From Gammaproteobacteria bacterium (GTDB lineage Bacteria; Pseudomonadota; Gammaproteobacteria; Ga0077536), in the NCBI GenBank assembly GCA_009692365.1, contig SHZJ01000012.1, positions 1 to 64,000 of the forward strand: DNA of 64,000 nucleotides, read 5' to 3'. The translations under genes were made by a program, and so were the position numbers. The notes under the pieces were generated by a model. That model worked only from the letters and a program-made list of their open reading frames with translations, had not been told where the DNA came from and made no database searches. The number at the start of each line of letters is the position of its first letter. Positions within the stretch are counted from its first letter, which is position 1. Shown piece by piece: positions 1 through 64,000 of this stretch.

Positions 1-2
1 CC

Positions 3-209
3 ACCAAAAATGGCTACGAACTACTGGGGCAAGACGGCGGCATCATCCGGGCTGGCAAGCTTGCCGACCTTTTGGTGGTCAACGGCAATCCCGCCAAGGA
101 CATCACCATTCTGCAAGACCGCAGCAATCTGGACGTGGTGATGAAAGGCGGTGAGTTTGTCACCTGTCAACTGACGCCCAGTAAGATCCGCGTGCAGAAA
201 GCGGCCTAA
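3..209 (+). CDS. Amidohydrolase family protein, C-terminal end (partial)
   Basis: The window opens inside this gene; about 68 residues to the TAA stop are visible. The segment reads like the C-terminal beta-sandwich of metal-dependent amidohydrolases (imidazolonepropionase/prolidase-like): the motif GxIxxGKLADLLVVNGNP (about residues 13-30 of the visible part), then a DI-x-I-L-x-D-x-x-x-L stretch and VMKGGE, the usual strand that ends these proteins. The metal-binding HxH, Lys and Asp residues would lie upstream and cannot be seen, so substrate and activity cannot be assigned. It is followed by about 270 bases of GC-rich DNA with no gene. Family call is fairly secure; function is open. Confidence 0.7.
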   Translation, partial: TKNGYELLGQDGGIIRAGKLADLLVVNGNPAKDITILQDRSNLDVVMKGGEFVTCQLTPSKIRVQKAA

Positions 210-482
210 GCACCGGCGTTGCACGGGGCCAGAGCAGGCTCGAGGACGACCTGACTCGTGGCGCGGCGGCCTAGCGCCGTGATTGGCCGGCCCGCTCGCC
301 GCGGGGATGCGGGTTGCCGCCCGCCACGCGAGGCTCGCGGCGGCGGCGAAGGTGCGGGTGGTCCCGCCGTGTCACGGCGCGGCGCTGGGCCACGGGTTTT
401 CAAGCCGGCGTGGCGCGCGCTGGCCCATCCGCGCGCCGCGAGATAGTGACTGCACGCCCAGCGCCGGCACCCCGCCGCGGTC
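210..482. other. Intergenic region, GC-rich
   Basis: No credible gene. All frames give Arg/Ala/Pro-rich translations typical of non-coding high-GC DNA. It separates the amidohydrolase from a convergently oriented Nudix gene. No clear terminator with a T-tract was seen. Confidence 0.5.
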
Positions 483-1121
483 TTACGCCAAGGCCGGGAA
501 CCCCCGCTGGATAACCTGCGCGAAGCTCGCCAACACCGTCAGCGTGAGGCCCCAGATGACGTGCTCGCCAAACTCGATGCCCGGAAAAGTCGCAGCATTG
601 GCGCCCACCGGATAAGCGTATTCCGTGACCGCCGCCGCATCGAACAGATGTCCTATCGGCACCCAAAAAACGCTGGCCACTTCCGCGGGCAGGCGCACGC
701 TGGCCTGCGCGCGCTCCAACGCGTCGACGCAGTACACGAACGGCCAGAGGGTGAGGCCCGCGCGTTGGGTATTGTTCTCGATTAGACGCATCGGCAGCGC
801 GCCAAGGCGGTGCTCGACCCCCAAGCTCAGGCCAATTTCCTCCTGGGTTTCGCGCTCTGCCACGGCCTGTGGATCCGGATCCACCGCGCTGGCGCGCCCG
901 CCGGGAAACGCCACCTGCCCCGACCACGGATCGCCCGTCCGCTGAGCCCGTCGGATAAAACAAACCTCGATGCCGTCGCGACCCGGAGCCAAAATGATCG
1001 CAACGGCAGCGTGGCGGGGGTGCGGTTCGAAGGACGCGCCCTCGTGGCGAACGCCGGCCACGGCCTGTCGGATGTGGTCGAGGCTGAGCGGCGCTGGATC
1101 CTCAATAGACAGCGACGCCAA
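483..1121 (-). CDS. Nudix hydrolase, CoA pyrophosphatase-like
   Basis: A 212-residue Nudix protein. The UPF0035/CoA-pyrophosphatase signature is visible: a FIRRAQ...WSGQVAFPGG stretch (about residues 55-75) runs into the Nudix box, GGR...ERETQEEIGL. The catalytic helix carries R-E-x-x-E-E-x-G. Such enzymes split CoA or acyl-CoA into phosphopantetheine derivatives and 3',5'-ADP. The start is TTG at 1119-1121, only one base after the TAG stop of the upstream SDR, so the two are probably translationally coupled; no in-frame ATG lies before the conserved domain. Length fits the family. A different nucleotide substrate cannot be excluded from sequence alone. Confidence 0.85.
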   Translation of the reverse strand: MASLSIEDPAPLSLDHIRQAVAGVRHEGASFEPHPRHAAVAIILAPGRDGIEVCFIRRAQRTGDPWSGQVAFPGGRASAVDPDPQAVAERETQEEIGLSLGVEHRLGALPMRLIENNTQRAGLTLWPFVYCVDALERAQASVRLPAEVASVFWVPIGHLFDAAAVTEYAYPVGANAATFPGIEFGEHVIWGLTLTVLASFAQVIQRGFPALA

Positions 1122-1122
1122 A

Positions 1123-1863
1123 CTAGCTCGCCGTCACGCCGCCGTCGATCACGAATTCCGCGCCGGTGCTGTAGCGACTCTCGTCGCTGGCCAGAAATAA
1201 CGCCAAATAAGCCACCTCGTCGGCCGCAGCAGGCCGACCCGCGGGGATGTTGCCCGCCATGCGGTCGTGGCGTTGGGCATTGCCGCCGGTGACCTCGGTG
1301 ATCATGTCGGTTTCGATCATGCCCGGATGAATAGAATTGACCCGGATGCCGTAGCGGGCGAGTTCCAAGGCCACGGATTTGGTCATCCCGCGCACCGCAA
1401 ACTTAGAAGCGCCATACGCCACCGCGTTGGCGGCCCCGATCAAACCGGCGATCGAGGAAATGTTCACAATCGAACCCGCATGTTGGGTAATCATCGTGGG
1501 CGCAACGGCCTTCATGCCCAAAAACACGCCCACTTGGTTGACTTCGATGATATGACGGTACTGGTCGAGGCTGGTGTCGAGCAGCTTGCCACGTGCATAG
1601 ATCCCCGCGTTGTTGATCAGGACGTCAATGCGGCCGTGACGCTCGAGGGTCTGGCGCACGACCTCGCCCCACTCCCCCTCCGAGCGCACATCGTGGTGTA
1701 AAAAGACCGCACCGATCGCCGCCGCGTGGCGCTGGCCAAGTTCATCCAGCACGTCGGTAATGATGACCTCCGCACCCTCCTTGCGGAAAAGCTCGGCCTC
1801 CGCCCCGCCCTGCCCACGCGCGCCCCCTGTGACGATGCACACCTTGCCTTGCAGTCGACCCAT
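1123..1863 (-). CDS. Short-chain dehydrogenase/reductase (classical SDR)
   Basis: A 246-residue classical SDR of the FabG/hydroxysteroid-dehydrogenase type. Visible are the cofactor loop TGGARGQG (residues 12-19), an acidic residue after beta-2 (ITDV) that favours NAD(H), NNAG (about 86-89), the catalytic Ser in NISS, and YGASK with catalytic Tyr and Lys. The C-terminal YSTGAEFVIDGG is standard. It reduces or oxidises a hydroxy/keto substrate, probably an alicyclic or steroid-like alcohol given the neighbours, but the substrate is inference. A GGAGG ribosome-binding site precedes the ATG. It is the first gene of a two-gene unit with the Nudix hydrolase. Confidence 0.93.
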   Translation of the reverse strand: MGRLQGKVCIVTGGARGQGGAEAELFRKEGAEVIITDVLDELGQRHAAAIGAVFLHHDVRSEGEWGEVVRQTLERHGRIDVLINNAGIYARGKLLDTSLDQYRHIIEVNQVGVFLGMKAVAPTMITQHAGSIVNISSIAGLIGAANAVAYGASKFAVRGMTKSVALELARYGIRVNSIHPGMIETDMITEVTGGNAQRHDRMAGNIPAGRPAAADEVAYLALFLASDESRYSTGAEFVIDGGVTAS

Positions 1864-2163
1864 CTGATTGTCCTCCGGTGGTTTAGCCCAAAAAAACGAC
1901 CTGCAGAATAACCGCCATCTTCCTCGGAAGTCGCCCTCGGTCGCGGTGGCAGACGCCGCGTGGCGCTACATTGTGCACCTGCCCCCCGCCGCGCGGCAGC
2001 AACTTCAGGCACCTCCGCGCGGCCTAGGCCGCTGGGGCGTGGCGTTGCGATGCCCTGCGCGCGCAGATTGAGTAGCGTAACTGAGGGTGGGAAAGCCACC
2101 CCTTGGCAGCGGGTCCTGGCCTGCGGCATCCCCCCAACGCGGAAATCCATTAGGAGCCCTCAG
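1864..2163. other. Divergent intergenic region between two SDR genes
   Basis: 300 bases between two diverging genes, so promoters for both should lie here, but no convincing -35/-10 pair was found. A small hairpin (6-bp stem GGGTGG/CCACCC, loop GAAAG) sits at 2085-2101, about 65 bases before the forward start. Ribosome-binding sites are seen at both ends. Confidence 0.4.
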
Positions 2164-2916
2164 ATGAAAACGGTAGCAATTCTCGGCGGCAGCGGCGGCT
2201 TAGGGGCGGATATTGCCGCCACGATCGCGCGCCGGCGGGCGGTGTGTATCGGTTATTGGCGGGGACGTCAGAAGGCGCAGGCCCTCGTGACGCAGATTGC
2301 CGCCGGCGGCGGCCAGGCGGCCTGCGCGGAGGTCGATATTCGGGACGCCCTATCCGTGCGCGCGTTTTTTGAATTCGCCGCTGCGCAGGGCGACGGACTA
2401 GAGGCGATCGTTTCGGCCACCGGCCCCGCCATCCCGCTCCGGCCGCTGACCAGCGTCACGGATGCCGATTTCGACCGGGTGTATGAGACCGACGTGCGTG
2501 GGGCCTTCAATGTGCTCAAGCACGGCACGCTCGCCCTCAAGGCCGCCGGTGGTGGCAGCATCGTGATGATCCTGACCACCGCGGTGTTGCGCACCTTAGA
2601 AAACGACGGCATGTCGGGTGGCCCTAAAACGGCTGTGGCAGCACTCATTAAACAGGCCGCCCGCGAGATGGGGCCGTATAACGTGCGTTGTAACGGGGCG
2701 GCGTTGGCGGTGATCGACGCGGGCATCATCTACGCGTCCGAATTTGTGGGCGACCCGCTGGCCGAGGGAGTCATCAAGGCGATGGTGGACAACACTCCGC
2801 TCGGGCGCATGGGCACCGTTGCCGAAGTGAGTGCGGTGGTCGACTTTCTCGTCTCCCCGGGCGCCAGCTATATCAACGGGCAAATTATTGGCGTGGATGG
2901 CGGCTTTAGCGCCTAG
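2164..2916 (+). CDS. SDR-fold protein lacking the canonical catalytic Tyr
   Basis: A 250-residue Rossmann protein. The start is the ATG at 2164, preceded by AGGAG; the reading frame is open further upstream, but that part looks non-coding. The nucleotide-binding loop GGSGGLG (residues 8-14) is good and the C-terminal YINGQIIGVDGG is typical of SDRs. The active site is abnormal: in the YxxxK helix, Lys155 is present but position 151 is Ser, not Tyr, and the catalytic Ser strand reads ILTTA. It may be an inactive or chemically different SDR, or act through Thr/Ser. It is divergent from the SDR-Nudix pair. Fold is secure, activity is not. Confidence 0.85.
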   Translation: MKTVAILGGSGGLGADIAATIARRRAVCIGYWRGRQKAQALVTQIAAGGGQAACAEVDIRDALSVRAFFEFAAAQGDGLEAIVSATGPAIPLRPLTSVTDADFDRVYETDVRGAFNVLKHGTLALKAAGGGSIVMILTTAVLRTLENDGMSGGPKTAVAALIKQAAREMGPYNVRCNGAALAVIDAGIIYASEFVGDPLAEGVIKAMVDNTPLGRMGTVAEVSAVVDFLVSPGASYINGQIIGVDGGFSA

Positions 2917-3052
2917 GCGGGGCTCGTCTCCGCGCGGGGGATCAGGGCTGGCGAGCGCGCGCCGCGGGCAGCATCGTGGGCCTGCCCAGCCTCGCCGCCG
3001 CACGCTCGCAGCTGCGCGGGCGGGCTTTAAGCTGGCGGTTTAGGCTCGCGCT

Positions 3053-3619
3053 TCAGACGCTGAGGTTGACCCGCGGCGCCGCAGGCTGCTCGGCGGCCCA
3101 ATCGTCCAGTCTGGCCAACGCGCGCTCCAAGGTCTGCTGGGAGATGTCCGGCAGGGTGCCGCCGAAGACCCCTTTAGCCGCCTCGAAACCTTTCTGGATC
3201 GCGGCTTTCACCGCCTCTAATCGGTTCGGATCGCGCCCCGCTGCTGCCCGGGCAAAATCAACAATGCGAGCGGAAGTTTGCTCGACCCCCCAGTAACCAT
3301 CCACGCTGATTTGCGCCTGCGCATCTGCCGGGGAGAGCTGCTCAATCTCAGTGCTATCCATTCCTTGGCTGCGGAAGATCTCCAGCACTTTCGCGCGAAT
3401 GTCGCTGAGTTTGACGCCGAACTGTTTTTCCAGCAGGAGTTGCGTTGAGTAATTGTCGGCGGCTGTGCGGTTCGGCGCCAGATCGGTCTGCGCGTCGGCC
3501 GCTGCGCTCACCGGTTTGGCAGGCCGCTCCGGCAGCGCGAAGCGCGCCGCTGGCCCGTTGCTCGACGGCTGCTTGCCCGCGAGGGCAGCCCGTGCTTGGA
3601 CGGCAGTGAGTTCACTCAT
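3053..3619 (-). CDS. DUF5610-like protein of unknown function
   Basis: A 188-residue soluble protein. The ATG at 3617-3619 is chosen over a longer open frame because GGAGG stands at the right distance before it. The first 70 residues are Ala/Pro/Ser-rich and probably disordered. The rest is helical: LEKQFGVKLSDIRAKVLEIF, then SARIVDFA, a GFEAAKGVFGGTLPDIS motif and a final LARLDDW helix. From memory this resembles DUF5610, a proteobacterial family without known role; a database search would settle it. No signal peptide or membrane segment is present. It stands alone between forward genes. Confidence 0.6.
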   Translation of the reverse strand: MSELTAVQARAALAGKQPSSNGPAARFALPERPAKPVSAAADAQTDLAPNRTAADNYSTQLLLEKQFGVKLSDIRAKVLEIFRSQGMDSTEIEQLSPADAQAQISVDGYWGVEQTSARIVDFARAAAGRDPNRLEAVKAAIQKGFEAAKGVFGGTLPDISQQTLERALARLDDWAAEQPAAPRVNLSV

Positions 3620-3921
3620 GTGGGCGAGCCTCCAATTGTTTGCCAGATCCTCCGCAGCTTGACGGTGCCGCAAGTTAAAACTTGAGTCGCGAGCAGCCCA
3701 GCGCGCCCGACTGGGCTGGCACTAGTGCCTTGGCGGGTCATCATCGGCCGCGACCAGCGCCGCCGGCCGCACTAGCCGGCTCTCGGCGCCAGCCCGTCGA
3801 ACGCTCCCACGCTGGCCCTGCCGCGTCACCGTGGATACCGGTTTCTCGGGCTCGGCGTTATGCGTTAATTTACGGGGGCTGGTTGTTGCGTGACCGCCCG
3901 CCCCGCCAAAGGAGAATCCTG

Positions 3922-4716
3922 ATGCCTGACTTGCTGCGCGACCAGACCGGCGCCATCGCCCCCTTGACGTGCAGTCGACCCGAATCCCGCAACGCCCTCA
4001 GTACCGACATGCGCACGCTGCTGATCCAGAGCCTGCACGCGCTGGAAATGGCCGACAGCGTGCGCTGCATCGTGCTCAAAGGCGCTGGGGAACACTTCAT
4101 GGCGGGCGGCGATGTCAAAGCCATGGCGACGCTGCTGCAGCAACCCCCGGTGGCCATCCGTAATCAAGTCATGCTCCGCATCCACGACCTGCACCCCATC
4201 ATGTTTGCGCTGCGCCGCCTACCCAAACCCATCATCGCGAGCGTCGCGGGCGCGGCGGCCGGTGCCGGGGTGAGTTTGGCGCTGGCGGCCCATCTAGTGA
4301 TCGCGGATGAAAACGCTTACTTCACCCTCGCCTACTGCCACTTGGGTACCAGTCCCGACGGCGGGGCCAGCTTCCAGCTACCGCGCGCGGTGGGCATCAA
4401 AAAGGCGATGGAGATAGCGCTCTTGGGCGACCGCCACACCGCGCGGGCGGCCCAAGCCATGGGCCTGATCAATTTTGTGGCCAACGCCGGCGAACTGCCG
4501 GCCCAAACCGCGCAACTCGCCCAGCGGCTGGCGCAGGGCCCGACCCACGCTTACGGCAACACCAAGCGCCTGCTCTATCGCTCGCTGGCCAATGATTTCG
4601 AAGCCCAACTGCAGTTTGAAGCAGAAAATTTTGCCGAGTGCGCGACACGCGCAGATTTCAAAGAGGGGGTGACGGCTTTTGTGGAGAAGCGCCCGGCGCA
4701 CTTTACCGGTCGCTGA
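3922..4716 (+). CDS. Enoyl-CoA hydratase/isomerase (crotonase) family, PaaG-like
   Basis: A 264-residue crotonase. The ATG at 3922 has AGGAG eight bases upstream. Family marks: RPESRNALS near the N-terminus, the CoA oxyanion loop MAGGDVKAM (about 59-67), GAAAGAGVSLALAAH, and LPRAVG. The two glutamates of classic enoyl-CoA hydratase are both replaced (Ser in GAGVSL, Tyr in TLAYCH). Instead it has SPDGGAS, the Asp-containing motif of PaaG/enoyl-CoA isomerases. So isomerisation of an unsaturated or epoxy acyl-CoA is more likely than hydration. The C-terminal FKEGVTAFVEKR is standard. It stands alone in its strand context. Confidence 0.9.
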   Translation: MPDLLRDQTGAIAPLTCSRPESRNALSTDMRTLLIQSLHALEMADSVRCIVLKGAGEHFMAGGDVKAMATLLQQPPVAIRNQVMLRIHDLHPIMFALRRLPKPIIASVAGAAAGAGVSLALAAHLVIADENAYFTLAYCHLGTSPDGGASFQLPRAVGIKKAMEIALLGDRHTARAAQAMGLINFVANAGELPAQTAQLAQRLAQGPTHAYGNTKRLLYRSLANDFEAQLQFEAENFAECATRADFKEGVTAFVEKRPAHFTGR

Positions 4717-5113
4717 ACGCGCGGCGAGGGCACGCCGTCGCCGCCCGCGCGCAGCGGTCCGGCGCAGCGGTCCGGCGAGGCGTTTAAGCGCTGGCGCACC
4801 CCGCTCTGCCCACCGGGTGGGAGCGTCGGCCGCCCGCTGCCGCAGCGCGAGAACGCGCAGGGGCCGCACGCCTCGCGCCAGCGCCGCCGGCCACCCGCTC
4901 GCCAGGCCCGGCGGTAGCCGCGCCGGGTCGGCTCAGAATTCCCGCGCGCGCGGGACGGCCAGATGACGTAGAGTCCTTTCAGACCCCATGATCCACGGGC
5001 TCGAAGGCCGTGTTCCCGGCGGGGCTACGCCGCTCGCGCAGCACCGGCGCGTGCCACCGAACTCGGCCCGGCCGGTAGTTACTAGCCCCCTAACAAGCAC
5101 CCAGGAGCAGACC
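4717..5113. other. Intergenic region with a short tandem repeat
   Basis: 397 GC-rich bases without a credible gene. A 13-bp unit (GCAGCGGTCCGGC) is repeated twice in tandem at 4751-4776. The last part carries the AGGAG site of the next gene. No promoter was recognised. Confidence 0.4.
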
Positions 5114-5482
5114 ATGAGCGAGCATCCACGCTTTGACCAAGGCCTCGAAGTGATGACGAAATTATTCGGTCGCGCGCCGCCCGACAGCGTTCTAAGCAGT
5201 GAGTTTATGCAGGTGACCGTCACTAATCTGTTTGGAGATATCTGGTCTCGTCCGGGCTTGAAACTGGAAGAGCGTTCCATGATTACGATCACCGCCCTCA
5301 CCGTTTTGGGGCGAGAAACAGAACTGAAAACGCATTTGCACGGCGCGAAGAATCTGGGGATCCCGCGCGAAAAAATTGAAGAAATGATGCTGCACCTCGC
5401 CCACTATGGCGGCTGGCCCACGGGCGTGGCCGGCCTGCGCAAGGTCGAGGAAGTCTACGGCGCGGGGGCCGGCAAACCTTAG
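5114..5482 (+). CDS. Carboxymuconolactone decarboxylase family protein
   Basis: A 122-residue all-helical protein; ATG at 5114 with AGGAG before it. It shows the gamma-carboxymuconolactone-decarboxylase (PcaC-like) pattern: GDIWSRPGLKLEERSMITI, ELKTHLHGAKNLGI, then EEMMLHLAHYGGWP. There is no CxxC, so it is not of the AhpD peroxidase type; the conserved His (about residue 77) is the candidate catalytic residue. PcaC acts in the protocatechuate branch of the beta-ketoadipate pathway, but many homologues in cyclic-ketone or terpene loci have no proven substrate. Its stop is five bases from the end of a convergent dehydrogenase gene. Confidence 0.9.
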   Translation: MSEHPRFDQGLEVMTKLFGRAPPDSVLSSEFMQVTVTNLFGDIWSRPGLKLEERSMITITALTVLGRETELKTHLHGAKNLGIPREKIEEMMLHLAHYGGWPTGVAGLRKVEEVYGAGAGKP

Positions 5483-5486
5483 GCTA

Positions 5487-6398
5487 TCAAGCAGACGGGG
5501 TTGGCGGCTTACGCAGCGGCGGCAGCGTCACCCCGGCGGCAGTTTCTAGCACTTTGACCGTCGCGAAAAAATCCTGCGCGCCTAAGCCGGCCGCCAGAGC
5601 TTGCTGATACACGCCGCTGGCCGCGGCTGTTAGCGGCATGTGCGCGCCCACGGCCAAGCCCGAGGCTAACGCCACTTCGACGTCCTTGGCGGCAATCGCC
5701 AGCGAGAAAACGTCGAGATCGAATTTTCGCGACAGCACCAACGAAGCCCGCGCCATCAGCGATCCCGCCGAACTGACTTTCAACACTTCGAGCACCGTGT
5801 TGGGATCCATCCCCGCTTTGGCGCCCATCACGAAGCCCTCTTGAATGAGCACACTCGCGCATAGAAAAATCTGGTTGTTGATGAGTTTGCTGAGCGTGCC
5901 CGCGCCCGCCGCGCCCAAATAGAAAATATTTTCGCCGAAACAGGCCAGCAGGGGTCGAATCGCCTCGAACGCTGCGAGTTCCCCGCCGACCATGACTGCG
6001 AGTTTACCCGCCACCGCGCCCACTTTGCCGCCCGACACCGGCGCGTCCAAGTAGTGCAAACCGCGGGCCTGCGCCGCGGCCGCTAACTGACGATTCAGCG
6101 CTAGGGCATTAGTGGATAAATCGACGATCGTGGTGGCCGGCAGCGCATGGGCGAGCAGGCCTTCGGCACCGAGCATCACCTCCTCGATCTGCTTTGGGCC
6201 GGGCAGAGACAGGAAAATAACGGCGCAAGTCTCCGCAATTTCCCGCCCGCTCGCGGCCCGCTGCGCGCCTTGATCTTCCAGCGCCCGAGTAGCGTCGGAT
6301 TGCAGGTCGTACACCCGCAACACCTGCCCCCCACCGATTAGCCGCGCGGCCATGGGGCTGCCGATAGTGCCAGTACCGATAAATCCGATGGGGGTCAT
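5487..6398 (-). CDS. NAD(P)-dependent 3-hydroxyisobutyrate-dehydrogenase-like enzyme
   Basis: A 303-residue beta-hydroxyacid dehydrogenase. It starts at the ATG whose first residues are MTPIGFIGTGTIGSPMA, the Rossmann motif GxGxxGxxMA; an in-frame upstream extension looks non-coding. Family marks follow in order: LSLPGP, VDLST, DAPVSGGKVGA (substrate loop), GAGTLSKLINNQ with the catalytic Lys, and a C-terminal KDVEVAL helix. It oxidises a 3-hydroxyacid to the semialdehyde or reduces the reverse. It lies 22 bases downstream of the monooxygenase gene on the same strand, so both are likely one transcript. Substrate is unknown. Confidence 0.93.
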   Translation of the reverse strand: MTPIGFIGTGTIGSPMAARLIGGGQVLRVYDLQSDATRALEDQGAQRAASGREIAETCAVIFLSLPGPKQIEEVMLGAEGLLAHALPATTIVDLSTNALALNRQLAAAAQARGLHYLDAPVSGGKVGAVAGKLAVMVGGELAAFEAIRPLLACFGENIFYLGAAGAGTLSKLINNQIFLCASVLIQEGFVMGAKAGMDPNTVLEVLKVSSAGSLMARASLVLSRKFDLDVFSLAIAAKDVEVALASGLAVGAHMPLTAAASGVYQQALAAGLGAQDFFATVKVLETAAGVTLPPLRKPPTPSA

Positions 6399-6420
6399 GT
6401 GGTGCTCCCGCGTTGCGTCG

Positions 6421-8058
6421 TCATTCGAGTTGAAAACCGCTATAGCCGCCCGCCGCCACTTCCTCGCACTTGTCTCGATAGCGCGGCAAGCCGCCACCGT
6501 AGGCGAGAAAAGCGCGCTTTTTGCCCGGGATATTGGCGCCCATAAACCATGAATTAATTTTCAGAAACAGCGAGTTCGCCACCACCTCTTTGCAATGCAG
6601 ACCCCATTCTTCTGCGGCTTCCGGGGTGGCCTGGATCCGCTGCAGTTGGTGGTTGCGCAGGTAGCGAAGGCAGTCTGTCACCCACTCGACGTTTTGTTCG
6701 ATACAGCGCGGCACGTTGCAGAAATTTGCGGCATTTTGCGCCCCGACTACCGTAAATAGATTCGGGAACCCCACGACCTGCAAACCCAGATAGGTGCGCG
6801 GCCCGTCCGCCCAGACTTCCTTTAAGCTCTGGCCTTCCTCGCCGCGAATATCCATCCGGGTTAGCGCCCCGGTGACCGCGTCAAAACCGGTCGCAAAAAT
6901 AATCACGTCGAAGTCGAATTCAGCCGCCGAGGTCTTGATACCGGTGCGCGTGATCGCCTCGATGGGGCTTGCCCGCAGATCCACTAGCTGCACGTTGGGG
7001 CGGTTGTAAGCCTCATAGTAGCCGCTCTCCAGCGGCACGCGTTTGGAGCCAAAAAAGTGGTCGCGCGGGGTCAACCGTTCGGCGATTTCGGGATCGGTCA
7101 CCCGCTCGCCGATTTTCTGACGGACGAACTCCGCAATTAATTCGTTGGCGTTTTCATCCGTCATGATGTCGTGAAAATTGCCCAACCAGAGGCCGAAACC
7201 TGGTTCCAGCCAGAGTCGCTCAAAAATTTCCGTGCGCTCGCTCGCCGTGACGTCAAAAATAGAGCGGCGGTCGAAGTCGTAGAGGAATGCCCCATAAGTC
7301 TCACGGCAGCGCGCGAACATCTCGTCGTAGCGGGCTTTGAGGGCGGGTTGTTCGGCGGGTGGAATGGGGCCATTGTTGAGCGGCACGCAAAAATTTGCGG
7401 TGCGCTGGAACACTGTCAAATGCCCCACGTTTTTGGCGACTTCGGTAATCAGTTGTACCGCCGTCGCGCCCGCCCCGATGACCGCCACCCGCTGAGCGCT
7501 GAGGTCGACCGGGCTATGCGGCCAGTTCGAGGAGTGCCAAGCCCGCCCTTGAAACGCCGCGATGCCCGGAATATCGGGGGTGTAGGGCGCCGACAATACC
7601 CCCACCGCGGTGATGAGATAGTGCGCGTGCGCACGGGTCCCGTTTTCTGTCGTGACCTCCCAGCGATTGGTGCTGGCTTGGTAGTGGGCCGAGCGCACGC
7701 GAGCGTTAAATTGGATATCGCGGCGCAGGTCGAATTTGTCGGCGACGTATTCCAAATAACGCAGCGTTTCGGGCTGCGCCGAAAAATGCTCGCTCCAGTC
7801 CCATTCGCGCAGCAGGCTGGCGGAAAATGAGTAACCGTAGGTGTAGCTCTCAGAGTCGAAACGCGCGCCGGGATAGCGGTTCCAGTACCAGGTTCCACCC
7901 ACCCCGCTGCCGGCCTCGAACACCCGCACCGACAGGCCCAATTCGCGCAACTTATACAGTTGATAGAGGCCGGAGATCCCGGCCCCAATAACGATGGCGT
8001 CGAAGGATTCCACCGGGTCGTGCGACCCCTGCGTGGTGGTGTCGTCAGGGCTGGACAT
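6421..8058 (-). CDS. FAD-dependent Baeyer-Villiger monooxygenase
   Basis: A 545-residue class B flavin monooxygenase. Two dinucleotide-binding motifs are seen: GAGISGL (about residues 27-33) for FAD and GAGATA for NADPH. Between them sits the Baeyer-Villiger fingerprint FQGRAWHSSNWP (FxGxxxHxxxW). GGTWYWNRYPGARFD is typical of cyclohexanone- and cyclopentadecanone-type enzymes. It would insert oxygen beside a ketone carbonyl, giving an ester or lactone in the cytoplasm. It is the first gene of a pair with the hydroxyacid dehydrogenase and diverges from a P450, suggesting a hydroxylation, ketone and lactone route. The ketone substrate is not deducible. Confidence 0.95.
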   Translation of the reverse strand: MSSPDDTTTQGSHDPVESFDAIVIGAGISGLYQLYKLRELGLSVRVFEAGSGVGGTWYWNRYPGARFDSESYTYGYSFSASLLREWDWSEHFSAQPETLRYLEYVADKFDLRRDIQFNARVRSAHYQASTNRWEVTTENGTRAHAHYLITAVGVLSAPYTPDIPGIAAFQGRAWHSSNWPHSPVDLSAQRVAVIGAGATAVQLITEVAKNVGHLTVFQRTANFCVPLNNGPIPPAEQPALKARYDEMFARCRETYGAFLYDFDRRSIFDVTASERTEIFERLWLEPGFGLWLGNFHDIMTDENANELIAEFVRQKIGERVTDPEIAERLTPRDHFFGSKRVPLESGYYEAYNRPNVQLVDLRASPIEAITRTGIKTSAAEFDFDVIIFATGFDAVTGALTRMDIRGEEGQSLKEVWADGPRTYLGLQVVGFPNLFTVVGAQNAANFCNVPRCIEQNVEWVTDCLRYLRNHQLQRIQATPEAAEEWGLHCKEVVANSLFLKINSWFMGANIPGKKRAFLAYGGGLPRYRDKCEEVAAGGYSGFQLE

Positions 8059-8237
8059 GGTCGAGTTCTCCTTCTGGGTGCAGGCGTAGACTCGGAACTA
8101 TTACACTCGCCCGAGCATAGCGGATTTTTCTGGGCTCGCAATCGGGCGCACGGGGAGGCTTTAATGATCGCTGCGCTAAGTGCAAGATCGGGCGCCTCCC
8201 ACCGCCTTTCGTCACCGCTTTTTCGAGGGTCACCCAG

Positions 8238-9446
8238 ATGCAAAATGCCGCGCTTGACCTCTCCGACGGCAGGAATTTCGCGCAGGGTTTCCCGCACGAA
8301 TTCTTTACCTGGCTGCGCGCTAACGAACCCCTTTACTGGCACCCGCCCACGCCCGTCACCCCCGATGGCGAGGGCTTTTGGGTGTTCAGCCGCTACGCCG
8401 ATGTCGACGCGGTGATCATGGATCCAAACGCGTATTCATCCGATCGGGGGGGGACGCGTACTGCCGGGGGCACGACGATCAAGGACGAACAGTCGGCCGG
8501 GCGCGTGATGAACCAAGCCGATGGCCTGTTGCATCGTCGTCTGCGGGCGATCGTCAACGAGGGTTTTACGGTCAAAGCCATCGCCGGTCTGGAAGACGAG
8601 CTGCGCACGCGCACGCGACGCCTGCTGGAGGGCCTTGAGATCGGCGATCGTCTGGACTTCGCCCACCGGGTGGCGCGCGAAATCCCGACCCAGGCCATTT
8701 GCATCGTCTTAGGTGTGCCAGAGACGGACCGGCTGATGCTCGTGGACTGGATCGACCACGGCATCGAGGCCCCGTCCGAGGCGGTTATTGCCGAGGAATA
8801 CTCGCGCAAGATCCGCCGCTATGCGCAGGGTCTGATCCTCAGCAAGCGTGCCTCCCCGCAGGACGATATTTTCTCCACCATCGTGCATGCCCGTTTCGAA
8901 GCGGACGGCTCGACCCTCTCGGACCACGAACTGCGTTCGTTCTTTGGCCTGTTATTCCCCGCCGGGGCCGAAACCACCACCCGCTCGATCAGCGGCGGCA
9001 TGTTGGCGCTGGTCGAACGGCCCGCCGCGTGGCGCGCATTACGCGCGCAGCCGGGCTTACTAAAAACCGCCATCGAAGAAATTGTGCGCTGGACAACGCC
9101 CTCCTGTTACAAACGCCGCACCGCCACCCGTGACCTGCGTCACGCGGACAAACTTATCCGCGAGGGCGATAAAGTGACCTTCTGGGAAATGTCCGCCAAT
9201 CGCGATGAACGCATTTTCGAGCAGCCCTTCGAGTTCCAGCCCGGGCGCAACCCGAATCGGCACTTGGGTTTTGGCGCCGGCGTGCATTTTTGCTTGGGCT
9301 CGGTGCTCGCGCGATTGGAGCTGCGGGTGGTGTTCGAAGAACTCCTCGCCAGCCCGCTTAATTTCGCGCTGGACGGGGTCCCCGTGTGGATGCCCAATAA
9401 CCGGCTGGTCGGTTTGAAATCCCTACCGCTGCGGGTGATTGCCTAG
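8238..9446 (+). CDS. Cytochrome P450
   Basis: A complete bacterial P450 of 402 residues. The I-helix has the oxygen-activating motif AGAETTT, the K-helix ExxR is EIVR, and the heme loop is FGAGVHFCLG with the axial thiolate at Cys352. The overall form, including SPQDDIFS before the I-helix, resembles CYP125/CYP142-like steroid or terpene hydroxylases, but subfamily is inference. It needs a ferredoxin and reductase; none is encoded nearby. It is transcribed away from the Baeyer-Villiger monooxygenase with a 179-base shared upstream region. A weak GAGG site precedes the ATG. Confidence 0.97.
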   Translation: MQNAALDLSDGRNFAQGFPHEFFTWLRANEPLYWHPPTPVTPDGEGFWVFSRYADVDAVIMDPNAYSSDRGGTRTAGGTTIKDEQSAGRVMNQADGLLHRRLRAIVNEGFTVKAIAGLEDELRTRTRRLLEGLEIGDRLDFAHRVAREIPTQAICIVLGVPETDRLMLVDWIDHGIEAPSEAVIAEEYSRKIRRYAQGLILSKRASPQDDIFSTIVHARFEADGSTLSDHELRSFFGLLFPAGAETTTRSISGGMLALVERPAAWRALRAQPGLLKTAIEEIVRWTTPSCYKRRTATRDLRHADKLIREGDKVTFWEMSANRDERIFEQPFEFQPGRNPNRHLGFGAGVHFCLGSVLARLELRVVFEELLASPLNFALDGVPVWMPNNRLVGLKSLPLRVIA

Positions 9447-9512
9447 GCACCTCGGGTGCCCGACCTCGGCTCGTGCGGTGTGCGCGCTAGCCGAGGTGCG
9501 GCAGCTGACGGC

Positions 9513-9905
9513 TTAAGGTGCGAAGGTCACCGTAACGTGCTCGGTATCCAGATATTCGCGCACCGCGCAAAATTTCCCCGCCCGGATCACCATCATGAAA
9601 TGGTAGATATTCTGGTAAGTACGCCCGTTGCTAAACTCGGCGTAAGACTCCGCTTCGACCGATACCCGGTCGCCCTCCGCCGTGAGCAGCTTGGGCGTTA
9701 CGCGTAAACCCTTAGGTGCCATGGGTGTGACTTGGCCCAGCAGCTTGGCGAATTCTGGCTTCGAATAAGTGCCCGAGAGCGCGGTCGTGCCGGCCACCCA
9801 CCAGGTCGCGTCTTCCGTGAGCAAGCCCAGCACCTCCTCGTACTTGCCCTCGCTAAAGGCTCGCCAGAAGTTGGTCACCAGTTCTTTGTTAGATTCGATT
9901 CCCAT
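9513..9905 (-). CDS. SnoaL/NTF2-like (ketosteroid-isomerase fold) protein
   Basis: A 130-residue cone-shaped alpha+beta protein of the SnoaL/NTF2-like superfamily. The N-terminus VTNFWRAFSEGKYEEVLGLL and the strand DATWWVAGTT are characteristic, as is the C-terminal IRAGKFCAVREYLDTEHV. Members catalyse isomerisation, cyclisation or dehydration, or merely bind small hydrophobic ligands. It converges with the P450 gene. An Asp (in LDTEH) near the usual ketosteroid-isomerase acid is present, but no specific activity can be assigned. Confidence 0.85.
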   Translation of the reverse strand: MGIESNKELVTNFWRAFSEGKYEEVLGLLTEDATWWVAGTTALSGTYSKPEFAKLLGQVTPMAPKGLRVTPKLLTAEGDRVSVEAESYAEFSNGRTYQNIYHFMMVIRAGKFCAVREYLDTEHVTVTFAP

Positions 9906-10199
9906 CGTTGTTACTCCGTCTTAGGGGTGGACTGGCCTTGGTTTAGCTGGCTACGCGGCGCGGCCTCAGGCCGCCGCTGACGGCAGAATATGCCCCCTTC
10001 TCTGGGTGTTGCCAACCGTCAGCGAAAGCCGCCCTGCGCGCTATTTGCCGCGCGTCCTCCACAGCCGTTAGACTCTGCGCGCGCGGTACGAGGCGGCCCG
10101 CCGAGTCTCGGGAACAGCCCCGCCAATAGGCCGCTCAAAGGTCGCCAAAAAGCGCCTTGAGAACCGCTCAATACACTGTTTTATAGAGGAAGTTTCAGG
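9906..10199. other. Divergent intergenic region
   Basis: About 294 bases between the reverse SnoaL-like gene and the forward entericidin gene. No larger gene is present. The GAGGA ribosome-binding site for the entericidin is at 10186-10190. No convincing promoter could be placed. Confidence 0.4.
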
Positions 10200-10328
10200 A
10201 TGCAATATCTCGCTCGTGCTGTTCTGATCTGGGTGGGGCTGTTGACGCTCACCGCCTGCAACACCATCAATGGGGTGGGCAAAGATATTCAAAAAGGTGG
10301 CGAGGCCATCGTGAAGTCCACCCGCTAG
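10200..10328 (+). CDS. Entericidin A/B-like small lipoprotein
   Basis: A 42-residue protein easily missed by length cut-offs. It starts with a hydrophobic segment ending in the lipobox LTAC; Cys20 would become the lipidated N-terminus. The mature part, NTINGVGKDI followed by QKGGEAI, is the entericidin signature: NTxxGxGxDIxxxGxxI. GAGGA lies ten bases upstream of the ATG. Entericidins are small outer-membrane-associated lipoproteins; in E. coli EcnA/EcnB form an antidote/toxin-like pair under stationary-phase control, but single copies are common elsewhere. No partner gene is visible here. Identification rests on motif and length. Confidence 0.85.
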   Translation: MQYLARAVLIWVGLLTLTACNTINGVGKDIQKGGEAIVKSTR

Positions 10329-10369
10329 AGCCCCGAGCGCGGCGCGGTACGGTGCCGGCGTGGGCCGTC

Positions 10370-11002
10370 TCAGTTGGTGGCAGCCATTGGCTCGGCGGCG
10401 CGTGCCTTGGCCGCGGCGATATCGTGCAGCAGGCGCGCTACGACCAAGCGCATGAGATGAAAGCCTGGTTTGGGGTGGACATCATACAGCTGTGCCCGGC
10501 CCGCGGCGGACCGCGTGTGGCGCACGCAATCGGTGTCGCAGGCGCTCGTCCCGGTGCGGTGGTGATCGGGCGAAAACAGCCCGATTTCGCCCAATAACGC
10601 GCCGGCGCCCAGCGCGACGTCGGGCTCTTTTAGTCGCACCTGTCCGGTTTCGACGCAGACCATTTCCGTCGCCACCTCGCCCTTATGCCACAGGGTCTCA
10701 CCGGCCTTGGCTAAGCGACGCTGCCTCTGCGGCAATAGCCACGCGGCCACCGGGGTATCGGCCTTGGCCTGCGCCATCGCGGCGATCAGGCTTCTCCTGT
10801 GCAGCAGTTTTTTGATGTTGATGGGGATCATCGCCAAGGACAGCAGGATCGTGGGTCACGACGCACTCAAAAAGGCCTAGATCAAAAGCCAGACGTTGGC
10901 CGACAGCGCCATCGCGCGCAGGGGCAACATGCTCTGCATCAGATAGCTGGCCACCAGGAGTCCCGCGCCGATGAACCCCAGCCCATATCCCACGGCTGTC
11001 AT
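10370..11002 (-). pseudogene. Broken membrane protein with C-terminal cyclic-nucleotide-binding domain
   Basis: Read from the ATG at 11002 (AAAAGGAAC upstream), one frame gives a plausible N-terminus, YGLGFIGAGLLVASYLMQSM, a membrane helix followed by PLRAMALSANVWLLI. It is then cut by TAG (10877-10879) and TGA (10856-10858), after which the same frame runs on without a break to 10370. The second half is a cyclic-nucleotide-binding domain: KAGETLWHKGE, then GALLGEIGLFSP and a final helix. Small membrane proteins with this layout are known in Proteobacteria. The two in-frame stops make it a likely pseudogene. A truncated protein could start at TTG 10837 but would lack the membrane part. Confidence 0.75.
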
Positions 11003-11390
11003 ACCGATGTTCCTTTTGCCTCATCCGACGGCGCCGCGCGGGCGTGATTATGGCCGCAGCTTAGCCGTAGCGACAACCCGCGAGGGCGCGAATTGAGCCC
11101 GGCCGGCCCAGCCAGCCCCCCCCGACGCGTCGCCGGCGGCGTTGGGGCCGATGGGCGCGGCGAGCAGATTTGGAGGCTGTCGCCCTGCTGGTTGCGGCCA
11201 CCTAGGCTGAACGGTATCTTGGTTCGCGGATGTTCAGTGCGCGCTGGCCACGACCCCGGCCGCCAGCCACGCTGGAGCGACTCGAACCTGATTTGACTGA
11301 GCTAGGTGCGGCCGGCAGCGGCCGTGTGTTGCGGTGAGACTGAGCGGAGCCCGGCGGTGGCCACCACCGCCCCGCCCACAGAGGACGCCG
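11003..11390. other. Intergenic region
   Basis: 388 bases between diverging genes, with no gene recognised. An 8-bp inverted repeat with 3-base loop (GGCGGTGG/CCACCGCC) lies at 11353-11371 just before the Shine-Dalgarno region of the next gene; its role is unknown. Confidence 0.4.
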
Positions 11391-11744
11391 ATGAGCCAGC
11401 AACTTCCCGCCGCGTTTGCCGACCTCGCGCACTTTGTGCCCGGCTGGAACTATTCCACCGAGCAGGCGCGGAGCGCTTTTCGCGTGCAGCAATCCCAGCC
11501 CGTGCTCGAGGACTTCTACCACACCGTGATGGCCCGCCTCGACGAGATCGCGGCGTACCTCGATGCCTTTGCGCTGGACGCACTCACGCGCGAGCAAGGC
11601 AACCTGCTGGAACTGGCGCTCATGGTCATGGAGGTCGCGCCCGCCATCGAGTACTACCACCTGCCCGACGTCCCGCACGCGGTCGCTTTCGAAAAATTTG
11701 ACGTCTTGCCCACACCGCCACGCTACCGAGTTGTGGACCAGTAA
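11391..11744 (+). CDS. Conserved small helical protein upstream of Rieske oxygenase
   Basis: A 117-residue acidic, mostly helical protein; ATG at 11391 with GAGGA ten bases upstream. Features: VPGWNYSTEQARSAFR, a helical FYHTVMARLDEIAAYLD stretch, LLELALMVMEVAPAIEYY and the C-terminal VPHAVAFEKFD. I do not recognise a named family. Small proteins of similar look occur next to aromatic-ring oxygenase genes, so a helper or chaperone-like role for the oxygenase is a guess. The Rieske gene begins 28 bases downstream on the same strand, so co-transcription is likely. It has no Cys pairs, signal peptide or membrane helix. Confidence 0.75.
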   Translation: MSQQLPAAFADLAHFVPGWNYSTEQARSAFRVQQSQPVLEDFYHTVMARLDEIAAYLDAFALDALTREQGNLLELALMVMEVAPAIEYYHLPDVPHAVAFEKFDVLPTPPRYRVVDQ

Positions 11745-11772
11745 TGTGCGTTAACCGAGCGGGAGAAGGACT

Positions 11773-12996
11773 ATGAGCGTGCTGGAAACATTCGATCACA
11801 CGACGACCCGCCGGCTACACGCCGAGCGCTACCCCGAACTCGGCACGGGGCCGGTCTCGGTAACGCCCTTTATCGCGCCAGAATTTCTGGCGCTGGAGTG
11901 TGAGCACATTTTTTCGAAAATGTGGCTAATGGTGGGGCGCATCGACGCACTGCCGACAGCGGGAGATTATTTTGTCCGCGTGATCGAGTGTCTTAATAAA
12001 AGCATCATCATCGCGCGTGGCCAGGACGGGGTGGTGCGCGGCTTCCATAATGTCTGCCGCCACCGCGGCACCCGCGTGGCGGCTGGGGCGGGTAACTGCA
12101 AGTACTTTACCTGTCGCTTCCATGGCTGGGTCTACGATACCGCGGGGCGGATCAAGAGTATCCCGGACGAATCACAATTCCACGCGCTCGATAAGCAAAA
12201 ACTCAACCTGGCGCCGATCCATACCGACGTCTGGAATGGTTTTGTGTTCGTCAACTTTGCCGAGCAACCGCGCGAAACACTGCGCGAGCAGTTGGCGGAA
12301 ATCGGCGAGAAACTTGCGCAATTTCCCACCCAGTCCATGGTGGTTTCGGGGCGTTGGGGCGCCACCCTAAAGGCCAACTGGAAGTTGTTTCTGGATGCGT
12401 TTCAGGAGGGCTACCACGTGGACACCGTGCACTCGGGCACCGTCGGCGGTTACTTTACGGGCCGCCGAAATCCCAGCTGCAGGCCCTCCCACCTAGCACT
12501 CTACCAGCGTAACCGCGCCGCCTCGTTCTCCTACGATCCGGACTTTACGCCGCACCGCTCGGAGCTGTTTTCCATTAAATCCGATGCCGCCCTCACGCAG
12601 GGCGCGCAAGCCGAGCAAAAAAAGTTGCCCGGCACCAACCCCGACAACGATCCGTATTACTCCTTCGACATCAATGTCATTTTCCCCAACTGGTTGTTCG
12701 ATACTTCGGCGGGTTTCTATTTCGTGCACGAACTGTGGCCCATCGACGCCACGACCACCCGTTGGGAGAGTTCGCTTTATTTTGCCCCGCCCACGCGGGC
12801 GTCGCAGATGATCGCCCAAGAACAGACGATAACGCTCCTGCGCGATGCGTTCCGCGAGGATGTTGCAACCAGCGAAAGCTCGCAGGCTGGGCTGAATGCC
12901 GGGGTGCTGAAGGAAATCCATTTTGCCGACAGCGAGATTACCTGTCGCCATTTCTACCAGGTCGTGACGCAGTTAGTGCAAAACGGCGGGCCCTGA
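11773..12996 (+). CDS. Rieske non-heme iron aromatic-ring oxygenase, alpha subunit
   Basis: A 407-residue oxygenase component. The Rieske [2Fe-2S] ligands are Cys95-x-His97 and Cys114-x2-His117. The catalytic iron site is in NWKLFLDAFQEGYHVDTVH, with His215 and His220 and the bridging Asp208. The length and C-terminal arrangement fit ring-hydroxylating or demethylating alpha subunits. It takes electrons from a ferredoxin and reductase; neither, nor a small beta subunit, is encoded beside it, so it probably borrows partners from elsewhere in the genome and may be a homotrimer. Ribosome-binding site GGGAGAAGG. The aromatic or steroid substrate is not deducible. Confidence 0.95.
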   Translation: MSVLETFDHTTTRRLHAERYPELGTGPVSVTPFIAPEFLALECEHIFSKMWLMVGRIDALPTAGDYFVRVIECLNKSIIIARGQDGVVRGFHNVCRHRGTRVAAGAGNCKYFTCRFHGWVYDTAGRIKSIPDESQFHALDKQKLNLAPIHTDVWNGFVFVNFAEQPRETLREQLAEIGEKLAQFPTQSMVVSGRWGATLKANWKLFLDAFQEGYHVDTVHSGTVGGYFTGRRNPSCRPSHLALYQRNRAASFSYDPDFTPHRSELFSIKSDAALTQGAQAEQKKLPGTNPDNDPYYSFDINVIFPNWLFDTSAGFYFVHELWPIDATTTRWESSLYFAPPTRASQMIAQEQTITLLRDAFREDVATSESSQAGLNAGVLKEIHFADSEITCRHFYQVVTQLVQNGGP

Positions 12997-13447
12997 GCGG
13001 GCTGAGCGCCGCGGGCGCGCGCCGCGGGGCTGCGGCACTACGGCCGCGCGGAGCCTGGTCGCTCTGGTTAGGACAGAACGTTGCAGGCACGCCGCTGACG
13101 CACGGCAGTAGCCGCTCCACCTAGACGCAGGGGCGGGTCCCGCGCGGTGCCCCTTGGAGCAAGGTCACCGCGCCAGCGCTGTTGCCTGATGCTGGCCCGC
13201 GGCTTTAATCCGAGGTCTCGCAATGGCGCCATCGACGCTGCCCGGCGGCTGATCCAGCACCGCCGGCGCGACACCCACTGTTTATCGTTGGTGTCCCAGC
13301 CCTGTTGCGACCGGCTGCGAGGGGGTGGTAACGCACCCGCGAGCCGCCGCCGCCCCAGCCTCCCGGCTTCGAATTTTTGCGTTGCCGCAGGCGCGCCGGC
13401 CCAACCTCACGCCCCGGCCCGAAGTCCAGACGAGCGAGCCTGCTGGC
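12997..13447. other. Intergenic region without recognisable gene
   Basis: 451 bases between convergent genes. All frames look like non-coding GC-rich DNA. No terminator with a T-run was found. Confidence 0.45.
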
Positions 13448-14311
13448 TCAGATGAGTTCGACGGGATCGCCAACGGCGATATCGCCGGCTTTGGCTAAAT
13501 TGCAATAAACGCCACAGTTCTGACCGGACTCGCGCACGATTGTGCGCAATACGGACGGGTCTTTGGGCAGCTTCCCCGTTGCCTGCGTCGTCATCGAGCA
13601 GCGCACGGTCGGGATCACGACATCGATTATCGTGCTACCAACGTGGAGCGATCTCCCGCACCAATCGAATTCGGCGAAACCTTTCGCCTCACCGGTATCG
13701 ATGACGAGGTTCGGACGAAAGCGCATCGGTTCGAAGCGTGCCGCCCCATTCAGGCGGCCGAGTTCCGCCATCATCGCCGTGGTGAGGATGGTGAGCGGGA
13801 AAGCGTCGAAATAGGTGCCCAGCGGTGAGGTGTACTGGGCGAGTTCTTGGCGCAGTGGCGCGGGGATGTTCGACACCTCGGGTTGGGGTTCGTCGTGCGT
13901 CCGCGCGAACATGTAGCGCAGTTCGTCTGCGAAATTTATTGTGGAACTGCGCCGATAGTGAGCGAGATCCGATTTCGGCTGGCGCGGCCACAGTGTGATC
14001 TTGCGGCCCAGCAATGCGGAGATTTTCGCGGCGGTCGACGGATCGCTCGTCGTCAACCGCTCACCCGACGGGAGGCGCAATTCCGCCACCGGGATCGTCC
14101 CCTCGCACGGTTCCTCCAGATAGCGCGCCTCGCACTGCAGGAGCATCGGCAGTCGCTTCGCGCCGCGTATCTCGCCGGCTTCCTCGTCGCGAAAGGCCCA
14201 ACCGCGGTCGCCGGCGAGGCCCATCTCGTCGAACGCTCCGCGAGTAAGCAACTCCCCGGCCATGGATTTTACCGGGTATCTCCAAATGGCAATGACGGTT
14301 CCGACCCGCAT
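13448..14311 (-). CDS. MOSC domain protein (molybdenum-cofactor sulfurase C-terminal type)
   Basis: A 287-residue protein with the two parts of MOSC/YcbX-like proteins. The MOSC_N part begins with IAIWRYPVKSMAGE and GLAGDRGWAF; the MOSC beta-barrel shows MRFRPNLVIDTG, FAEFDWCGRSLHVG and PTVRCSMTT, which contains the conserved Cys proposed to handle sulfur. The C-terminus is CGVYCNLAKAGDIAVGD. Relatives bind the molybdenum cofactor and pass sulfur or reduce N-hydroxylated compounds. AGGAT precedes the ATG. No neighbouring gene suggests a partner; it stands between the Rieske gene (convergent) and the thiolase-like gene (divergent). Confidence 0.92.
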   Translation of the reverse strand: MRVGTVIAIWRYPVKSMAGELLTRGAFDEMGLAGDRGWAFRDEEAGEIRGAKRLPMLLQCEARYLEEPCEGTIPVAELRLPSGERLTTSDPSTAAKISALLGRKITLWPRQPKSDLAHYRRSSTINFADELRYMFARTHDEPQPEVSNIPAPLRQELAQYTSPLGTYFDAFPLTILTTAMMAELGRLNGAARFEPMRFRPNLVIDTGEAKGFAEFDWCGRSLHVGSTIIDVVIPTVRCSMTTQATGKLPKDPSVLRTIVRESGQNCGVYCNLAKAGDIAVGDPVELI

Positions 14312-14595
14312 GAGAGATCCTTTTTAGTGGGATACAGAAGGCTACAGTCTATGCGAACAGCGCCGCGTTCATGGCCCTCGCCGCACGATTACGCGCCGTG
14401 GCGAGCCAGCAACCGCTCCCCCGCCCGCGCCCAAAACCCTCGCGGCAAAAAAATGTGGAAGCTCCGGGCGGCTCGCAGCGCCGGTGACAGCGATTCCCGT
14501 CGACGGCAGCCCCTATACTCGCCACTTGCGGGCGCGCTACACCGGCGCACCGATGCTGATCCTATTCATTGGTCGTGACACGGTGAGGGGAAGAC
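14312..14595. other. Divergent intergenic region
   Basis: 284 bases between MOSC (reverse) and the thiolase-like gene (forward). No gene or clear promoter found. GAGGGGAAG before 14596 acts as the ribosome-binding site. Confidence 0.4.
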
Positions 14596-15780
14596 ATGTC
14601 CGAGCGCAGCTTGCGCGGCAAGGCCGCCATCACCGGCATCGGTGAGACAACCTATTACAAACATGGCGCCTCGCCCCACAGTGAATTCAAGCTGGCGCTG
14701 CAAGCGGTGGTCGCGGCCTGTGCCGACGCCGGCATCAGCCCCGATGAGGTCGACGGCTTTGCATCCTATGGTGATGACCGTTCCGACGCCGGGCATCTGG
14801 CGGCGGCGCTAGGGATCCGCGAACTGAAGTTCTCCAACATGTTCTGGGGCGGTGGTGGCGGTGGTGTCTGCGGCGCGATCGGCAATGCCGCCGCGGCAGT
14901 CGCGACCGGCATGGCCGATTGCGTGGTCGCATTCCGCTCGCTCGCGCAGGGCCAGTATCGCCGCTATGGCCGCAGCGGTGCGGCGGCGGTCTTGGCGGGT
15001 GATGATTCCTTCGTTATTCCCTATGGGGTGATGTCGCCCGCCCAGCGTTTTGCCATGAAGGTCACACGCTTTATGCACGAGCACGGCATCAAACAGGATG
15101 CTTTGCGCGCCATCTCGCTGGCCTGTTATCACCACGCGCAAAATAATCCCAACGCTGTGATGCATGGCCGCCCCTTAGATGCAGAAAAGTACGACACCTC
15201 GCGCTGGATCGTCGAACCGTTTTTCCATCTCTACGATTGTTGCCAGGAGAACGATGGCGCGGCGGCGGTGATCGTGATGTCAGCGGAGCGGGCGCGGGAT
15301 CTCAAGCACAAGCCGGCTTACATTCTGGCCTGTGCCCAGGGTTGTGATACACGCAGCGCCGCGCCGGTGCACAACATGCCCAATTACGCGAGCAGTCATT
15401 TTGGACAACTCGCGCCCCGGCTATATCAAATGGCCAAGCTCGGCCCGGCCGACATGGGCATCGTGCAGTGTTATGAGAACTTCACCGGCGGTGTCCTGAT
15501 GAGTCTGGTCGAGCACGGCCTGGTAAAAACCGAGGAGGCGAACGAAGTGCTGGTGAAAGATAATCTCATCGCGCCTAACGGCCGCATACCGCTCAATACC
15601 AGCGGCGGCAATCTCGCTGAATGTTATATGCATGGCTTGGAATTGGTGCACGAATCGGTGCGCCAGATCCGCGGGGTGGCGATCAACCAGACCCACCAGA
15701 ACGATGTCGCGCTGATCATGGGCGGGCCGATGGTGACGCCGGTCAGTTCACTGATCCTAGGCTCGGAGTCAGCACTGTGA
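14596..15780 (+). CDS. Thiolase-like / SCP-x-Ltp2-type acyl-CoA aldolase subunit
   Basis: A 394-residue non-decarboxylating thiolase-superfamily protein of the lipid-transfer-protein (SCP-x thiolase/Ltp2) branch. Visible are KAAITGIGETTYYKHG at the start, GGGGGGVCGAIGNAAAAV in the core, QCYENFTGGVLMSLVEHG, and the C-terminal NTSGGNLAECYMHGLE plus NQTHQNDVALIMGG. The pairing with a DUF35 gene overlapping its stop is the arrangement of Ltp2-ChsH2 retro-aldolases, which cleave steroid side-chain 3-hydroxyacyl-CoAs. That specific reaction is inference; thiolysis of a branched acyl-CoA is the alternative. It starts a forward operon. Confidence 0.93.
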   Translation: MSERSLRGKAAITGIGETTYYKHGASPHSEFKLALQAVVAACADAGISPDEVDGFASYGDDRSDAGHLAAALGIRELKFSNMFWGGGGGGVCGAIGNAAAAVATGMADCVVAFRSLAQGQYRRYGRSGAAAVLAGDDSFVIPYGVMSPAQRFAMKVTRFMHEHGIKQDALRAISLACYHHAQNNPNAVMHGRPLDAEKYDTSRWIVEPFFHLYDCCQENDGAAAVIVMSAERARDLKHKPAYILACAQGCDTRSAAPVHNMPNYASSHFGQLAPRLYQMAKLGPADMGIVQCYENFTGGVLMSLVEHGLVKTEEANEVLVKDNLIAPNGRIPLNTSGGNLAECYMHGLELVHESVRQIRGVAINQTHQNDVALIMGGPMVTPVSSLILGSESAL

Positions 15781-16235
15781 GCAGCACCTATCTGCCTGAG
15801 GGGCTGCCGCAGCCCGGCACGGGTCCCGATGGTCTGGCCGAGCCCTATTGGGCAGGCACCCGCGAAGGTAAGTTGCGCATTCAACGTTGCAGCGCTTGTC
15901 AGTCCTGGCAGTGGGGCCCGGAATGGATCTGCCATCGGTGCCACTCCTTCGAGATGGCATGGGTAGACATTGTTGGCCGTGGGCACATCTACAGTTATGA
16001 GCGGCCCCATCACCCGGTACATGCCGCGCTCCACGGCCACGGCCCCTACCTGGTGGTGCTGGTGGAACTGCCGGACTACGGTCGGGTGCGCATGATCGGC
16101 AATCTCCTCGGTGATCCCCGGCAGGCAGTTGTGATCGGCGCGGCGGTGGAGGCGGTGTTCGAGCCGCACGATAACTCTGACCCGCCTTACACCTTGGTGC
16201 AGTGGCGTTTGGTATCAGGTCATACTGACGCCTGA
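15777..16235 (+). CDS. DUF35 zinc-ribbon/OB-fold acyl-CoA-associated protein
   Basis: A 152-residue protein beginning at GTG 15777, which overlaps the thiolase-like stop by four bases (GTGA), a strong sign of translational coupling. The N-terminal rubredoxin-like zinc ribbon has Cys38-x2-Cys41 and Cys52-x2-Cys55; the rest is the OB-fold with GRGHIYSYERPHHPVHA and a DYGRVRMIGNL strand. DUF35 proteins bind acyl-CoA and form obligate complexes with Ltp2-like aldolases or hydratases. It is therefore probably the partner subunit of the preceding gene. A much longer open frame starts upstream within the thiolase gene but is a shadow. Confidence 0.93.
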   Translation: MSSTYLPEGLPQPGTGPDGLAEPYWAGTREGKLRIQRCSACQSWQWGPEWICHRCHSFEMAWVDIVGRGHIYSYERPHHPVHAALHGHGPYLVVLVELPDYGRVRMIGNLLGDPRQAVVIGAAVEAVFEPHDNSDPPYTLVQWRLVSGHTDA

Positions 16236-16239
16236 GCAC

Positions 16240-17338
16240 TATGCGCTGACCGGGATCGAGCCCGCGCTCCAGAGCACCCTGACGCCGATCGAATCCTTCG
16301 CCACGCAGACAGCCTATTGCCAAGCCAATAACGCGCCGGTGACCGCAGCGCTGTGTCGCGCCTTAGCGGCAGCCATCGACCCCACAACGCGCACCGGGGC
16401 CGCCGTATGGGCATGGCCCGGCCATGCTGGTACGCGATGCCTTGCCATTGCGACTGGCCAGCGCCGGGCACGACTTGTGGCGGGCGGGCGATGCACCAAC
16501 GCTCGCCGCTCTTTGCGATGGCCGCGGCGACGCCGAGTCCAACGCAGTAAGGCTGCGCGGCGTGTTGGCCAGCCATGACGTCGAATTGCTGCCGTGGCCG
16601 GCCGGCCCGCCGCACACCAATGAAGTGGGGCGCTCGGTCCAATTGATGACCGGCCTGCTGGCAATCGCGGCGCGCCATGGTCCGCGTATTGAACTGCTCG
16701 AGATCGGATCCTCGGCCGGTTTAAATTTGATGCTCGACCGATTCCACATCGACCTGGCCGGCGTTGTGACGGGGCCGCCTGACTCGCCACTCACCCTCAC
16801 ACGCGAATGGCGCGGGCCGCCGCCGCCGGCGGTCCCGATCAACCTTCTCACTACGCGCGGCGTAGACCTCGCGCCGGTGGCGACGACGACCGCTCTCGGC
16901 GCGCAGCGCTTGCTGGCCTCTGTGTGGCCGGATCATCAGGCGCGCTTCCTGCGGCTGGCTACGGCCTTGAGGGTGCTGTGTGCGGCGCCGCCGCGGGTGG
17001 ATATCGCTGACGCCATGGCCGGGCTGGCAGTGCGTCTCGCGGAGCCGCAAGCTGTGGGCGTGCCCCGCGTACTGATGTCTTCGATCGTCTGGCAGTACTT
17101 AGACGAAGCACCGCAGCAGCAAATTGCCGCCGCCATGGCAGCAGCCGGCGCGCTCGCGAGCGTAGAACGTTCGCTGGGCTGGGTGCGGGTCGACGCCAAT
17201 CGCAGCGTGCACAAACACGAGATCACGCGGCGTTCGTGGCCACACTATGGCCCGTCGGTGTTGCTCGGCCGTGCCCATCCCCATGGCTTCTGGGTCGAGC
17301 GGCTCGCAGAGCCGGTAAGCGGCTACGAACTACCTTAA
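16240..17338 (+). pseudogene. DUF2332-family gene with a frameshift near its 5' end
   Basis: The downstream frame, open from ATG 16424 to 17338 (304 residues), matches DUF2332 proteins: a LLEIGSSAGLNLMLDRF stretch (methyltransferase-like G-x-S-x-G-x-N loop), then VLMSSIVWQYLDEAP and SWPHYGP near the end. The family's N-terminal helix is also present, but in another frame: FATQTAYCQANNAPVTAAL and following residues from about 16240 to 16420, joining WAWPGHA to LVRDALPLRLAS only if one frame change is allowed at about 16400-16425. No good start codon is seen in the upstream frame. It is either a pseudogene, a sequencing error, or a shortened protein from 16424. It follows the thiolase-like/DUF35 pair directly. 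Confidence 0.7.
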
Positions 17339-17616
17339 ACAAGCGGAGAGCGTTGCGGACTTGCTCGGTGCCCGGCTAGGTCAACCGCCGCCAGCAGCAG
17401 ACGCGCATTGGGCCAAGGTTCGCGCCGGTTGTGGGGATGGCGATAGGTACGGCAGGATTCCCCTCGATCTTTGCGATATCGCTGGTTATCTTGCTGTTCG
17501 TTCGCGACGCTGCAGGGGTGGCGCAGGCCCAACGAAGGGCCATCCTGTCCCGCGCGTCCGCCCCGCCGGTGGCCAACATCGACCGCTAATCTCCCGACTG
17601 TGACGAGGATCCTCTG
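17339..17616. other. Intergenic region
   Basis: 278 bases without a recognised gene. GAGGA near 17602-17606 serves the next gene. Confidence 0.4.
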
Positions 17617-18390
17617 ATGCAATACCGAACAATCGAAGACGCCAAATCGCTTGCTGGTACCCGCTTGATTTTGACCGCCGGTGTACCGGGGCCGTGGGGC
17701 GAGGCCGCAAAAGCAGTCTTCAAAGCGCGCCGGGTGGCGTACACGCCGATTGCACAAGAACTGGGGGGCAGCAACGAGGCGCAAGTGGCGTGGCTCGGTA
17801 TCCGCAATGCGCCGGTGGCGGTCCACAACGATGAGCCTGCGCGCAGCGGCTGGGCAGAAATTCTTTTTTTAGCCGAGCGCATTGGCAGCGGCCCTTCTCT
17901 GCTTCCGGTCGATGCCGCTGAGCGTGCACTGATGTTGGGGCTGGCCCATGAAGTGGCCGGTGAGAATGGTCTGGGCTGGACGCGTCGTCTGATGTTGGTC
18001 CACGGTCCGATTCAGGAGGGTCCCTCGTCACCGGCCTACAATTTTTCCAAATTTTTCGGCGACAGTTACGGCTATAACCCCGCGGCGGGGGCCGCCGCAG
18101 CGCAACGTACTAGCGACATCCTGAGCCTGCTGTCGGCGCAGATCGAGCGGCAGAAAGCGGCGGGCAAGGTCTATCTGGTTGGCAATAGCTTGAGCGCGCT
18201 TGATCTCTATTGGGCAACGTTTGCCAACCTCGTCGACCCGCTGCCCGATGAACTGTGCCCCATGAACGCAGACTTCCGGCAGCTGTACAGCAGCTCACCA
18301 CCGGCCGTGCGCGCGGCCGCGTCGCCGGCGCTGCTCGCCCACCGTGACTTCATCTGTGAGAGTGCGGTAGGTTTGCCCTTCGAGTTCTAG
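17617..18390 (+). CDS. Glutathione-S-transferase-like protein (paralogue A)
   Basis: A 257-residue protein resembling the glutathione-S-transferase fold. An N-terminal thioredoxin-like part reads TRLILTAGVPGPWGEAAKAVF, followed by a PVAVHNDEPARSGWAEILFL segment in the place where GSTs keep the cis-Pro and glutathione-binding E-S pair. The C-terminal helical domain has LSALDLYWATFANLVDPLP. The same order of motifs recurs in the gene at 56183-56950, which is clearly a paralogue. The typical Ser/Tyr/Cys catalytic residue is not obvious. Its stop codon lies inside a 54-bp tandem duplication. Function unknown. Confidence 0.8.
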   Translation: MQYRTIEDAKSLAGTRLILTAGVPGPWGEAAKAVFKARRVAYTPIAQELGGSNEAQVAWLGIRNAPVAVHNDEPARSGWAEILFLAERIGSGPSLLPVDAAERALMLGLAHEVAGENGLGWTRRLMLVHGPIQEGPSSPAYNFSKFFGDSYGYNPAAGAAAAQRTSDILSLLSAQIERQKAAGKVYLVGNSLSALDLYWATFANLVDPLPDELCPMNADFRQLYSSSPPAVRAAASPALLAHRDFICESAVGLPFEF

Positions 18391-18487
18391 CCGCGGGTGG
18401 CGCTGAGGCGTGGGCGGCGCAAGTCTCGGCGCTTCGAGTTCTAGCCGCGGGTGGCGCTGAGGCGTGGGCGGCGCAAGTCTCGGCGCT
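18378..18487. repeat. Two-copy 54-bp tandem repeat spanning a stop codon
   Basis: A 54-bp unit beginning CTTCGAGTTCTAGCCGCGGG occurs twice head to tail (18378-18431 and 18432-18485), identical throughout; identity continues two bases further. The first copy holds the last codons and TAG stop of the GST-like gene, so the duplication carries the stop twice and leaves the protein unchanged. It looks recent, since there are no mismatches. Confidence 0.95.
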
Positions 18488-18529
18488 CGCGGCGCGCGGA
18501 TGGGTGGCGCGGAGTAGCCGCCGTGACCC

Positions 18530-18940
18530 CGGCTGACTTGGAAGACCGCCCGTCGCGCTGGCATGCCGGTGCAAAAACGCTGCCGCAGCATCCCCGCGTG
18601 GCAGCGCGGATGGCGGCTGTTGGCCGCCCCGCCAGCCGGGATTTCATGCCCGCGCAACAGCGCCATTTTTTATCGCCCACGGCCTTTAAGCTTGCTGGCA
18701 GCCGACGTCGACGGGCCGGGTCTGACGATGCCCGATTTTGCCGGCAACCTGCCCTTCAAAACCCGCGGCGAGCGACTGCTCAACCCGCGTGCTCGGCTGC
18801 TCTGCGTCTATTGTGCGTACGGCACCCCAGCGGCCGCACGGCGCTCATTTGCGCGGCCCCAAAGTGGCAGCTCTGTCCGGTGCCGAACGCGGGTGGCGGG
18901 TGCAGGTCGAGGCCAGCGCAAGACGGTCGGCAACGCCGAT
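18530..18940 (+). pseudogene. Decayed PPOX-class flavoprotein gene
   Basis: Pieces of a pyridoxamine-5'-phosphate-oxidase-like protein lie in order but in three frames: WHAGAKTLPQ and VAARMAAVGRPASRDFMPAQ in frame +1 (18555-18665), then GLTMPDFAGNLPFKTRGERL and LLNPRARLLCV in frame +2 (18715-18810), then GAERGWRVQVEA in frame +3 (about 18875-18915). Families with this layout begin FHxGExxxQ, continue RDxMPxQHRxFF, and carry DFxGNxxFNTLGN...NPRAGLLF. Several frameshifts separate them and no intact protein is possible. It sits just downstream of the GST-like gene. An intact relative lies at 60248-60982. Confidence 0.6.
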
Positions 18941-19068
18941 GTGGCGTGGGCGCTTGCGCGAATGCTCGCCCCACACCCGGCGCTAGCCGTCCCGCAGCAG
19001 CTGTTTAATCACCGCCGAACTTCCGCTGCTCGCCATCGCTGGTGCCGCGTGGCTGGCTGTGTCGCTGA

Positions 19069-20679
19069 TCAAGGTGCGGTCGTCTGCTCGGCACCCAGGC
19101 CGGTGTGGGCGCGGACCTTGAGTTCGGCAAACTTCGCTTCGGCCTGCGGTTCACGCTTCATCAAGGAGCCGATGATGGCGGCGAAGAAGCCGAGAGGAAT
19201 GCTCACGATCCCGGGGTTGGTGAGCGGGAAGATGGCGTTGGCCTGAATGAGATGACGCTTGGCGGCGAGGATTTCGGGTCCGTCGATGCCCATCAGGCTG
19301 GGGCTGAGGATGATCAGCACGATGCTGCTGAGGAGACCGACGGCGAGACCGAGCACGGCGCCGGTGGTGCTGAACTTCTTCCAGTAGATGCTCAGCACGA
19401 TGACGGGCAGATTCGCGCTGGCGGCGACCGCGAACGCGAGGCCGACGAGGAAGGCGACGTTGACGTTCTGCAACTTGATCGCGAGGAAGATCGAGATGGC
19501 ACCAACGACGAAGGCGGTGATGCGTGCGACACGCACTTCCATGCTGGGGCAGTTTTCTCTGCCGTGGTGGAGAACGTTGGAATAAAAATCATGCGCAAAT
19601 GACGCGCTGGCGCTGATGGTAAGACCGGCGACGACCGCAAGGATGGTCGCAAAGGCCACGGCGCTAATGAAAGCGAAGAAGATCGACCCACCAAGGAATT
19701 CGGCGAGTTGCGGCGCCGCCATGTTGTCGGTGACGATGTGGTCGGGCTTCAAGATGGTGGCCGCACCAAAACCGAGGAAGGTCGTGAGGATGTAGAAGAT
19801 ACCGATGATGACCATGGCCCACACGACGGAGACACGCGCGGTTTTAGCATCTGGCACGGTGTAAAACCGCACGAGGATGTGGGGCAATCCGGCCGTGCCA
19901 AAGACCAGCGCGAGGCCCAGGGAGAGCAAATCGAGCGGGCCCCAGCCGTGGGTAACATCGGCACCGAATTTCATGCCGGGCTCAAGAAAATTCTTCGTGA
20001 CTTCGACTCCGGATTTGTCGGTGTAGGTGAGATGGGCAATGGCTTCGAAAAACTTGGTGAAGCTGAAGTCGAAGTGCTCCATCACCAAAATGCTCAAGAA
20101 AATCGTACCGGTCATGAGCAGGATCGCCTTGATGATCTGGACCCAAGTCGTGGCCAACATACCGCCGAAGACGACATACACGACCATCAGCACGCCGACG
20201 CCGGTGATGGCCCATTCGGTAGTGAGCCAAGGCAGATCCTGGAGCAACAGTTTCACCAAGGCACCGGCGCCAATCATCTGCGCGACCATGTAGAGGGTGG
20301 ACACCGTGATCGTGCTCAGCGACGCCATGGCGCGCACCGGGCGCGGCGTCAGCCGGAAGGCGAGCAAGTCGGCCATGGTGTATTTACCCACATTGCGCAG
20401 CGGCTCGGCGATGACGAGCAGCACCGTCAAGTAGGCAACGAGCCAGCCGACGGAGTACATGAAGCCGTCATAACCGTAGAGTGCGATCATCCCCGAGATG
20501 CCGAGGAAACTGGCCGCGCTCATATAGTCACCCGCCACCGCGAGGCCGTTTTGCCAGCCGGTGATGCTGCGACCCGCAGCGAAATAGGCACTGGCGCCGG
20601 TGTTCTTTTTAGCAGCCCACACGGTAATGCCAAGCGTCGCGACGACGAAAGCCAAAAACATCCAAACGGCAGCGGGCAT
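19069..20679 (-). CDS. actP: Cation/acetate symporter (sodium:solute symporter family)
   Basis: A 536-residue inner-membrane transporter with about 13 hydrophobic helices. The beginning, followed by AGRSITGWQNGLAVAGDYMS and ASFLGISG, is the hallmark of ActP-type sodium:solute symporters; ARITAFVVGAISIFLAI and SANLPVIVLSIYWKKFSTTG occur in the second half. It imports acetate and other short carboxylates with a cation. The DUF485 gene lies 18 bases upstream on the same strand, the classical yjcH-actP arrangement. Acetate uptake fits a lifestyle on acyl-CoA catabolism. High confidence in family; exact substrate range is unknown. Confidence 0.95.
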   Translation of the reverse strand: MPAAVWMFLAFVVATLGITVWAAKKNTGASAYFAAGRSITGWQNGLAVAGDYMSAASFLGISGMIALYGYDGFMYSVGWLVAYLTVLLVIAEPLRNVGKYTMADLLAFRLTPRPVRAMASLSTITVSTLYMVAQMIGAGALVKLLLQDLPWLTTEWAITGVGVLMVVYVVFGGMLATTWVQIIKAILLMTGTIFLSILVMEHFDFSFTKFFEAIAHLTYTDKSGVEVTKNFLEPGMKFGADVTHGWGPLDLLSLGLALVFGTAGLPHILVRFYTVPDAKTARVSVVWAMVIIGIFYILTTFLGFGAATILKPDHIVTDNMAAPQLAEFLGGSIFFAFISAVAFATILAVVAGLTISASASFAHDFYSNVLHHGRENCPSMEVRVARITAFVVGAISIFLAIKLQNVNVAFLVGLAFAVAASANLPVIVLSIYWKKFSTTGAVLGLAVGLLSSIVLIILSPSLMGIDGPEILAAKRHLIQANAIFPLTNPGIVSIPLGFFAAIIGSLMKREPQAEAKFAELKVRAHTGLGAEQTTAP

Positions 20680-20697
20680 AAAATAGATCTTGGGCGC

Positions 20698-21003
20698 TCA
20701 GTGGTTCTTGATTACTTGGGCCGCAGCGATGTCCCACTGGGCCGCTGTACGCGTGTAGATGAAGGCCAGCGTCCAGGCCATGAAGAACTGCGACAGCGCG
20801 AAGAGGTAGGCCAGGTTAATCACGCCAAAGACCACTTGCTTCATCAGTGTCGGAAACCAGCCCACCAGCACCGGCAGCGCAAAGTAATAGGCCACGAAGA
20901 AAATCGTGGCGCTGATGATAAAGCGTGACTTGCGCGCCAGCAGCGCACGAAACGCCGGCTGTGCCTCGATGGCAGCCCAATCCACAGACGATGTTTTATT
21001 CAT
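20698..21003 (-). CDS. yjcH: DUF485 membrane protein (YjcH-like)
   Basis: A 101-residue inner-membrane protein with two hydrophobic helices. The pattern WAAIEAQPAFRALLARKSRF, a first helix containing FFVAYY, then GVINLAYLFALSQFFMAW and a final YTRTAAQWD is the DUF485 signature. ATG at 21003 is preferred; an in-frame TTG two codons upstream is possible. Shine-Dalgarno is poor. The protein is co-encoded with acetate permeases but its molecular role is not established. A possible promoter lies 65-95 bases upstream. Confidence 0.92.
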   Translation of the reverse strand: MNKTSSVDWAAIEAQPAFRALLARKSRFIISATIFFVAYYFALPVLVGWFPTLMKQVVFGVINLAYLFALSQFFMAWTLAFIYTRTAAQWDIAAAQVIKNH

Positions 21004-21068
21004 TAGCAACGAGGATTGAGTCCATAAACTGCTATAAAACTTTGGCGAGGAGTCACCGCTTCAGGTCG

Positions 21069-21104
21069 ATAAATTGACGGTTCCGGCACAATGGTCAAGT
21101 GCCG
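21069..21104 (-). promoter_or_regulatory. Candidate promoter and operator for yjcH-actP
   Basis: On the reverse strand, TTGACC (21098-21093) and ATTTAT (21074-21069) are 18 bases apart, a fair sigma-70-type pair about 65 bases before the DUF485 start. An inverted repeat, CGGCAC-N9-GTGCCG (21084-21104), overlaps the -35 box and could be an operator. This is inference from pattern only. Confidence 0.35.
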
Positions 21105-21278
21105 AAGCAGCCGCGGTGGCTGGCTATGATGTTAGCCTTGACCAGCAATCGTTGCCAGAATTTTTGCTAGCCAGCGATTTGCTCCCCGGCCGCAGGGACG
21201 AGGATGGCGACACGCTGGGTGTCGCGGCGTTGCACGCCTCGAATGGCGCAGTGACTCACCCACCGGGCGCGCAGACTG

Positions 21279-21554
21279 GTAAATGGCAAGGGTAAATGGG
21301 ACTGGGTAAATGGGGTCAGACTCGGTAAATGGGGTCAGACTGACTTGGTAAATGGGGTGACTTGGTAAATGGGGTCAGACTCGATTTAAATCCGGGGGGT
21401 AAATGGGGTCAGACTCGATTTAAATCCGGGGAAGCAATGGGGCAGGCTCGATTGGTATTTTATCGAGAGCCTCAGAAATGGTAAATGGGGTCAGACTCGA
21501 TTTAAATCCGGGGAAGCAATGGGGCAGGCTCGATTGGTATTTTATCGAGAGCCT
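21279..21554. repeat. Cluster of GGTAAATGGGGTCAGACTCG repeats
   Basis: At least eight copies, some truncated, of a core starting GGTAAATGGGG lie between 21279 and 21554. The fuller form adds TCAGACTCGATTTAAATCC, which contains the perfect palindrome GATTTAAATC. Two 75-bp copies (21398-21472 and 21480-21554) are almost identical and each ends in an imperfect hairpin, GGCTCGAT with ATCGAGAGCC around a TGGTATTTT loop. The local base composition is much lower in GC than the surroundings. Similar GGGGTCAGACTCGA-type repeats occur between genes in other Proteobacteria; relation to a RAYT or other transposase is unproven, and no transposase gene is seen here. Confidence 0.9.
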
Positions 21555-22045
21555 AAGACAGTGCCGCTTCCCTCCAGACCGGGGCCAAAATGGTGGCCTT
21601 ACCTAGTTTTGTGATTTCAAGCCAGCCGCTGTCTGTCATTCTGCGCGGAAAAAAAATGCCGAGGCTGGTTAAGTCAGAAGCAAGGGGCGTCGCCAGAAAC
21701 TCAGAATCGTGCGGCATAAATTGAGCCTGCCCCCAATTGCCGGTGCTCGACTTGGCCAAAACTGGCGGTTAAGTTTCCCCGCGGCGCGACCGGTATACCC
21801 GGTGTTTTAGGAAAGCGTCTTGCTCGGCCCAGTTGCTCACGCGCACGGCTCTCGCCCAACAATGTTCGGACACCCGCCACACCACTGTGATGACCACCAC
21901 GAACCAAACGCCACTGTTGCACCAGCTGGTGAAGATCGCGGGCCACCGCGATCATTCGCAGCAGATCTGGCGCGGGCTAAGCGTGGCGACAACCCCGCCT
22001 CGCGCCCGCGGCGGGCGACCGCCGCGGCGCGGGCCGCGGGCGCGG
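21555..22045. other. Intergenic region after the repeat cluster
   Basis: About 490 bases with no gene I can support. Open frames on both strands are short and lack family features. The DNA is less GC-rich near the repeats and returns to genome-like composition toward the alpha/beta hydrolase. Confidence 0.4.
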
Positions 22046-22831
22046 CTAGCAGGTCTGGAGAAACCCGCGGATGGCGGCAACCGTCCCTGCGCTATCCAGA
22101 TCGGGTTCGAAGTTCGCGCCGCTCAGCGTCACCGCGCGGGCGTCGGGGCGGATTTCCTGCGCGCGCGCAAAGAACGGAAACAGCACGTCATCCGGCGCGC
22201 ACAGCAGCAACATCGGACACTGCACTTGTTGGTAGAGCGCGGTCCAGTCTTGGTCCCAAACCGCCGCATAGGCCAGCGCACGCCCCCGATAGGCGCGCGT
22301 GGTATCAATTAACTCTCGGTGATGGAGCGCCAGATCTGCGTGTGCGCCGAGCTCACGCAGATAGTCCCAAGTGGCGGTCAGATATTCACCCTCCGCGTTG
22401 GGCGCGATGGGCGCGCCGAAACGGCGGCTGAACTCCAAACGCTCCGCAGCCGTGAGTGGCACCGGCCCGACCATCATCAGGGAGGCGACTCGCGCAGCGT
22501 GCCGCACCCCCAGTTCCACTGCGAGACACGCGCCGGTATGGTGCCCAAAAATATGAAAGCGGGTGAGCCCCAGCGCGTCGATGGCCTGCAGCAGCCAGTC
22601 CGCGTAATCCCCCATGGTGGGCTGGGTAGCCGGGTCGAAGGACTCGCCAAAGCCCGGGGTATCGAAGGCGTATAGCGGATATTCCCCCGCCAAGGCCGTC
22701 ATCGTTTTGATGTACATTTTCGAACTCGACGCCGTCTGCTGAAAAAAGACGATCGGCGTGCCGCTGCCCTCGACGTAGCGGTAATGGATCTGTCCGGCCG
22801 AACAATCGACATAAGCCTTGCGGATTGGCAT
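22046..22831 (-). CDS. Alpha/beta-hydrolase-fold protein with atypical nucleophile elbow
   Basis: A 261-residue alpha/beta hydrolase. Strand-loop motifs are clear: YAFDTPGFGESF (about 54-65) and the elbow FGHHTGACLA (95-104). In G-x-Nuc-x-G the nucleophile position is His98, where Ser or Asp is usual. The acid loop CAPDDVLFP looks normal, but the usual C-terminal His is not obvious: the region reads GANFEPDLDS. GHHTG elbows are found in a set of bacterial alpha/beta-hydrolase proteins whose reactions are not well known to me. GGGAGAT precedes the ATG. It lies about 180 bases from the FAD oxidase gene, same strand. Confidence 0.88.
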   Translation of the reverse strand: MPIRKAYVDCSAGQIHYRYVEGSGTPIVFFQQTASSSKMYIKTMTALAGEYPLYAFDTPGFGESFDPATQPTMGDYADWLLQAIDALGLTRFHIFGHHTGACLAVELGVRHAARVASLMMVGPVPLTAAERLEFSRRFGAPIAPNAEGEYLTATWDYLRELGAHADLALHHRELIDTTRAYRGRALAYAAVWDQDWTALYQQVQCPMLLLCAPDDVLFPFFARAQEIRPDARAVTLSGANFEPDLDSAGTVAAIRGFLQTC

Positions 22832-23007
22832 AGAGATCTCCCGTGATGTTTAGGGTTGGCAAAACGTAACCCACGAGCGGCCCATGCGCGGTGCGCTGGT
22901 GGCCTGGAAGTCGCCGGTGGCGCGGGCCGGCGGGCCCCGCAAGTTGCTGGGGCGCGGGCGCTGTGGCCCGCCCTCTCAAGCTGCCTGCGCCCGCCGGGCC
23001 GCGGCCC

Positions 23008-24609
23008 TCAGCGCAAGCCCAGCGCGCCGGGATTCATGCGATGTTCGGGGTCGAGCACGGCTTTCACGCCCTGCAGGAGGTCCTTCAGCGGCTCGTTGGC
23101 GATCATCTCCTGGAAGGGGTAGTACTTGCCGAGCTGCAGATGACAACAGCCGTGTTGGTCGTACAGGTCGCGTAGCCCCTGCCGCAAGCGCAAAGCGATG
23201 GCACGTTTGGCGGTGTCTGCCGGGATGTCTTTCCACTTCGCCTGGAACTCGGGTTCGATCAGCGACAGGCGGAAATCGCCCAGTTCATCATGCCAATACA
23301 GGGATGGCTCGATTACGAATTCGGTGCCGGAAAAACACGTCAGGTAGGAGCTTTTGATGCCGTTTTCGGCCATCAAAGCGCGGTTATCCGCCAAAAACGC
23401 CTCGGTGGCCGCGCCCACTTCCACCGCCTTCGACAGCGGCATGAAGCCGTGGATAGGCAGCCACACCTCCCCTTCCGCGCCCAGCAGCAGCGTGCGCACA
23501 CCCCCAAACGGATGGGCCCGAAAAACGGTGGGGAGCGTGTTGTCGATTTCGTGCCCACGCTGCGCCAAACACACGGCCCGCGCCACCTGCAGGCCCATAT
23601 GGGCGACTTCCTTGGCGTAAGAATCGAAGGTCATGTGCAGGGAATAAGGCACTTCGCGCAGGAAACTCTTGCCCGCTGCCGCGACTTTGAAGGAACTCCA
23701 CAGCCCTTTGATGCCGCCTTCCTGTCTGACCACATCGGCCAGCACCGCCAGGCCTTCCTTGAAAGTGAAGCCCTGCCCTTCGAAGCTTTTGTTGTAGTAG
23801 GGATCGAAGCCATAGCATTCGGCGCAAATTCGTTTGCGCGCCAGGATGGTCTGCACGGTCAGCATGTCGGCGAGCGTTTCAAAACCGAACGACATGAACA
23901 AGGTCACCGCAGGCGCCTCGATCAGGCGCAGCGTTACTTCCGCTTTGATCCCAAAAGCCCCCGTATCGGCGGTAAAAATACCCGTGAGGTCTGGCCCAAA
24001 ATGGCGCCAAAAGCCGTTGCTGTTGCTGTTGCGATGCGCCGCAGAGCCGGTTTGGAGCACGCGGCCATCCGCCAACACGACTTTTAGGCCGAGCGCACTT
24101 TCTGCCGCCGTGTTGTAGACCCCCGAGCCGAGGAACAGGCTGTTCTGCGCAAGCGTACCGCCGATGGTGGCGTACATGCCCGAGAGCGGGCCGAAATACG
24201 GCGTGCGGCAGTCGACTTGCCCCAGCGCTTCAAATAACTGCTTCCAAGTGCAGCCCGCCTGCACGCGCACGAACATGTCTTCGGTATTGATTTCTAAGAT
24301 TTGATTCATCCGGCGGAGGTCTATCAGCAAGGTATCGCTGCGTTCGGGCTGATAGCCTTGGGTGTATGACATGCCACCACCACGGGGCACAACGGCCATC
24401 CCCGCGGCGGCCGCAACGGCAACACAGGCGGCCAGCTCAGCGGTGTTGGACGGTCGCGCAACGATGGCCGCAATTTTTCCAGGGGCGAAACTCAAGTCGG
24501 TGGAGTAGAAGCGGCGCTGGCTGACTTCCGTGGTGCAATGTTCGGCGCCGACTATCTGCGCGATGCTGGCGGCTGGATCAGGGTGCTGGAACGGTGCTGG
24601 ACTGCTCAT
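23008..24609 (-). CDS. FAD-binding (PCMH-type) oxidase/dehydrogenase
   Basis: A 533-residue flavoprotein of the vanillyl-alcohol oxidase / D-lactate dehydrogenase superfamily. The PCMH FAD domain is visible as IVARPSNTAELAACVAVAA, VVPRGGGMSYTQGY, RVQAGCTWKQLFEAL and MYATIGGTLAQNS; the flavin-linked C-terminal cap ends with the typical LDPEHRMNPGALG. Such enzymes oxidise a 2-hydroxyacid, phenolic alcohol or sugar using FAD, sometimes covalently bound. I see no His of a clear covalent-attachment motif. It is upstream of the alpha/beta hydrolase on the same strand. Substrate unknown. Confidence 0.92.
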   Translation of the reverse strand: MSSPAPFQHPDPAASIAQIVGAEHCTTEVSQRRFYSTDLSFAPGKIAAIVARPSNTAELAACVAVAAAAGMAVVPRGGGMSYTQGYQPERSDTLLIDLRRMNQILEINTEDMFVRVQAGCTWKQLFEALGQVDCRTPYFGPLSGMYATIGGTLAQNSLFLGSGVYNTAAESALGLKVVLADGRVLQTGSAAHRNSNSNGFWRHFGPDLTGIFTADTGAFGIKAEVTLRLIEAPAVTLFMSFGFETLADMLTVQTILARKRICAECYGFDPYYNKSFEGQGFTFKEGLAVLADVVRQEGGIKGLWSSFKVAAAGKSFLREVPYSLHMTFDSYAKEVAHMGLQVARAVCLAQRGHEIDNTLPTVFRAHPFGGVRTLLLGAEGEVWLPIHGFMPLSKAVEVGAATEAFLADNRALMAENGIKSSYLTCFSGTEFVIEPSLYWHDELGDFRLSLIEPEFQAKWKDIPADTAKRAIALRLRQGLRDLYDQHGCCHLQLGKYYPFQEMIANEPLKDLLQGVKAVLDPEHRMNPGALGLR

Positions 24610-24955
24610 GGTGAAGACCTCGGTAATGGGGGGACGGCGGCTGGCCCCTAGGCTGCCAAAAAAATGCTGTGGAAGCTATCGCCGCCGCCGCCCGGGTCGC
24701 CAACCTGGGCCGGGCCGCGCGCCACCCGCGAGCGCAGCCGTCGCCGCAGCGACCCGTACCGGTAAAATCGCGGGAGACCTCGCGGGCTTTGCGCGCGCGC
24801 CCGGATCCACCGTGCCCTAAAGCCGCTATGCTCGTGGCTGACCGGCAGGTCTGATGGTCACGCCGGCCCGAGGGTGAGCACGGGCACTCCGTCGCGCCTG
24901 ACGTGCCGGCGCTCGCCGCGCTGCGCGCCCCAACCCGTTTTACAGGTGCACCTGG
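24610..24955. other. Divergent intergenic region upstream of glpD
   Basis: 346 GC-rich bases between diverging genes. AGGTG is seen five bases before the glpD start. No operator or promoter could be assigned with confidence, and no gene is present. Confidence 0.4.
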
Positions 24956-26518
24956 ATGCAGCGTCAAAACCAGTTAGCCAACGCCTGCGACCGCCGCGAA
25001 CTCTGGGACGTCATTGTTATCGGTGGTGGTGCGACCGGGGTTGGCGTGGCCGTGGATGCCGCCACTCGCGGTTACGCCACGCTGCTGCTGGAACAACACG
25101 ACTTCGGCAAAGGCACTTCCAGCCGCAGCACGAAATTGGTCCATGGGGGCGTGCGCTACCTCGAGCAAGGCAATATTTCCTTGGTCATGGAGGCGCTGAA
25201 AGAGCGCGGGCTGATGCGCCAGAACGCGCCACATCTGGTGACCGAACTCCCTTTCGTGGTGCCCAGCTACGCGTGGTGGGAGGGTCCGTTTTACGGCGTG
25301 GGCTTGAAGCTCTATCAGATGCTCTCCGGCAAATATGGCTTCGGTGCCTCCGAGTTTTTGTCCAAAGAGGAGACACTGCAACGCTTGCCCAATCTTAAAA
25401 CTGACGGCCTCGTGGGTGGCGTCGTTTATTTTGATGGCCAATTTGACGACACTCGCTTGCTCATCAACTTGGTGGCGACTGCGGTAGAACAGGGCGCCAC
25501 CGTGCTCAATTACGCCCGCGTCACGGGTTTTCAAGCCGACGCGGGGGGGCTAGTGGACGGCGTGCGCTGGGAGGATGTTGAAACCGGCGAGGCCCACAGC
25601 GCGCGTGCGCGCGTGGTGATCAATGCCACCGGCCCGTTCACCGATACCCTGCGCCGGCTCGCCGAGCCTAGCGCGCAGCCGATGATCGCGCCCAGCCAAG
25701 GTGCGCATCTGGTCCTTGAGCGCGCCTTTCTGCCCGGCGAGAGCGCGATCATGGTGCCCCACACGCGCGATGGTCGCGTGATGTTTGCCCTGCCGTGGCA
25801 CGGTCATACCTTGGTCGGCACCACCGAGACCGCCGTCAGCGAGGCCGCCCTCGAGCCGGTGGCACGCGCGGAGGAAATCGACTTCATGCTCAGCACCGCG
25901 AGCCTGTATTTGGCAAAAGCACCGACCCGCGCCGACATCCTCAGCGTCTTTGCGGGCATTCGGCCGCTGGTTAAGGCCGGTGGTGGTCAGAACACCGCGG
26001 CCCTCTCCCGCGACCATACCCTCCATATCGACCCCAGCGGTTTGCTCACCATCGCGGGCGGCAAATGGACGACCTACCGGAATATGGCGCAAGACGCCGT
26101 GAATCACGCGGCGACCCTGGGCGACCTCCCCGACCAACCCTGCGTGACCAAGACCCTGAACATCCACGGCTATCATGCGAACGCAGCGCAGTTCGGCGCC
26201 CTGCGCGTTTATGGTAGCGATGCGCTCGCCATTCAGGGCCTGATCGCAGCCGACCCCACGCTAGCGCGCCCCCTGGATCCGGCCCTGCCCTACCTGGCGG
26301 CGGAAGTCGTGTGGGCGGCGCGCGCCGAGATGGCCCGCACGCTAGAAGACGTGCTGGCCCGGCGCACCCGCGCGCTCTTCCTGAATGCGGCGGCCGCCCA
26401 GCGCATGGCGCCGACGGCGGTCGCGTTGCTGGCCCGAGAGTTAGGCCGCGATGCCGCCTGGCAGGCGGCACAACTGCAGGCTTTCACCGCCCTGGCGCAA
26501 CGCTATCAAGTGACCTAG
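24956..26518 (+). CDS. glpD: Aerobic glycerol-3-phosphate dehydrogenase
   Basis: A 520-residue FAD enzyme. The N-terminal GGGATGVGVAVDAATRGY dinucleotide fold and the DFGKGTSSRSTKLVHGGVRY block are strongly diagnostic of GlpD. Further on are GTTETAVS, AGIRPLVKAGG and GKWTTYRNMAQDAV, then the C-terminal DUF-type helical domain with RRTRALFLNA. It oxidises sn-glycerol-3-phosphate to dihydroxyacetone phosphate and passes electrons to quinone at the inner membrane. No glpK or glpF is adjacent. A monocistronic unit is likely. No oddities. Confidence 0.95.
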   Translation: MQRQNQLANACDRRELWDVIVIGGGATGVGVAVDAATRGYATLLLEQHDFGKGTSSRSTKLVHGGVRYLEQGNISLVMEALKERGLMRQNAPHLVTELPFVVPSYAWWEGPFYGVGLKLYQMLSGKYGFGASEFLSKEETLQRLPNLKTDGLVGGVVYFDGQFDDTRLLINLVATAVEQGATVLNYARVTGFQADAGGLVDGVRWEDVETGEAHSARARVVINATGPFTDTLRRLAEPSAQPMIAPSQGAHLVLERAFLPGESAIMVPHTRDGRVMFALPWHGHTLVGTTETAVSEAALEPVARAEEIDFMLSTASLYLAKAPTRADILSVFAGIRPLVKAGGGQNTAALSRDHTLHIDPSGLLTIAGGKWTTYRNMAQDAVNHAATLGDLPDQPCVTKTLNIHGYHANAAQFGALRVYGSDALAIQGLIAADPTLARPLDPALPYLAAEVVWAARAEMARTLEDVLARRTRALFLNAAAAQRMAPTAVALLARELGRDAAWQAAQLQAFTALAQRYQVT

Positions 26519-26716
26519 CGCGATGCTGGACGAAGCGCTGGGTGCGCTGCTGCACGCGGATGGGGTGAGGTGTTGGCGGGCGCCGCTACCACCGCGCCGT
26601 TGCTGGGCCGTGGTCTTGCCCGCGCCCCGCCCGCAGTCCGCGGCGTGGCGGTGGCCTTGCACGGGGGCCGCGCATAGGCTGGCGCCGGGCGAGCACCCGC
26701 CGACCTCGCCTCGAAG

Positions 26717-27325
26717 CTAGGGGCAGGTGGTCGCCGGTAGCGCTGACCAACTGCGTGCCGTGGTCGCGATGATCCCCGCCAGTTGTCCGATCGCCTGCTG
26801 ATGGGCCGCGACGAGGTCCGCTATTTTGGGGCCGGCGGCTTGGCGAATGACGCTGCTGCAGGTCAGGCTGCGCCGCTCCCGACCGCTAGCCCGCTGGCTC
26901 ATGCTCCAGACCACATCGATCAAGGCGTATTGCTTGGACACCGAGTCGAAACGCCGCACTTCGACCTGCAGCGAGAGGATGGGGAGCTTGGAGTGACGGG
27001 CTAGACCCGCCATGTCGCGCAGGCCGAGATTGATCTCGAGTTGGCTAACCAGCGCGTCGTGGAATTCATCGGCCAAAGGCGCACTCCAGCGTTCGGTTTC
27101 CAGCAGCGCCAAACTACCAACACCCTCACGCACGACGACCTCTGGCTGGTCGACCTGCACCGGTACCCGCACCGGCCGCATCTCGAACTGGAAAGTTGCT
27201 GCGGCGAGATCCGTGCGGGTGGCGGCCGGCGCCGCCGTCGGCAACAGCGTGTAGTAGTGGGTTGGTGCCGAGGCGCAGGCGCTGAGACCTAGCGTGCCGA
27301 GTAACGCCAACAAGCGAGTGGTCAT
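26717..27325 (-). CDS. pqiC: PqiC-like outer-membrane lipoprotein (ABC-type auxiliary)
   Basis: A 202-residue lipoprotein. The signal peptide ends in the lipobox LSAC (Cys at about residue 17). The mature part matches the ABC-type transport auxiliary family: HYYTLLPT near the N-terminus, VPVQVDQPEVVVREG, RWSAPLADEFHDALVSQL. Its ATG overlaps the pqiB stop by four bases (ATGA). PqiC anchors the PqiB tunnel to the outer membrane in the PqiABC lipid-transport system. The C-terminal end is slightly longer than the DUF330 core. It is the last gene of the pqi operon. Confidence 0.87.
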   Translation of the reverse strand: MTTRLLALLGTLGLSACASAPTHYYTLLPTAAPAATRTDLAAATFQFEMRPVRVPVQVDQPEVVVREGVGSLALLETERWSAPLADEFHDALVSQLEINLGLRDMAGLARHSKLPILSLQVEVRRFDSVSKQYALIDVVWSMSQRASGRERRSLTCSSVIRQAAGPKIADLVAAHQQAIGQLAGIIATTARSWSALPATTCP

Positions 27326-29073
27326 GGTGTTGGTTCCTGAGGAATATCTCGAGAGTACGAAGGCGACGCCTGATAGCCATCGGGCTGTCGATCTTTAACC
27401 CGCCCCCGCACCAACGCCTCGGGATGGCGGGCGAGAAAATCGGTCAGCACCCGTACTGAGCGTGCGGCGCGTGAAGTTTCCTCAAGTAACTCTCCCACTT
27501 CTTGGCGCGGTGCGGAATCCTCGGCCAGGATGCCATTCGTCAGGGCCATGGCTTTGCGCGTTTCGACCAAGGCGTCGTGCAATTCAGGCAGCACCGCGGC
27601 GTTGATGTCTTTCACGGCGGCGTCCGTGTCCTTGAGGGTCGCGTGCAAATTCGGCAGCAGACTGGCGTTGACCTGATGCAGGGCTACTCGAGCTTCTTCC
27701 AGCCCGCTATTGAGATTGATCCCAATTTTATCGAGCGGGATTTTGCTGATCTTCTCGACCGTGGCCTGCAGCTGATCCTGCAGTTTATCGAAGCCACCTT
27801 CAATCGTGGGGATCTCGGGGGGCTGGCTCGCGGGGTCGAATATGACCGGCTTGGCATTCGCTGCGATATCCATCGACACATAGAGTTGCCCCGTCAGCAG
27901 CGACCCCGTCTTGGCCTGCGCCCTAAGCCCCTGTGCTACTAATTTGGACAGCAACCACCCGGGGTGGCCTTGCCGACCGCTAATCACGAGCGGATTCTTG
28001 ATAATTTCTTGATAAAACTCGCCCAGCTTATTGGGGTAGATCACAGCCCCCACCAAGGTTGGAAACTTCTGCGTCACCATGTCGTAGTCGAGGTCGATGG
28101 ACGCCACTTGACCGATGTTCACGCCGTGAAACTCCACGGGGGCCCCCACAGTCAGGCCGCGCAAGGGCTGATCAAAACGCATCCGAATGTAATGCGGCGC
28201 GCCGTTGGCGGCGTCGGCCGCGTCTTGATCGACAAACAAGGTAAATTTTTTGCCTGCTTTGGACTGCTCGACGGCGGTGCCGTACTTTGTTTCCAGAAAC
28301 GCGACACCACCAGCCAGAATGGAGGCGAGGGACTCGGTGCTGATCTTCATGCCATCGGCGCCCAGACTCACATCGACGCCGCTGGCGTTCCAGAAACGGG
28401 TGTCTTCGGTGACAAATTTATCCTGCGGGGCATTAACGAAAACCTGCAAATCGACCCCTTTACCATCCGGCGAGAGGCTGTAGGACACCACTTGTCCCAC
28501 GAGGATGCGCCGGTAATACAGGCCCGACCCAACATCGAGCGAGCCCAGCGTGTCGCTGTGCAATTCGTAACGAGTCCCTTGCTCGCGAAACGTAATGGGC
28601 GGCGGGTTTTCCAAGCCCACAAACTGCTTTTGGGTCTCCTTCGCCTCGCCCGCCTCGGCGCCGATAAACGCCCCGGAAAACAGTGTATCCAAGCCCGAGA
28701 TTCCGGCCGCACCAATCCGCGGTCGCACCACCCAAAAGCGCGAATCGGCCGCCGCGAACGGATCGGCTGACGCCACGAGGGCGATCTCGACGTCAACCCG
28801 GGAACGGTCTTCATGGAGGTTAATCGCGCTCACTTTACCGATCACCACATTCTTATATCTGACCTCGGTCTTGTTTGCCGTTAGGCCGTCACCGGTCAGA
28901 AAGCTCACGGTTATCTTAGGTCCCACCCGCTTCTGGCTCTGAATCAACATAGATATCCCGACCAGCGCCGCGACGATCGGCACGACCCACACCCAAGACG
29001 GGGCGAAACGGGGTCTCTTGATTATCGGCTTGCTCGGCCCCGGTGGGGGCAGGGAGTCGGGGTGTTCAGCCAT
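27322..29073 (-). CDS. pqiB: PqiB-like MCE-domain tunnel protein
   Basis: A 583-residue MCE protein with an N-terminal membrane anchor (WVWVVPIVAALVGISMLI, about residues 27-44). Three MCE domains follow, each showing strands like VGPKITVSFLTGDGLTANKT, then TRYELHSDTLGSLDVGSG and MRFDQPLRGLTVGAPVEFHG. A long helical C-terminus (KLQDQLQATVEKISKI and onward) would form the central channel. The ATG at 29073 is inside the preceding pqiA gene, overlapping it by eight bases. It forms a periplasm-spanning tunnel that moves lipids between membranes. Length and three-domain layout fit PqiB. Confidence 0.94.
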   Translation of the reverse strand: MAEHPDSLPPPGPSKPIIKRPRFAPSWVWVVPIVAALVGISMLIQSQKRVGPKITVSFLTGDGLTANKTEVRYKNVVIGKVSAINLHEDRSRVDVEIALVASADPFAAADSRFWVVRPRIGAAGISGLDTLFSGAFIGAEAGEAKETQKQFVGLENPPPITFREQGTRYELHSDTLGSLDVGSGLYYRRILVGQVVSYSLSPDGKGVDLQVFVNAPQDKFVTEDTRFWNASGVDVSLGADGMKISTESLASILAGGVAFLETKYGTAVEQSKAGKKFTLFVDQDAADAANGAPHYIRMRFDQPLRGLTVGAPVEFHGVNIGQVASIDLDYDMVTQKFPTLVGAVIYPNKLGEFYQEIIKNPLVISGRQGHPGWLLSKLVAQGLRAQAKTGSLLTGQLYVSMDIAANAKPVIFDPASQPPEIPTIEGGFDKLQDQLQATVEKISKIPLDKIGINLNSGLEEARVALHQVNASLLPNLHATLKDTDAAVKDINAAVLPELHDALVETRKAMALTNGILAEDSAPRQEVGELLEETSRAARSVRVLTDFLARHPEALVRGRVKDRQPDGYQASPSYSRDIPQEPTP

Positions 29074-29680
29074 CTTCAACCTCTGAGTCCCAGATGATCC
29101 GGGGATCAAAACTAATGGCGGCAATCATTGTAAGCAGCACCACCAAACCAAAAAACAGAATGCCCCCACGCGGATCGATGCTGCTCAGGGATTGAAACTG
29201 CACCAGCGCGACGACTAGGGCCACCACCAGCACATCGAGCATCGACCAGTAGCCCACCACCTCGATCATCCGAAACATTTTGCCCCGCTCGATGGGTGCC
29301 CAACGGCTGCGGCGCTGACAAGACACCAGTAGCGTGCCAAGAACCAGAAATTTTGTACAGGGCACCACCACGCTGGCGATAAAAATGAGTAGCGCAAGGT
29401 CCCAACCGCCACTGTTCCAGAATTCGAGTATGCCGCCGAGAATGGTGTTCCCGCTGCCGCTGCCTAAAATGTCCGTGTACATGACCGGCAAGATATTGGC
29501 GGGCACATAGCAGATGAGACTTGCCACTAAAAAGGCCCAAGCGCGGGCCAGGCTGTTGGGTTTGCGTCGATGCAGAGCCCCATCACAGCGATCGCAACGG
29601 GCGTGCGCCACCGGGCAGGCCTGCCCGCAACAGTGGCACAAGACCAAATTCAACTGCCCAGCAGACAGGGGCATGGTCAT
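29066..29680 (-). CDS. pqiA: PqiA-domain inner-membrane protein (second half)
   Basis: A 204-residue protein with four membrane helices. A zinc-ribbon precedes them: CHCCGQAC and CDRCDG. The PqiA core is recognisable in YVPANILPVMYT, GGWDLALLIFIASVVVPCTK and a MIEVVGYWSMLDVLVVAL stretch. In E. coli one 417-residue PqiA carries two such domains; here each is encoded by its own gene. It is translationally coupled on both sides: ATGA overlap with the previous gene and an eight-base overlap with pqiB. Likely partner of PqiB in lipid transport. Confidence 0.92.
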   Translation of the reverse strand: MTMPLSAGQLNLVLCHCCGQACPVAHARCDRCDGALHRRKPNSLARAWAFLVASLICYVPANILPVMYTDILGSGSGNTILGGILEFWNSGGWDLALLIFIASVVVPCTKFLVLGTLLVSCQRRSRWAPIERGKMFRMIEVVGYWSMLDVLVVALVVALVQFQSLSSIDPRGGILFFGLVVLLTMIAAISFDPRIIWDSEVEDG

Positions 29681-30288
29681 GGAATCAGGCCCTCTAAATC
29701 ATCCCACAGGCGACGGATCCCCTTGCCTGAAATAAGAATGACCAAGACCGTGAGCATCGCCAGCGCCCACACGCCCAGACCCGGATGCACATCCAGCATC
29801 CCGGCCAATTTGACGATCGCAACCAACACGCCGAGGAGGCCTACTTCCAACATGCTCCAGGGTCGCAAGTGTTCCAGTGCGCGCATGCAGCCCTTGAACC
29901 CCGGGGCGGCCCGGCCCAGAGCGGCAAAGCTGGTAAGCCAGCACAGCAGGGTAATTTGCAAGAACGGCACGACGATAATCGTCATCCCAGCCATGAGCGC
30001 GATGGGCGTCAGATGCCCTTGGGCCAAGGCCAAGACCGACTCCGACAAGGTCGCCTGATTGTTCAGACCCTGCATGGTAATGGCGATCACGGGGAACACG
30101 TTGGCGAAAACGAAAACCAGTGCCGCACTGATCGAGAGCGCCAGTAATTGTTGCACACTCAGAGGCGCGTCACGCTGCACTAGCGCCCCACAGCGCACGC
30201 AATAGGCACGCTCACGCTTGGTCAGGACAACCGACTCGTGCACCGTATCGCAATATTCACAGATGATTAGCGCCAGTCTAGCCGCCAT
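29677..30288 (-). CDS. pqiA: PqiA-domain inner-membrane protein (first half)
   Basis: A 203-residue membrane protein, first gene of the pqi operon. The chosen ATG (30286-30288) gives the usual N-terminus with a zinc-ribbon, CEYCDTVHE and CVRCG, followed by helices containing FVFANVFPVIAITMQG, then HLRPWSMLEVGLLGVLVAI. An upstream in-frame extension of about 50 residues reads as non-coding. Together with the following gene it equals a full-length PqiA. Paraquat-inducible in E. coli (SoxRS-dependent); no SoxS site was recognised here. Confidence 0.92.
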   Translation of the reverse strand: MAARLALIICEYCDTVHESVVLTKRERAYCVRCGALVQRDAPLSVQQLLALSISAALVFVFANVFPVIAITMQGLNNQATLSESVLALAQGHLTPIALMAGMTIIVVPFLQITLLCWLTSFAALGRAAPGFKGCMRALEHLRPWSMLEVGLLGVLVAIVKLAGMLDVHPGLGVWALAMLTVLVILISGKGIRRLWDDLEGLIP

Positions 30289-30724
30289 AGCGTGTTGTTC
30301 TCGATGATAAAAAAGTATAGCAGCTAGATGATATTTTGCCCGCGCCGATGCCCCCCTCACTGGAGGCCACTGACGCTGCTCGCCCGCGCCTAGCTTGCTC
30401 GATGGATACCGGCCTACCGGCACCGGCTGCACCGGCTGCACCGGGGCCGGTAGGCCGCGGCGCCGCTGTTTTGGCCAGCCGTTGTCTCAGGGTCCGCGTC
30501 GCGCCGGTAAGCTTAGCCTAGTCGACAGGGTTAGCCCGCCCGGCCCCGCCCTCCTCGCGCCGCCGAGGCGGTCATTTTACCCTCGATAAAACCACTCACG
30601 AGGCCTATGCTCCTTGCGGTCAAGCCGCCGCCGTGGCGTGGCGGCCCCACCCCAATGCCCCGCAGCGCAGCCGACGCAAAGCCGACCAGCCAACCCCAAC
30701 CACTAATCCGAGGACCTGCACACC
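30289..30724. other. Divergent intergenic region between pqi operon and hydrolase
   Basis: 436 bases with no supported gene. Near the pqi start it is AT-richer (AAAAAAGTATAGC, 30309-30321), where the pqi promoter may lie. The middle holds a strong inverted repeat described separately. The right part is non-coding GC-rich sequence. Confidence 0.45.
30411..30456. repeat. Perfect 11-bp inverted repeat with internal short repeats
   Basis: GGCCTACCGGC (30411-30421) and its exact complement GCCGGTAGGCC (30446-30456) flank a 24-base loop made of repeated ACCGGCTGC units. A stable stem-loop or a dimeric-protein binding site is possible. It lies between two divergent transcription units and has no T-tract, so it is not a typical terminator. 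Confidence 0.85.
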
Positions 30725-31393
30725 ATGGGACATCGACAACTGACCGCCGCCGATGGCTTTTCTTTCGGCGCCTACGAAGCCTTACCGACCGGGAAACCGC
30801 GCGGGAGCGTGCTGATTATCCAAGAGATTTTCGGCGTGAACCAGCACATTCGGGGCGTCGCAGACGGCTACGCAAAGGCAGGTTACGCGGCACTTGCGCC
30901 CCAGATTTTCGATCGTGCGGAACCCAATGTGGAACTCGGCTATACCGATCAGGACGAATTTCAGAAAGGCATCAAACTCGCCTTTCAAGATCTTAAAATG
31001 CCCCAGACCCTGCTCGACCTGCAGGCCGCCATCGACGCCCTCAGCGCCTATGGCCGGGTGGGTGTGGTGGGTTACTGCTTCGGTGGTCTGCTGACTTGGC
31101 TGTCGGCCTGTGACTTAAACGGCGTGGCGGCGGCGTCGGCCTACTACGGTGGCGGTACCGCGCGGGAAGCCCACCGAGCGCCCAAGTGCCCGGTCATCAT
31201 GCATTTCGGTGAACGCGATGCGCACATTCCTCTGAGCGAGGTGGAGGCCATCCGCCACGCGCAACCCGCAGTCGAGGTTTCCGTCTATCCAGCGGACCAC
31301 GGCTTCAACTGCGACGAACGCGCGAGCTACGACGCCGCCAGCGCGAGCCTCGCCCAGCAGCGCACGCTGGCATTCTTCGCCAAACACCTGTGA
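30725..31393 (+). CDS. Dienelactone hydrolase family protein
   Basis: A 222-residue cytoplasmic alpha/beta hydrolase of the dienelactone-hydrolase family. The Cys-His-Asp triad is visible: Cys118 in GYCFGG, Asp165 in GERDAHIP and His192 in PADHGFNC; Glu34 in QEIFG is the family's helper residue that keeps Cys unreactive until substrate binds. Dienelactone hydrolase opens lactones in chloroaromatic degradation, but many homologues serve other lactones. It stands alone, with a GC-rich stem-loop after the stop. Confidence 0.95.
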   Translation: MGHRQLTAADGFSFGAYEALPTGKPRGSVLIIQEIFGVNQHIRGVADGYAKAGYAALAPQIFDRAEPNVELGYTDQDEFQKGIKLAFQDLKMPQTLLDLQAAIDALSAYGRVGVVGYCFGGLLTWLSACDLNGVAAASAYYGGGTAREAHRAPKCPVIMHFGERDAHIPLSEVEAIRHAQPAVEVSVYPADHGFNCDERASYDAASASLAQQRTLAFFAKHL

Positions 31394-31413
31394 TCTAGCG
31401 CCGGTGATCAAGT

Positions 31414-31440
31414 GGGGGGGCTAGCGATCGCAGCCCCCCT
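31414..31440 (+). terminator. GC-rich stem-loop after the dienelactone hydrolase gene
   Basis: A stem of G6-C-T paired with A-G-C6 around an AGCGATCGC loop, 20 bases after the stop. A T-tract is lacking, so termination strength is doubtful. The adjoining gene is convergent, which fits a shared end. Confidence 0.4.
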
Positions 31441-31503
31441 GTCGGCGCACCGGAGGCGGCTAGGTCAAGGCTGGACGAAGGCGCGGGCTGCTGCGCGACC
31501 TCA

Positions 31504-31839
31504 TCAACGGGGGGCCGGGGCGGGCAGCGGGGTGAGGTCGTTAAATTGACCCAAGTCCCGGCCGCTCACAAAATGCCACGGCGCATCCACCAGATAGTCC
31601 GACAACACCTCGGAATACCCCATGATATGGGCCGGTAGCGCGAGCAGAACGTAGGCTGCGGTGGCGGCTCCAGCGCCGACCACGCAGGGCGGTCTGACAA
31701 ACAGGGCGTCGACAATTTTCAAACCCACCGAAGGCTCGGCCGGCGGTGCCACGCGGGTCGCCGGTGCCGGGGTCTGCGCCAGAGCGGGCTGCACGAAAGC
31801 ACAGGCTAACGCCGCGATGACTAACACTGGTTGGTTCAT
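31504..31839 (-). CDS. Small exported protein of unknown function
   Basis: A 111-residue protein beginning with a classical signal peptide: MNQPVLVIAALACAFVQ and cleavage after PALAQ. The start is the ATG with GAGGA upstream; an upstream extension in the same frame is not preferred. After a Pro/Ala linker there is KIVDALFVRPPCVVGAGAAT, then a hydrophobic stretch AAYVLLALPAHIMGY and a final APWHFVSGRDLGQFND. This layout (VDALFVRP ... glycine-rich hydrophobic span ... R-x-LG-F) is shared by small proteobacterial envelope proteins of unknown role that I cannot name. It could be a periplasmic or inner-membrane protein. Confidence 0.75.
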   Translation of the reverse strand: MNQPVLVIAALACAFVQPALAQTPAPATRVAPPAEPSVGLKIVDALFVRPPCVVGAGAATAAYVLLALPAHIMGYSEVLSDYLVDAPWHFVSGRDLGQFNDLTPLPAPAPR

Positions 31840-32221
31840 TACAGTTCCTCTTTGATGTCGTGCTCTTAACTTGTGAGCCCCGCTATGGTCTCGCCCCGGC
31901 TTCCCAGACACGCTGGCCACCGGTCTAGCCCTGAAATCTTACCCCTCACCGAGGGCTAGGCCTAGGCGGCACCGGGCTTAAGTGGCGCGCTCGGTCCGGT
32001 GCTATCGGCCGTGGCTTAAAAATTCTGTTGGCGCAGATATCGGTCAGACCATCTCCCGCTGGTCTTGAGCCGCCGCGCCACGCCCAGCAACTGAGCGCGC
32101 GTTCGTCACCGCCCCCGCCCGTGCCGCGCGGGGCAGGGGCGAGGTCCGCACGCCACCAGCGGCCCTCGGCGCCCGCGCGGCGCTACCACCCCGACTCGGC
32201 CCAGCGGGGCTGCAAGCTCGC
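31840..32221. other. Intergenic region
   Basis: 382 bases with no recognised gene, between two reverse-strand units. The reading frames are Arg/Pro-rich. No terminator with T-run is evident. Confidence 0.4.
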
Positions 32222-33262
32222 CTACAGCAATTCCTCGGCCATCAGGCGCAGCGCCTGCGGCGAATTGACCGTCAGCACCAAAGTGCCAATTTCGCCCCGC
32301 GCGGCAGCGTCCCGCCAGGCGCCTAGGCGATCGCGGATGCGGGCCGCGGAGCCCACCAGCGAGCAGTTGTCGACGAGTTGATCGGGCACGGCGGCGGCCG
32401 CTTCTTCCTTGCGACCGGCCAGATATAAGTCTTGAATCTGGGCGGCGGCAGCCGCGTAGCCCAAGCGGCAGGCGTAATCGTTATAGAAGTTTTTACCGCG
32501 CGCACCCATGCCGCCGATGTAGAGCGCGAGAAAGTCCTTGATGTGCCGCCGACAGGCGTCCAGATCGTCGCCCAGAGCGACCCGCACAAACGGCGCCACG
32601 TCAAATTGGGAGAAGTTTTTGCCGCCGCCCGCTTTCGCAAAGCCGGCTGTCAGGGGTTCGCGCAAGAGATCAAACCGACCGGGGTCCATCCACACGGGAA
32701 ACACACCGTCGGCGATTTCACCGGCGGCGTTCAGTCCGTTGGGGGAAATGGCGGCCGTGTAGATGGGCAATTTTGGATTGCCGTGGAGAATGCTTTTCAA
32801 CGGTTTGCCCAAGCCCGTGCTGCCCGCACCCTGATAGGGAATTTGATAGTGCTCGCCGCGGTGGGTGGCCGGCCCCTCCCGGGCAAAAATCTGGCGGACG
32901 ATCGAGACGTACTCTTTGAGGCGAGTAATGGGTTTGCCGTAACGCTCGCCGTGCCAGCCTTCGACCACCTGCGGCCCAGACGGCCCGAGGCCCATCAGAA
33001 AGCGGCCGCCGGAGAGTTGGTCCAGCGTCATGGCCGTCATCGCCGCACACGCCGGGGTGCGCGCCGCCAACTGCATGATGGCGGTGCCGACTTTGAGTTT
33101 TGTGGTGTGCGCTAGCGCCCAAGCGGCGGGGGTTACCGCATCTGATCCATAGGCCTCAGCCGTCCACAAGGAGTCATAGCCCAGCGCTTCAGCCTCGCGT
33201 ACGAGGTCCAGCGGCATTTTGTAGTGGGAGCCGGAGTAACCCAGCATTAACGCTAAGCGCAT
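32222..33262 (-). CDS. LLM-class (F420-type) oxidoreductase, Rv3520c-like
   Basis: A 346-residue TIM-barrel oxidoreductase of the luciferase-like family. [11 protein letters not shown] starts a typical LLM barrel; [32 protein letters not shown] and [20 protein letters not shown] are strong matches to the F420-dependent branch represented by mycobacterial Rv3520c. It would use F420 or FMN to reduce or oxygenate a substrate; no cofactor genes are in the window, so F420 use is not established. It is downstream of the WYL regulator on the same strand. Start codon chosen from the family N-terminus. Confidence 0.93.
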
Positions 33263-33364
33263 GAGATTGTGTCCGAGGTTTGAGGTTGATGCTGCACAGT
33301 GTGACTGATCGGGCAATTGCTTGACCAGTCGCGCCCCCTCATCCCACCACCACACGGGCCCCGC

Positions 33365-34348
33365 TCAGTCACCCGCGGGAGGATACAGGGCGGCGGCGGC
33401 ACGCAACTGGGCGGCCGCTGCGGCGCGCAGTTCGGCCGGGGCGATAACCTCGCAGTCGGGACCATGTTTCAAAATATCGCTCAGGAGTTCGCGGGCGTCA
33501 CTGTAAGGCACGCTCAACTCGTAGCGACCATCCTCCAGCCAGCGGTGGGTCTGCGCGGGATGCCACTGTTCGTCGGCTACCCACCGGGCGCGCACGGCCG
33601 TAAAGCGCAGCACGGCCCAGGCCGCGACCGGCCCCGAGAAAATGCCGTAGCCAGCGGCCAGCTGGGCATCCAGTTCCGCATCAGGGATGTTGTGCGCCGG
33701 CGTGCTCTGCGCATGGGCCGCACGAATGCGTTCCACGGCGAAGCTGCGCAGCGCCTCGCGGTCGTGGTCCCAGGCGTCCAGATACCAGTTGTCCCGGTAG
33801 TGCACCAAACGCTGCGGGGATACCAGCCGCTCGCTAGCGGTGCCAGCGCCACGTCCATCGTAGCCAAACCGCAGCTGCAAGCGCTGCGTCAAGGCCGTGC
33901 TCAAGGGGCCAAACACTGCCGCCGCCGGCGGCCGCCGCGACATGTCCAGAATCCGCACGCGGTTGATCAGTTGGCCGCGGCCGCCCTGCCGGGCCGCCAA
34001 CTGCTTTTCCAGCCGGGCGCGGATGGGCTCAATTTCCTGGTCCAGCAGCCCGGGTTGGAGGTTGCTCAATAATTTCTGACACGCCAATAGCGCCATCGTT
34101 TCTTCGGCGTTAAACCACAGGCCGGGCAATTCGTAGCGCCCCCCACCGGTCTGGGTTTGATAAAAATAGCCGTTACGGACGCGGTCGAACTCGATCGGGG
34201 CGCCTAGAAAATTACGCATGTCACGGATAGTGCGGGTTAGCGTGGCGCGCGAAATTTCCAACGCTGCCTCCAAGTGAGCGCGCGACCGCGGCACGCGTGC
34301 CCGCACCAATAGCTTGTGGAGGTTAAAAATACGGTCGAAGCGGTCCAT
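33365..34348 (-). CDS. WYL-domain transcriptional regulator (DeoR/YafY type)
   Basis: A 327-residue DNA-binding regulator. The N-terminal winged helix (MDRFDRIFNLHKLLV, then SRATLTRTIRDMRNFLGAPI) is followed by a central segment with WFNAEETMALLACQKLL, a WYL domain with RLVHYRDNWYLDAWDHDREA and FAVERI, and a C-terminal WCX extension. WYL proteins sense nucleic-acid or small ligands and repress or activate neighbours. It lies between two LLM genes, all on the reverse strand, and 1.3 kb upstream of the divergent carboxylase operon, so it may regulate one or both. The ligand is unknown. Confidence 0.93.
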   Translation of the reverse strand: MDRFDRIFNLHKLLVRARVPRSRAHLEAALEISRATLTRTIRDMRNFLGAPIEFDRVRNGYFYQTQTGGGRYELPGLWFNAEETMALLACQKLLSNLQPGLLDQEIEPIRARLEKQLAARQGGRGQLINRVRILDMSRRPPAAAVFGPLSTALTQRLQLRFGYDGRGAGTASERLVSPQRLVHYRDNWYLDAWDHDREALRSFAVERIRAAHAQSTPAHNIPDAELDAQLAAGYGIFSGPVAAWAVLRFTAVRARWVADEQWHPAQTHRWLEDGRYELSVPYSDARELLSDILKHGPDCEVIAPAELRAAAAAQLRAAAALYPPAGD

Positions 34349-34411
34349 GCTGCGTGCGCCCCTACTCTCAGTCTCCCCGCCCGGCCGCGCCGCGCGCGGC
34401 CGCCCTGCGTT

Positions 34412-35434
34412 CTAGCGGGCCTCGTGCAGAATTTCGCCAAAACGTTCGACCACTTCCAGAGACTCCGCGCGGCCCGGGTAGTAATGGCCTTCATTGACGG
34501 GATTGCGGGTGCGGATGCAAATCCAGTCGGGGTTGATGTGTTCCTTGATTTCGCCCAAACGGTCGAGCCATTTTTGGCGATTGCCCAAACACAGAAACAT
34601 GTTTTCGATGGTGTCCAGCATATTGGTGGGCGTGGCGTCCGGCGAGAGTCCTTTCTCGGCGTAGAAGCCCCATTCGCGGACCCAGCGGTGCCCGTGTTTT
34701 TCGCGCAGGTCGGCTTCATCGCCCAGCCAGCCTTCAAAGCCCATGGTGAACTGCCAATTTTTCTTACCCAGTTTGTCCGCCTTCTCGCGCATCGCCTCGA
34801 CCTGCGGTTTTAAGGTTTTAATCTCCGGCGGGAACCACAGGCACCAGCCGTCCCAGCGCAGCGCGCGCTCCAGCGCCTTGTCGGCAAAGGCGCCTATCCA
34901 CACCGGCGGGCGCGGCTGCTGGTAGGGCTTGGGGGTCATTTTCACGCCTTCATAATTGAAGAACTCGCCGTGGTAGTTCACGGTCTCTTGGGTCCAGCAG
35001 GCTTCGATGATGTCCATCACTTCTTCAAAGCGTTTGCCGCGTTTCGCGTAGGGCACGCCGAAACAGCGGAAATAATCCTGGTGGTAGCCAACGCCCGCGC
35101 CAAAGGTCAGCCGGCCACGCGATAGACAATCGATTTGCGCAAGCTGTTCGGCCAGATGCACCGGGTGGTGGAACGTCGGTTGAATGACGGTGCAGGCCAA
35201 TTCAACGCGCTGGGTGCGGGCGGCCAACGCGGTCAGTTGGGTGATGGTATTGGGCCACCAGGTTTCGGGGCGTTGATGGCGCTCGGGGACCCACAGGCCG
35301 TCAAAGCCCACCCGCTCCGCGATTTCCGCCTCGAGGAGGCAATGCTCCATCGCATCGGCGACTTGCGGGCCGGTGGGCGGGGTGGTTTGGTCGTACGGGC
35401 CGAAATGCGTATCGGGCATGTAGGCAATTTTCAC
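34412..35434 (-). CDS. LLM-class flavin-dependent oxidoreductase
   Basis: A 340-residue luciferase-like monooxygenase. It begins at GTG 35434 with AGGGAG six bases upstream, giving VKIAYMPDTHFGPYD; a longer upstream frame exists but lacks support. Further motifs: VGFDGLWVPERHQRPETWWP, the GRLTFGAGVGYHQDYF loop and PYQQPRPPVWIGAFADKALE. FMNH2-dependent oxygenation of a ketone or similar is plausible. It is divergent from the acetone-carboxylase-like operon, 233 bases away; the pair may act on the same substrate. First gene of the reverse LLM-WYL-LLM cluster. Confidence 0.93.
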   Translation of the reverse strand: MKIAYMPDTHFGPYDQTTPPTGPQVADAMEHCLLEAEIAERVGFDGLWVPERHQRPETWWPNTITQLTALAARTQRVELACTVIQPTFHHPVHLAEQLAQIDCLSRGRLTFGAGVGYHQDYFRCFGVPYAKRGKRFEEVMDIIEACWTQETVNYHGEFFNYEGVKMTPKPYQQPRPPVWIGAFADKALERALRWDGWCLWFPPEIKTLKPQVEAMREKADKLGKKNWQFTMGFEGWLGDEADLREKHGHRWVREWGFYAEKGLSPDATPTNMLDTIENMFLCLGNRQKWLDRLGEIKEHINPDWICIRTRNPVNEGHYYPGRAESLEVVERFGEILHEAR

Positions 35435-35667
35435 GCGGTGACTCCCTGAAGGTATTTTCTGTGGCCGCCAGATGTTAGCCATGGGCCGCCGGGCTAACAA
35501 GGCAACCCGCGCGGAGCGCCGCTAGAGGCTCTTTGCCCCGGCCCCCGCCGCGCGCCTCAGCTTGACGCTAGTTTCCCAGAAAACGTACCATTCATCTGTA
35601 ATTTTTCGATCTTCCCGCGTGCCGGAACACCTCCGGTCGCGCCCATCGCAGACTGGGAGCAACCCTC

Positions 35668-37905
35668 ATGGCGGTCGTCAACGAACGTAAACACATCCTC
35701 CCGGCAACCGCGCCCAGCGCCGCCCTGACCTTGCGCGAACAGGTCGCCAAACGCGACCGACTCACCCAAGAAACCGGGCACTACTACGGCATCACTGAAT
35801 TGTCGCTACGCGATGCCGACCCCATTAAATACGAACGCTTCTACAACAAACTGCACGCCGCGGTATTGGCGGCGCGCGAGTCGGCGCGCTTTGTGGCGGC
35901 CAGTCCAGGCTCGCGCGAAATGGGCGAATGCCTGTGGGGCGTCACCACGCCCGAGGGCGATACCCTGGCCGTGTCCATGGGCTTTCTGTCCCACACCGCC
36001 ATCTTCCCGGTCGCTATCCGCTACATGGCGGACAACGATTACGACGTCAACGATGGCATCGAAGACGGCGATGTCTATGCGGTGTCCGACGGCAAAACGG
36101 GCGGTGTGCCGCACCCCGGCGATTTTTATTCCTTCACCGCCATCGTGGAGAACGGCGAAGTGCTCGGCTGGGCGGTGGGCATCAACCACCTCATGGAAAA
36201 CGGCGCGCCGGTCGCTGGCTCCTGGGCAACTTTTTCCGTCGACACCTTCATGGACGGACTGGTGTGTCCGCCGATGCGCACGGGCCGCAAGCTCAAACAA
36301 GAATCCTGGTGGAAGGCCATTTGGGAGCGCCGCACGCGCGCCTCCACCATGAACATTCTGGACGACAAAATGCGGCTGGCCGGTTGCGCCATGATCAACA
36401 GCGCAGCCCACGTCCTGCTGGCGGAATTTGGCACGGATTATTACAAGCGCGCCGTGCGGGAGGTCATCGAAGAAAGTCGCCGCATGATCCTCGATAATAT
36501 GCGCGCGCTCATGGTGCCCGGCACCTACAACGGCTGCGCTTTTCGGCTGGTGAAGTACGAAGGCTTGCAGCACGTGTGGTCGCATGCCGACAAAAACACC
36601 CTCATCCACGTGCGCGCCAGCGTCGAGCCCAACGAGAACGGCCTCTTACTGGACACCGAGGGCAGCTCGCGGTGGGGCTATCACTCCTATAACGCCACCC
36701 CGGGTGGCGCCGACGCGGCGGTGTTCTTGGGCATGATCAACACCTTTGCCCACAATACCAAAGTGACCGCCGGCATCGAACTGGCCGTGCAGCGCCACTA
36801 TGCTTACGGCAGCATTTACAACCCTGACTACGAGTTCACCAGCAACGCCAATCTTTGGGCGCAAACGGTGGCCTTGAACAGCATCGGTTTTAACGCTATT
36901 TCGCGCGCTGCTTTTTCGCGGGGATACCTGGAAGAAGCCTTCACCATCGACGGCAACTGGGGCGCTTTTCAGGGTGCTGGTACCACCAGCGATGGCACCA
37001 GCTACGGCTTTACCAACTTCGAGTGGCTGGGCGGCACGGGCCGCGGCGCGTGGTGCTACAAGGACGGCGAGCCGCTGGTGTGGGCGGCGTGGTCGCAAGT
37101 CGCCACCATCGGTGACGCCGAAGAATTCGAGTCCTGCGTGCCGCCGCTGTTCTATTTGGGGCGCAAACTGCTGCCCGGCTACTTTGGCTACGGCAAATAT
37201 CGGGGCGGCCCGGGCAATTCTTCCGTCCACTGGTGCGTGGACCCCGGCAAGCATGTGGCGTTAACCCGCCCCAACGGTGGGCTGTCGTGCACGACGTCGG
37301 TGGGTCTGGGCATGAGCGGCGCCTATCCGGGTCCGGGCTCTTTCATGATTTCGGCGCGCGGCACCAATCTGCCCGAGCTCATCGCCAAGGGCGAAACCCC
37401 GCGCGACGCCCGCGAGCTGCTGGAGCAGGTCGACAGCGGCCGCCTGCGGGTCGATAACCTCGAAATCTGGAAGAGCGACTGTCCAGAACTGGCGCTGCTC
37501 GACAACGATTTGTTTGTGGATGCAGCCGGCTCTTCGGGGGGCTGGGGCGACCCGCTAGACCGCGATCCGGCGTTGGTGGTGCAAGACCTCAACGACGGGA
37601 TGGCGCCTGACTACGCCTTTGTCAGCAATATGCACGGGGTGGTGGCGCAGTGCGATGCGCGCGGCGAATGGCAAGTCGATGCCGCTGCGACGGCGGCCAA
37701 GCGGGTCACCCTGCGCGCCCTGCGTCTGAGCGAATCGCAGAGCGCGGCCGACTGGTGGCGCGGCGAACGCGCCGGCGTGCTGGCCAAAGATTTTTTGCCG
37801 CAGGTCCACGAAATGTATTGCCAGAGCCTGAGCTTCGCGAAGTTCGATGCGGAATTCCGGCGTTTCTGGCAAGTGCCCGCCGACTTCAGCTTCAATAAGG
37901 ATTAA
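35668..37905 (+). CDS. Acetone-carboxylase-type alpha subunit (hydantoinase B family)
   Basis: A 745-residue protein of the hydantoinase-B/acetone-carboxylase-alpha family. GGVPHPGD and GINHLMENG provide His149, Asp152 and His174; this spacing matches the Mn-binding His-His-Asp set that I recall from the Xanthobacter acetone carboxylase alpha subunit. Other marks: YNATPGGADAAVFLGMIN, DGTSYGFTNFEWLGGTGRGA and SSGGWGDP. In known enzymes the alpha and beta subunits phosphorylate ketone and bicarbonate with ATP and the alpha Mn site joins them to a beta-ketoacid. GGGAGCAACC precedes the ATG. First gene of a forward operon; true substrate may be a ketone other than acetone. Confidence 0.93.
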   Translation: MAVVNERKHILPATAPSAALTLREQVAKRDRLTQETGHYYGITELSLRDADPIKYERFYNKLHAAVLAARESARFVAASPGSREMGECLWGVTTPEGDTLAVSMGFLSHTAIFPVAIRYMADNDYDVNDGIEDGDVYAVSDGKTGGVPHPGDFYSFTAIVENGEVLGWAVGINHLMENGAPVAGSWATFSVDTFMDGLVCPPMRTGRKLKQESWWKAIWERRTRASTMNILDDKMRLAGCAMINSAAHVLLAEFGTDYYKRAVREVIEESRRMILDNMRALMVPGTYNGCAFRLVKYEGLQHVWSHADKNTLIHVRASVEPNENGLLLDTEGSSRWGYHSYNATPGGADAAVFLGMINTFAHNTKVTAGIELAVQRHYAYGSIYNPDYEFTSNANLWAQTVALNSIGFNAISRAAFSRGYLEEAFTIDGNWGAFQGAGTTSDGTSYGFTNFEWLGGTGRGAWCYKDGEPLVWAAWSQVATIGDAEEFESCVPPLFYLGRKLLPGYFGYGKYRGGPGNSSVHWCVDPGKHVALTRPNGGLSCTTSVGLGMSGAYPGPGSFMISARGTNLPELIAKGETPRDARELLEQVDSGRLRVDNLEIWKSDCPELALLDNDLFVDAAGSSGGWGDPLDRDPALVVQDLNDGMAPDYAFVSNMHGVVAQCDARGEWQVDAAATAAKRVTLRALRLSESQSAADWWRGERAGVLAKDFLPQVHEMYCQSLSFAKFDAEFRRFWQVPADFSFNKD

Positions 37906-37908
37906 GCC

Positions 37909-38487
37909 ATGTTGAGCGATACCAGCATCAGCAAAGACCTCATCGGCCAGTTGATCGACGGCAAAATCGACGACGACAACGCGACCCGGCTGCTGCGCCT
38001 CCCGCGCAAAGACCAGGACCGCTTCGTCGCCTACATCGAGGTGCTCCAGTCGCGCGCGCGCTGGCCAGACCAAATTCTCCTGCGCCTGTGCGACAAACTC
38101 TACGTGGTGCGCAACGCGCAGAACCAACGGGTGGTGAAATGCGAATGCGGCCACGAGTTCGGTGATTATCGGCAGAACTGGAAACTAGGCTGCAAAATTC
38201 GGGTGCGCCGCACCGCGGCCACCATCCGCGAAGTCTACGACCCGGCACCGGCTTGTCCGGAGCCGGGCTGGCAGGAAATCCGGGAATTCTTTTGCCCCCA
38301 ATGTGCTACCCAGCACGCGGTAGAAGTAGTGGCCCCGGGCTACCCCGCGGTGTTCGAGATGTTGCCGGACCTCGATAAATTCTATCGCGACTACCTCGGC
38401 CTACCGTTGCCCGACGAAGCGCCCGATTGGTACACCGACCGGACCGAGCAGGTCACCCAGCGCTGGGCGGCCAGCGCGGCTGGCTAG
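37909..38487 (+). CDS. Acetone-carboxylase-type gamma subunit
   Basis: A 192-residue protein following the alpha gene by three bases, with its start probably coupled (TAAGCCATG). Two metal-type motifs are seen: CECGHEFGDYRQNWK (about residues 75-90) and FFCPQCATQHAVEV, consistent with the zinc-binding gamma subunit of acetone carboxylase. The downstream part, PDLDKFYRDYLGLPLPD, is also conserved in that family. Gamma is structural and required for the alpha2-beta2-gamma2 complex. Its size (about 22 kDa) fits. Together with the alpha and beta genes it defines a full three-subunit enzyme. Confidence 0.9.
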   Translation: MLSDTSISKDLIGQLIDGKIDDDNATRLLRLPRKDQDRFVAYIEVLQSRARWPDQILLRLCDKLYVVRNAQNQRVVKCECGHEFGDYRQNWKLGCKIRVRRTAATIREVYDPAPACPEPGWQEIREFFCPQCATQHAVEVVAPGYPAVFEMLPDLDKFYRDYLGLPLPDEAPDWYTDRTEQVTQRWAASAAG

Positions 38488-38558
38488 ACCAACGGCTCAT
38501 CTGCGCCGCGCCAACAGGCGCGTTCGCGTCTACCTTCATTACTCGCAGGGAACTCCCG

Positions 38559-40727
38559 ATGTCCAACTCTACGATGCTGGCGAGTGACGAGCGCCAATTT
38601 ATCCTGGCCTTCGATGCCGGTGGCACCATGACCGACGCCATCCTCGTGAAGCCTGACGGCAGCTTCACGGTGGGTAAATCCATCAGCCGGCGCGAAGATG
38701 AACCGCGCAGCTACCGCGAATCAGTCACCGATGCCGCCAATAATCTGGGGTTGACGGCCGCCGAAGTGCACGCGCGCTGCGGCGCGAACATCTACTGCGG
38801 CACCGGCATGCTCAACACCGTGCTGACCGGCAACGGCCGCAAAGTCGGCCTCTTAGTCACCCGTGGCTTTGAAGATATCACCGTGATGGAAGGCGGCCTG
38901 ACTTATCTGGGGCAAAGCCAGAACGAGGCGCTGCATCAGCAACTCCACAAACACACCCGGTCGCTGGTCCATCCCAAAAATGTCCACGGCATCAGCGAGC
39001 GCCTGAGCGGCGGCTGTTATCAGGGCAATATCCACCTGCCCCCCGGCCACGAACTCATCGCGCTCAACGAGCGTCAAGTGGTGGAAGCCACCGGCAAACT
39101 GCTGGATGCAGGCGTGGAAGTCATTGGCATTCTGTTTCTGTACTCCTTTGTGGATCCTCGCCACGAGCACCAGGCCAAAGCCATTGCGCAGCGGGTGCTG
39201 CGCGAACGCGGCATGGACCTGCCGGTCGTGTGCTCGGCCGACGTGGCGCCGGTGTCCAAGGAAAACAACCGCATGAAAAGCCTGCTGTTCCAGTGCTTCG
39301 CCGCTGAACTGGTGCGGGACTCGCTGCTGTCGGTGGAAACTCAGGCCAAGGCTTACGGCTATCAAGGCCGGCTGCTGACCCTGCTGTCCTACGGCGGGGC
39401 CGTCAACATGGAATACGAGCGACTCTACGAAACCATGATCTCCGGTCCCATCGGGGGCTTGATCGGCGCGCAGTTCATCGGCGAGAAGTTAGGGATCCCC
39501 AACATCGTGACCGCCGACATGGGCGGCACGAGCTTTGATGTGGGGCTGATCGTCGAAGGCCGCCTCGGCATGAGCAAAAGTGCGGATATCGCGGGCCACC
39601 GCCTCGCCCTGCAGATGGTAGAACTCGATTCCGTGGGCAGCGGCGCGGGGTCGGTGGTGTGGGTGGACGAATACAAACGGCTGCACGTCGGCCCGGACAG
39701 CGCCGGTGCCAAAGTGGGGGTGTGTCTGAATTTCGACCGCCTGACCGTGACCGACATCAACGTCGTGATGGGCTACGTGGACCCCGATTATTTCTTGGGT
39801 GGCCAGGTCAAACTAGACCGCGAAGCCGCGCTGCGGGCGCTGGACATCGCGGTGGCCCAACCCTTGGGCCTGTCCGTCTACGAGGCCGGCGCGGGGGTGC
39901 TCGACATCGTCAACAGCCAGATGGGCGACCTCTTGCGAACCATGATCGCCTCCAAAGGCTACGACACCCACGATTTCACCCTGCTCTACTACGGCGGGGC
40001 CGGCCCGGTGCATATGTATGGCTACGCCGAGGGCATCGAGTTCGCGGACGTCATCACCATGCCCTGGGCGGCGGGTTTCTCGGCCTTCGGGGCGGCCTGT
40101 TCGGAGTATATGCATCGTTATAGCCGCGGTTTGCGGGTGCTGATCCCCAATGCGCTCAGCGCGGCCGATCGTGGCGCGGTGGCCGGCCAAATTCGCACCG
40201 TGTGGGCCGATTTAAAAGCCGACGCCAAACTTGAAATGGCACGCGAAGGCGTGGATCCCCAACGGGTGACCTTCCGTTACGGGATCGCTGCGCGCTACAT
40301 CGGGCAGCTAGAAAGTTTCGATACCGCGCTCGACAGCGGCGAGATGGCAGGCCCGGCGGACATCCAACGCCTGATCGACGCCTTTGAAGCGATGTACACC
40401 AAGGTTTATCCCGACGGCGCGCGCTTTCCCGACGCCGGTTACTCAATTTCCGCCGTGCATTTGGAGGCCATTGCGCCCAAGCCGCAGCCAGTGCTGGCGG
40501 AATATCCGCTGTCTCCGGCCGAACCCGACGCGCAGGCCTATGTGGGCAGCCGCGAGGTCTACCACGCCGGAGGCTGGACCCCGTTCAAGGTGTATGAAAT
40601 GGCCGCACTGAAAGCCGGCAACGTGGTGCCAGGCCCGGCCATCATCCGCGACCCCATGACCACGGTGGTCATCCCGCCGCAGCGCACGATGCGTTTCGAC
40701 AAATATCGGATCCTCCACTACCAATGA
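38559..40727 (+). CDS. Acetone-carboxylase-type beta subunit (hydantoinase A family)
   Basis: A 722-residue hydantoinaseA/oxoprolinase-family protein. The ATG at 38559 with AGGGA upstream is chosen over a longer open frame. The ASKHA ATPase motifs are clear: FDAGGTMTDAILV (phosphate-1) and TADMGGTSFDVGLIV (phosphate-2), plus LLYYGGAGPVHMYG and the C-terminal GPAIIRDPMTTVVIPP. This subunit would bind ATP and phosphorylate the substrates, giving AMP. In Xanthobacter the order is beta-alpha-gamma; here beta is last. Its stop overlaps the start of the next gene by four bases. Confidence 0.93.
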   Translation: MSNSTMLASDERQFILAFDAGGTMTDAILVKPDGSFTVGKSISRREDEPRSYRESVTDAANNLGLTAAEVHARCGANIYCGTGMLNTVLTGNGRKVGLLVTRGFEDITVMEGGLTYLGQSQNEALHQQLHKHTRSLVHPKNVHGISERLSGGCYQGNIHLPPGHELIALNERQVVEATGKLLDAGVEVIGILFLYSFVDPRHEHQAKAIAQRVLRERGMDLPVVCSADVAPVSKENNRMKSLLFQCFAAELVRDSLLSVETQAKAYGYQGRLLTLLSYGGAVNMEYERLYETMISGPIGGLIGAQFIGEKLGIPNIVTADMGGTSFDVGLIVEGRLGMSKSADIAGHRLALQMVELDSVGSGAGSVVWVDEYKRLHVGPDSAGAKVGVCLNFDRLTVTDINVVMGYVDPDYFLGGQVKLDREAALRALDIAVAQPLGLSVYEAGAGVLDIVNSQMGDLLRTMIASKGYDTHDFTLLYYGGAGPVHMYGYAEGIEFADVITMPWAAGFSAFGAACSEYMHRYSRGLRVLIPNALSAADRGAVAGQIRTVWADLKADAKLEMAREGVDPQRVTFRYGIAARYIGQLESFDTALDSGEMAGPADIQRLIDAFEAMYTKVYPDGARFPDAGYSISAVHLEAIAPKPQPVLAEYPLSPAEPDAQAYVGSREVYHAGGWTPFKVYEMAALKAGNVVPGPAIIRDPMTTVVIPPQRTMRFDKYRILHYQ

Positions 40728-41584
40728 AACTCGCGAGCTTTCACCACGCCGGCCTCGCCGGCATTGGGCGCATCGAGGGCGATCGCCTCATCGATCTGAC
40801 CGCCAGCGGGCTGCCCACCACCCTGCTGGGCTTGTTGGAGGCCGGCCCGGAGGCACTCCAGAAGGCGCGTCTGGCCAGCGGCACGGCGCGCCCGCTGAGT
40901 GCGGTGACCCTGCTGCCACCCGTCCTGCGGCCGCCCAAAATTCTCGCCATCGGGCTTAATTACGCCGACCACATCGCCGAGACTAAACTCGCCACACCCA
41001 GCTTTCCGATGTTTTTCAACAAGCAGTCCACCGCCGCCAACGGACCCTATGCGCCGATCCACCTGCCGCGGGTGTCCGACCAACTGGACTACGAAGGCGA
41101 ACTGGGTTTCATCATTGGGCGGCGCTGCCGGCATGTGCCGCGCGCCCGTGCGCACGAGGTCGTGGCCGGCTATGTGGTGTGTAACGATGTCAGTGTGCGC
41201 GATTGGCAGTTCTTCGCCCAGACCTTCACGCTGGGAAAATCTTTCGACACGCACGCGCCGTTCGGTCCCTACCTCGTGACCCCGGACGAAGTGGGCGATC
41301 CCCACGCGCTGGGCCTCAAAACCTGGGTCAACGGCGAGCTACGGCAAGACTCCAACACCCGCCATTTAGTGTTCGACTGCTGGCAACAAATTGAGACCCT
41401 CACCAAGGCATTCACGCTGGAACCCGGCGATTTAATCCTCACCGGCACCCCCAGCGGAGTTGGCATTGGCCAGCAACCGCCCCGCTACCTAAAGGTCGGC
41501 GACCGGGTAAAAATCGAAATTGAAAAGTTGGGCTGGATCGAAAACGAGGTCGTCGCCGAACCCGCTCACACCACCCTTATTTAA
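40724..41584 (+). CDS. Fumarylacetoacetate hydrolase (FAH) family protein
   Basis: A 286-residue protein of the FAH superfamily, translationally coupled to the carboxylase beta subunit (ATGA). The metal site is seen as YEGELGFIIG (acidic pair) and a downstream VCNDVSVRDWQF; ILAIGLNYADHIAE and LTGTPSGVGIGQ are family signatures. Members hydrolyse acylpyruvates or beta-diketones, or decarboxylate 2-oxo acids. Being coupled to a carboxylase that should make a beta-ketoacid, it may cleave or decarboxylate a downstream beta-dicarbonyl. That role is inference. Confidence 0.93.
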   Translation: MKLASFHHAGLAGIGRIEGDRLIDLTASGLPTTLLGLLEAGPEALQKARLASGTARPLSAVTLLPPVLRPPKILAIGLNYADHIAETKLATPSFPMFFNKQSTAANGPYAPIHLPRVSDQLDYEGELGFIIGRRCRHVPRARAHEVVAGYVVCNDVSVRDWQFFAQTFTLGKSFDTHAPFGPYLVTPDEVGDPHALGLKTWVNGELRQDSNTRHLVFDCWQQIETLTKAFTLEPGDLILTGTPSGVGIGQQPPRYLKVGDRVKIEIEKLGWIENEVVAEPAHTTLI

Positions 41585-41625
41585 GCCCGGGCGCGAGCCC
41601 AACCCGCCCAAGGAAGACGCCCCTC

Positions 41626-42603
41626 ATGCAGGCTTGGCAATTTGACCACTACGGCCATTATTCCGACGCCCTGCACTGGGTGGAACGCGCAGCCCCCATC
41701 CCCGGCGAGGGTCAGGCGCTGGTGCGCACTCGCGCGATGTCGCTCAACTTCCCCGACCTCCTCATCATCCAGGGCCGCTACCAGCACAAAGCCCCGCTGC
41801 CGGCGGTGCCGGGCGTAGAGGGCGTGGGAGTAGTGGAAGCGGTGGGCCCGGGGAGTAAATTCAAGGTGGGCGACCGTGCGGTCGGCTTCAGCCACGCCGG
41901 CGGCACGCTCGCCGATTCATTTTTAGTCAACAATCGCTCCGCTTGGACCGTCCCCAACCACGTCAGCGACGAGCAGGCCGCCGCGCTGTCGGTGACCTAC
42001 GGCACATCCTATTTCGGCTTGGTCCATCGCGCGCATCTCCAAGCTGGGGAGACGCTGCTGGTCTTGGGGGCCGCGGGGGGCGTTGGACTGGCGGCCATTC
42101 AACTGGGCAAAGCGATGGGTGCCATCGTGATCGCCTGTGCGGGCGACGCCACCAAGCTTGCCGTGTGTCGCAGCCATGGCGCTGACCATGTGATCAACTA
42201 CCGTGAGGAAGACCTCGTGGAGCGGGTGAAAGCCGTCACGGGCGGGCTGGGCGCGGATGTGATCTACGACCCGGTAGGCGGAGATATCTTTGACCAGGTA
42301 AAGCGCTGCGTGGCGTGGGACGGCCGCATCGTTATCATCGGTTTCGCCAGCGGGCGGATACCCGCCATCGAATGCAATCGCATTCTGCTCAAAAACATGG
42401 CCGTTATCGGGCTGGCCTGGGGTCAATACCTAGACCGCGGGTCGCGGCTCCCCGAGCAGGCGCAGTTCCTGCTGTACGACATGCTGGCCCGCCGTCAGAT
42501 AGACCCCGTGATTTACCGCGTGCTGCCCTTCAGCGAAATCAAAGAAGGGCTGCGCTTGATTGAAAGCCGCGAGGTGTATGGCAAGGTTGTCATCACCCGC
42601 TAG
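41626..42603 (+). CDS. Quinone oxidoreductase-like MDR-family NADPH reductase
   Basis: A 325-residue medium-chain dehydrogenase/reductase of the zinc-free quinone-oxidoreductase branch. VPGVEGVGVVEAVGPG (about 63-78), then LGAAGGVGLAAIQLGKAMGA forms the NADPH-binding fold; GADHVINYREEDLVERV follows. Structural and catalytic zinc Cys clusters are absent. It probably reduces an enone, quinone or acyl-CoA-like double bond. It follows the FAH gene by 41 bases and likely belongs to the same operon. Substrate unknown. Confidence 0.93.
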   Translation: MQAWQFDHYGHYSDALHWVERAAPIPGEGQALVRTRAMSLNFPDLLIIQGRYQHKAPLPAVPGVEGVGVVEAVGPGSKFKVGDRAVGFSHAGGTLADSFLVNNRSAWTVPNHVSDEQAAALSVTYGTSYFGLVHRAHLQAGETLLVLGAAGGVGLAAIQLGKAMGAIVIACAGDATKLAVCRSHGADHVINYREEDLVERVKAVTGGLGADVIYDPVGGDIFDQVKRCVAWDGRIVIIGFASGRIPAIECNRILLKNMAVIGLAWGQYLDRGSRLPEQAQFLLYDMLARRQIDPVIYRVLPFSEIKEGLRLIESREVYGKVVITR

Positions 42604-42712
42604 CGGACGCCGCAACGCGCGGCAGTAACGCCCGGTGGGCGCTGCTGCCACCCCAAAACCACTGGCGTTGGGTGCCCCCTTAGCCCCCAGCGCATTAACC
42701 GGAGCACCCCGC

Positions 42713-43768
42713 ATGACTGCCAACGACTACTATTCACAAGCCAATCACGGCCCTTATCTGAGCTACGACCTCGGTAATTTCACGCTCGAGGAAGGGGGCA
42801 TGCTGCGCGGCTGCCAATTGGCGTACGCCACCCACGGCGAGCTGAACAGCCTTAAAAACAACGCCATCCTCATCCCTTCGTGGTTTGCGGGTACCAGCAA
42901 AATTTTTGAACAAGCCTACATTGGTGCCGGCCGGGCGTTAGACCCCACCCAGTATTTCATCATCTGCTGCAATCAATTGGGTAATGGCTTATCCAGTTCA
43001 CCGCACAATACCCCCGGCGCGAGCGGGCGGGGCGCGTTTCCCCAGGTGCGCATCGGGGATGATGTGCGCGCCCAGCACCAGTTTGTCACCCAGCATTTTG
43101 GTCTGACCGAACTCGCCCTCGTGGTGGGCGGCTCGATGGGTGCACAGCAAACCTACGAGTGGGCCGTGCGCTACCCCGCGATGGTCAAACGCGCGGCCCC
43201 TATCGCCGGCACCGCGAAGAATACCGACCACGATTTTATTTTTGCGCAGACCTTGATGGACGCCATCACCAGCGATCCGGGCTATCAGCAAGGCTTCTAC
43301 GCCAGCCCCGAGGAGGTGCGCGAAGGTCTGCGACGGCATTCGCGACTGTGGGCGGTGATGGGGTTCAGCACCGAGTTCTACCAGCAACAGGTTTGGCGGG
43401 GTTTGGGTTTTTCTAGCGTCGAGGACCTGCAGCTGAATTTTCTGGACGCCTATTTTCTGCCCCTTGATCCCAATTCCCTGCTGCGGCAACTGTGGAAATG
43501 GCAGCGTGGCGATGTGAGTCGCCAGACGGGCGGCGACCTCAAAAAAGCGCTGGGGCGAATGACGGCTAAAACTTTTGTCATGCCGATCGACGAGGATCTA
43601 TTTTTTCCGCCACGCGACTGCCGCGCCGAGCAAAAAATGATCAAAGGCAGCCAACTACGCGTGCTGAAATCGATCTGCGGCCATCTGGTGGTAAACGGCA
43701 TGGAGCCAGCCTTTTTGGCGCAGGTCGACAGCCACCTGCGCGACTTGCTGGCGCTGCCGGTCGACTAG
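42713..43768 (+). CDS. MetX-like alpha/beta-hydrolase (homoserine O-acyltransferase family)
   Basis: A 351-residue alpha/beta-hydrolase of the homoserine acetyltransferase (MetX) family. The ATG at 42713 has GGAG at 42701-42704. Nucleophile elbow GGSMGAQQTYEWA, acid loop MPIDEDLFFPPRD and His in CGHLVVNG are seen. True MetX proteins carry more homoserine-binding residues, and many homologues in catabolic clusters act as hydrolases or acyltransferases on other acyl-CoAs. The position after the carboxylase-FAH-QOR genes favours a catabolic role. Methionine-pathway function cannot be fully excluded. Confidence 0.9.
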   Translation: MTANDYYSQANHGPYLSYDLGNFTLEEGGMLRGCQLAYATHGELNSLKNNAILIPSWFAGTSKIFEQAYIGAGRALDPTQYFIICCNQLGNGLSSSPHNTPGASGRGAFPQVRIGDDVRAQHQFVTQHFGLTELALVVGGSMGAQQTYEWAVRYPAMVKRAAPIAGTAKNTDHDFIFAQTLMDAITSDPGYQQGFYASPEEVREGLRRHSRLWAVMGFSTEFYQQQVWRGLGFSSVEDLQLNFLDAYFLPLDPNSLLRQLWKWQRGDVSRQTGGDLKKALGRMTAKTFVMPIDEDLFFPPRDCRAEQKMIKGSQLRVLKSICGHLVVNGMEPAFLAQVDSHLRDLLALPVD

Positions 43769-43891
43769 CCCGGGCGGCGCGAGCGCCGTGCCGGCGCGCA
43801 GGCTTGACGCTGCCACGCATGCGCGCGGAGTATTGTGCCTACCGCCCAGCGGGTAGCTGGGCCCCCCACGCTCGTGACACAGGTATCGATA

Positions 43892-44725
43892 ATGGCGCTT
43901 CAACACAATATTCCCGGCGCCGACGGCGTTAACCTGCACGTGCGAGAGTTCGGCAACCCACAGGGTCAGCCGCTCGTCCTCATTCACGGCTGGTCGCAGA
44001 GCCATCAATGCTGGGTGCAGCAATACGACAGCGAACTGGCCGCAACTTTTCGCATCATCACCCCCGATTTGCGCGGCCACGGACAGTCAGACAAGCCCCT
44101 GGGCGACACCCACTACACGGGTTCGCGGGTGTGGGCGGAGGATCTGGCGGCGGTCATCAGCAAGCTGCAACTGGAGCGGCCGGTCCTCGTCGGCTGGTCC
44201 TACGGCGGGCTGGTGATAGGCCACTACCTCAAACATTTTGGCGACGCGGGGCTAGCCGGCTTAAATTTTGTGGGGGCCGGCGTGCGCGTGGGTACGGCCC
44301 ATATCGGCACGCTGCTGGGTGAGACCTTTTTGACCGTGCTGCCGCTAGTGACCTCGCCCGATCTGAGCGCCAATATCGCCGGCATCCGGCAGTTTCTGGG
44401 AGCCTGTTTTACGCAAATCATTTCACGCGAGGATTGGGAAAGCACACTGGCCTTCAATATGGTCGTGCCGCCGGCCGTGCGCGCCGCCCTGTTAGCCGAA
44501 GAAGTCGACATCACCCCGCAACTGGCCACCATCACCCGGCCCACGCTAATGACCCATGGCTTGGCCGATGTTCTGGTGTTGCCCGCCTCCGGTCAACTGC
44601 TATTGGCGTGCTGCCCCAGCGCCCGCGCCTCGTGGTACGAGGGCGTCGGCCACGGCCCTTTCCTCGAGGCACCCGCGCGCTTTAATGCAGAACTCGCCGC
44701 GTTCGCGCGGGCCGCCGTCGCTTGA
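43892..44725 (+). CDS. Alpha/beta-fold hydrolase with canonical triad
   Basis: A 277-residue hydrolase. The ATG at 43892 is preferred over a longer open frame. Motifs: [12 protein letters not shown] (oxyanion), [13 protein letters not shown], nucleophile elbow VGWSYGGLV with Ser, Asp in [10 protein letters not shown] and His in [11 protein letters not shown]. It is similar to esterases, C-C hydrolases and haloperoxidase-like enzymes. It is in line with the preceding operon but 123 bases away, so it could have its own promoter. Substrate unknown. Confidence 0.93.
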
Positions 44726-44750
44726 TCCCCCCGGTCCAAAAGAGTCACCG

Positions 44751-44942
44751 ATGAATAACGATAAAACTGCCGCGCTCGAGCATGTGCACGGCCCGGAGTG
44801 CCATCACGACCATGACCACGCGCACAGCCACCAAGCGCTGGCGCCCGCGCGCAATCCCCTGCGCACGGTTGGCCGCAACGATCCGTGTCCGTGCGGCAGC
44901 GGCAAGAAATTTAAGAAATGTCACGCGGGAGCCGCCGTGTGA
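44751..44942 (+). CDS. Tiny His-rich protein with SEC-C zinc motif
   Basis: A 63-residue protein, smaller than most annotated genes. The N-terminal half is His/Asp-rich: a [17 protein letters not shown] stretch likely binds Ni, Zn or Cu. The C-terminus is a complete SEC-C motif, [17 protein letters not shown], which binds zinc as in SecA. Such free-standing SEC-C proteins are of unknown function; metal storage or protein targeting is a guess. The Shine-Dalgarno before it is poor. Its stop overlaps the start of the MBL gene (GTGA), so the two are coupled. Confidence 0.85.
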
Positions 44943-45838
44943 GTGCCACGGATGCGCCGCCCCTGATCCATCGCCAGACGTTGGGGAAGTTGGAAATTAC
45001 CCGCATCGTAGAGGTCGATGAACCCTTCTTGACGCCCCAACAAATGTTTGCCGAAGCCACCCCGGCAGCCCTCGCGCCGCATCTCGAGTGGCTGCTTCCC
45101 AAGGCCCTGTGCCCGACCACCGGCAAGCTCATCCTGCCCGTTCAAACCTATGTCATCCGTACCCCCCACCATGTCGCGCTGGTGGATACCTGTATTGGCA
45201 ATCACAAGGCTTTCGCCGGGTTCAAGCGGTGGGCTAACCGCGAGGACGACACCTGGTTGCGGCGCCTGGCGGCCGCCGGCATCAGCCCTGAACAGGTGGA
45301 TTACGTGTTTTGTACCCACCTGCACCTAGACCATTGCGGCTGGCATACCCGGCTCGAGAACGGGCGCTGGGTCCCCACTTTCCCCAACGCGCAATATCTC
45401 TTTGCCGCCGAGGAATTCGCCTACGCCGAGGGTCGCGCGCGCAGCGGCGAAGACCCGGTCTTTGCGCAAAACGTGCTGCCGGTAATAGCGGCTGGACGCG
45501 GGGTGTTGGTGGCCCAGGACTTCGTCCTCGACGACACCCTCTGGCTGGAATCGACGCCCGGCCACACCCCGGGTCATGTGTCGGTACACCTGCAGTCGCA
45601 GGGCCTGCAGGGGGTCGTCACGGGCGACTTAATCCATAGCCCGCTGCAGTGCCACCACCCCGAGTGGAATTTCATTTACGACGACAATCCGGCCCTCGCC
45701 TGCCGCACCCGGCGGGCATTTTTAGAGCGCCACGCGGACGCCAACACCTTGGTGCTTGCTTCACATTTCCCCAGCCCCTCGATCGGCCACTTCGTGCGGC
45801 GAGATCAGGCCTTCGAATATCGTTATTTGGCGCCCTGA
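44939..45838 (+). CDS. Metallo-beta-lactamase-fold hydrolase
   Basis: A 299-residue MBL-fold protein. I place the start at GTG 44939 (overlapping the previous stop as GTGA, with GGGAG upstream) rather than the ATG at 44918; either is possible. The metal motif is [12 protein letters not shown] (HxHxDH), followed by [21 protein letters not shown] and a final His in [12 protein letters not shown]. Such quorum-lactonase or esterase-like enzymes hydrolyse lactones or thioesters; a related function in glyoxalase-type chemistry is possible. It is linked to the SEC-C protein, which may supply metal. Confidence 0.93.
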
Positions 45839-46212
45839 TATACCCCACTTGGAGGGGTTCCGCGGATGCTGCATCGCGACCCATAAAATACCGCATTGCG
45901 ACAAAATCCTGCTGCCGCCAGATCGCTACAGGCGATTGTTTTAATAGCTAAAAAAAAGAGTAGCGCGTTTGTCAAGTTCAGTTATTATGGCGCCAAATAC
46001 AGCTCGACGATGCTCGCTTGAACGACCACATGCACGCCCCATTCCGCTTTCGCTTTCGCTTTCGCTGTTCACGGTCCAATGCGCCGCGCGACATCTGCTT
46101 ACTAAATTATTGGAATAGTGCCGTGATCCGGCGCTTCGACTGCGGGGAGTTTGTGCCGTTGGTTCCCCGTTGGCGCAAGGCTAACGACGCACGTTAATTG
46201 AGAGAGCAGATG
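45839..46212. other. AT-richer region upstream of an RRM gene
   Basis: 374 bases with lower GC than the genome. A weak terminator-like hairpin lies at 45922-45942 (ATCGC/GCGAT stem, TGTTTT after it). A triplicated CGCTTT run is at about 46049-46072. The rest could be a long 5' leader such as those of cold-inducible RNA-binding-protein genes, but no specific element was verified. Confidence 0.4.
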
Positions 46213-46497
46213 ATGAATATTTATGTTGGTAATCTGGCATACAGCGTCGCCGACGCTGACCTATCCGAGGCCTTCAGCGCCTTTGGTGCGGTAGCCAATG
46301 CGTCCGTGATCAAAGATAAGTTCTCGGGCCAATCGAAAGGCTTCGGCTTCGTTGAGATGCCGAACAATTCGGAAGGCAACGAGGCTATCAAAAACCTGAA
46401 TGAGAAGCCCCTTAAGGGCCGGAACATGCGGGTAAACGAGGCCAAGCCTCGCGAAGATCGCCCCTCGCGTCCCCCACCGCGTCGGCAGTCCTACTGA
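46213..46497 (+). CDS. Small RNA-recognition-motif (RRM) protein A
   Basis: A 94-residue single-RRM protein. RNP2 is IYVGNL, RNP1 is KGFGFVEM, with the normal spacing; the C-terminus is basic and Pro/Arg-rich (PREDRPSRPPPRRQSY). Two adjacent ATGs are possible (46210 and 46213); 46213 gives the standard N-terminus MNIYVGNL. Such proteins bind single-stranded RNA and are often induced by cold. A second copy is encoded at 49597. A terminator-like hairpin follows. Confidence 0.93.
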   Translation: MNIYVGNLAYSVADADLSEAFSAFGAVANASVIKDKFSGQSKGFGFVEMPNNSEGNEAIKNLNEKPLKGRNMRVNEAKPREDRPSRPPPRRQSY

Positions 46498-46521
46498 GTT
46501 CGAACTAGCGAATTCGCACTC

Positions 46522-46556
46522 GCACCGGAGGCCAAGCGGCTTCCGGTGCGTGCTTT
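46522..46556 (+). terminator. Probable intrinsic terminator after RRM gene A
   Basis: Stem GCACCGGA (46522-46529) with TCCGGTGC (46542-46549), further GCC/GGC pairing inside, followed by GTGCTTT. The T-tract is short, so it is probable rather than certain. It lies 25 bases after the stop. Confidence 0.6.
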
Positions 46557-46690
46557 AACCGGCTCCCGTCCCTCGAGCCACGGTGCTGGGCGGGTGGCTA
46601 GCGGCCAATTCTGCGTCAATAAGCCCAATCTAGGCCGGAAGCGCCTGCGACGGCGTGCGTGGCGTGCCCGGTTATGGGTAAACTCCGCGG

Positions 46691-48907
46691 ATGCACGCCG
46701 CCAAAGATTTATTTAGTTATCGCAAGCACTGGGCGGCCCGCTTCGGCACCGCCACGTTCCTCCCTACCTCGCTCGATGAAATGGCCGATTTGGGCTGGGA
46801 TGCCTGCGACATCGTCATTGTCACCGGCGACGCCTACGTGGACCATCCCAGTTTTGGCATGGCAATCGTGGGCCGGATGCTGGAGGCGCAAGGCTTTCGG
46901 GTGGGCATCATCGCCCAGCCTGACTGGCAAAGCGCCGAACCGTTTCAGGCCCTCGGCCGACCCCGGCTCTTTTTCGGCATTACCGGCGGCAACATGGACT
47001 CCATGGTTAACCGCTACACCTCCGATCGCCGTTTGCGCAGCGACGACGCCTATACCCCGGGCGGCCTCGGTGGGCTGCGCCCAGACCGCTCGGTAATCGT
47101 CTATTCGCAGCGGGTGCGCGAGGCGTTCGCCGATGTGGCGGTGGTCATTGGTGGCATCGAGGCCAGTCTGCGCCGCATCGCGCATTTCGATTATTGGTCG
47201 GAAAAAATCCGCCGTTCAGTGCTGCTCGATGCCCGCGCCGACCTGCTGGTTTTCGGCAACGGCGAGCGTCAGATTGTAGAGATTGCCCACCGCTTGGCGG
47301 CGGGCCAAGCCATCGCCGAACTCACCGATATCCGCGGCACGGCGTTGGTCCGACGGGCCGCCATGGGCGAGTGGATCGAAATCGACTCCACCCACCTGGA
47401 CACCCCAGGCGCGCTCAATCCCCCGCTTGACCCCTATGCCATGGCACCCACCGCAAACGCCGCCACGGCCCCGGCAAGTGCCTCAGGGGTTGCGATGGTA
47501 CCCCTGCGCTCGGTGCGGGCGGCGCGCGAAGTCCGCAATGCAGACCGCGCGCGCTGCGTCATTCGTTTGCCGGCGTGGGAGGCGGTGTGCGCGGATCCGA
47601 TACTCTATGCCCATGCCTCGAGAATTCTGCACCTCGAGAGTAATCCCGGAAACGCCCGGGCAATGGTCCAACGGCACGGCGACACCGACGTGTGGCTTAA
47701 CCCACCGCCGATCCCGCTCACCACTCCAGAACTCGATAAAGTTTATGAACTGAGTTATCAACGGGTGCCGCATCCCCGCTATGGCGCGGCAAAAATCCCC
47801 GCCTACGAGATGATCCGCTATTCGATCTCGATCCAGCGTGGCTGTTTTGGCGGCTGCACTTTTTGCTCTATCACCGAGCACGAGGGGCGGATTATCCAGA
47901 ACCGTTCGGAAGATTCTGTCATCCGCGAAATCGAGCAAATTCGCGACCACGTGCCCGGCTTCACCGGGGTGATTTCGGACCTCGGCGGCCCCACGGCCAA
48001 TATGTATCGGATTGCCTGCAAGAGCCCAGAAATTGAGGCCGCCTGCCGCCGCCCCTCGTGCGTCTATCCCGGCATCTGTCCCAACCTCAACACCGACCAC
48101 GCGCCGCTGCTGAGCCTCTACCGGCGTGCCCGCAAGCTGCCCGGGGTTAAAAAAGTGCTCATCGCCTCGGGCGTACGCTACGACTTGGCCATTGAATCCC
48201 CAGAGTATGTCCAAGAACTTGCCACCCATCACGTGGGCGGGTACCTAAAGATTGCCCCCGAGGCCATCGGCGAGGGACCGCTGTCGAAAATGATGAAGCC
48301 GGGCGTGGGCACCTATTACCGCTTCAAGCAGCTGTTTGACAAATACTCGCTGGCGGCCGGTAAAGAGCAGTACCTCATTCCCTACTTTATCGCCGCCCAC
48401 CCCGGCACCACCGACGAAGACATGCTGGCGCTCGCTTTATGGCTGAAGCAAAACGGCTTTCGCGCAGACCAAGTGCAGGCCTTTCTGCCCTCCCCGATGG
48501 CCACCGCTACGGCGATGTATCACTCCGGCAAGAACCCCCTCAAACGGGTGGGCCCAGACACCGAGAATGTGCATATTCCCAAGGGGCTGCGGGCGCGCCG
48601 CTTACATAAGGCGTTCCTGCGTTATCACGACGCCAATAACTGGCCGATGCTACGCGCCGCCCTCAAACGGATGGGCCGCAGCGACCTCATCGGTCCTGCT
48701 GCCCACCAGTTGATTCCGGCGTGGCAACCCCACGGTACCGGCCAAAGCGTGGATGGTCGGCGACGCCCGACCGAGTTTCTGACCCAGCACACGGGCTTGC
48801 CGCCGGCTGCTGGCACCGGTGAGCGCGGGCCACGGCCCACCAAAAAAAACCCCCAGCGCAGCCCGCAGGTCCGGCCGCGAGGCCCTTATCAGCGGCCTAA
48901 ATTCTGA
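46691..48907 (+). CDS. ygiQ: YgiQ-family radical SAM protein
   Basis: A 738-residue radical-SAM protein. The N-terminal domain starts [18 protein letters not shown], then [20 protein letters not shown] and a [11 protein letters not shown] stretch, the family's opening block. The [4Fe-4S]/SAM motif [18 protein letters not shown] has Cys-x3-Cys-x2-Cys. The C-terminus is Lys/Pro/Arg-rich. YgiQ proteins are widespread but their reaction is not established to my knowledge. The Shine-Dalgarno is weak. The length (about 82 kDa) matches the family. Confidence 0.94.
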
Positions 48908-48966
48908 GCCCGAGCCAACCCGTGCGGCGTGCGTCCCACGCCCCTCAACCGGCACAGGAGTCCCGT

Positions 48967-49365
48967 ATGCAACTCAAACTTGGTTACCTCGAAATGGTGA
49001 AACGCGCCGAGGCGGAAATTGAAACGCTCAGCCCGACGCTGGCGCTGCAACGGCAACAAGAGTCCAACGCCGTCATTGTCGACCTGCGTGACATCCGCGA
49101 AATTCAGCGCGAAGGCCGCATCCCCGGCTCGCTCAACGTCCCACGGGGGATGTTGGAATTTTGGCTGGATCCGGAGAGCCCCTACCACAAAGAAATTTTC
49201 GCCAGCGGCAGGCCGTTTATTTTTCACTGCAGCAAAGGTTGGCGTTCCGCCCTGTCCACCCAGACCGCGCAGACCATGGGCCTACCCGCAGTCGCGCATA
49301 TCGGCGGTGGCTATGAAGCGTGGGTGGCGCAGGGCTTGCCCACCGAAGTGCTGCCGGCCAAGTAA
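48967..49365 (+). CDS. Rhodanese-like sulfurtransferase domain protein
   Basis: A 132-residue rhodanese-fold protein; ATG at 48967 with AGGAG. The catalytic Cys88 lies in HCSKGWRSA, the active-site loop; the first part has AVIVDLRDIREIQREGRIPG. It would transfer sulfane sulfur or bind it. The loop is longer than that of classical rhodaneses. It follows ygiQ on the same strand, 59 bases away, and may share its transcript. Physiological acceptor unknown. Confidence 0.92.
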   Translation: MQLKLGYLEMVKRAEAEIETLSPTLALQRQQESNAVIVDLRDIREIQREGRIPGSLNVPRGMLEFWLDPESPYHKEIFASGRPFIFHCSKGWRSALSTQTAQTMGLPAVAHIGGGYEAWVAQGLPTEVLPAK

Positions 49366-49399
49366 GCCCGGCGACGCCGCGGGCACGCGAGGATTTTCA

Positions 49400-49428
49400 T
49401 TGTTTGATTGAAACCGAGTTGCTACTCT
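49400..49428 (+). promoter_or_regulatory. Weak candidate sigma-70 promoter before RRM gene B
   Basis: TTGTTT (49400-49405), 17-base spacer, TACTCT (49423-49428). Match to consensus is modest. It sits about 170 bases before the start, which would give a long leader, as in cold-regulated RRM genes. Only suggestive. Confidence 0.25.
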
Positions 49429-49596
49429 CAGGCCGTGATCACTTCGGTAGCAGAAACCGAGTCTGATGGATCAGCTTGTGAAGGACAGCCGCGGCGCCCA
49501 CCAGACGCGTTGTCTTCTGCACTCGACTCGCGTGCCATTGAGCGAGCCCCGATTGCACCCCTAGCAACCTATGGCACCGCGAGGAACCGGCTTGAC

Positions 49597-49935
49597 ATGA
49601 ATATCTACGTTGGCAATCTGCCCTACACCACGACCGAAGACGACCTGCGCGAGGCCTTCGAACGGCACGGTTCGGTGACCTCCGCAAAAGTCGTTATCGA
49701 CCGGGATACTAACCGTTCAAAAGGTTTCGGCTTTATCGAAATGCCCGAGCAGGATGAGGCCGAAGCGGCCGTCAAAGCGCTCGACGGCGCACCGATGAAT
49801 GGCCGTCCGCTGCGGGTTAATCCAGCCAACCCTAGAACGCCTGGCGGTGGCGGTGGCGGCCCGGGTGGACCCGGCGGCCCGGGTGGACCCGGCGGCATGC
49901 GGCGGCCCAGCGGCGATGGCCAGCGCATGCGTTAA
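49597..49935 (+). CDS. Small RNA-recognition-motif protein B, Gly-rich tail
   Basis: A 112-residue RRM protein. RNP2 IYVGNL and RNP1 KGFGFIEM are intact; the N-terminal MNIYVGNLPYTTTEDDLREA is standard. The C-terminus is a Gly-Pro repeat tail (GGPGGPGGPGG) and MRRPSGDG, like cold-inducible glycine-rich RNA-binding proteins. GAGGAA is ten bases before the ATG; a longer open frame upstream is not supported. It is a paralogue of the protein at 46213 and separated from it by ygiQ and the rhodanese gene. Confidence 0.93.
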   Translation: MNIYVGNLPYTTTEDDLREAFERHGSVTSAKVVIDRDTNRSKGFGFIEMPEQDEAEAAVKALDGAPMNGRPLRVNPANPRTPGGGGGGPGGPGGPGGPGGMRRPSGDGQRMR

Positions 49936-50419
49936 AAACCACCGGTAGTTCTGCGGGCGGGCGCCGCAACGGCGCCCAAACTTCCAACCTTCGCAAGGTG
50001 CCAACGGGCCGCTAGCGACAGCGTTAGCGCGGCCCGGCGGGCGCGGGCAGCCGCGGTCCCCGACAGCCCCGCCCGCGGGCTTAGGGTGGGGCGCTCACGG
50101 CGCTGCCAGCGCAACACCACGACGACTTGCACTTCTCTTAGGCCAGCCGGGGCCGGGTCCGCGCCCGGATGTGCCGCCAGAGCGCCGCGCAGCCCGGACC
50201 TTAGACCACGGTCGGTGGCGGGCGCGGCAGCCTCGCGAGGAGTAGCTGCCGGCGGCAGCAATCTGCGAACGACACCGCCATCGACTCGCGCTGAGGGCCC
50301 GCCCCGCGTCACGTATTGTTCGCAATCTTTCTATACAGGCCCGCCTGCAAGCTACCGCCATCTCCACCTCCAGCAGCGACGAGCAAGCTGCCCGCGGGTG
50401 CGGGTGGCGACGGCGCTGC
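49936..50419. other. Intergenic region with two strong hairpins
   Basis: About 480 bases without a gene. An 8-bp perfect stem with CAA loop (GGGCGCCG/CGGCGCCC) lies at 49959-49977, 24 bases after the RRM stop. A second, longer hairpin is at 50005-50036. Neither is followed by T's. The rest is GC-rich non-coding sequence leading into a decayed methyltransferase gene. Confidence 0.5.
50005..50036. repeat. 13-bp imperfect stem-loop
   Basis: CGGGCC plus GCTAGCG pairs with CGTTAGC plus GGCCCG around an ACAG loop, with one G-T pair and a two-base bulge. It may be the transcription end of the RRM gene or a structured remnant. No T-tract. Confidence 0.6.
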
Positions 50420-51398
50420 AACGCGAGTTGGCTCTGCGATGTCGGCCTCAAGCTCGATCTTTTCAGCGCCGTGGCAGCCCATCCGGGCAGCCCTTGGCCG
50501 GCGCCGGCCAAGCGACTAGGCCTAGGCCTACGGCTGTTGGTGGTGTGGTGCAAAACTGCGGTCGCCTGCGAAATTCTCGGCGCCGACCACGCCGGCCGTG
50601 ACGCGCTGGCCCCCCACCGGGATAAAGTCCTGGCGACCCCAGGCCATCCCCGCCAGGTCGGTGGCTATGTCCAGTTAGGCGGGGACTCTGCGAGCGCGGC
50701 TTTTCTCGCGCTGTGCGCGGCCTTTCACAGCGGCCAATACGTGCCGTTTCAAGAGCGCGAAGAGCGCTGTTCTAGCCCCGCGGCGGACGCCACGTAGGGC
50801 TTGCAGTTTCTCGCCGTCCGCCAACTTCTGCCCGGCATCGATGGGGTCAAAACCCAACTTGAAGCGGGCGGTGCCCTGCTCCCGATCGGTCCCGGCAGCG
50901 CCCGCCTGCTGCTGATGCTGGCGAAAAAATGTTTCCGGCGGCGCGCCGGGTGGGCGTGGATATAGACCCCGCCGACGTGCGGCTCGCGCGTGCCGCGGTG
51001 GCGCAAGCCCCGCTTTGCGACCCGCTCAGCAGCGTGGAAGCCAGTCTCGACGACACCATCAGCGCGGGCTCGTTCGCCGCGGTGGTGATGGTAGAAGTGC
51101 GGCATGAAATTCACCAAGCGCTGCGCACCGGCGTGGCCCCCGCCTGCTATCGGGCGCTCACACCCGGCGGCTGGCGGGTGATCATCGCTGCGACCTACCC
51201 CGAACCCCGGCTGAATTGCGCGCTCCGCTGGGCCAGTTCGCGGTGCAAACCGCGTTTGACGTACGCCACTGGGGGCAGGTTAGCCCCACCCAGACTGAGC
51301 AGACGACGCTATTTGCCGCGACGGGCTTTGGCGCGCCCGTGCGCGCGGTGATGGCGGTGGCTTTCACGATTCTCAAAGCGCAACGCCCCACGGTGTAA
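50420..51398 (+). pseudogene. Decayed SAM-dependent methyltransferase
   Basis: An O-methyltransferase-like gene is recognisable but broken. In frame +2: VGLKLDLFSAVAAHPGS (N-terminal winged-helix part), HPRQVGGYVQLGGDSASAAF; an in-frame TAG at 50795-50797; then FLAVRQLLPGIDGV and GSARLLLMLAKK. The frame then changes within a run of six A at about 50925-50930 to VGVDIDPADVRLARAAVAQA, EASLDDTISAGSFAAVVMVE and RALTPGGW, and changes again to end as FAVQTAFDVRHWGQV and TILKAQRP at 51398. SAM-binding loops read GPGSARLLL and GVDIDP. At least one stop and two frameshifts make it a pseudogene or a stretch of assembly errors. Confidence 0.75.
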
Positions 51399-51536
51399 AC
51401 TCTCGGCACGCCCATCCCATGGGCCACTTGCGGCCGCCCGCTGCAACCCAGGCCGCAGCGCGAGCGCCCGCGCAAATGCCCTGGGTAGGCGCCCACTGAA
51501 ACAACTGCGGCACTGGCCGCTCGGGAGTCCTGATTT

Positions 51537-52223
51537 ATGCACAACGAAAATTTGCTCACCAATCTCACCGTCGTGGTGACCGGCGCCAACGGTGCGCTGG
51601 GACGGGCAGTGGTACAGCTCGCCCGCGCCCGCGGGGCGCAGGTGGTCGGGGTGGATATCGGCTTTGGCGACACCCCCTGTGCCAATGGCGAACGCCAGCT
51701 TTGCGTCAACTTGGGTGATGCCGCGGCAACCACTTCGGCGTTTGAACAGCTCGGCGACTTCGACGTGCTGTGTAATCTCGCGGGTGGCTTCACCATGGGC
51801 GAGGCTGCATTTGACGCCGGCGAGAATTGGCCGGCCATGTTTCAAATCAATGTGGAAACCCTGCGCAACGCAACCCGAGCGGCCATCCCCGCGCTACGCC
51901 GCCGAGGTGGCGGTCGGATAGTCAACGTCGGGGCGCTCTCGGCGCGCGAAGGGCAGGCGCAAATGAGCGCTTACTGCGCGGCGAAAAGTACCGTCATGCG
52001 CCTCACCGAAAGCCTCTCGCGGGAGCTACGCGACGAGGGCATCAACGTCAACGCGGTGCTGCCTAGCATTCTTGATACCCCTCGGAATCGGGCGGACATG
52101 CCCACCGCGGATCACGCCCGCTGGGTGAGCACCGAGGCCTTAGCGGAAGTTATCTGCTTTCTGGCCTCGGGTGCAGCGCGGGCTATTCACGGGGCACTCA
52201 TCCCGGTCGTCGGCCGGTGTTGA
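51537..52223 (+). CDS. Short-chain dehydrogenase/reductase
   Basis: A 228-residue classical SDR, slightly short. Cofactor loop TGANGALG (15-22), NLAGG, Ser in GALSA and catalytic YCAAK are present, then INVNAVLPSILDTP. The C-terminus, ARAIHGALIPVVG, replaces the usual TGxxxxVDGG by a related form. An acidic residue at the end of strand 2 (GVDIG) suggests NAD(H). It follows the broken methyltransferase on the same strand; no operon partner is evident. Substrate unknown. Confidence 0.92.
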   Translation: MHNENLLTNLTVVVTGANGALGRAVVQLARARGAQVVGVDIGFGDTPCANGERQLCVNLGDAAATTSAFEQLGDFDVLCNLAGGFTMGEAAFDAGENWPAMFQINVETLRNATRAAIPALRRRGGGRIVNVGALSAREGQAQMSAYCAAKSTVMRLTESLSRELRDEGINVNAVLPSILDTPRNRADMPTADHARWVSTEALAEVICFLASGAARAIHGALIPVVGRC

Positions 52224-52363
52224 GCCGGGCCCTAAGCCGCGCGTCAGGCGCGCTATGAAGGCCCGGATCGGGGCGCTGATTCGCGCCGCACGGCCCACAC
52301 AGAAGTAGCCGGGGCGGCCCGCTTTGCTTATCCTGCCAGCCTGTTTAAACGGCTGGACGAGCA

Positions 52364-53305
52364 ATGCAACACCGGGTGTATGTCGAGGGTCAGGAGGGTA
52401 CGACGGGGCTGCGCATCCATGAGATGTTGGCGGCACGCCCCGACCTCGAAGTCCTGAAAATCGCCCCTGATCGGCGCAAGGATCCCACTGAGCGCGCGCG
52501 CCTGTTGAACGCCGCCGATGTGGCCTTCCTGTGTCTGCCTGACGCGGCCGCGCTCGAGGCGGCGGCGTTGGTCAGCAATCCACGTACCTGCCTCATCGAT
52601 GCCAGCAGCGCCCACCGCACCGCGCCGGGCTGGACTTACGGCCTGCCGGAACTGGTGGCCGGCCAGCGCGAGCGTTTGCGCAGCGCCCAGCGCATTAGCA
52701 ATCCGGGCTGCCACGCCACGGCGTTCATTCTGCTGGTGCGTCCGTTGGTCGAGGCCGGCCTGATCCCCGCCACGCTGCCGCTATCGGCCACCTCGATCAC
52801 GGGCTATTCCGGCGGCGGCAAGCAAATGATCGCCCAGTACGCGGCGGCCGACGACCCCCGGCTCACCTCACCGCGCCCCTATGCGCTGGGCTTGGCCCAC
52901 AAACATCTACCCGAAATGCAGCACTACGCGGGCCTGAGCGCCGCACCGCTATTCCAACCGGTGGTCGCGAACTTCTATCAAGGCCTGGCCCTCAGCATAC
53001 CGCTGGCCTACGCCCAGCTGCCGGCTGGCACCACGGGGGCGGCGCTGCAATATGCGCTCGCAGCGCACTATGCGTCAGAAACGTTTGTCAAAGTCTTGCC
53101 GCTGGCCGATCCGGCGATACTGGCAGCGGGCTACTTTGATGTGCAGGCGCTCAATCACACCAACGCGGCCGAACTCTTCGTTTTCGCCAATGCCACGCAG
53201 GCGCTGCTCATGATCCGCCTCGACAACCTCGGCAAAGGGGCCAGTGGGGCTGCGGTGCAGTGCATGAATCTGCGCCTTGGACTGCCCGAGAGCCTCGGGC
53301 TTTAA
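52364..53305 (+). CDS. argC: N-acetyl-gamma-glutamyl-phosphate reductase (short type)
   Basis: A 313-residue ArgC. Catalytic Cys116 is in SNPGCHATA; the NADP fold starts VYVEGQEGTTGLRIHE, with LCLPDAAALEA, DASSAHRT and GYSGGGKQM as further signatures, and a C-terminal MNLRLGLPE. It reduces N-acetylglutamyl-5-phosphate to the semialdehyde in arginine synthesis. The length and GQEGTTG start identify the shorter type-2 ArgC, found in many proteobacteria. No other arg genes are adjacent. It ends convergently with the Nudix gene. Confidence 0.94.
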   Translation: MQHRVYVEGQEGTTGLRIHEMLAARPDLEVLKIAPDRRKDPTERARLLNAADVAFLCLPDAAALEAAALVSNPRTCLIDASSAHRTAPGWTYGLPELVAGQRERLRSAQRISNPGCHATAFILLVRPLVEAGLIPATLPLSATSITGYSGGGKQMIAQYAAADDPRLTSPRPYALGLAHKHLPEMQHYAGLSAAPLFQPVVANFYQGLALSIPLAYAQLPAGTTGAALQYALAAHYASETFVKVLPLADPAILAAGYFDVQALNHTNAAELFVFANATQALLMIRLDNLGKGASGAAVQCMNLRLGLPESLGL

Positions 53306-53347
53306 ACCGCAGGGCCGCGGCGGCGAGCGGGCGTGACGATGGCGCCC

Positions 53348-54007
53348 CTAGCGCCACGCAAAGTCCGGTTGGTCGTAATGAGCCACGCGGGTAGCCAGCC
53401 CCAAGAGGCAGACTTCGCGAAACTGCAGCAGGATGGCCGCCGTCGGGGCGGCGATCCACGAGTCGCCCACCGGCATGCGCAGCACCGGTCGCGCCGGGTC
53501 TTCGCCGGGCTCGAGCAGCGGCGCATCGGCGCGCAAAAATTCGCGCACCGGGATGCGATGGACCGACTCTACTTCCGCCGGGTCCGGCCTAAAGGACTCG
53601 CGCGACCCCGCCCAGATAACGATCGGCGTCATGACAAAGCCCGAGCGGGTGACAAAGTCATCCAGGCGGCCAATGACCGCTGTTTCGTCCAGCGCAAGGC
53701 CAATCTCCTCGTGCATTTCACGCAGGGCGGTTTGCTGCGGCCGCTCGCCGGCTTCTATGCGTCCCCCGGGCAGCGCCCATTGGCCGGCGTGCGCGCGCAG
53801 CTGTAGCGAGCGGCGGGTCAAGATCAGCGCGGCGTCCGCGCGCCAGCGGCGATAGCGCGGCATGCCCGATAGGTCGGCGCCCAGACCCGCGTCTGTAACC
53901 GCCACGGCCACCGCCGCCGCGCGCCCCGCCCCGGCTGGCGCGAGGTTGACGGGAAACGCGGCCAGCCGGCGCGCGAGCTGCTCGCGCAGCGTGTCATTGC
54001 AGTCCAT
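53348..54007 (-). CDS. Nudix hydrolase with tandemly repeated start region
   Basis: A 219-residue Nudix protein. The Nudix box GGRIEAGERPQQTALREMHEEIGL spans G-x5-E-x7-R-E-x2-E-E-x-G exactly, at about residues 105-127, preceded by HAGQWALPGG. The start is placed at ATG 54007 (MDCNDTLREQ). The same ATG with its first 17 bases and the 55 bases before it are repeated upstream, so an in-frame start at 54079 (MDCNDTWLGS) would add 24 residues. Members hydrolyse nucleoside diphosphates linked to other moieties, often CoA derivatives. Substrate unknown. Which start is used is uncertain. Confidence 0.88.
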   Translation of the reverse strand: MDCNDTLREQLARRLAAFPVNLAPAGAGRAAAVAVAVTDAGLGADLSGMPRYRRWRADAALILTRRSLQLRAHAGQWALPGGRIEAGERPQQTALREMHEEIGLALDETAVIGRLDDFVTRSGFVMTPIVIWAGSRESFRPDPAEVESVHRIPVREFLRADAPLLEPGEDPARPVLRMPVGDSWIAAPTAAILLQFREVCLLGLATRVAHYDQPDFAWR

Positions 54008-54246
54008 CGAGTGCCTTGGTGTGGTGGGGGGAAATTCTGTGCAGGTGCTGCTGCCTAGCCACGTGTCATTGCAGTCCATCGAGTGCCTTGGTGTGGTGGG
54101 GGGGGAATTCTGCGCAGGTGCTGCTGCCTAGCCACGTGTCATTGCAGTCCATCGAGTGCCTTGGTGTGGTGGGGGGAATTCTGCGCAGGTGCTGCTGCCT
54201 AGCCACGTGTCATTGCAGTCCATCGAGTGCCTCGGTGCGGTGGGGG
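53991..54246. repeat. 3.5-copy tandem repeat of about 72 bp over a gene start
   Basis: Units start at 53991, 54063, 54136 and 54207 (lengths 72, 73, 71 and a partial of about 40). Each contains, on the reverse strand, GCACTCGATGGACTGCAATG, that is 55 bases of upstream DNA plus the first six codons of the Nudix gene. Units differ mainly in the length of a G run (six to seven) and one or two bases. Since one unit has 73 bases and another 71, the upstream starts fall in different frames. Confidence 0.95.
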
Positions 54247-54385
54247 CAGCGCCCCGCTGCGTCAAAATGAACAGGCTGGCGTGCGTGGGCTACGCGCATG
54301 GGCACCTCCCTTCTGGCACGCCACGGGCTTAAGGACGGCCCGCGCCGGCCGGGTGGGTGCCGGCGCGCCGGGGGTCCTCGGGGGC

Positions 54386-55201
54386 TCACAGCCCGGCGGG
54401 AAAATCCTTGGCAACGCTCAGCGTAAAGACGGGCGGGCGCTTTTCGAGAAAAGACTTCACGCCCTCCACGGCGTCGGCCGCACCGCCCATATACCACAGC
54501 GCCTGCGACTCTTGCTGGAAGGCCACGCGCGGGTGTTCGGCCCCTAACATGCGCCACAACAGCCGGCGCGCTAGAGCGACCGAGACGGCGCTGGTTTTTT
54601 CGCTGAACGAGCGCGCGATGGCACGCGCGCGCGGCAGCAGCTCGGCCGGGGCCAACAGTTCGCTAACCAGCCCGGTGGCCAGCGCCTCCTCGCTGCGAAA
54701 AATCTCCCCGCTCAGAAACCATTTCAGCGCCTGCGCGATGCCGACAATGCGCGGCGCAAACCACGAACTGCAGGCGTCTGGTGCAATCCCGCGTTGGGCG
54801 AAGACAAAGCCCAGTTTAGCCCCCGGCACCGCCAGCCGCACATCGCACGCCAGCGTCATGGTCAGCCCGACACCCGTGGCCGGGCCGTTGATCGCCGCGA
54901 TCACCGGTTTCTTCATCTCGAACAAGCGCAGCGTGAGTTCGCCGCCGCCGTCGCGGTGGTCTTCACGGGCGTTTTCGCGATGGTTAAACGTGCCCCCACC
55001 GGCGCTTAAGTCGGCCCCCGCGCAAAACGCGCGACCGGTGCCGGTGAGGATCACCACCCGCACGGCGTCGTTGGCGTCGGCCTCATCGAAGGCCGCCAAG
55101 AGCGCGTTGTGGAGTTCGCGGTTGTAGGCGTTCAGCACTTCGGGGCGGTTGAAGGTGAGGGTCAGGATGCCGTCTTCTAAATGGCTTAGCAGCACGCTCA
55201 T
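54386..55201 (-). CDS. Enoyl-CoA hydratase/isomerase (crotonase) family
   Basis: A 271-residue crotonase. FNRPEVLNAYNRELHNAL, FCAGADLSAGGG (oxyanion), INGPATGVGLTMTLACD and FAQRGIAPDACSSWFAPRIV are typical. The first catalytic Glu of classical hydratases is replaced by Thr; the second region has Asp (APDACSSW), as in several crotonase subgroups, so exact reaction (hydration, isomerisation, hydrolysis) is unclear. It ends FLEKRPPVFTLSVA. Its ATG overlaps the LLM stop by four bases, so both are one operon. Confidence 0.93.
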   Translation of the reverse strand: MSVLLSHLEDGILTLTFNRPEVLNAYNRELHNALLAAFDEADANDAVRVVILTGTGRAFCAGADLSAGGGTFNHRENAREDHRDGGGELTLRLFEMKKPVIAAINGPATGVGLTMTLACDVRLAVPGAKLGFVFAQRGIAPDACSSWFAPRIVGIAQALKWFLSGEIFRSEEALATGLVSELLAPAELLPRARAIARSFSEKTSAVSVALARRLLWRMLGAEHPRVAFQQESQALWYMGGAADAVEGVKSFLEKRPPVFTLSVAKDFPAGL

Positions 55202-56121
55202 GTTTGAATCGCCGGTAGGATTTCTTCGCAGGCGCGGCGGGTTTGGTCGAAGACATCCGCGTCACCCATGGCGATGGGCAGCAGCACAAACTTCGAGGCG
55301 CCCACCGCCTTGTAGGCTTCGATGCGCTCGATAATCTGGCGCACCGTGCCGATGGCGAGCAGCGGGCGCAGGTCAATTTCATCCCCGATGCCCGCGCGCC
55401 GCACCAGCGGAAACTGGCTGACTACGGGGTCGTCCACCGTGCCAATGCGAAAAGCCAAAGACGTGCCGTAATGGTCTGCGTCGATCTTCCGACCCAGCGC
55501 GGTGGACTCGGTGCGGATGAGGTTGATGGCGTGTGCCACTTGCTCAACGGTGGTGATACCGCCGATCCAGCCGGTGCCCAAGCGGGCCGTGCGCTTGAGC
55601 GCGGCGTCCGCATTGCCGCCAATCCACAGCGGTAACGGTTGTTGAATGGGTCGCGGGGTGACCGTTACGTTGCGGTACTGGTAGTACTTGCCCTCAAACG
55701 TCACCGACTCTTGGGTCCACAGCAAATTGAGCAGTTGGAAAATTTCGCCGGCACGCGCGCCGCGGTCGCCGGCATCGCGATTGGTGGTTTTCCATTCCAC
55801 CGCATTGGGGTAGCCCACCCCGAACATGGGCAGCAGCCGCCCGTTGCTGAGATAGTCGATGGTGGCGCACTGCTTGGCCAAAATAAGAGGGTCGCGCAGC
55901 GGCGCGACGATGGCGTTCATCCCGAACTTGATGCGCTCGGTGCAACCCGCCAGCGTGGCCATGACGCTCACCGCTTCCAAGTACGGATCCAGCGACACCA
56001 GCCGGTCGGTTTGCCACACCGAGTCCACTTTGTAGCGCTCTAGCAGTTGCACCCACTCAAACCAGCTTTTGGGTTTATCGAACGGAAAATTGGCGATGCC
56101 AAAACCAGCACGAACAGCCAT
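55198..56121 (-). CDS. LLM-class (F420-type) oxidoreductase
   Basis: A 307-residue luciferase-like TIM-barrel enzyme. RAGFGIANFPFDKPKSWFEW, VDSVWQTDRLVSLDPYLEAV, GMNAIVAPLRDPLILAKQ and GVGYPNAVEW are LLM signatures; PRPIQQPLPLWIGGNADAAL is the flavin-side loop. It has a GGGAGAT site before its ATG and is upstream of the crotonase (ATGA overlap), so it may supply an unsaturated or hydroxylated acyl-CoA to it. F420 versus FMN use is not known. Confidence 0.93.
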   Translation of the reverse strand: MAVRAGFGIANFPFDKPKSWFEWVQLLERYKVDSVWQTDRLVSLDPYLEAVSVMATLAGCTERIKFGMNAIVAPLRDPLILAKQCATIDYLSNGRLLPMFGVGYPNAVEWKTTNRDAGDRGARAGEIFQLLNLLWTQESVTFEGKYYQYRNVTVTPRPIQQPLPLWIGGNADAALKRTARLGTGWIGGITTVEQVAHAINLIRTESTALGRKIDADHYGTSLAFRIGTVDDPVVSQFPLVRRAGIGDEIDLRPLLAIGTVRQIIERIEAYKAVGASKFVLLPIAMGDADVFDQTRRACEEILPAIQT

Positions 56122-56182
56122 GGATCAGATCTCCCTGAGGTAACGATTTAGGACCCTGCGCAATGCGGCACAACCCCGCGAC

Positions 56183-56950
56183 TCACAGTTCCATGGGATT
56201 GCGAAAATAGGTTTTAAAGATGTGATCGCGATGGGCCACCAAGCGGGGGCTTAGCGCCGCTAGCACCTGCGGATCACCGCAGGCGAACATCGGGCGCATG
56301 GCTTCGGGCACTGGGCATTGCGCAATGGGCAGCAGGTCGATGAGATTCATGAACGCCACCCAGTACACATCGAGCGCCGAGAGATGCGCGCCGATAAAAA
56401 ATTCTCGCCCCAGCGCGCGCTGCGCTTGGAGCTGGGCGTCGAGCGCGCCGAGCTGCGCGGCCACCCGGGCGCCCGCAGCCTCTGCTGCCGCCTTGCTATA
56501 ACCATATTTGCTGCCCATGCGGGCGATGCCCTCGGGCGGATTGCCGGCCTCGATCATCGGCCCAAACATTTGCAAGCGGCGATTCCAGCCCACGCCGAGT
56601 TCGCCGCAGAGTTCATTTGCAAGACCGATCATCAGCGCCCGGTCGTGGACATCAGCCGGCAGCAGCGAGGGCGTCGGTGCCAGACGTTCTGCCAGCAGCA
56701 GAATATCCAGCCACCGCGACAACGGTTTCTCGTCGTTCCAAGCCACCACCGGGCCGCTATTTTCGCCCGCCCAAGCGACCAATTCTTCGTTGGTGCCGCC
56801 GCCCTCTTGGCCCGCCACGAGGTGGGGCAGTCCCTTGATTTCAAAGAGGGTCTTAACGGCCTGCCCCCACGGGCTCGGGAACCCTCTCACCAACACCAGA
56901 CGCAGGCCTTGCGCGTGGATAATCTCGTGCAGTGGTCGGTAATCAAGCAT
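56183..56950 (-). CDS. Glutathione-S-transferase-like protein (paralogue B)
   Basis: A 255-residue paralogue of the protein at 17617-18390, sharing LRLVLVRGFPSPWGQAVKTL, the PVVAWNDEKPLSRWLDILLL segment, and GAHLSALDVYWVAFMNLIDL. AGGAG precedes the ATG (56950). GST-like fold is inferred from the thioredoxin-like N-terminus and helical C-terminus; a classical catalytic Ser/Tyr/Cys is not evident. It is 61 bases upstream of the LLM gene on the same strand and divergent from the DUF3047-like gene. Function unknown. Confidence 0.82.
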   Translation of the reverse strand: MLDYRPLHEIIHAQGLRLVLVRGFPSPWGQAVKTLFEIKGLPHLVAGQEGGGTNEELVAWAGENSGPVVAWNDEKPLSRWLDILLLAERLAPTPSLLPADVHDRALMIGLANELCGELGVGWNRRLQMFGPMIEAGNPPEGIARMGSKYGYSKAAAEAAGARVAAQLGALDAQLQAQRALGREFFIGAHLSALDVYWVAFMNLIDLLPIAQCPVPEAMRPMFACGDPQVLAALSPRLVAHRDHIFKTYFRNPMEL

Positions 56951-57052
56951 GCTGTGTCTCCTGTTGGGGGGCGTGCGCACGGCGGGGGCTGCCACGGGCG
57001 CTACGGAACGACATCCTACGCTGATGAACAGCGCTAAATCGAGTCCAATACC

Positions 57053-58147
57053 ATGCTAGATCCGGCGCTCCAACACCCCGCCCTGCCCTTCGAGGAGTTG
57101 AGCCACACGCCGGCCTTCCAGCACCACGTGCTGGCCTATGGGCACTGCGTGCTGCCGGGCAACGAGCCACCGTGGCGCGACACCGGGCTGCTGGTGGTGG
57201 CAGGCCAAGCCTACAGCGTCTTCGCCCGCGGTACGCTTGGCTGGTCGGCGCGTCGGCCTGAGTGTCACGGGGGACCGCGTTTCCATTTGTGGGCGCGCGT
57301 GGCGGGCGGCGGCACGATTGTGAATCTCCGCGAGGACACCGACACCTTCATCGCCGAGCGCAGCGGGCGGCTAGAACTGGGGCTGTACATGGGGCTGTGG
57401 GCCAATCCCCAGGGCGATCTGGCCAGCGGCACGCAGGCCTATGCGCGACTAACCGGCGCGCTGGCGGTGAGCCTCTTGGTATGGCGCGCGGCACCCGCCG
57501 CGGGACTCGCCGCACTCCTCGCCGCCCGCCCCGACCTCGCCTGCCTCGCTGCCGAGCGCCGGCGGCTGGCGGGCGCCGAGCCGCCCCCCGTGGGCTGGGA
57601 GTATTTGCTGGCGGCGGGACACGCGGCGTTTTATCGCTCCGGGCACACTCCCGAGGGGCTGCCCTGTATCGATTTCAGCGGGGAGGACGACCAAGGGATC
57701 TTAGTGCGCGCAGTGGATTTCCCCCTCACGCCCGCCACCCGCTTGGCATGGCGGTGGCGGGTAGAGGCGCATCCCAGTGCCCTGGCCGAAGACACCCCGG
57801 CCACCCACGACTATCTTTCCGTGGCAGCAGAATTCGACGATGGCCGCGATCTCACCTGGATCTGGAGCAGCACCCTGGCCCCCGGCCACCACTTCGCCTG
57901 CCCTGTCCAGGCCTGGGCCGCGCGCGAAACCCACTGGGTAGCCCGCAGCGGCCGCGCCGATTTTGGGCAATGGGTCAGTGAGACCCGCGCCGTGCACGCG
58001 GAGGTGGCGCACGCCATCGGCCCGCCACCGGCGCGGATTGTCCGCATTTGGTTGATCGTGGTGGCCACCTTCCAGCACGGCCGCTTCCGCGGCAGCGTGG
58101 CCGATATCCGGCTCTACGACGAACACCGCACGCTGCAGGTGCTTTAG
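57053..58147 (+). CDS. DUF3047-like protein with N-terminal beta-sandwich
   Basis: A 364-residue protein with two parts. The N-terminal 120 residues, WRDTGLLVVAGQAYSVFARG then LWARVAGGGTIVN and GRLELGLYMGLWANPQGDL, resemble LecA/PA-IL-like beta-sandwiches. The C-terminal part resembles DUF3047: TRLAWRWRVEAHPSAL, DYLSVAAEFDDGRD and FRGSVADIRLYDE. No signal peptide is seen. It may bind a carbohydrate or lipid, but that is a guess. It lies 102 bases from the divergent GST-like gene and before the acyl-CoA ligase. Confidence 0.7.
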   Translation: MLDPALQHPALPFEELSHTPAFQHHVLAYGHCVLPGNEPPWRDTGLLVVAGQAYSVFARGTLGWSARRPECHGGPRFHLWARVAGGGTIVNLREDTDTFIAERSGRLELGLYMGLWANPQGDLASGTQAYARLTGALAVSLLVWRAAPAAGLAALLAARPDLACLAAERRRLAGAEPPPVGWEYLLAAGHAAFYRSGHTPEGLPCIDFSGEDDQGILVRAVDFPLTPATRLAWRWRVEAHPSALAEDTPATHDYLSVAAEFDDGRDLTWIWSSTLAPGHHFACPVQAWAARETHWVARSGRADFGQWVSETRAVHAEVAHAIGPPPARIVRIWLIVVATFQHGRFRGSVADIRLYDEHRTLQVL

Positions 58148-58221
58148 GACGCTAAAATCTTTTTTAAATCGACGCGTTTTGTGTAAGGTGATGGGCCTGT
58201 CTGGCGCTTAGGAGGAGCCTG

Positions 58222-59871
58222 ATGAACGCATACGAACAAAAACCGTGGTTGGCGCGCTACACCCCGGGCGTGCCGGCCGACGTCCAGCCCAACTTCCGCC
58301 ACGCCCTAGAGATGTTTCGTGCGGCGCGGGCCAAAGACCCCGCCCGCACCCAGATTTTCTATTTCGAGCAGGCCGTCAGCGTGGCCGAGATCGACCGCCT
58401 GAGCGACGCCATGGCGGTGGTGCTTGCCGCGCGCGGCATCCAGCAGGGCGACCGCGTGGCGGTCTACCTGCAAAATGTCCCGCAGTTCGTGGTGACCATG
58501 CTCGCGACGTGGAAAATTGGTGCCGTTTTAGTGTCGCTCAACCCGATGCTGCGGCATAAAGAAGTGAGCGTGATTTTGAACGATTCCGGCGCCAAAGCGC
58601 TGGTCACGCTGGAGTCGCTGTATCTTGAAGTGGCACAGGCCGTGATTCCCGAGAGCCAGGTGCGCTTCGTGCTCACCACCTCGGAGCTGGAATTTTTAGG
58701 CGATCAGCGCCCGGCGCTGCTCAAAGACTCCCGTCGCCTGACCTGCCCCGGCGCGGAAGACCTCATGACCCTCATCGCCGCGCACGACGGAGAAATACCG
58801 GCGCCCGTTAACCTCTCCGGTGAAGACACGGCGCTGATTACCTACACCTCCGGCACGACCGGGCCGCCGAAAGGCGCACTGAACCTCCATCGCAACGTGG
58901 TGTACAACAGCTTTGTGTACCGCGCCTGGATGAACTTAACACCCGCGGACGTCATTCTAGGGGTGGCGCCGTTATTCCATATCACCGGGCTCATCGCGTG
59001 CGTCACGACTTCGATGCTGCTGCCCTGCCCGCTGGTGCTGTATTTCCGGTTTGACCCCGCCACGACCGCGGAATTAGTCGAAACCTGCGGGGCCACGTTC
59101 ATCGTTGCCTCCATCACGGTATTCATCGCACTGATGAACAGCGAAGAAGCCCGGCGCCGCAATTTCTCAACGCTGAAAAAAGTCTACAGCGGCGGTGCAC
59201 CGGTATCGCCAGCGCAAGTCGAGGCCTACCAACAGCAGTTCGGCGCCTACATCCACAATATTTATGGCATGACCGAAACCACCAGTCCCACGCATGCAGT
59301 GCCCTTTGGCGCGCAGGCGCCGGTGGACCCCAATACCGGCGCGTTGTCGGTGGGCGTGCCGGTGTGCGGTGCGTTGGTCCACGTCTGCGACGACGAAGGC
59401 AACGCAATGCCGGTGGGTGAAATTGGTGAACTCGTGTCGGGGGGGCCAATGGTCGCACCGGGTTACTGGGGCAAGCCCGAAGAAACCGCCAAAGCCTTCG
59501 AAGCCCGCGGCATTCATACCGGCGATGTGGGTTTTATGGACGCGCAGGGCTGGTTCTACATCGTCGACCGCAAAAAGGATTTGATCATCGCTTCCGGCTA
59601 CAAAGTCTGGCCACGCGAAGTGGAAGATGTGCTCTACACCCATCCTGCGGTGCGCGAATGCGCCGTCGTGGGCGTTGCAGATGACTATCGGGGCGAGACC
59701 GTGAAGGCCTTTGTGAGTCTCAAAGCCGGCGCCACCGCCACCGGCGAAGACATCATCGCGTTTTGCAAAGATTTGATGGCCGCCTATAAACGGCCGCACA
59801 TGGTAGAAATCGTCGATGAACTGCCCAAGACGGCCAGCGGCAAAATAATGCGGCGGGAACTGCGGAAGTAA
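58222..59871 (+). CDS. AMP-dependent acyl-CoA synthetase/ligase
   Basis: A 549-residue ANL-superfamily enzyme with a strong AGGAGG site. The P-loop-like motif TYTSGTTGPPKGA (A3), YGMTETTSPTH (A5), HTGDVGFMDAQGWFYIVDR (A7), RKKDLIIASGYKVWPREVED (A8) and the catalytic Lys in KTASGKIMRREL (A10) are all present. It activates a carboxylic acid to acyl-AMP and then acyl-CoA. Its length and motifs fit a medium-chain or aromatic/alicyclic ligase. It follows the DUF3047-like gene and precedes a PPOX flavoprotein. Confidence 0.95.
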   Translation: MNAYEQKPWLARYTPGVPADVQPNFRHALEMFRAARAKDPARTQIFYFEQAVSVAEIDRLSDAMAVVLAARGIQQGDRVAVYLQNVPQFVVTMLATWKIGAVLVSLNPMLRHKEVSVILNDSGAKALVTLESLYLEVAQAVIPESQVRFVLTTSELEFLGDQRPALLKDSRRLTCPGAEDLMTLIAAHDGEIPAPVNLSGEDTALITYTSGTTGPPKGALNLHRNVVYNSFVYRAWMNLTPADVILGVAPLFHITGLIACVTTSMLLPCPLVLYFRFDPATTAELVETCGATFIVASITVFIALMNSEEARRRNFSTLKKVYSGGAPVSPAQVEAYQQQFGAYIHNIYGMTETTSPTHAVPFGAQAPVDPNTGALSVGVPVCGALVHVCDDEGNAMPVGEIGELVSGGPMVAPGYWGKPEETAKAFEARGIHTGDVGFMDAQGWFYIVDRKKDLIIASGYKVWPREVEDVLYTHPAVRECAVVGVADDYRGETVKAFVSLKAGATATGEDIIAFCKDLMAAYKRPHMVEIVDELPKTASGKIMRRELRK

Positions 59872-60247
59872 TTAACGAAAGTCATCGAGACGGGTCGTTC
59901 ACCGGCCCGCACTTGGCGCGCATGGCGCATTGAACATGCGTCGATGGTACGTTTGGGTGCGGGAACTCGGGGGTGAGCGCCGGCGTTTCGACCAGAGACG
60001 CAGCACTGGCCTGCGTCGGCCTCCCTGCGCGGTGATCAGGCAAGACCCGCAACGGGTCGCCCAGCGCTACCGTCGCGCTCCACCCTGAGCACCACACCGT
60101 CATCCGCGCGCAGGTGGCCTGTGAAGACAGCCAGCTAATCGCGGCATCAATGGCCGACCAGTCGGCTTGACGTGCGCCGGAGCCCGCGGTGCCTAGGCGC
60201 TGAAGGCATTTTCTTCCTACCACCCGCACAGCGCCGAGGCACTGACC
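59872..60247. other. Intergenic region, possible decayed SDR tail on the reverse strand
   Basis: 376 bases with no supported gene. The reverse strand at about 60040-60170 gives IDAAISWLSSQATCARMTVW followed by SATVALGDP, which loosely recalls the C-terminus of an SDR (WLASDxAxxVTGxxLxVDGG). This is too weak to call a gene. Confidence 0.3.
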
Positions 60248-60982
60248 ATGACAGAGCACTCAACAGCACTACCCGGATCTGAGGGCGAGCACCGCGCCCA
60301 AGCAGCCTTCGGCACGACGCGACGCGCGCTGGCTTTTTACAATCATCAGATGCTGACTTACCTGACCCCCCTGATGAGCCAGTTTATCGCCGCTCAAGAG
60401 ATGGTGTTTATCGCCACCGCCGATGCCCGCGGCCACGCCGATTCGTCCGTGCGCTTCGGTCCTCCAGGCTTTGTTCTCGTGCTCGACGAACACACCCTGA
60501 TCTATCCGGAATACCGGGGCAACGGCGTGATGGCTAGCGTCGGAAACCTCGGAGAAAACCCCCATATCGGCCTGCTTTTCATCGATTTCTGCCACGACAC
60601 CATCGGACTGCACGTCAATGGGCAAGCAAAAGTTATCGAAAAAGAATCCCTCCTCGATTATTTTGTGAACGGCGGCACCAGCGCCCTAGCCAATGGGACG
60701 TTATTCGAACAACTGAACCTCACGCCTGCAATGATTGAACCCTTGATCGAATTAACCCTGACCACGGGTGGGCGTCGACCAGAACGCTGGATAGCCGTGG
60801 CGGTAGAGGAAGCTTATATCCACTGTTCCAAGCATATTCCCCTGCTCCAAAAATTAGACAAGCTCATCCATTGGGGCACCGATGATCATCAGTTTAAGGG
60901 AGGAGATGCTTTCGAAGCCAAGTCCGGCCTGCGACCCTGGCTCGCCGACCAAGCCGAACCCGATCCGTTATTGGAGACCTAG
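60248..60982 (+). CDS. PPOX-class pyridoxamine-5'-phosphate-oxidase-like flavoprotein
   Basis: A 244-residue FMN-binding split-barrel protein. QEMVFIATADARGHADSSVR, then FGPPGFVLVLDEHTLIYPEY, GNGVMASVGNLGENPHIGLL and FIDFCHDTIGLHVNGQAKV are strong family marks. The C-terminus is longer than the core and includes VEEAYIHCSKHIP, usual for this subgroup. It probably reduces or oxidises a small substrate with FMN or F420. No clear Shine-Dalgarno. A decayed member of the same superfamily lies at about 18530-18940 next to a GST-like paralogue. Confidence 0.92.
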   Translation: MTEHSTALPGSEGEHRAQAAFGTTRRALAFYNHQMLTYLTPLMSQFIAAQEMVFIATADARGHADSSVRFGPPGFVLVLDEHTLIYPEYRGNGVMASVGNLGENPHIGLLFIDFCHDTIGLHVNGQAKVIEKESLLDYFVNGGTSALANGTLFEQLNLTPAMIEPLIELTLTTGGRRPERWIAVAVEEAYIHCSKHIPLLQKLDKLIHWGTDDHQFKGGDAFEAKSGLRPWLADQAEPDPLLET

Positions 60983-61293
60983 CCAATAGTCGCTGCGGCC
61001 AGCCGACAGAACACCGCAGGGTTTGACGGAGAGTGTAAAAATCTGCGCCATCGGGTGGCGTAAGGCCTGAGCTCGCTGCAGTGCCCGCCCTCCCGGTGCC
61101 ACCGTGCAAAACATCACCGGCGCAGACAGCGCGCCAGCGCCACGGGTTCGCACAGGCGATGATTCTGCGTGCTAGGTGATGCACATGGCGCGGTCGTCGC
61201 GCGCAAGGTTAGCCCGCGGCGTCGAGATGAGGGCGGTCACGGAAGGCGGGCGCATTTTTAAAATGCGAGCACAGAACAGGCAGCCTAAAGACG
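60983..61293. other. Intergenic region without recognised gene
   Basis: About 310 bases. All frames lack family features. It leads into a stretch of gene remnants on the reverse strand. Confidence 0.4.
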
Positions 61294-61512
61294 TCAATCT
61301 GTCTGAGACATAGCCCAGCATTCGGACGTCCTCTGGCCGCAGGCATCGGTGCGGCTCGAAGCCAAGTGCACCCCTGCAGCTTCGTCCGGCGGCGCCAGCA
61401 ATAGTGCGCCGATTCGCTTGCTTTCAAGCAGCCATAGAGATCCGACGGCAAGTTCGGCGTGATAGGGGCTCAGTTTTTGCTGCGCTGTTGGCGGATGCGG
61501 TGCTAGAGGCAC
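61294..61512 (-). pseudogene. Possible fragment of a DUF1819 (BrxA-like) protein
   Basis: A 72-residue reverse-strand frame. Its first 45 residues, after TAQQKLSPYHAEL, read AVGSLWLLESKRIGALLLA and PPDEAA, which resembles the beginning of DUF1819 proteins (YTAELTTGALxLPESRxIAxLLL). The rest does not match and stops early. An AGGAGG sits immediately before. DUF1819/BrxA proteins occur with BREX-type defence loci, but no other BREX gene is present. This is a weak, short match and could be coincidence. Confidence 0.3.
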
Positions 61513-61533
61513 CTCCTGCAGAGACAGACGCGG

Positions 61534-61995
61534 TCACCCGCCCCCGCCATCGTGGCCCCGCGCCGGCGAAAACGATGGCAGGTGCCAGCCTGCCAGGATG
61601 GCGCCGGCGCGCACGCCAAAACCCAACGCAATCCCCAAGTCGGTCGCCCAGAGGCTAGCGGCACCCAGAGCGACCACCAGGAGGCAGGCCATCGAGCCGG
61701 CGAGCGCAGCGCTGATATAAACCTCCCGGTTGAATAGCGGGTGAGTAGCACGCAGGGCACGCCCGCCAGCCCATTGCGCGCCACCCCGCCAAAAGTTGCC
61801 GTCCGCAGGCCCATCACCACCCCCACCGGCGAGGGAAGACCCAGCGCCGGGGCTTTGGCCGCCCCCACCACGGCCTGCACGGGCAGACCCACCGCGTCGA
61901 GCCACCACAGCGCCCACCGGGGCGCGCGCGCGGCCGGGTACTGCCCCTGGCTGCGCAAAAAGGCCGCAGCGCTCGCGTCGGGTGCAGGCCAGCAC
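61534..61995 (-). pseudogene. Decayed TRIC/UPF0126 membrane channel (YicG-like)
   Basis: Two reverse frames together give a recognisable second half of a UPF0126/TRIC channel. The first carries WWLDAVGLPVQAVVGAAKAP, LGLPSPVGVVMGLRTATFGG and a VARNGLAGVPCVLL stretch. The second continues with LFNREVYISAALAGSMACL, LLVVALGAASLWATDLGI and ALGFGVRAGAILAGWHLP. A single frame change at about 61740-61750 separates them, and the first half of the family's two-fold repeat (with its GGGxxRD loop) is missing or unrecognisable. Glycine-rich motifs are also degraded. Confidence 0.65.
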
Positions 61996-62304
61996 GGGCG
62001 CCGCCCGCGCCTTCCTCTGCGGTTGGCCCCGCCTGGGTGAGGCACGGACTTCCGCGCCGGCTACGCCACGCGTTAGCGCAGTCTGCCGCGGCCCTCACCG
62101 ACCCCCGCCCCCGCCCACTCGGTCTGAGCCCGGGCCTGAATCAAGGGTCCAAGGCGGCCCGTTAACCCGCGTTGGCGGGGCGCGGAGCGGGCGCCACGCC
62201 CGGCTTCAATCCGCTGAGCTGAGGTCAGCCTGGCGCCGCAGTGCGGCTTGCCCCGCGCCTTGTGCGCCGCATCGTCAAGCCCGCCGCCGCCAGCTCGGCC
62301 CTGA
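61996..62304. other. Intergenic region, probably remnant of the TRIC gene's 5' half
   Basis: 309 GC-rich bases. A missing N-terminal half of the TRIC channel would be expected here, but no clear residues are left. No other gene found. Confidence 0.35.
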
Positions 62305-62766
62305 CTAAATATGGGTCCTGAAGGTAAAATCGCTATAGGTGTTGAACTCATTAAACTTCCAATGGCCGGTGACCAAACTCAGCACGGCTGAGGATAAAGT
62401 GAAATTGATGACTATGGATTTGAAAATAAATTCGTGCTCATCCAACGGAAATTCCGCAGTTTTTTCGATGGTAATTCTTACCATCACCGGTTGGATTAGC
62501 CCCCCCTGGGTGGCCATTTTTTTGAGCTCGAAGGCTGTGCAGCCCGCCAGCTGTGCGGCGATCGCTGCCGTGGGGCTGTCCTTGATTCGTTTACCGATGA
62601 GGTAGCGACAGTGCGCTGTCACGGCGCGCCGTGCCTCCGCTGGTTGATGGCGCACCGAGCGCTGAATGAGTTGGTGATAGACGCTCACCACTACGATGAC
62701 CACCGCCAGCGACAGCAGCAGATTTTTGGGGCTGGAAAAATCCCGGCGGAGAACTCTGTGTGGCAT
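62305..62766 (-). CDS. Small membrane-anchored protein of unknown function
   Basis: A 153-residue protein with GGAAGGAGAG before its ATG (62764-62766). An in-frame extension of 180 residues upstream looks non-coding. A single membrane helix (NLLLSLAVVIVVVSVYH, about 15-31) follows a basic N-terminus; the rest is probably periplasmic, with AHCRYLIGKRIKDSPTAAIA and GCTAFELKKMATQGGLIQP, and a C-terminal beta-rich region. Two Cys (about 53 and 76) could form a disulfide. I do not recognise a family. The AT content is slightly higher than nearby genes. Confidence 0.7.
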   Translation of the reverse strand: MPHRVLRRDFSSPKNLLLSLAVVIVVVSVYHQLIQRSVRHQPAEARRAVTAHCRYLIGKRIKDSPTAAIAAQLAGCTAFELKKMATQGGLIQPVMVRITIEKTAEFPLDEHEFIFKSIVINFTLSSAVLSLVTGHWKFNEFNTYSDFTFRTHI

Positions 62767-63221
62767 CTTAACTCTCCTTCCTAGCGTGCTGACCAAGCGC
62801 ACTTGCCCGCTGCCAAACCGGGCAACAGCAACGGCACATTTAGCCAACCCGGGCGCGTCCCGTGCGGCGACCAGCGGGCTACCCACCCTTGATTTTTTAG
62901 CGGCGGGGCACGCAGGCTCACCCAGCGCGCCAGCCTTGGCGCAGGCTAGGCCCAAGCCTACTCCGCGTGCGCCACCAGCGGAACGCTTGGTGCCGTGCCC
63001 CGCCAGACTAGGGCGCGGCGCACAGCACCCCGGCATTTTTGCGGTGGTGGCGCGGCTCGCTCGCTGGGCGGCGTCAGGCCGCAACCCGCTGCAGTGCCGC
63101 GATCCCGCTGCGGTCAGGCACCCCATCACCGGCGCTGGACAGTGCTCCAAGACCGCCCGCGCCGTGCCCATGAACAGAGCACTTAAGCCTTCGTTTTTCG
63201 TTAATCTGACCGGGAGCAAGC
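62767..63221. other. Intergenic region between diverging genes
   Basis: 455 bases with no gene I can support; GC-rich frames on both strands lack family features. GGGAGC lies four bases before the next ATG. Confidence 0.4.
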
Positions 63222-63873
63222 ATGAGTCTAGCGCCGCAATTACACTTAATCGGTGAGGGGGCGAAGTCGAAAATCCCGTCCGACGTGCGCGCGGTGATGG
63301 CCCAAGCAACGGCGACTCTGCGTTCCTCAGGCATTGTGGCGGGCACGATTAAGATCGGTGCACGCCGACCGGCATTCTCCTTGCCAAGCGCCGGCGGTAA
63401 CTCGGTGTCGTCGTCCGGGCTTGCTGGGCAAAGGCCCGCTCGTGCTGAGCGTTTTTCGCGGTCACTGGTGACCCTACTGCCTAGCAGAGCGCTACGCTTT
63501 GCAGGAAATTGTGACCCCGCTACGGGCGCTGGGCGCCCGTGTGGTGGCGGTGTCGCCGCAGCTGCCTGAACCCAGCTTGAGTACCATTGAGAAGCACGCG
63601 CTGAGCTTCGACATCCTGCGTGATGCGGGCAACGCCTACGCGGCGCAACTGGGTTTGCGCTTTGCTTTAGCGCCGGAGCTGCTGCCCATTTATCGCAGCT
63701 TTGGCATCGACCTGCCCGCGTGTAACGGCGACGACAGCTGGACCTTGGCCATGCCGGCCCGGCTAGTCATCGATGCGGCGGGCATGGTGCGTGCGAGCGA
63801 TATCGACCCCGACTACACGGTGCGACCAGAGCCGGAGAAAACGCTCGAAGACTTGCGAAAACGCCTGCGCTAA
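63222..63873 (+). pseudogene. Peroxiredoxin-like (AhpC/TSA) gene with UGA at the catalytic Cys and a frameshift
   Basis: From ATG 63222 the first 60 codons give a normal N-terminus of a peroxiredoxin-like family: AVMAQATATLRSSGI, then KIGARRPAFSLPSAGGNSVS. The frame then has to change by one base at about 63405-63420 to continue GLLGKGPLVLSVFRGHW-stop-PYC. The stop is TGA at 63469-63471, exactly where the family has the peroxidatic Cys in RGxWCPYC; the second Cys is present. After it the frame is open to 63873: ALGARVVAVSPQLPEP, LSFDILRDAGNAYAAQLGLR, NGDDSWTLAMPARLVIDAAG. Most likely a pseudogene, but a selenocysteine codon is possible; see findings. Confidence 0.8.
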
Positions 63874-63954
63874 GGCGCCTACCGTCCCACCGTCAGGAGC
63901 TTGGCGAGGCCATCGCGAGCTTGCTCGGCGCGCGCGAGGATAACGCACGCAAGT

Positions 63955-64000
63955 GGCGGTTGACGGGCTGCGCGGCGGTTGACGGGCTGCGCGGCGGTTG
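63955..64000. repeat. 19-bp tandem repeat at the window edge
   Basis: GGCGGTTGACGGGCTGCGC is repeated at 63955-63973 and 63974-63992, with a third copy starting at 63993 and cut by the window end. How far it goes cannot be seen. Confidence 0.9.

Follow-up and report, generated by a model that had tools for sequence, protein, structure and literature searches.

An inherited candidate selenocysteine codon in a probably decayed peroxiredoxin-like gene of a gammaproteobacterial draft genome

The locus and its interrupted reading frame

The window analysed here is a stretch of 64,000 nucleotides (contig C78:1-64000) from a draft genome of 3.45 Mb that is in 79 contigs and 93% complete. Close to its end lies a peroxiredoxin-like (Prx-like) gene whose features are collected in Table 1. 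As read from the sequence, a TGA at 63469-63471 interrupts the frame LLGKGPLVLSVFRGHW-U-PYCLAERYALQEIV..., also written LLGKGPLVLSVFRGHW-U-PYCLAERYALQ..., which runs on to the TAA at 63871-63873 (+). With the TGA read through, the product matches PF00578 (AhpC-TSA) at 6.9e-15, with 55.5 bits against a cut-off of 26. The original prediction placed this in-frame TGA at the position of the reactive Cys in RGxWCPYC proteins, and both the translation and the relatives agree. It had also proposed a one-base change of frame upstream of the TGA, and the half that begins at ATG 63222 does sit in a different frame. Since both halves align gaplessly to the 216-codon gene of an intact relative, L023, the window copy has one surplus base at approximately 63411-63420; it is thus not open from start to stop apart from the UGA, whereas its relatives are. 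The gene is the sole PF00578 match with an internal TGA in this genome, and a search of the same genome for a second copy found none.

Table 1. Features of the Prx-like gene in the window
Feature	Coordinates	Strand	Evidence
GGGAG, Shine-Dalgarno-like, 5' of ATG	63212..63216	+	sequence; GGAG/AGGA-type sites at the same place in relatives
N-terminal part of gene (MSLAPQL...SVSSSG), first frame	63222..63419	+	gapless alignment to start of L023 (216 aa); separate match
Stretch with one-base length difference (frameshift)	63411..63420	+	frames of the halves differ by one; 0/24 relatives
C-terminal part (LLGKGPLV...DLRKRLR, stop TAA), second frame, AhpC-TSA	63421..63873	+	PF00578 6.9e-15; 74% identity to L023
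TGA, candidate Sec position = family codon 83, U of U-P-Y-C	63469..63471	+	shared by 24 non-redundant relatives; homologues have a Cys codon
TGC, second (resolving-type) Cys of UxxC	63478..63480	+	family-invariant
Hairpin 5' arm GCAGAGC	63484..63490	+	99.4% of cells paired in 24 relatives; model match
Apical loop GCTAC	63491..63495	+	24/24 relatives have TGTAY or TGGAH; conserved UG[U/G] lost here
Hairpin 3' arm GCTTTGC	63496..63502	+	relatives' alignment, pairing, covariance model

Decayed DNA is present near the gene. At 61559-61922, 1.3 kb upstream, part of a Gly_transporter (PF03458) membrane protein gene is duplicated in a broken frame, with 88% identity over 364 bases to C78:64145-64497. 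A longer, open copy of the transporter gene (L013:4124-5032) lies directly downstream of the Prx-like gene.

The hairpin behind the UGA and its evolution

The predicted hairpin on the 3' side of the TGA is indeed found, at 63484-63502, and can fold in two ways. One form has 7 bp and a 5-nt loop, 19 nt from the UGA (-8.7 kcal/mol); the alternative has 8 bp and a 3-nt loop, 20 nt from the UGA (-9.9 kcal/mol). The fold prefers the extra pair, leaving a CUA triloop, and RNA folding gives the G at 63491 a probability of 0.875 of pairing in the stem. The original description of a loop that starts with G therefore holds for the less stable 7-pair form only; in the 8-pair form this G is part of the stem. 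The bSECIS model (PMC13188914 Fig. 2A) calls for a loop of 3-9 nt that has a G as its first or second base, usually with G or U next, an upper stem of 4-16 bp, a UGA-to-loop distance of 16-37 nt and an MFE of at most -7.5. The window hairpin agrees with this model in size, spacing and MFE; its loop offers a G only with the top pair open, and the next base is C. The relatives share the form GCRGAGC-UGUAY-GCUYUGC, with the loop 19 nt after the UGA and UGGAH as the loop in four of them, so that the loops of all 24, with UGU or UGG, carry the G of the model.

By itself such a hairpin is weak evidence, because an equally long one falls in the SECIS range after approximately 6% of all TGA trinucleotides in the window; it is the comparison with relatives that makes it significant. 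Of the 67 conserved degenerate columns, just three are limited to one codon (GAG, CTG and GCT), and all three lie within the hairpin; gene-wide, the same residues are encoded by these codons in 51%, 37% and 14% of cases. With the window sequence left out of its construction, a covariance model scores 63469-63510 at 45.5 bits, compared with 14.5 for the next best place in the genome and 12.0 for the Cys homologue L056, and no conserved hairpin is present in the Cys homologues read at the DNA level. Covariation proper is weak since the stem hardly varies: one pair has changes on both sides, a result that 239 of 500 shuffles reach. The SECIS assignment accordingly rests on codon freezing, on the contrast with the Cys forms and on spacing, and covariation is not part of its basis. 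An Rfam search returned no SECIS family at the site.

Searching the genomes of 58 relatives for the Prx-like gene yielded TGA-containing matches, with one TGA each, in about 25 genomes, all from the same taxonomic family. In every intact relative the TGA is exactly codon 83 and the frame is otherwise open. Homologues from the other families of the class carry Cys, as far as their motif was read. TGA and hairpin likewise occur together in two Geobacteraceae MAGs (L059, L060) and in a complete genome from elsewhere in the phylum (L158). The original prediction had named Cys in relatives that lack a conserved hairpin as one finding that would count against it, and the relatives instead keep both TGA and hairpin. 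On the tree the Sec forms cluster, with 2 changes against a shuffled mean of 16.9, and the window copy falls inside this cluster with support of 97/85. A single Cys form, L056, is nested within the cluster, and this arrangement suggests one gain of Sec and one change from Sec to Cys. Judged by these sequence comparisons, the TGA is the inherited Sec codon of a U-x-x-C Prx-like family.

Several observations accompany this survey. L056:3001-3441 comes from an alphaproteobacterial MAG and has lost the hairpin along with the Sec codon; either a Sec-to-Cys change or transfer of the gene appears to be responsible. The window's taxonomic family also contains a second Sec family, distant from the first (L184-L189, in G013, G026, G029, G018, G017 and G032); its protein reads FFRGHW-UPYCVAELRRWEELRP, has a hydrophobic N-terminal stretch, and is accompanied by a conserved hairpin of its own around GCCGAGTTACGGC. 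We found no copy of this type in the window's genome. In G022, a second copy of the Prx-like Sec gene (L183, G022:C87:91500-94686) is interrupted by about 1.8 kb, part of which by eye resembles a HigBA-type toxin-antitoxin pair. Finally, three records titled as Klebsiella pneumoniae MAGs (L052, L053, L055) contain the Prx-like Sec gene; their matching genomes lie in the window's taxonomic family (that of L052 is G004, of the same genus), and the organism name looks wrong.

Selenocysteine machinery, predicted function and known families

An absence of sel genes from the genome had been put forward as a further argument against selenocysteine, and the genome proves to carry them: selA (C79:19793-21142, 555 bits), selB (C79:21163-23058, 427 bits) and the gene for tRNA-Sec (C79:23135-23227, 68.4 bits, anticodon tca) are consecutive on contig C79, with open frames for selA and selB. 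No selD above the family cut-off was detected in this 93% complete assembly, and two genes flanking selD in G004 have no match in it either. The absence of selD may be an assembly gap, since the tRNA-Sec gene lies approximately 0.6 kb from the end of contig C79 and both of the tested neighbours are missing. Within the same taxonomic family selA exceeds its cut-off in 31 of 36 genomes, as against none of 22 from the other families of the class, and selD is found in nearly all genomes of the family, often in a long fused form (about 740-800 aa) whose N-terminal part is of NDH type; Ndh-SelD fusions have been described (PMC2398784). The Prx-like gene appears closely tied to selenium use, because the gene order in G002 is selA-selB-tRNA-Sec-Prx with NDH-selD convergent, and because its coordinates place it at most 0.6 kb from selD in five genomes (G013, G018, G021, G024, G034). 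Near NDH-selD in G004 there is also a ResA-like selenoprotein gene of the WAxxUGC type (L144:10436-11692), with an in-frame TGA at codon 163 of our reading and 294 bits against NF041054, for which the cut-off is 300; the window's genome yielded no match to it.

The predicted structure of the intact relative L023 has a peroxiredoxin fold (pLDDT 96.8) in which residue 83 stands immediately before a helix at 84-94. Its best PDB matches are BcpB and Bcp4, and the nearest structures are peroxiredoxins of the bacterioferritin-comigratory type and AhpE. We envision that in intact relatives the hairpin, 12 nt past the UGA at codon 83, would be where SelB delivers Sec-tRNA(UCA), so that Sec would be inserted where the first helix of the thioredoxin fold begins. 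There it could attack a peroxide or a disulfide, to be resolved by the Cys three residues on. By analogy with the established chemistry of this fold, the product would be a Sec peroxidase or thiol-disulfide oxidoreductase with Cys86 as the resolving residue.

UxxC Prx-like selenoproteins are known from the Sargasso Sea and GOS metagenomes (PMC1088965, PMC2398784), and the window gene is probably a further, probably decayed, member of this published family. It shares the AhpC/TSA (PF00578) fold family with the Prx-like 1 and Prx-like thiol:disulfide oxidoreductase selenoproteins (PMC1088965, PMC2398784, PMC13188914 table, WP_010940744.1) and, as in those proteins, the Sec position lies in a thioredoxin-like UxxC motif with a bacterial SECIS right behind the UGA; unlike them the window copy is frameshifted, and the subfamily is likened by description rather than by sequence alignment. 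The cd02970 peroxiredoxin-like family protein (UxxS; PMC13188914 table), also likened by description, is likewise AhpC/TSA with Sec at the reactive-Cys position, but it has Ser where the window gene has Cys as the second residue (UPYC). Similarity between L023 and the SelL-related redox protein NF040769 is weak (2e-4, 21/120 bits, far under the cut-off). The Cys forms named "peroxiredoxin-like family protein" in plasmid records are about 50% identical over nearly the whole query; all matches in that plasmid search were below 60% identity, the best at about 51%. RGxWCPYC forms occur among the homologues, and the Cys homologues read at the DNA level have a Cys codon and lack a conserved hairpin.

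Automatic annotation splits such genes in two or labels them pseudogenes. For a Prx-like UPYC selenoprotein, the comparison described here shows a clear SECIS, frozen at synonymous sites, across one Sec-using taxonomic family known mostly from draft genomes, together with a close link between this gene and the selA-selB-selC locus.

State of the window copy and competing readings

The idea of selenocysteine at this codon thus stands for the family, on the strength of the conserved UGA, the SECIS and the presence of selA, selB and tRNA-Sec, and falters for the window copy as a working selenoprotein gene, given its frameshift, its altered loop dinucleotide, its lost invariant residues and the selD that was not found. 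The frameshift is unique to the window copy and absent from the 24 relatives. So is the loop GCUAC, where 24 of 24 others have UG[U/G]. The window copy has Arg for Leu at alignment columns 22, 48 and 89 and Ala for Pro at column 175, all four invariant in 12 other relatives; the loop change and the substitution at column 89 fall in one codon. The end branch of the window copy on the tree measures 0.37, compared with 0.20 and 0.26 for its sisters. The decayed transporter duplicate 1.3 kb upstream also speaks for decay. We therefore favor, with moderate confidence, a model in which a Sec-containing Prx-like (AhpC/TSA, U-P-Y-C) gene has recently decayed in this genome and the window copy has probably lost its function. 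In this scenario the one-base frameshift would part the start from the UGA and the SelB-recognition loop would have changed from UGUA(Y) to GCUA(C), alongside several altered family-invariant residues, with selA, selB and tRNA-Sec staying intact as the Prx-like gene decays. Any decay is recent, because pN and pS between the window copy and L023 (0.209 and 0.626) are near those of an intact pair, L023 and L025 (0.177 and 0.574). If the gene is indeed decaying, it would represent a natural knock-out in a sel-positive genome, with a bearing on which parts of the trait go first.

The substitution pattern of a selected gene is also what would be expected if the gene were intact and made a selenoprotein. 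The frameshift would then be an assembly error or a minority variant, and the two-base change in the loop might be one as well. We regard this as possible and clearly the less probable reading. Several features fit it: selA, selB and tRNA-Sec are undamaged; the start codon, ribosome site and stem are retained and there is no further stop; odd residues in the window copy (5 of 74) are no more frequent than in the intact relatives L030 and L034; with the top pair open, the alternative loop still begins with G; and the assembly is a draft of 79 contigs at 93% completeness. Against it, an error would have to account for two separate oddities as well as for the Leu-to-Arg changes at invariant columns, and indel errors are not common in the window, since its other genes are mostly long open frames.

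The preferred model of a decayed gene could be extended to a genome that is losing the Sec trait altogether, with selD gone, the selenoprotein gene decaying and selABC persisting. This extension is doubtful. It would fit the failure to find selD and its G004 neighbours, including the WAxxUGC selenoprotein gene, and the status of the Prx-like gene as the only internal-TGA match to PF00578; set against this are the 93% completeness of the genome, the contig end near selABC, the lack of damage in selA, selB and selC, and a selenoprotein search of the genome that covered few families. Were it correct, the frame and the SelB-recognition loop, and perhaps selD, would have been lost while selA, selB and tRNA-Sec were still intact.

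Two further readings fare far worse. Programmed +1 frameshifting upstream combined with Sec recoding, in one message, would agree with a substitution pattern like that of purifying selection across the whole gene, but it is highly improbable, since no relative has the frame change and, reading the sequence, we recognised no slippery motif at 63405-63420. Equally remote is an ordinary Cys-type Prx-like gene in which TGC or TGT mutated to TGA during decay beside a chance hairpin: the frequency of equally long hairpins after the window's TGAs and the frameshift itself speak for it, but a TGA in the intact frames of all the nearest relatives contradicts the mutation, synonymous-site freezing in those relatives rejects the chance hairpin, and the window copy branches inside the Sec cluster.
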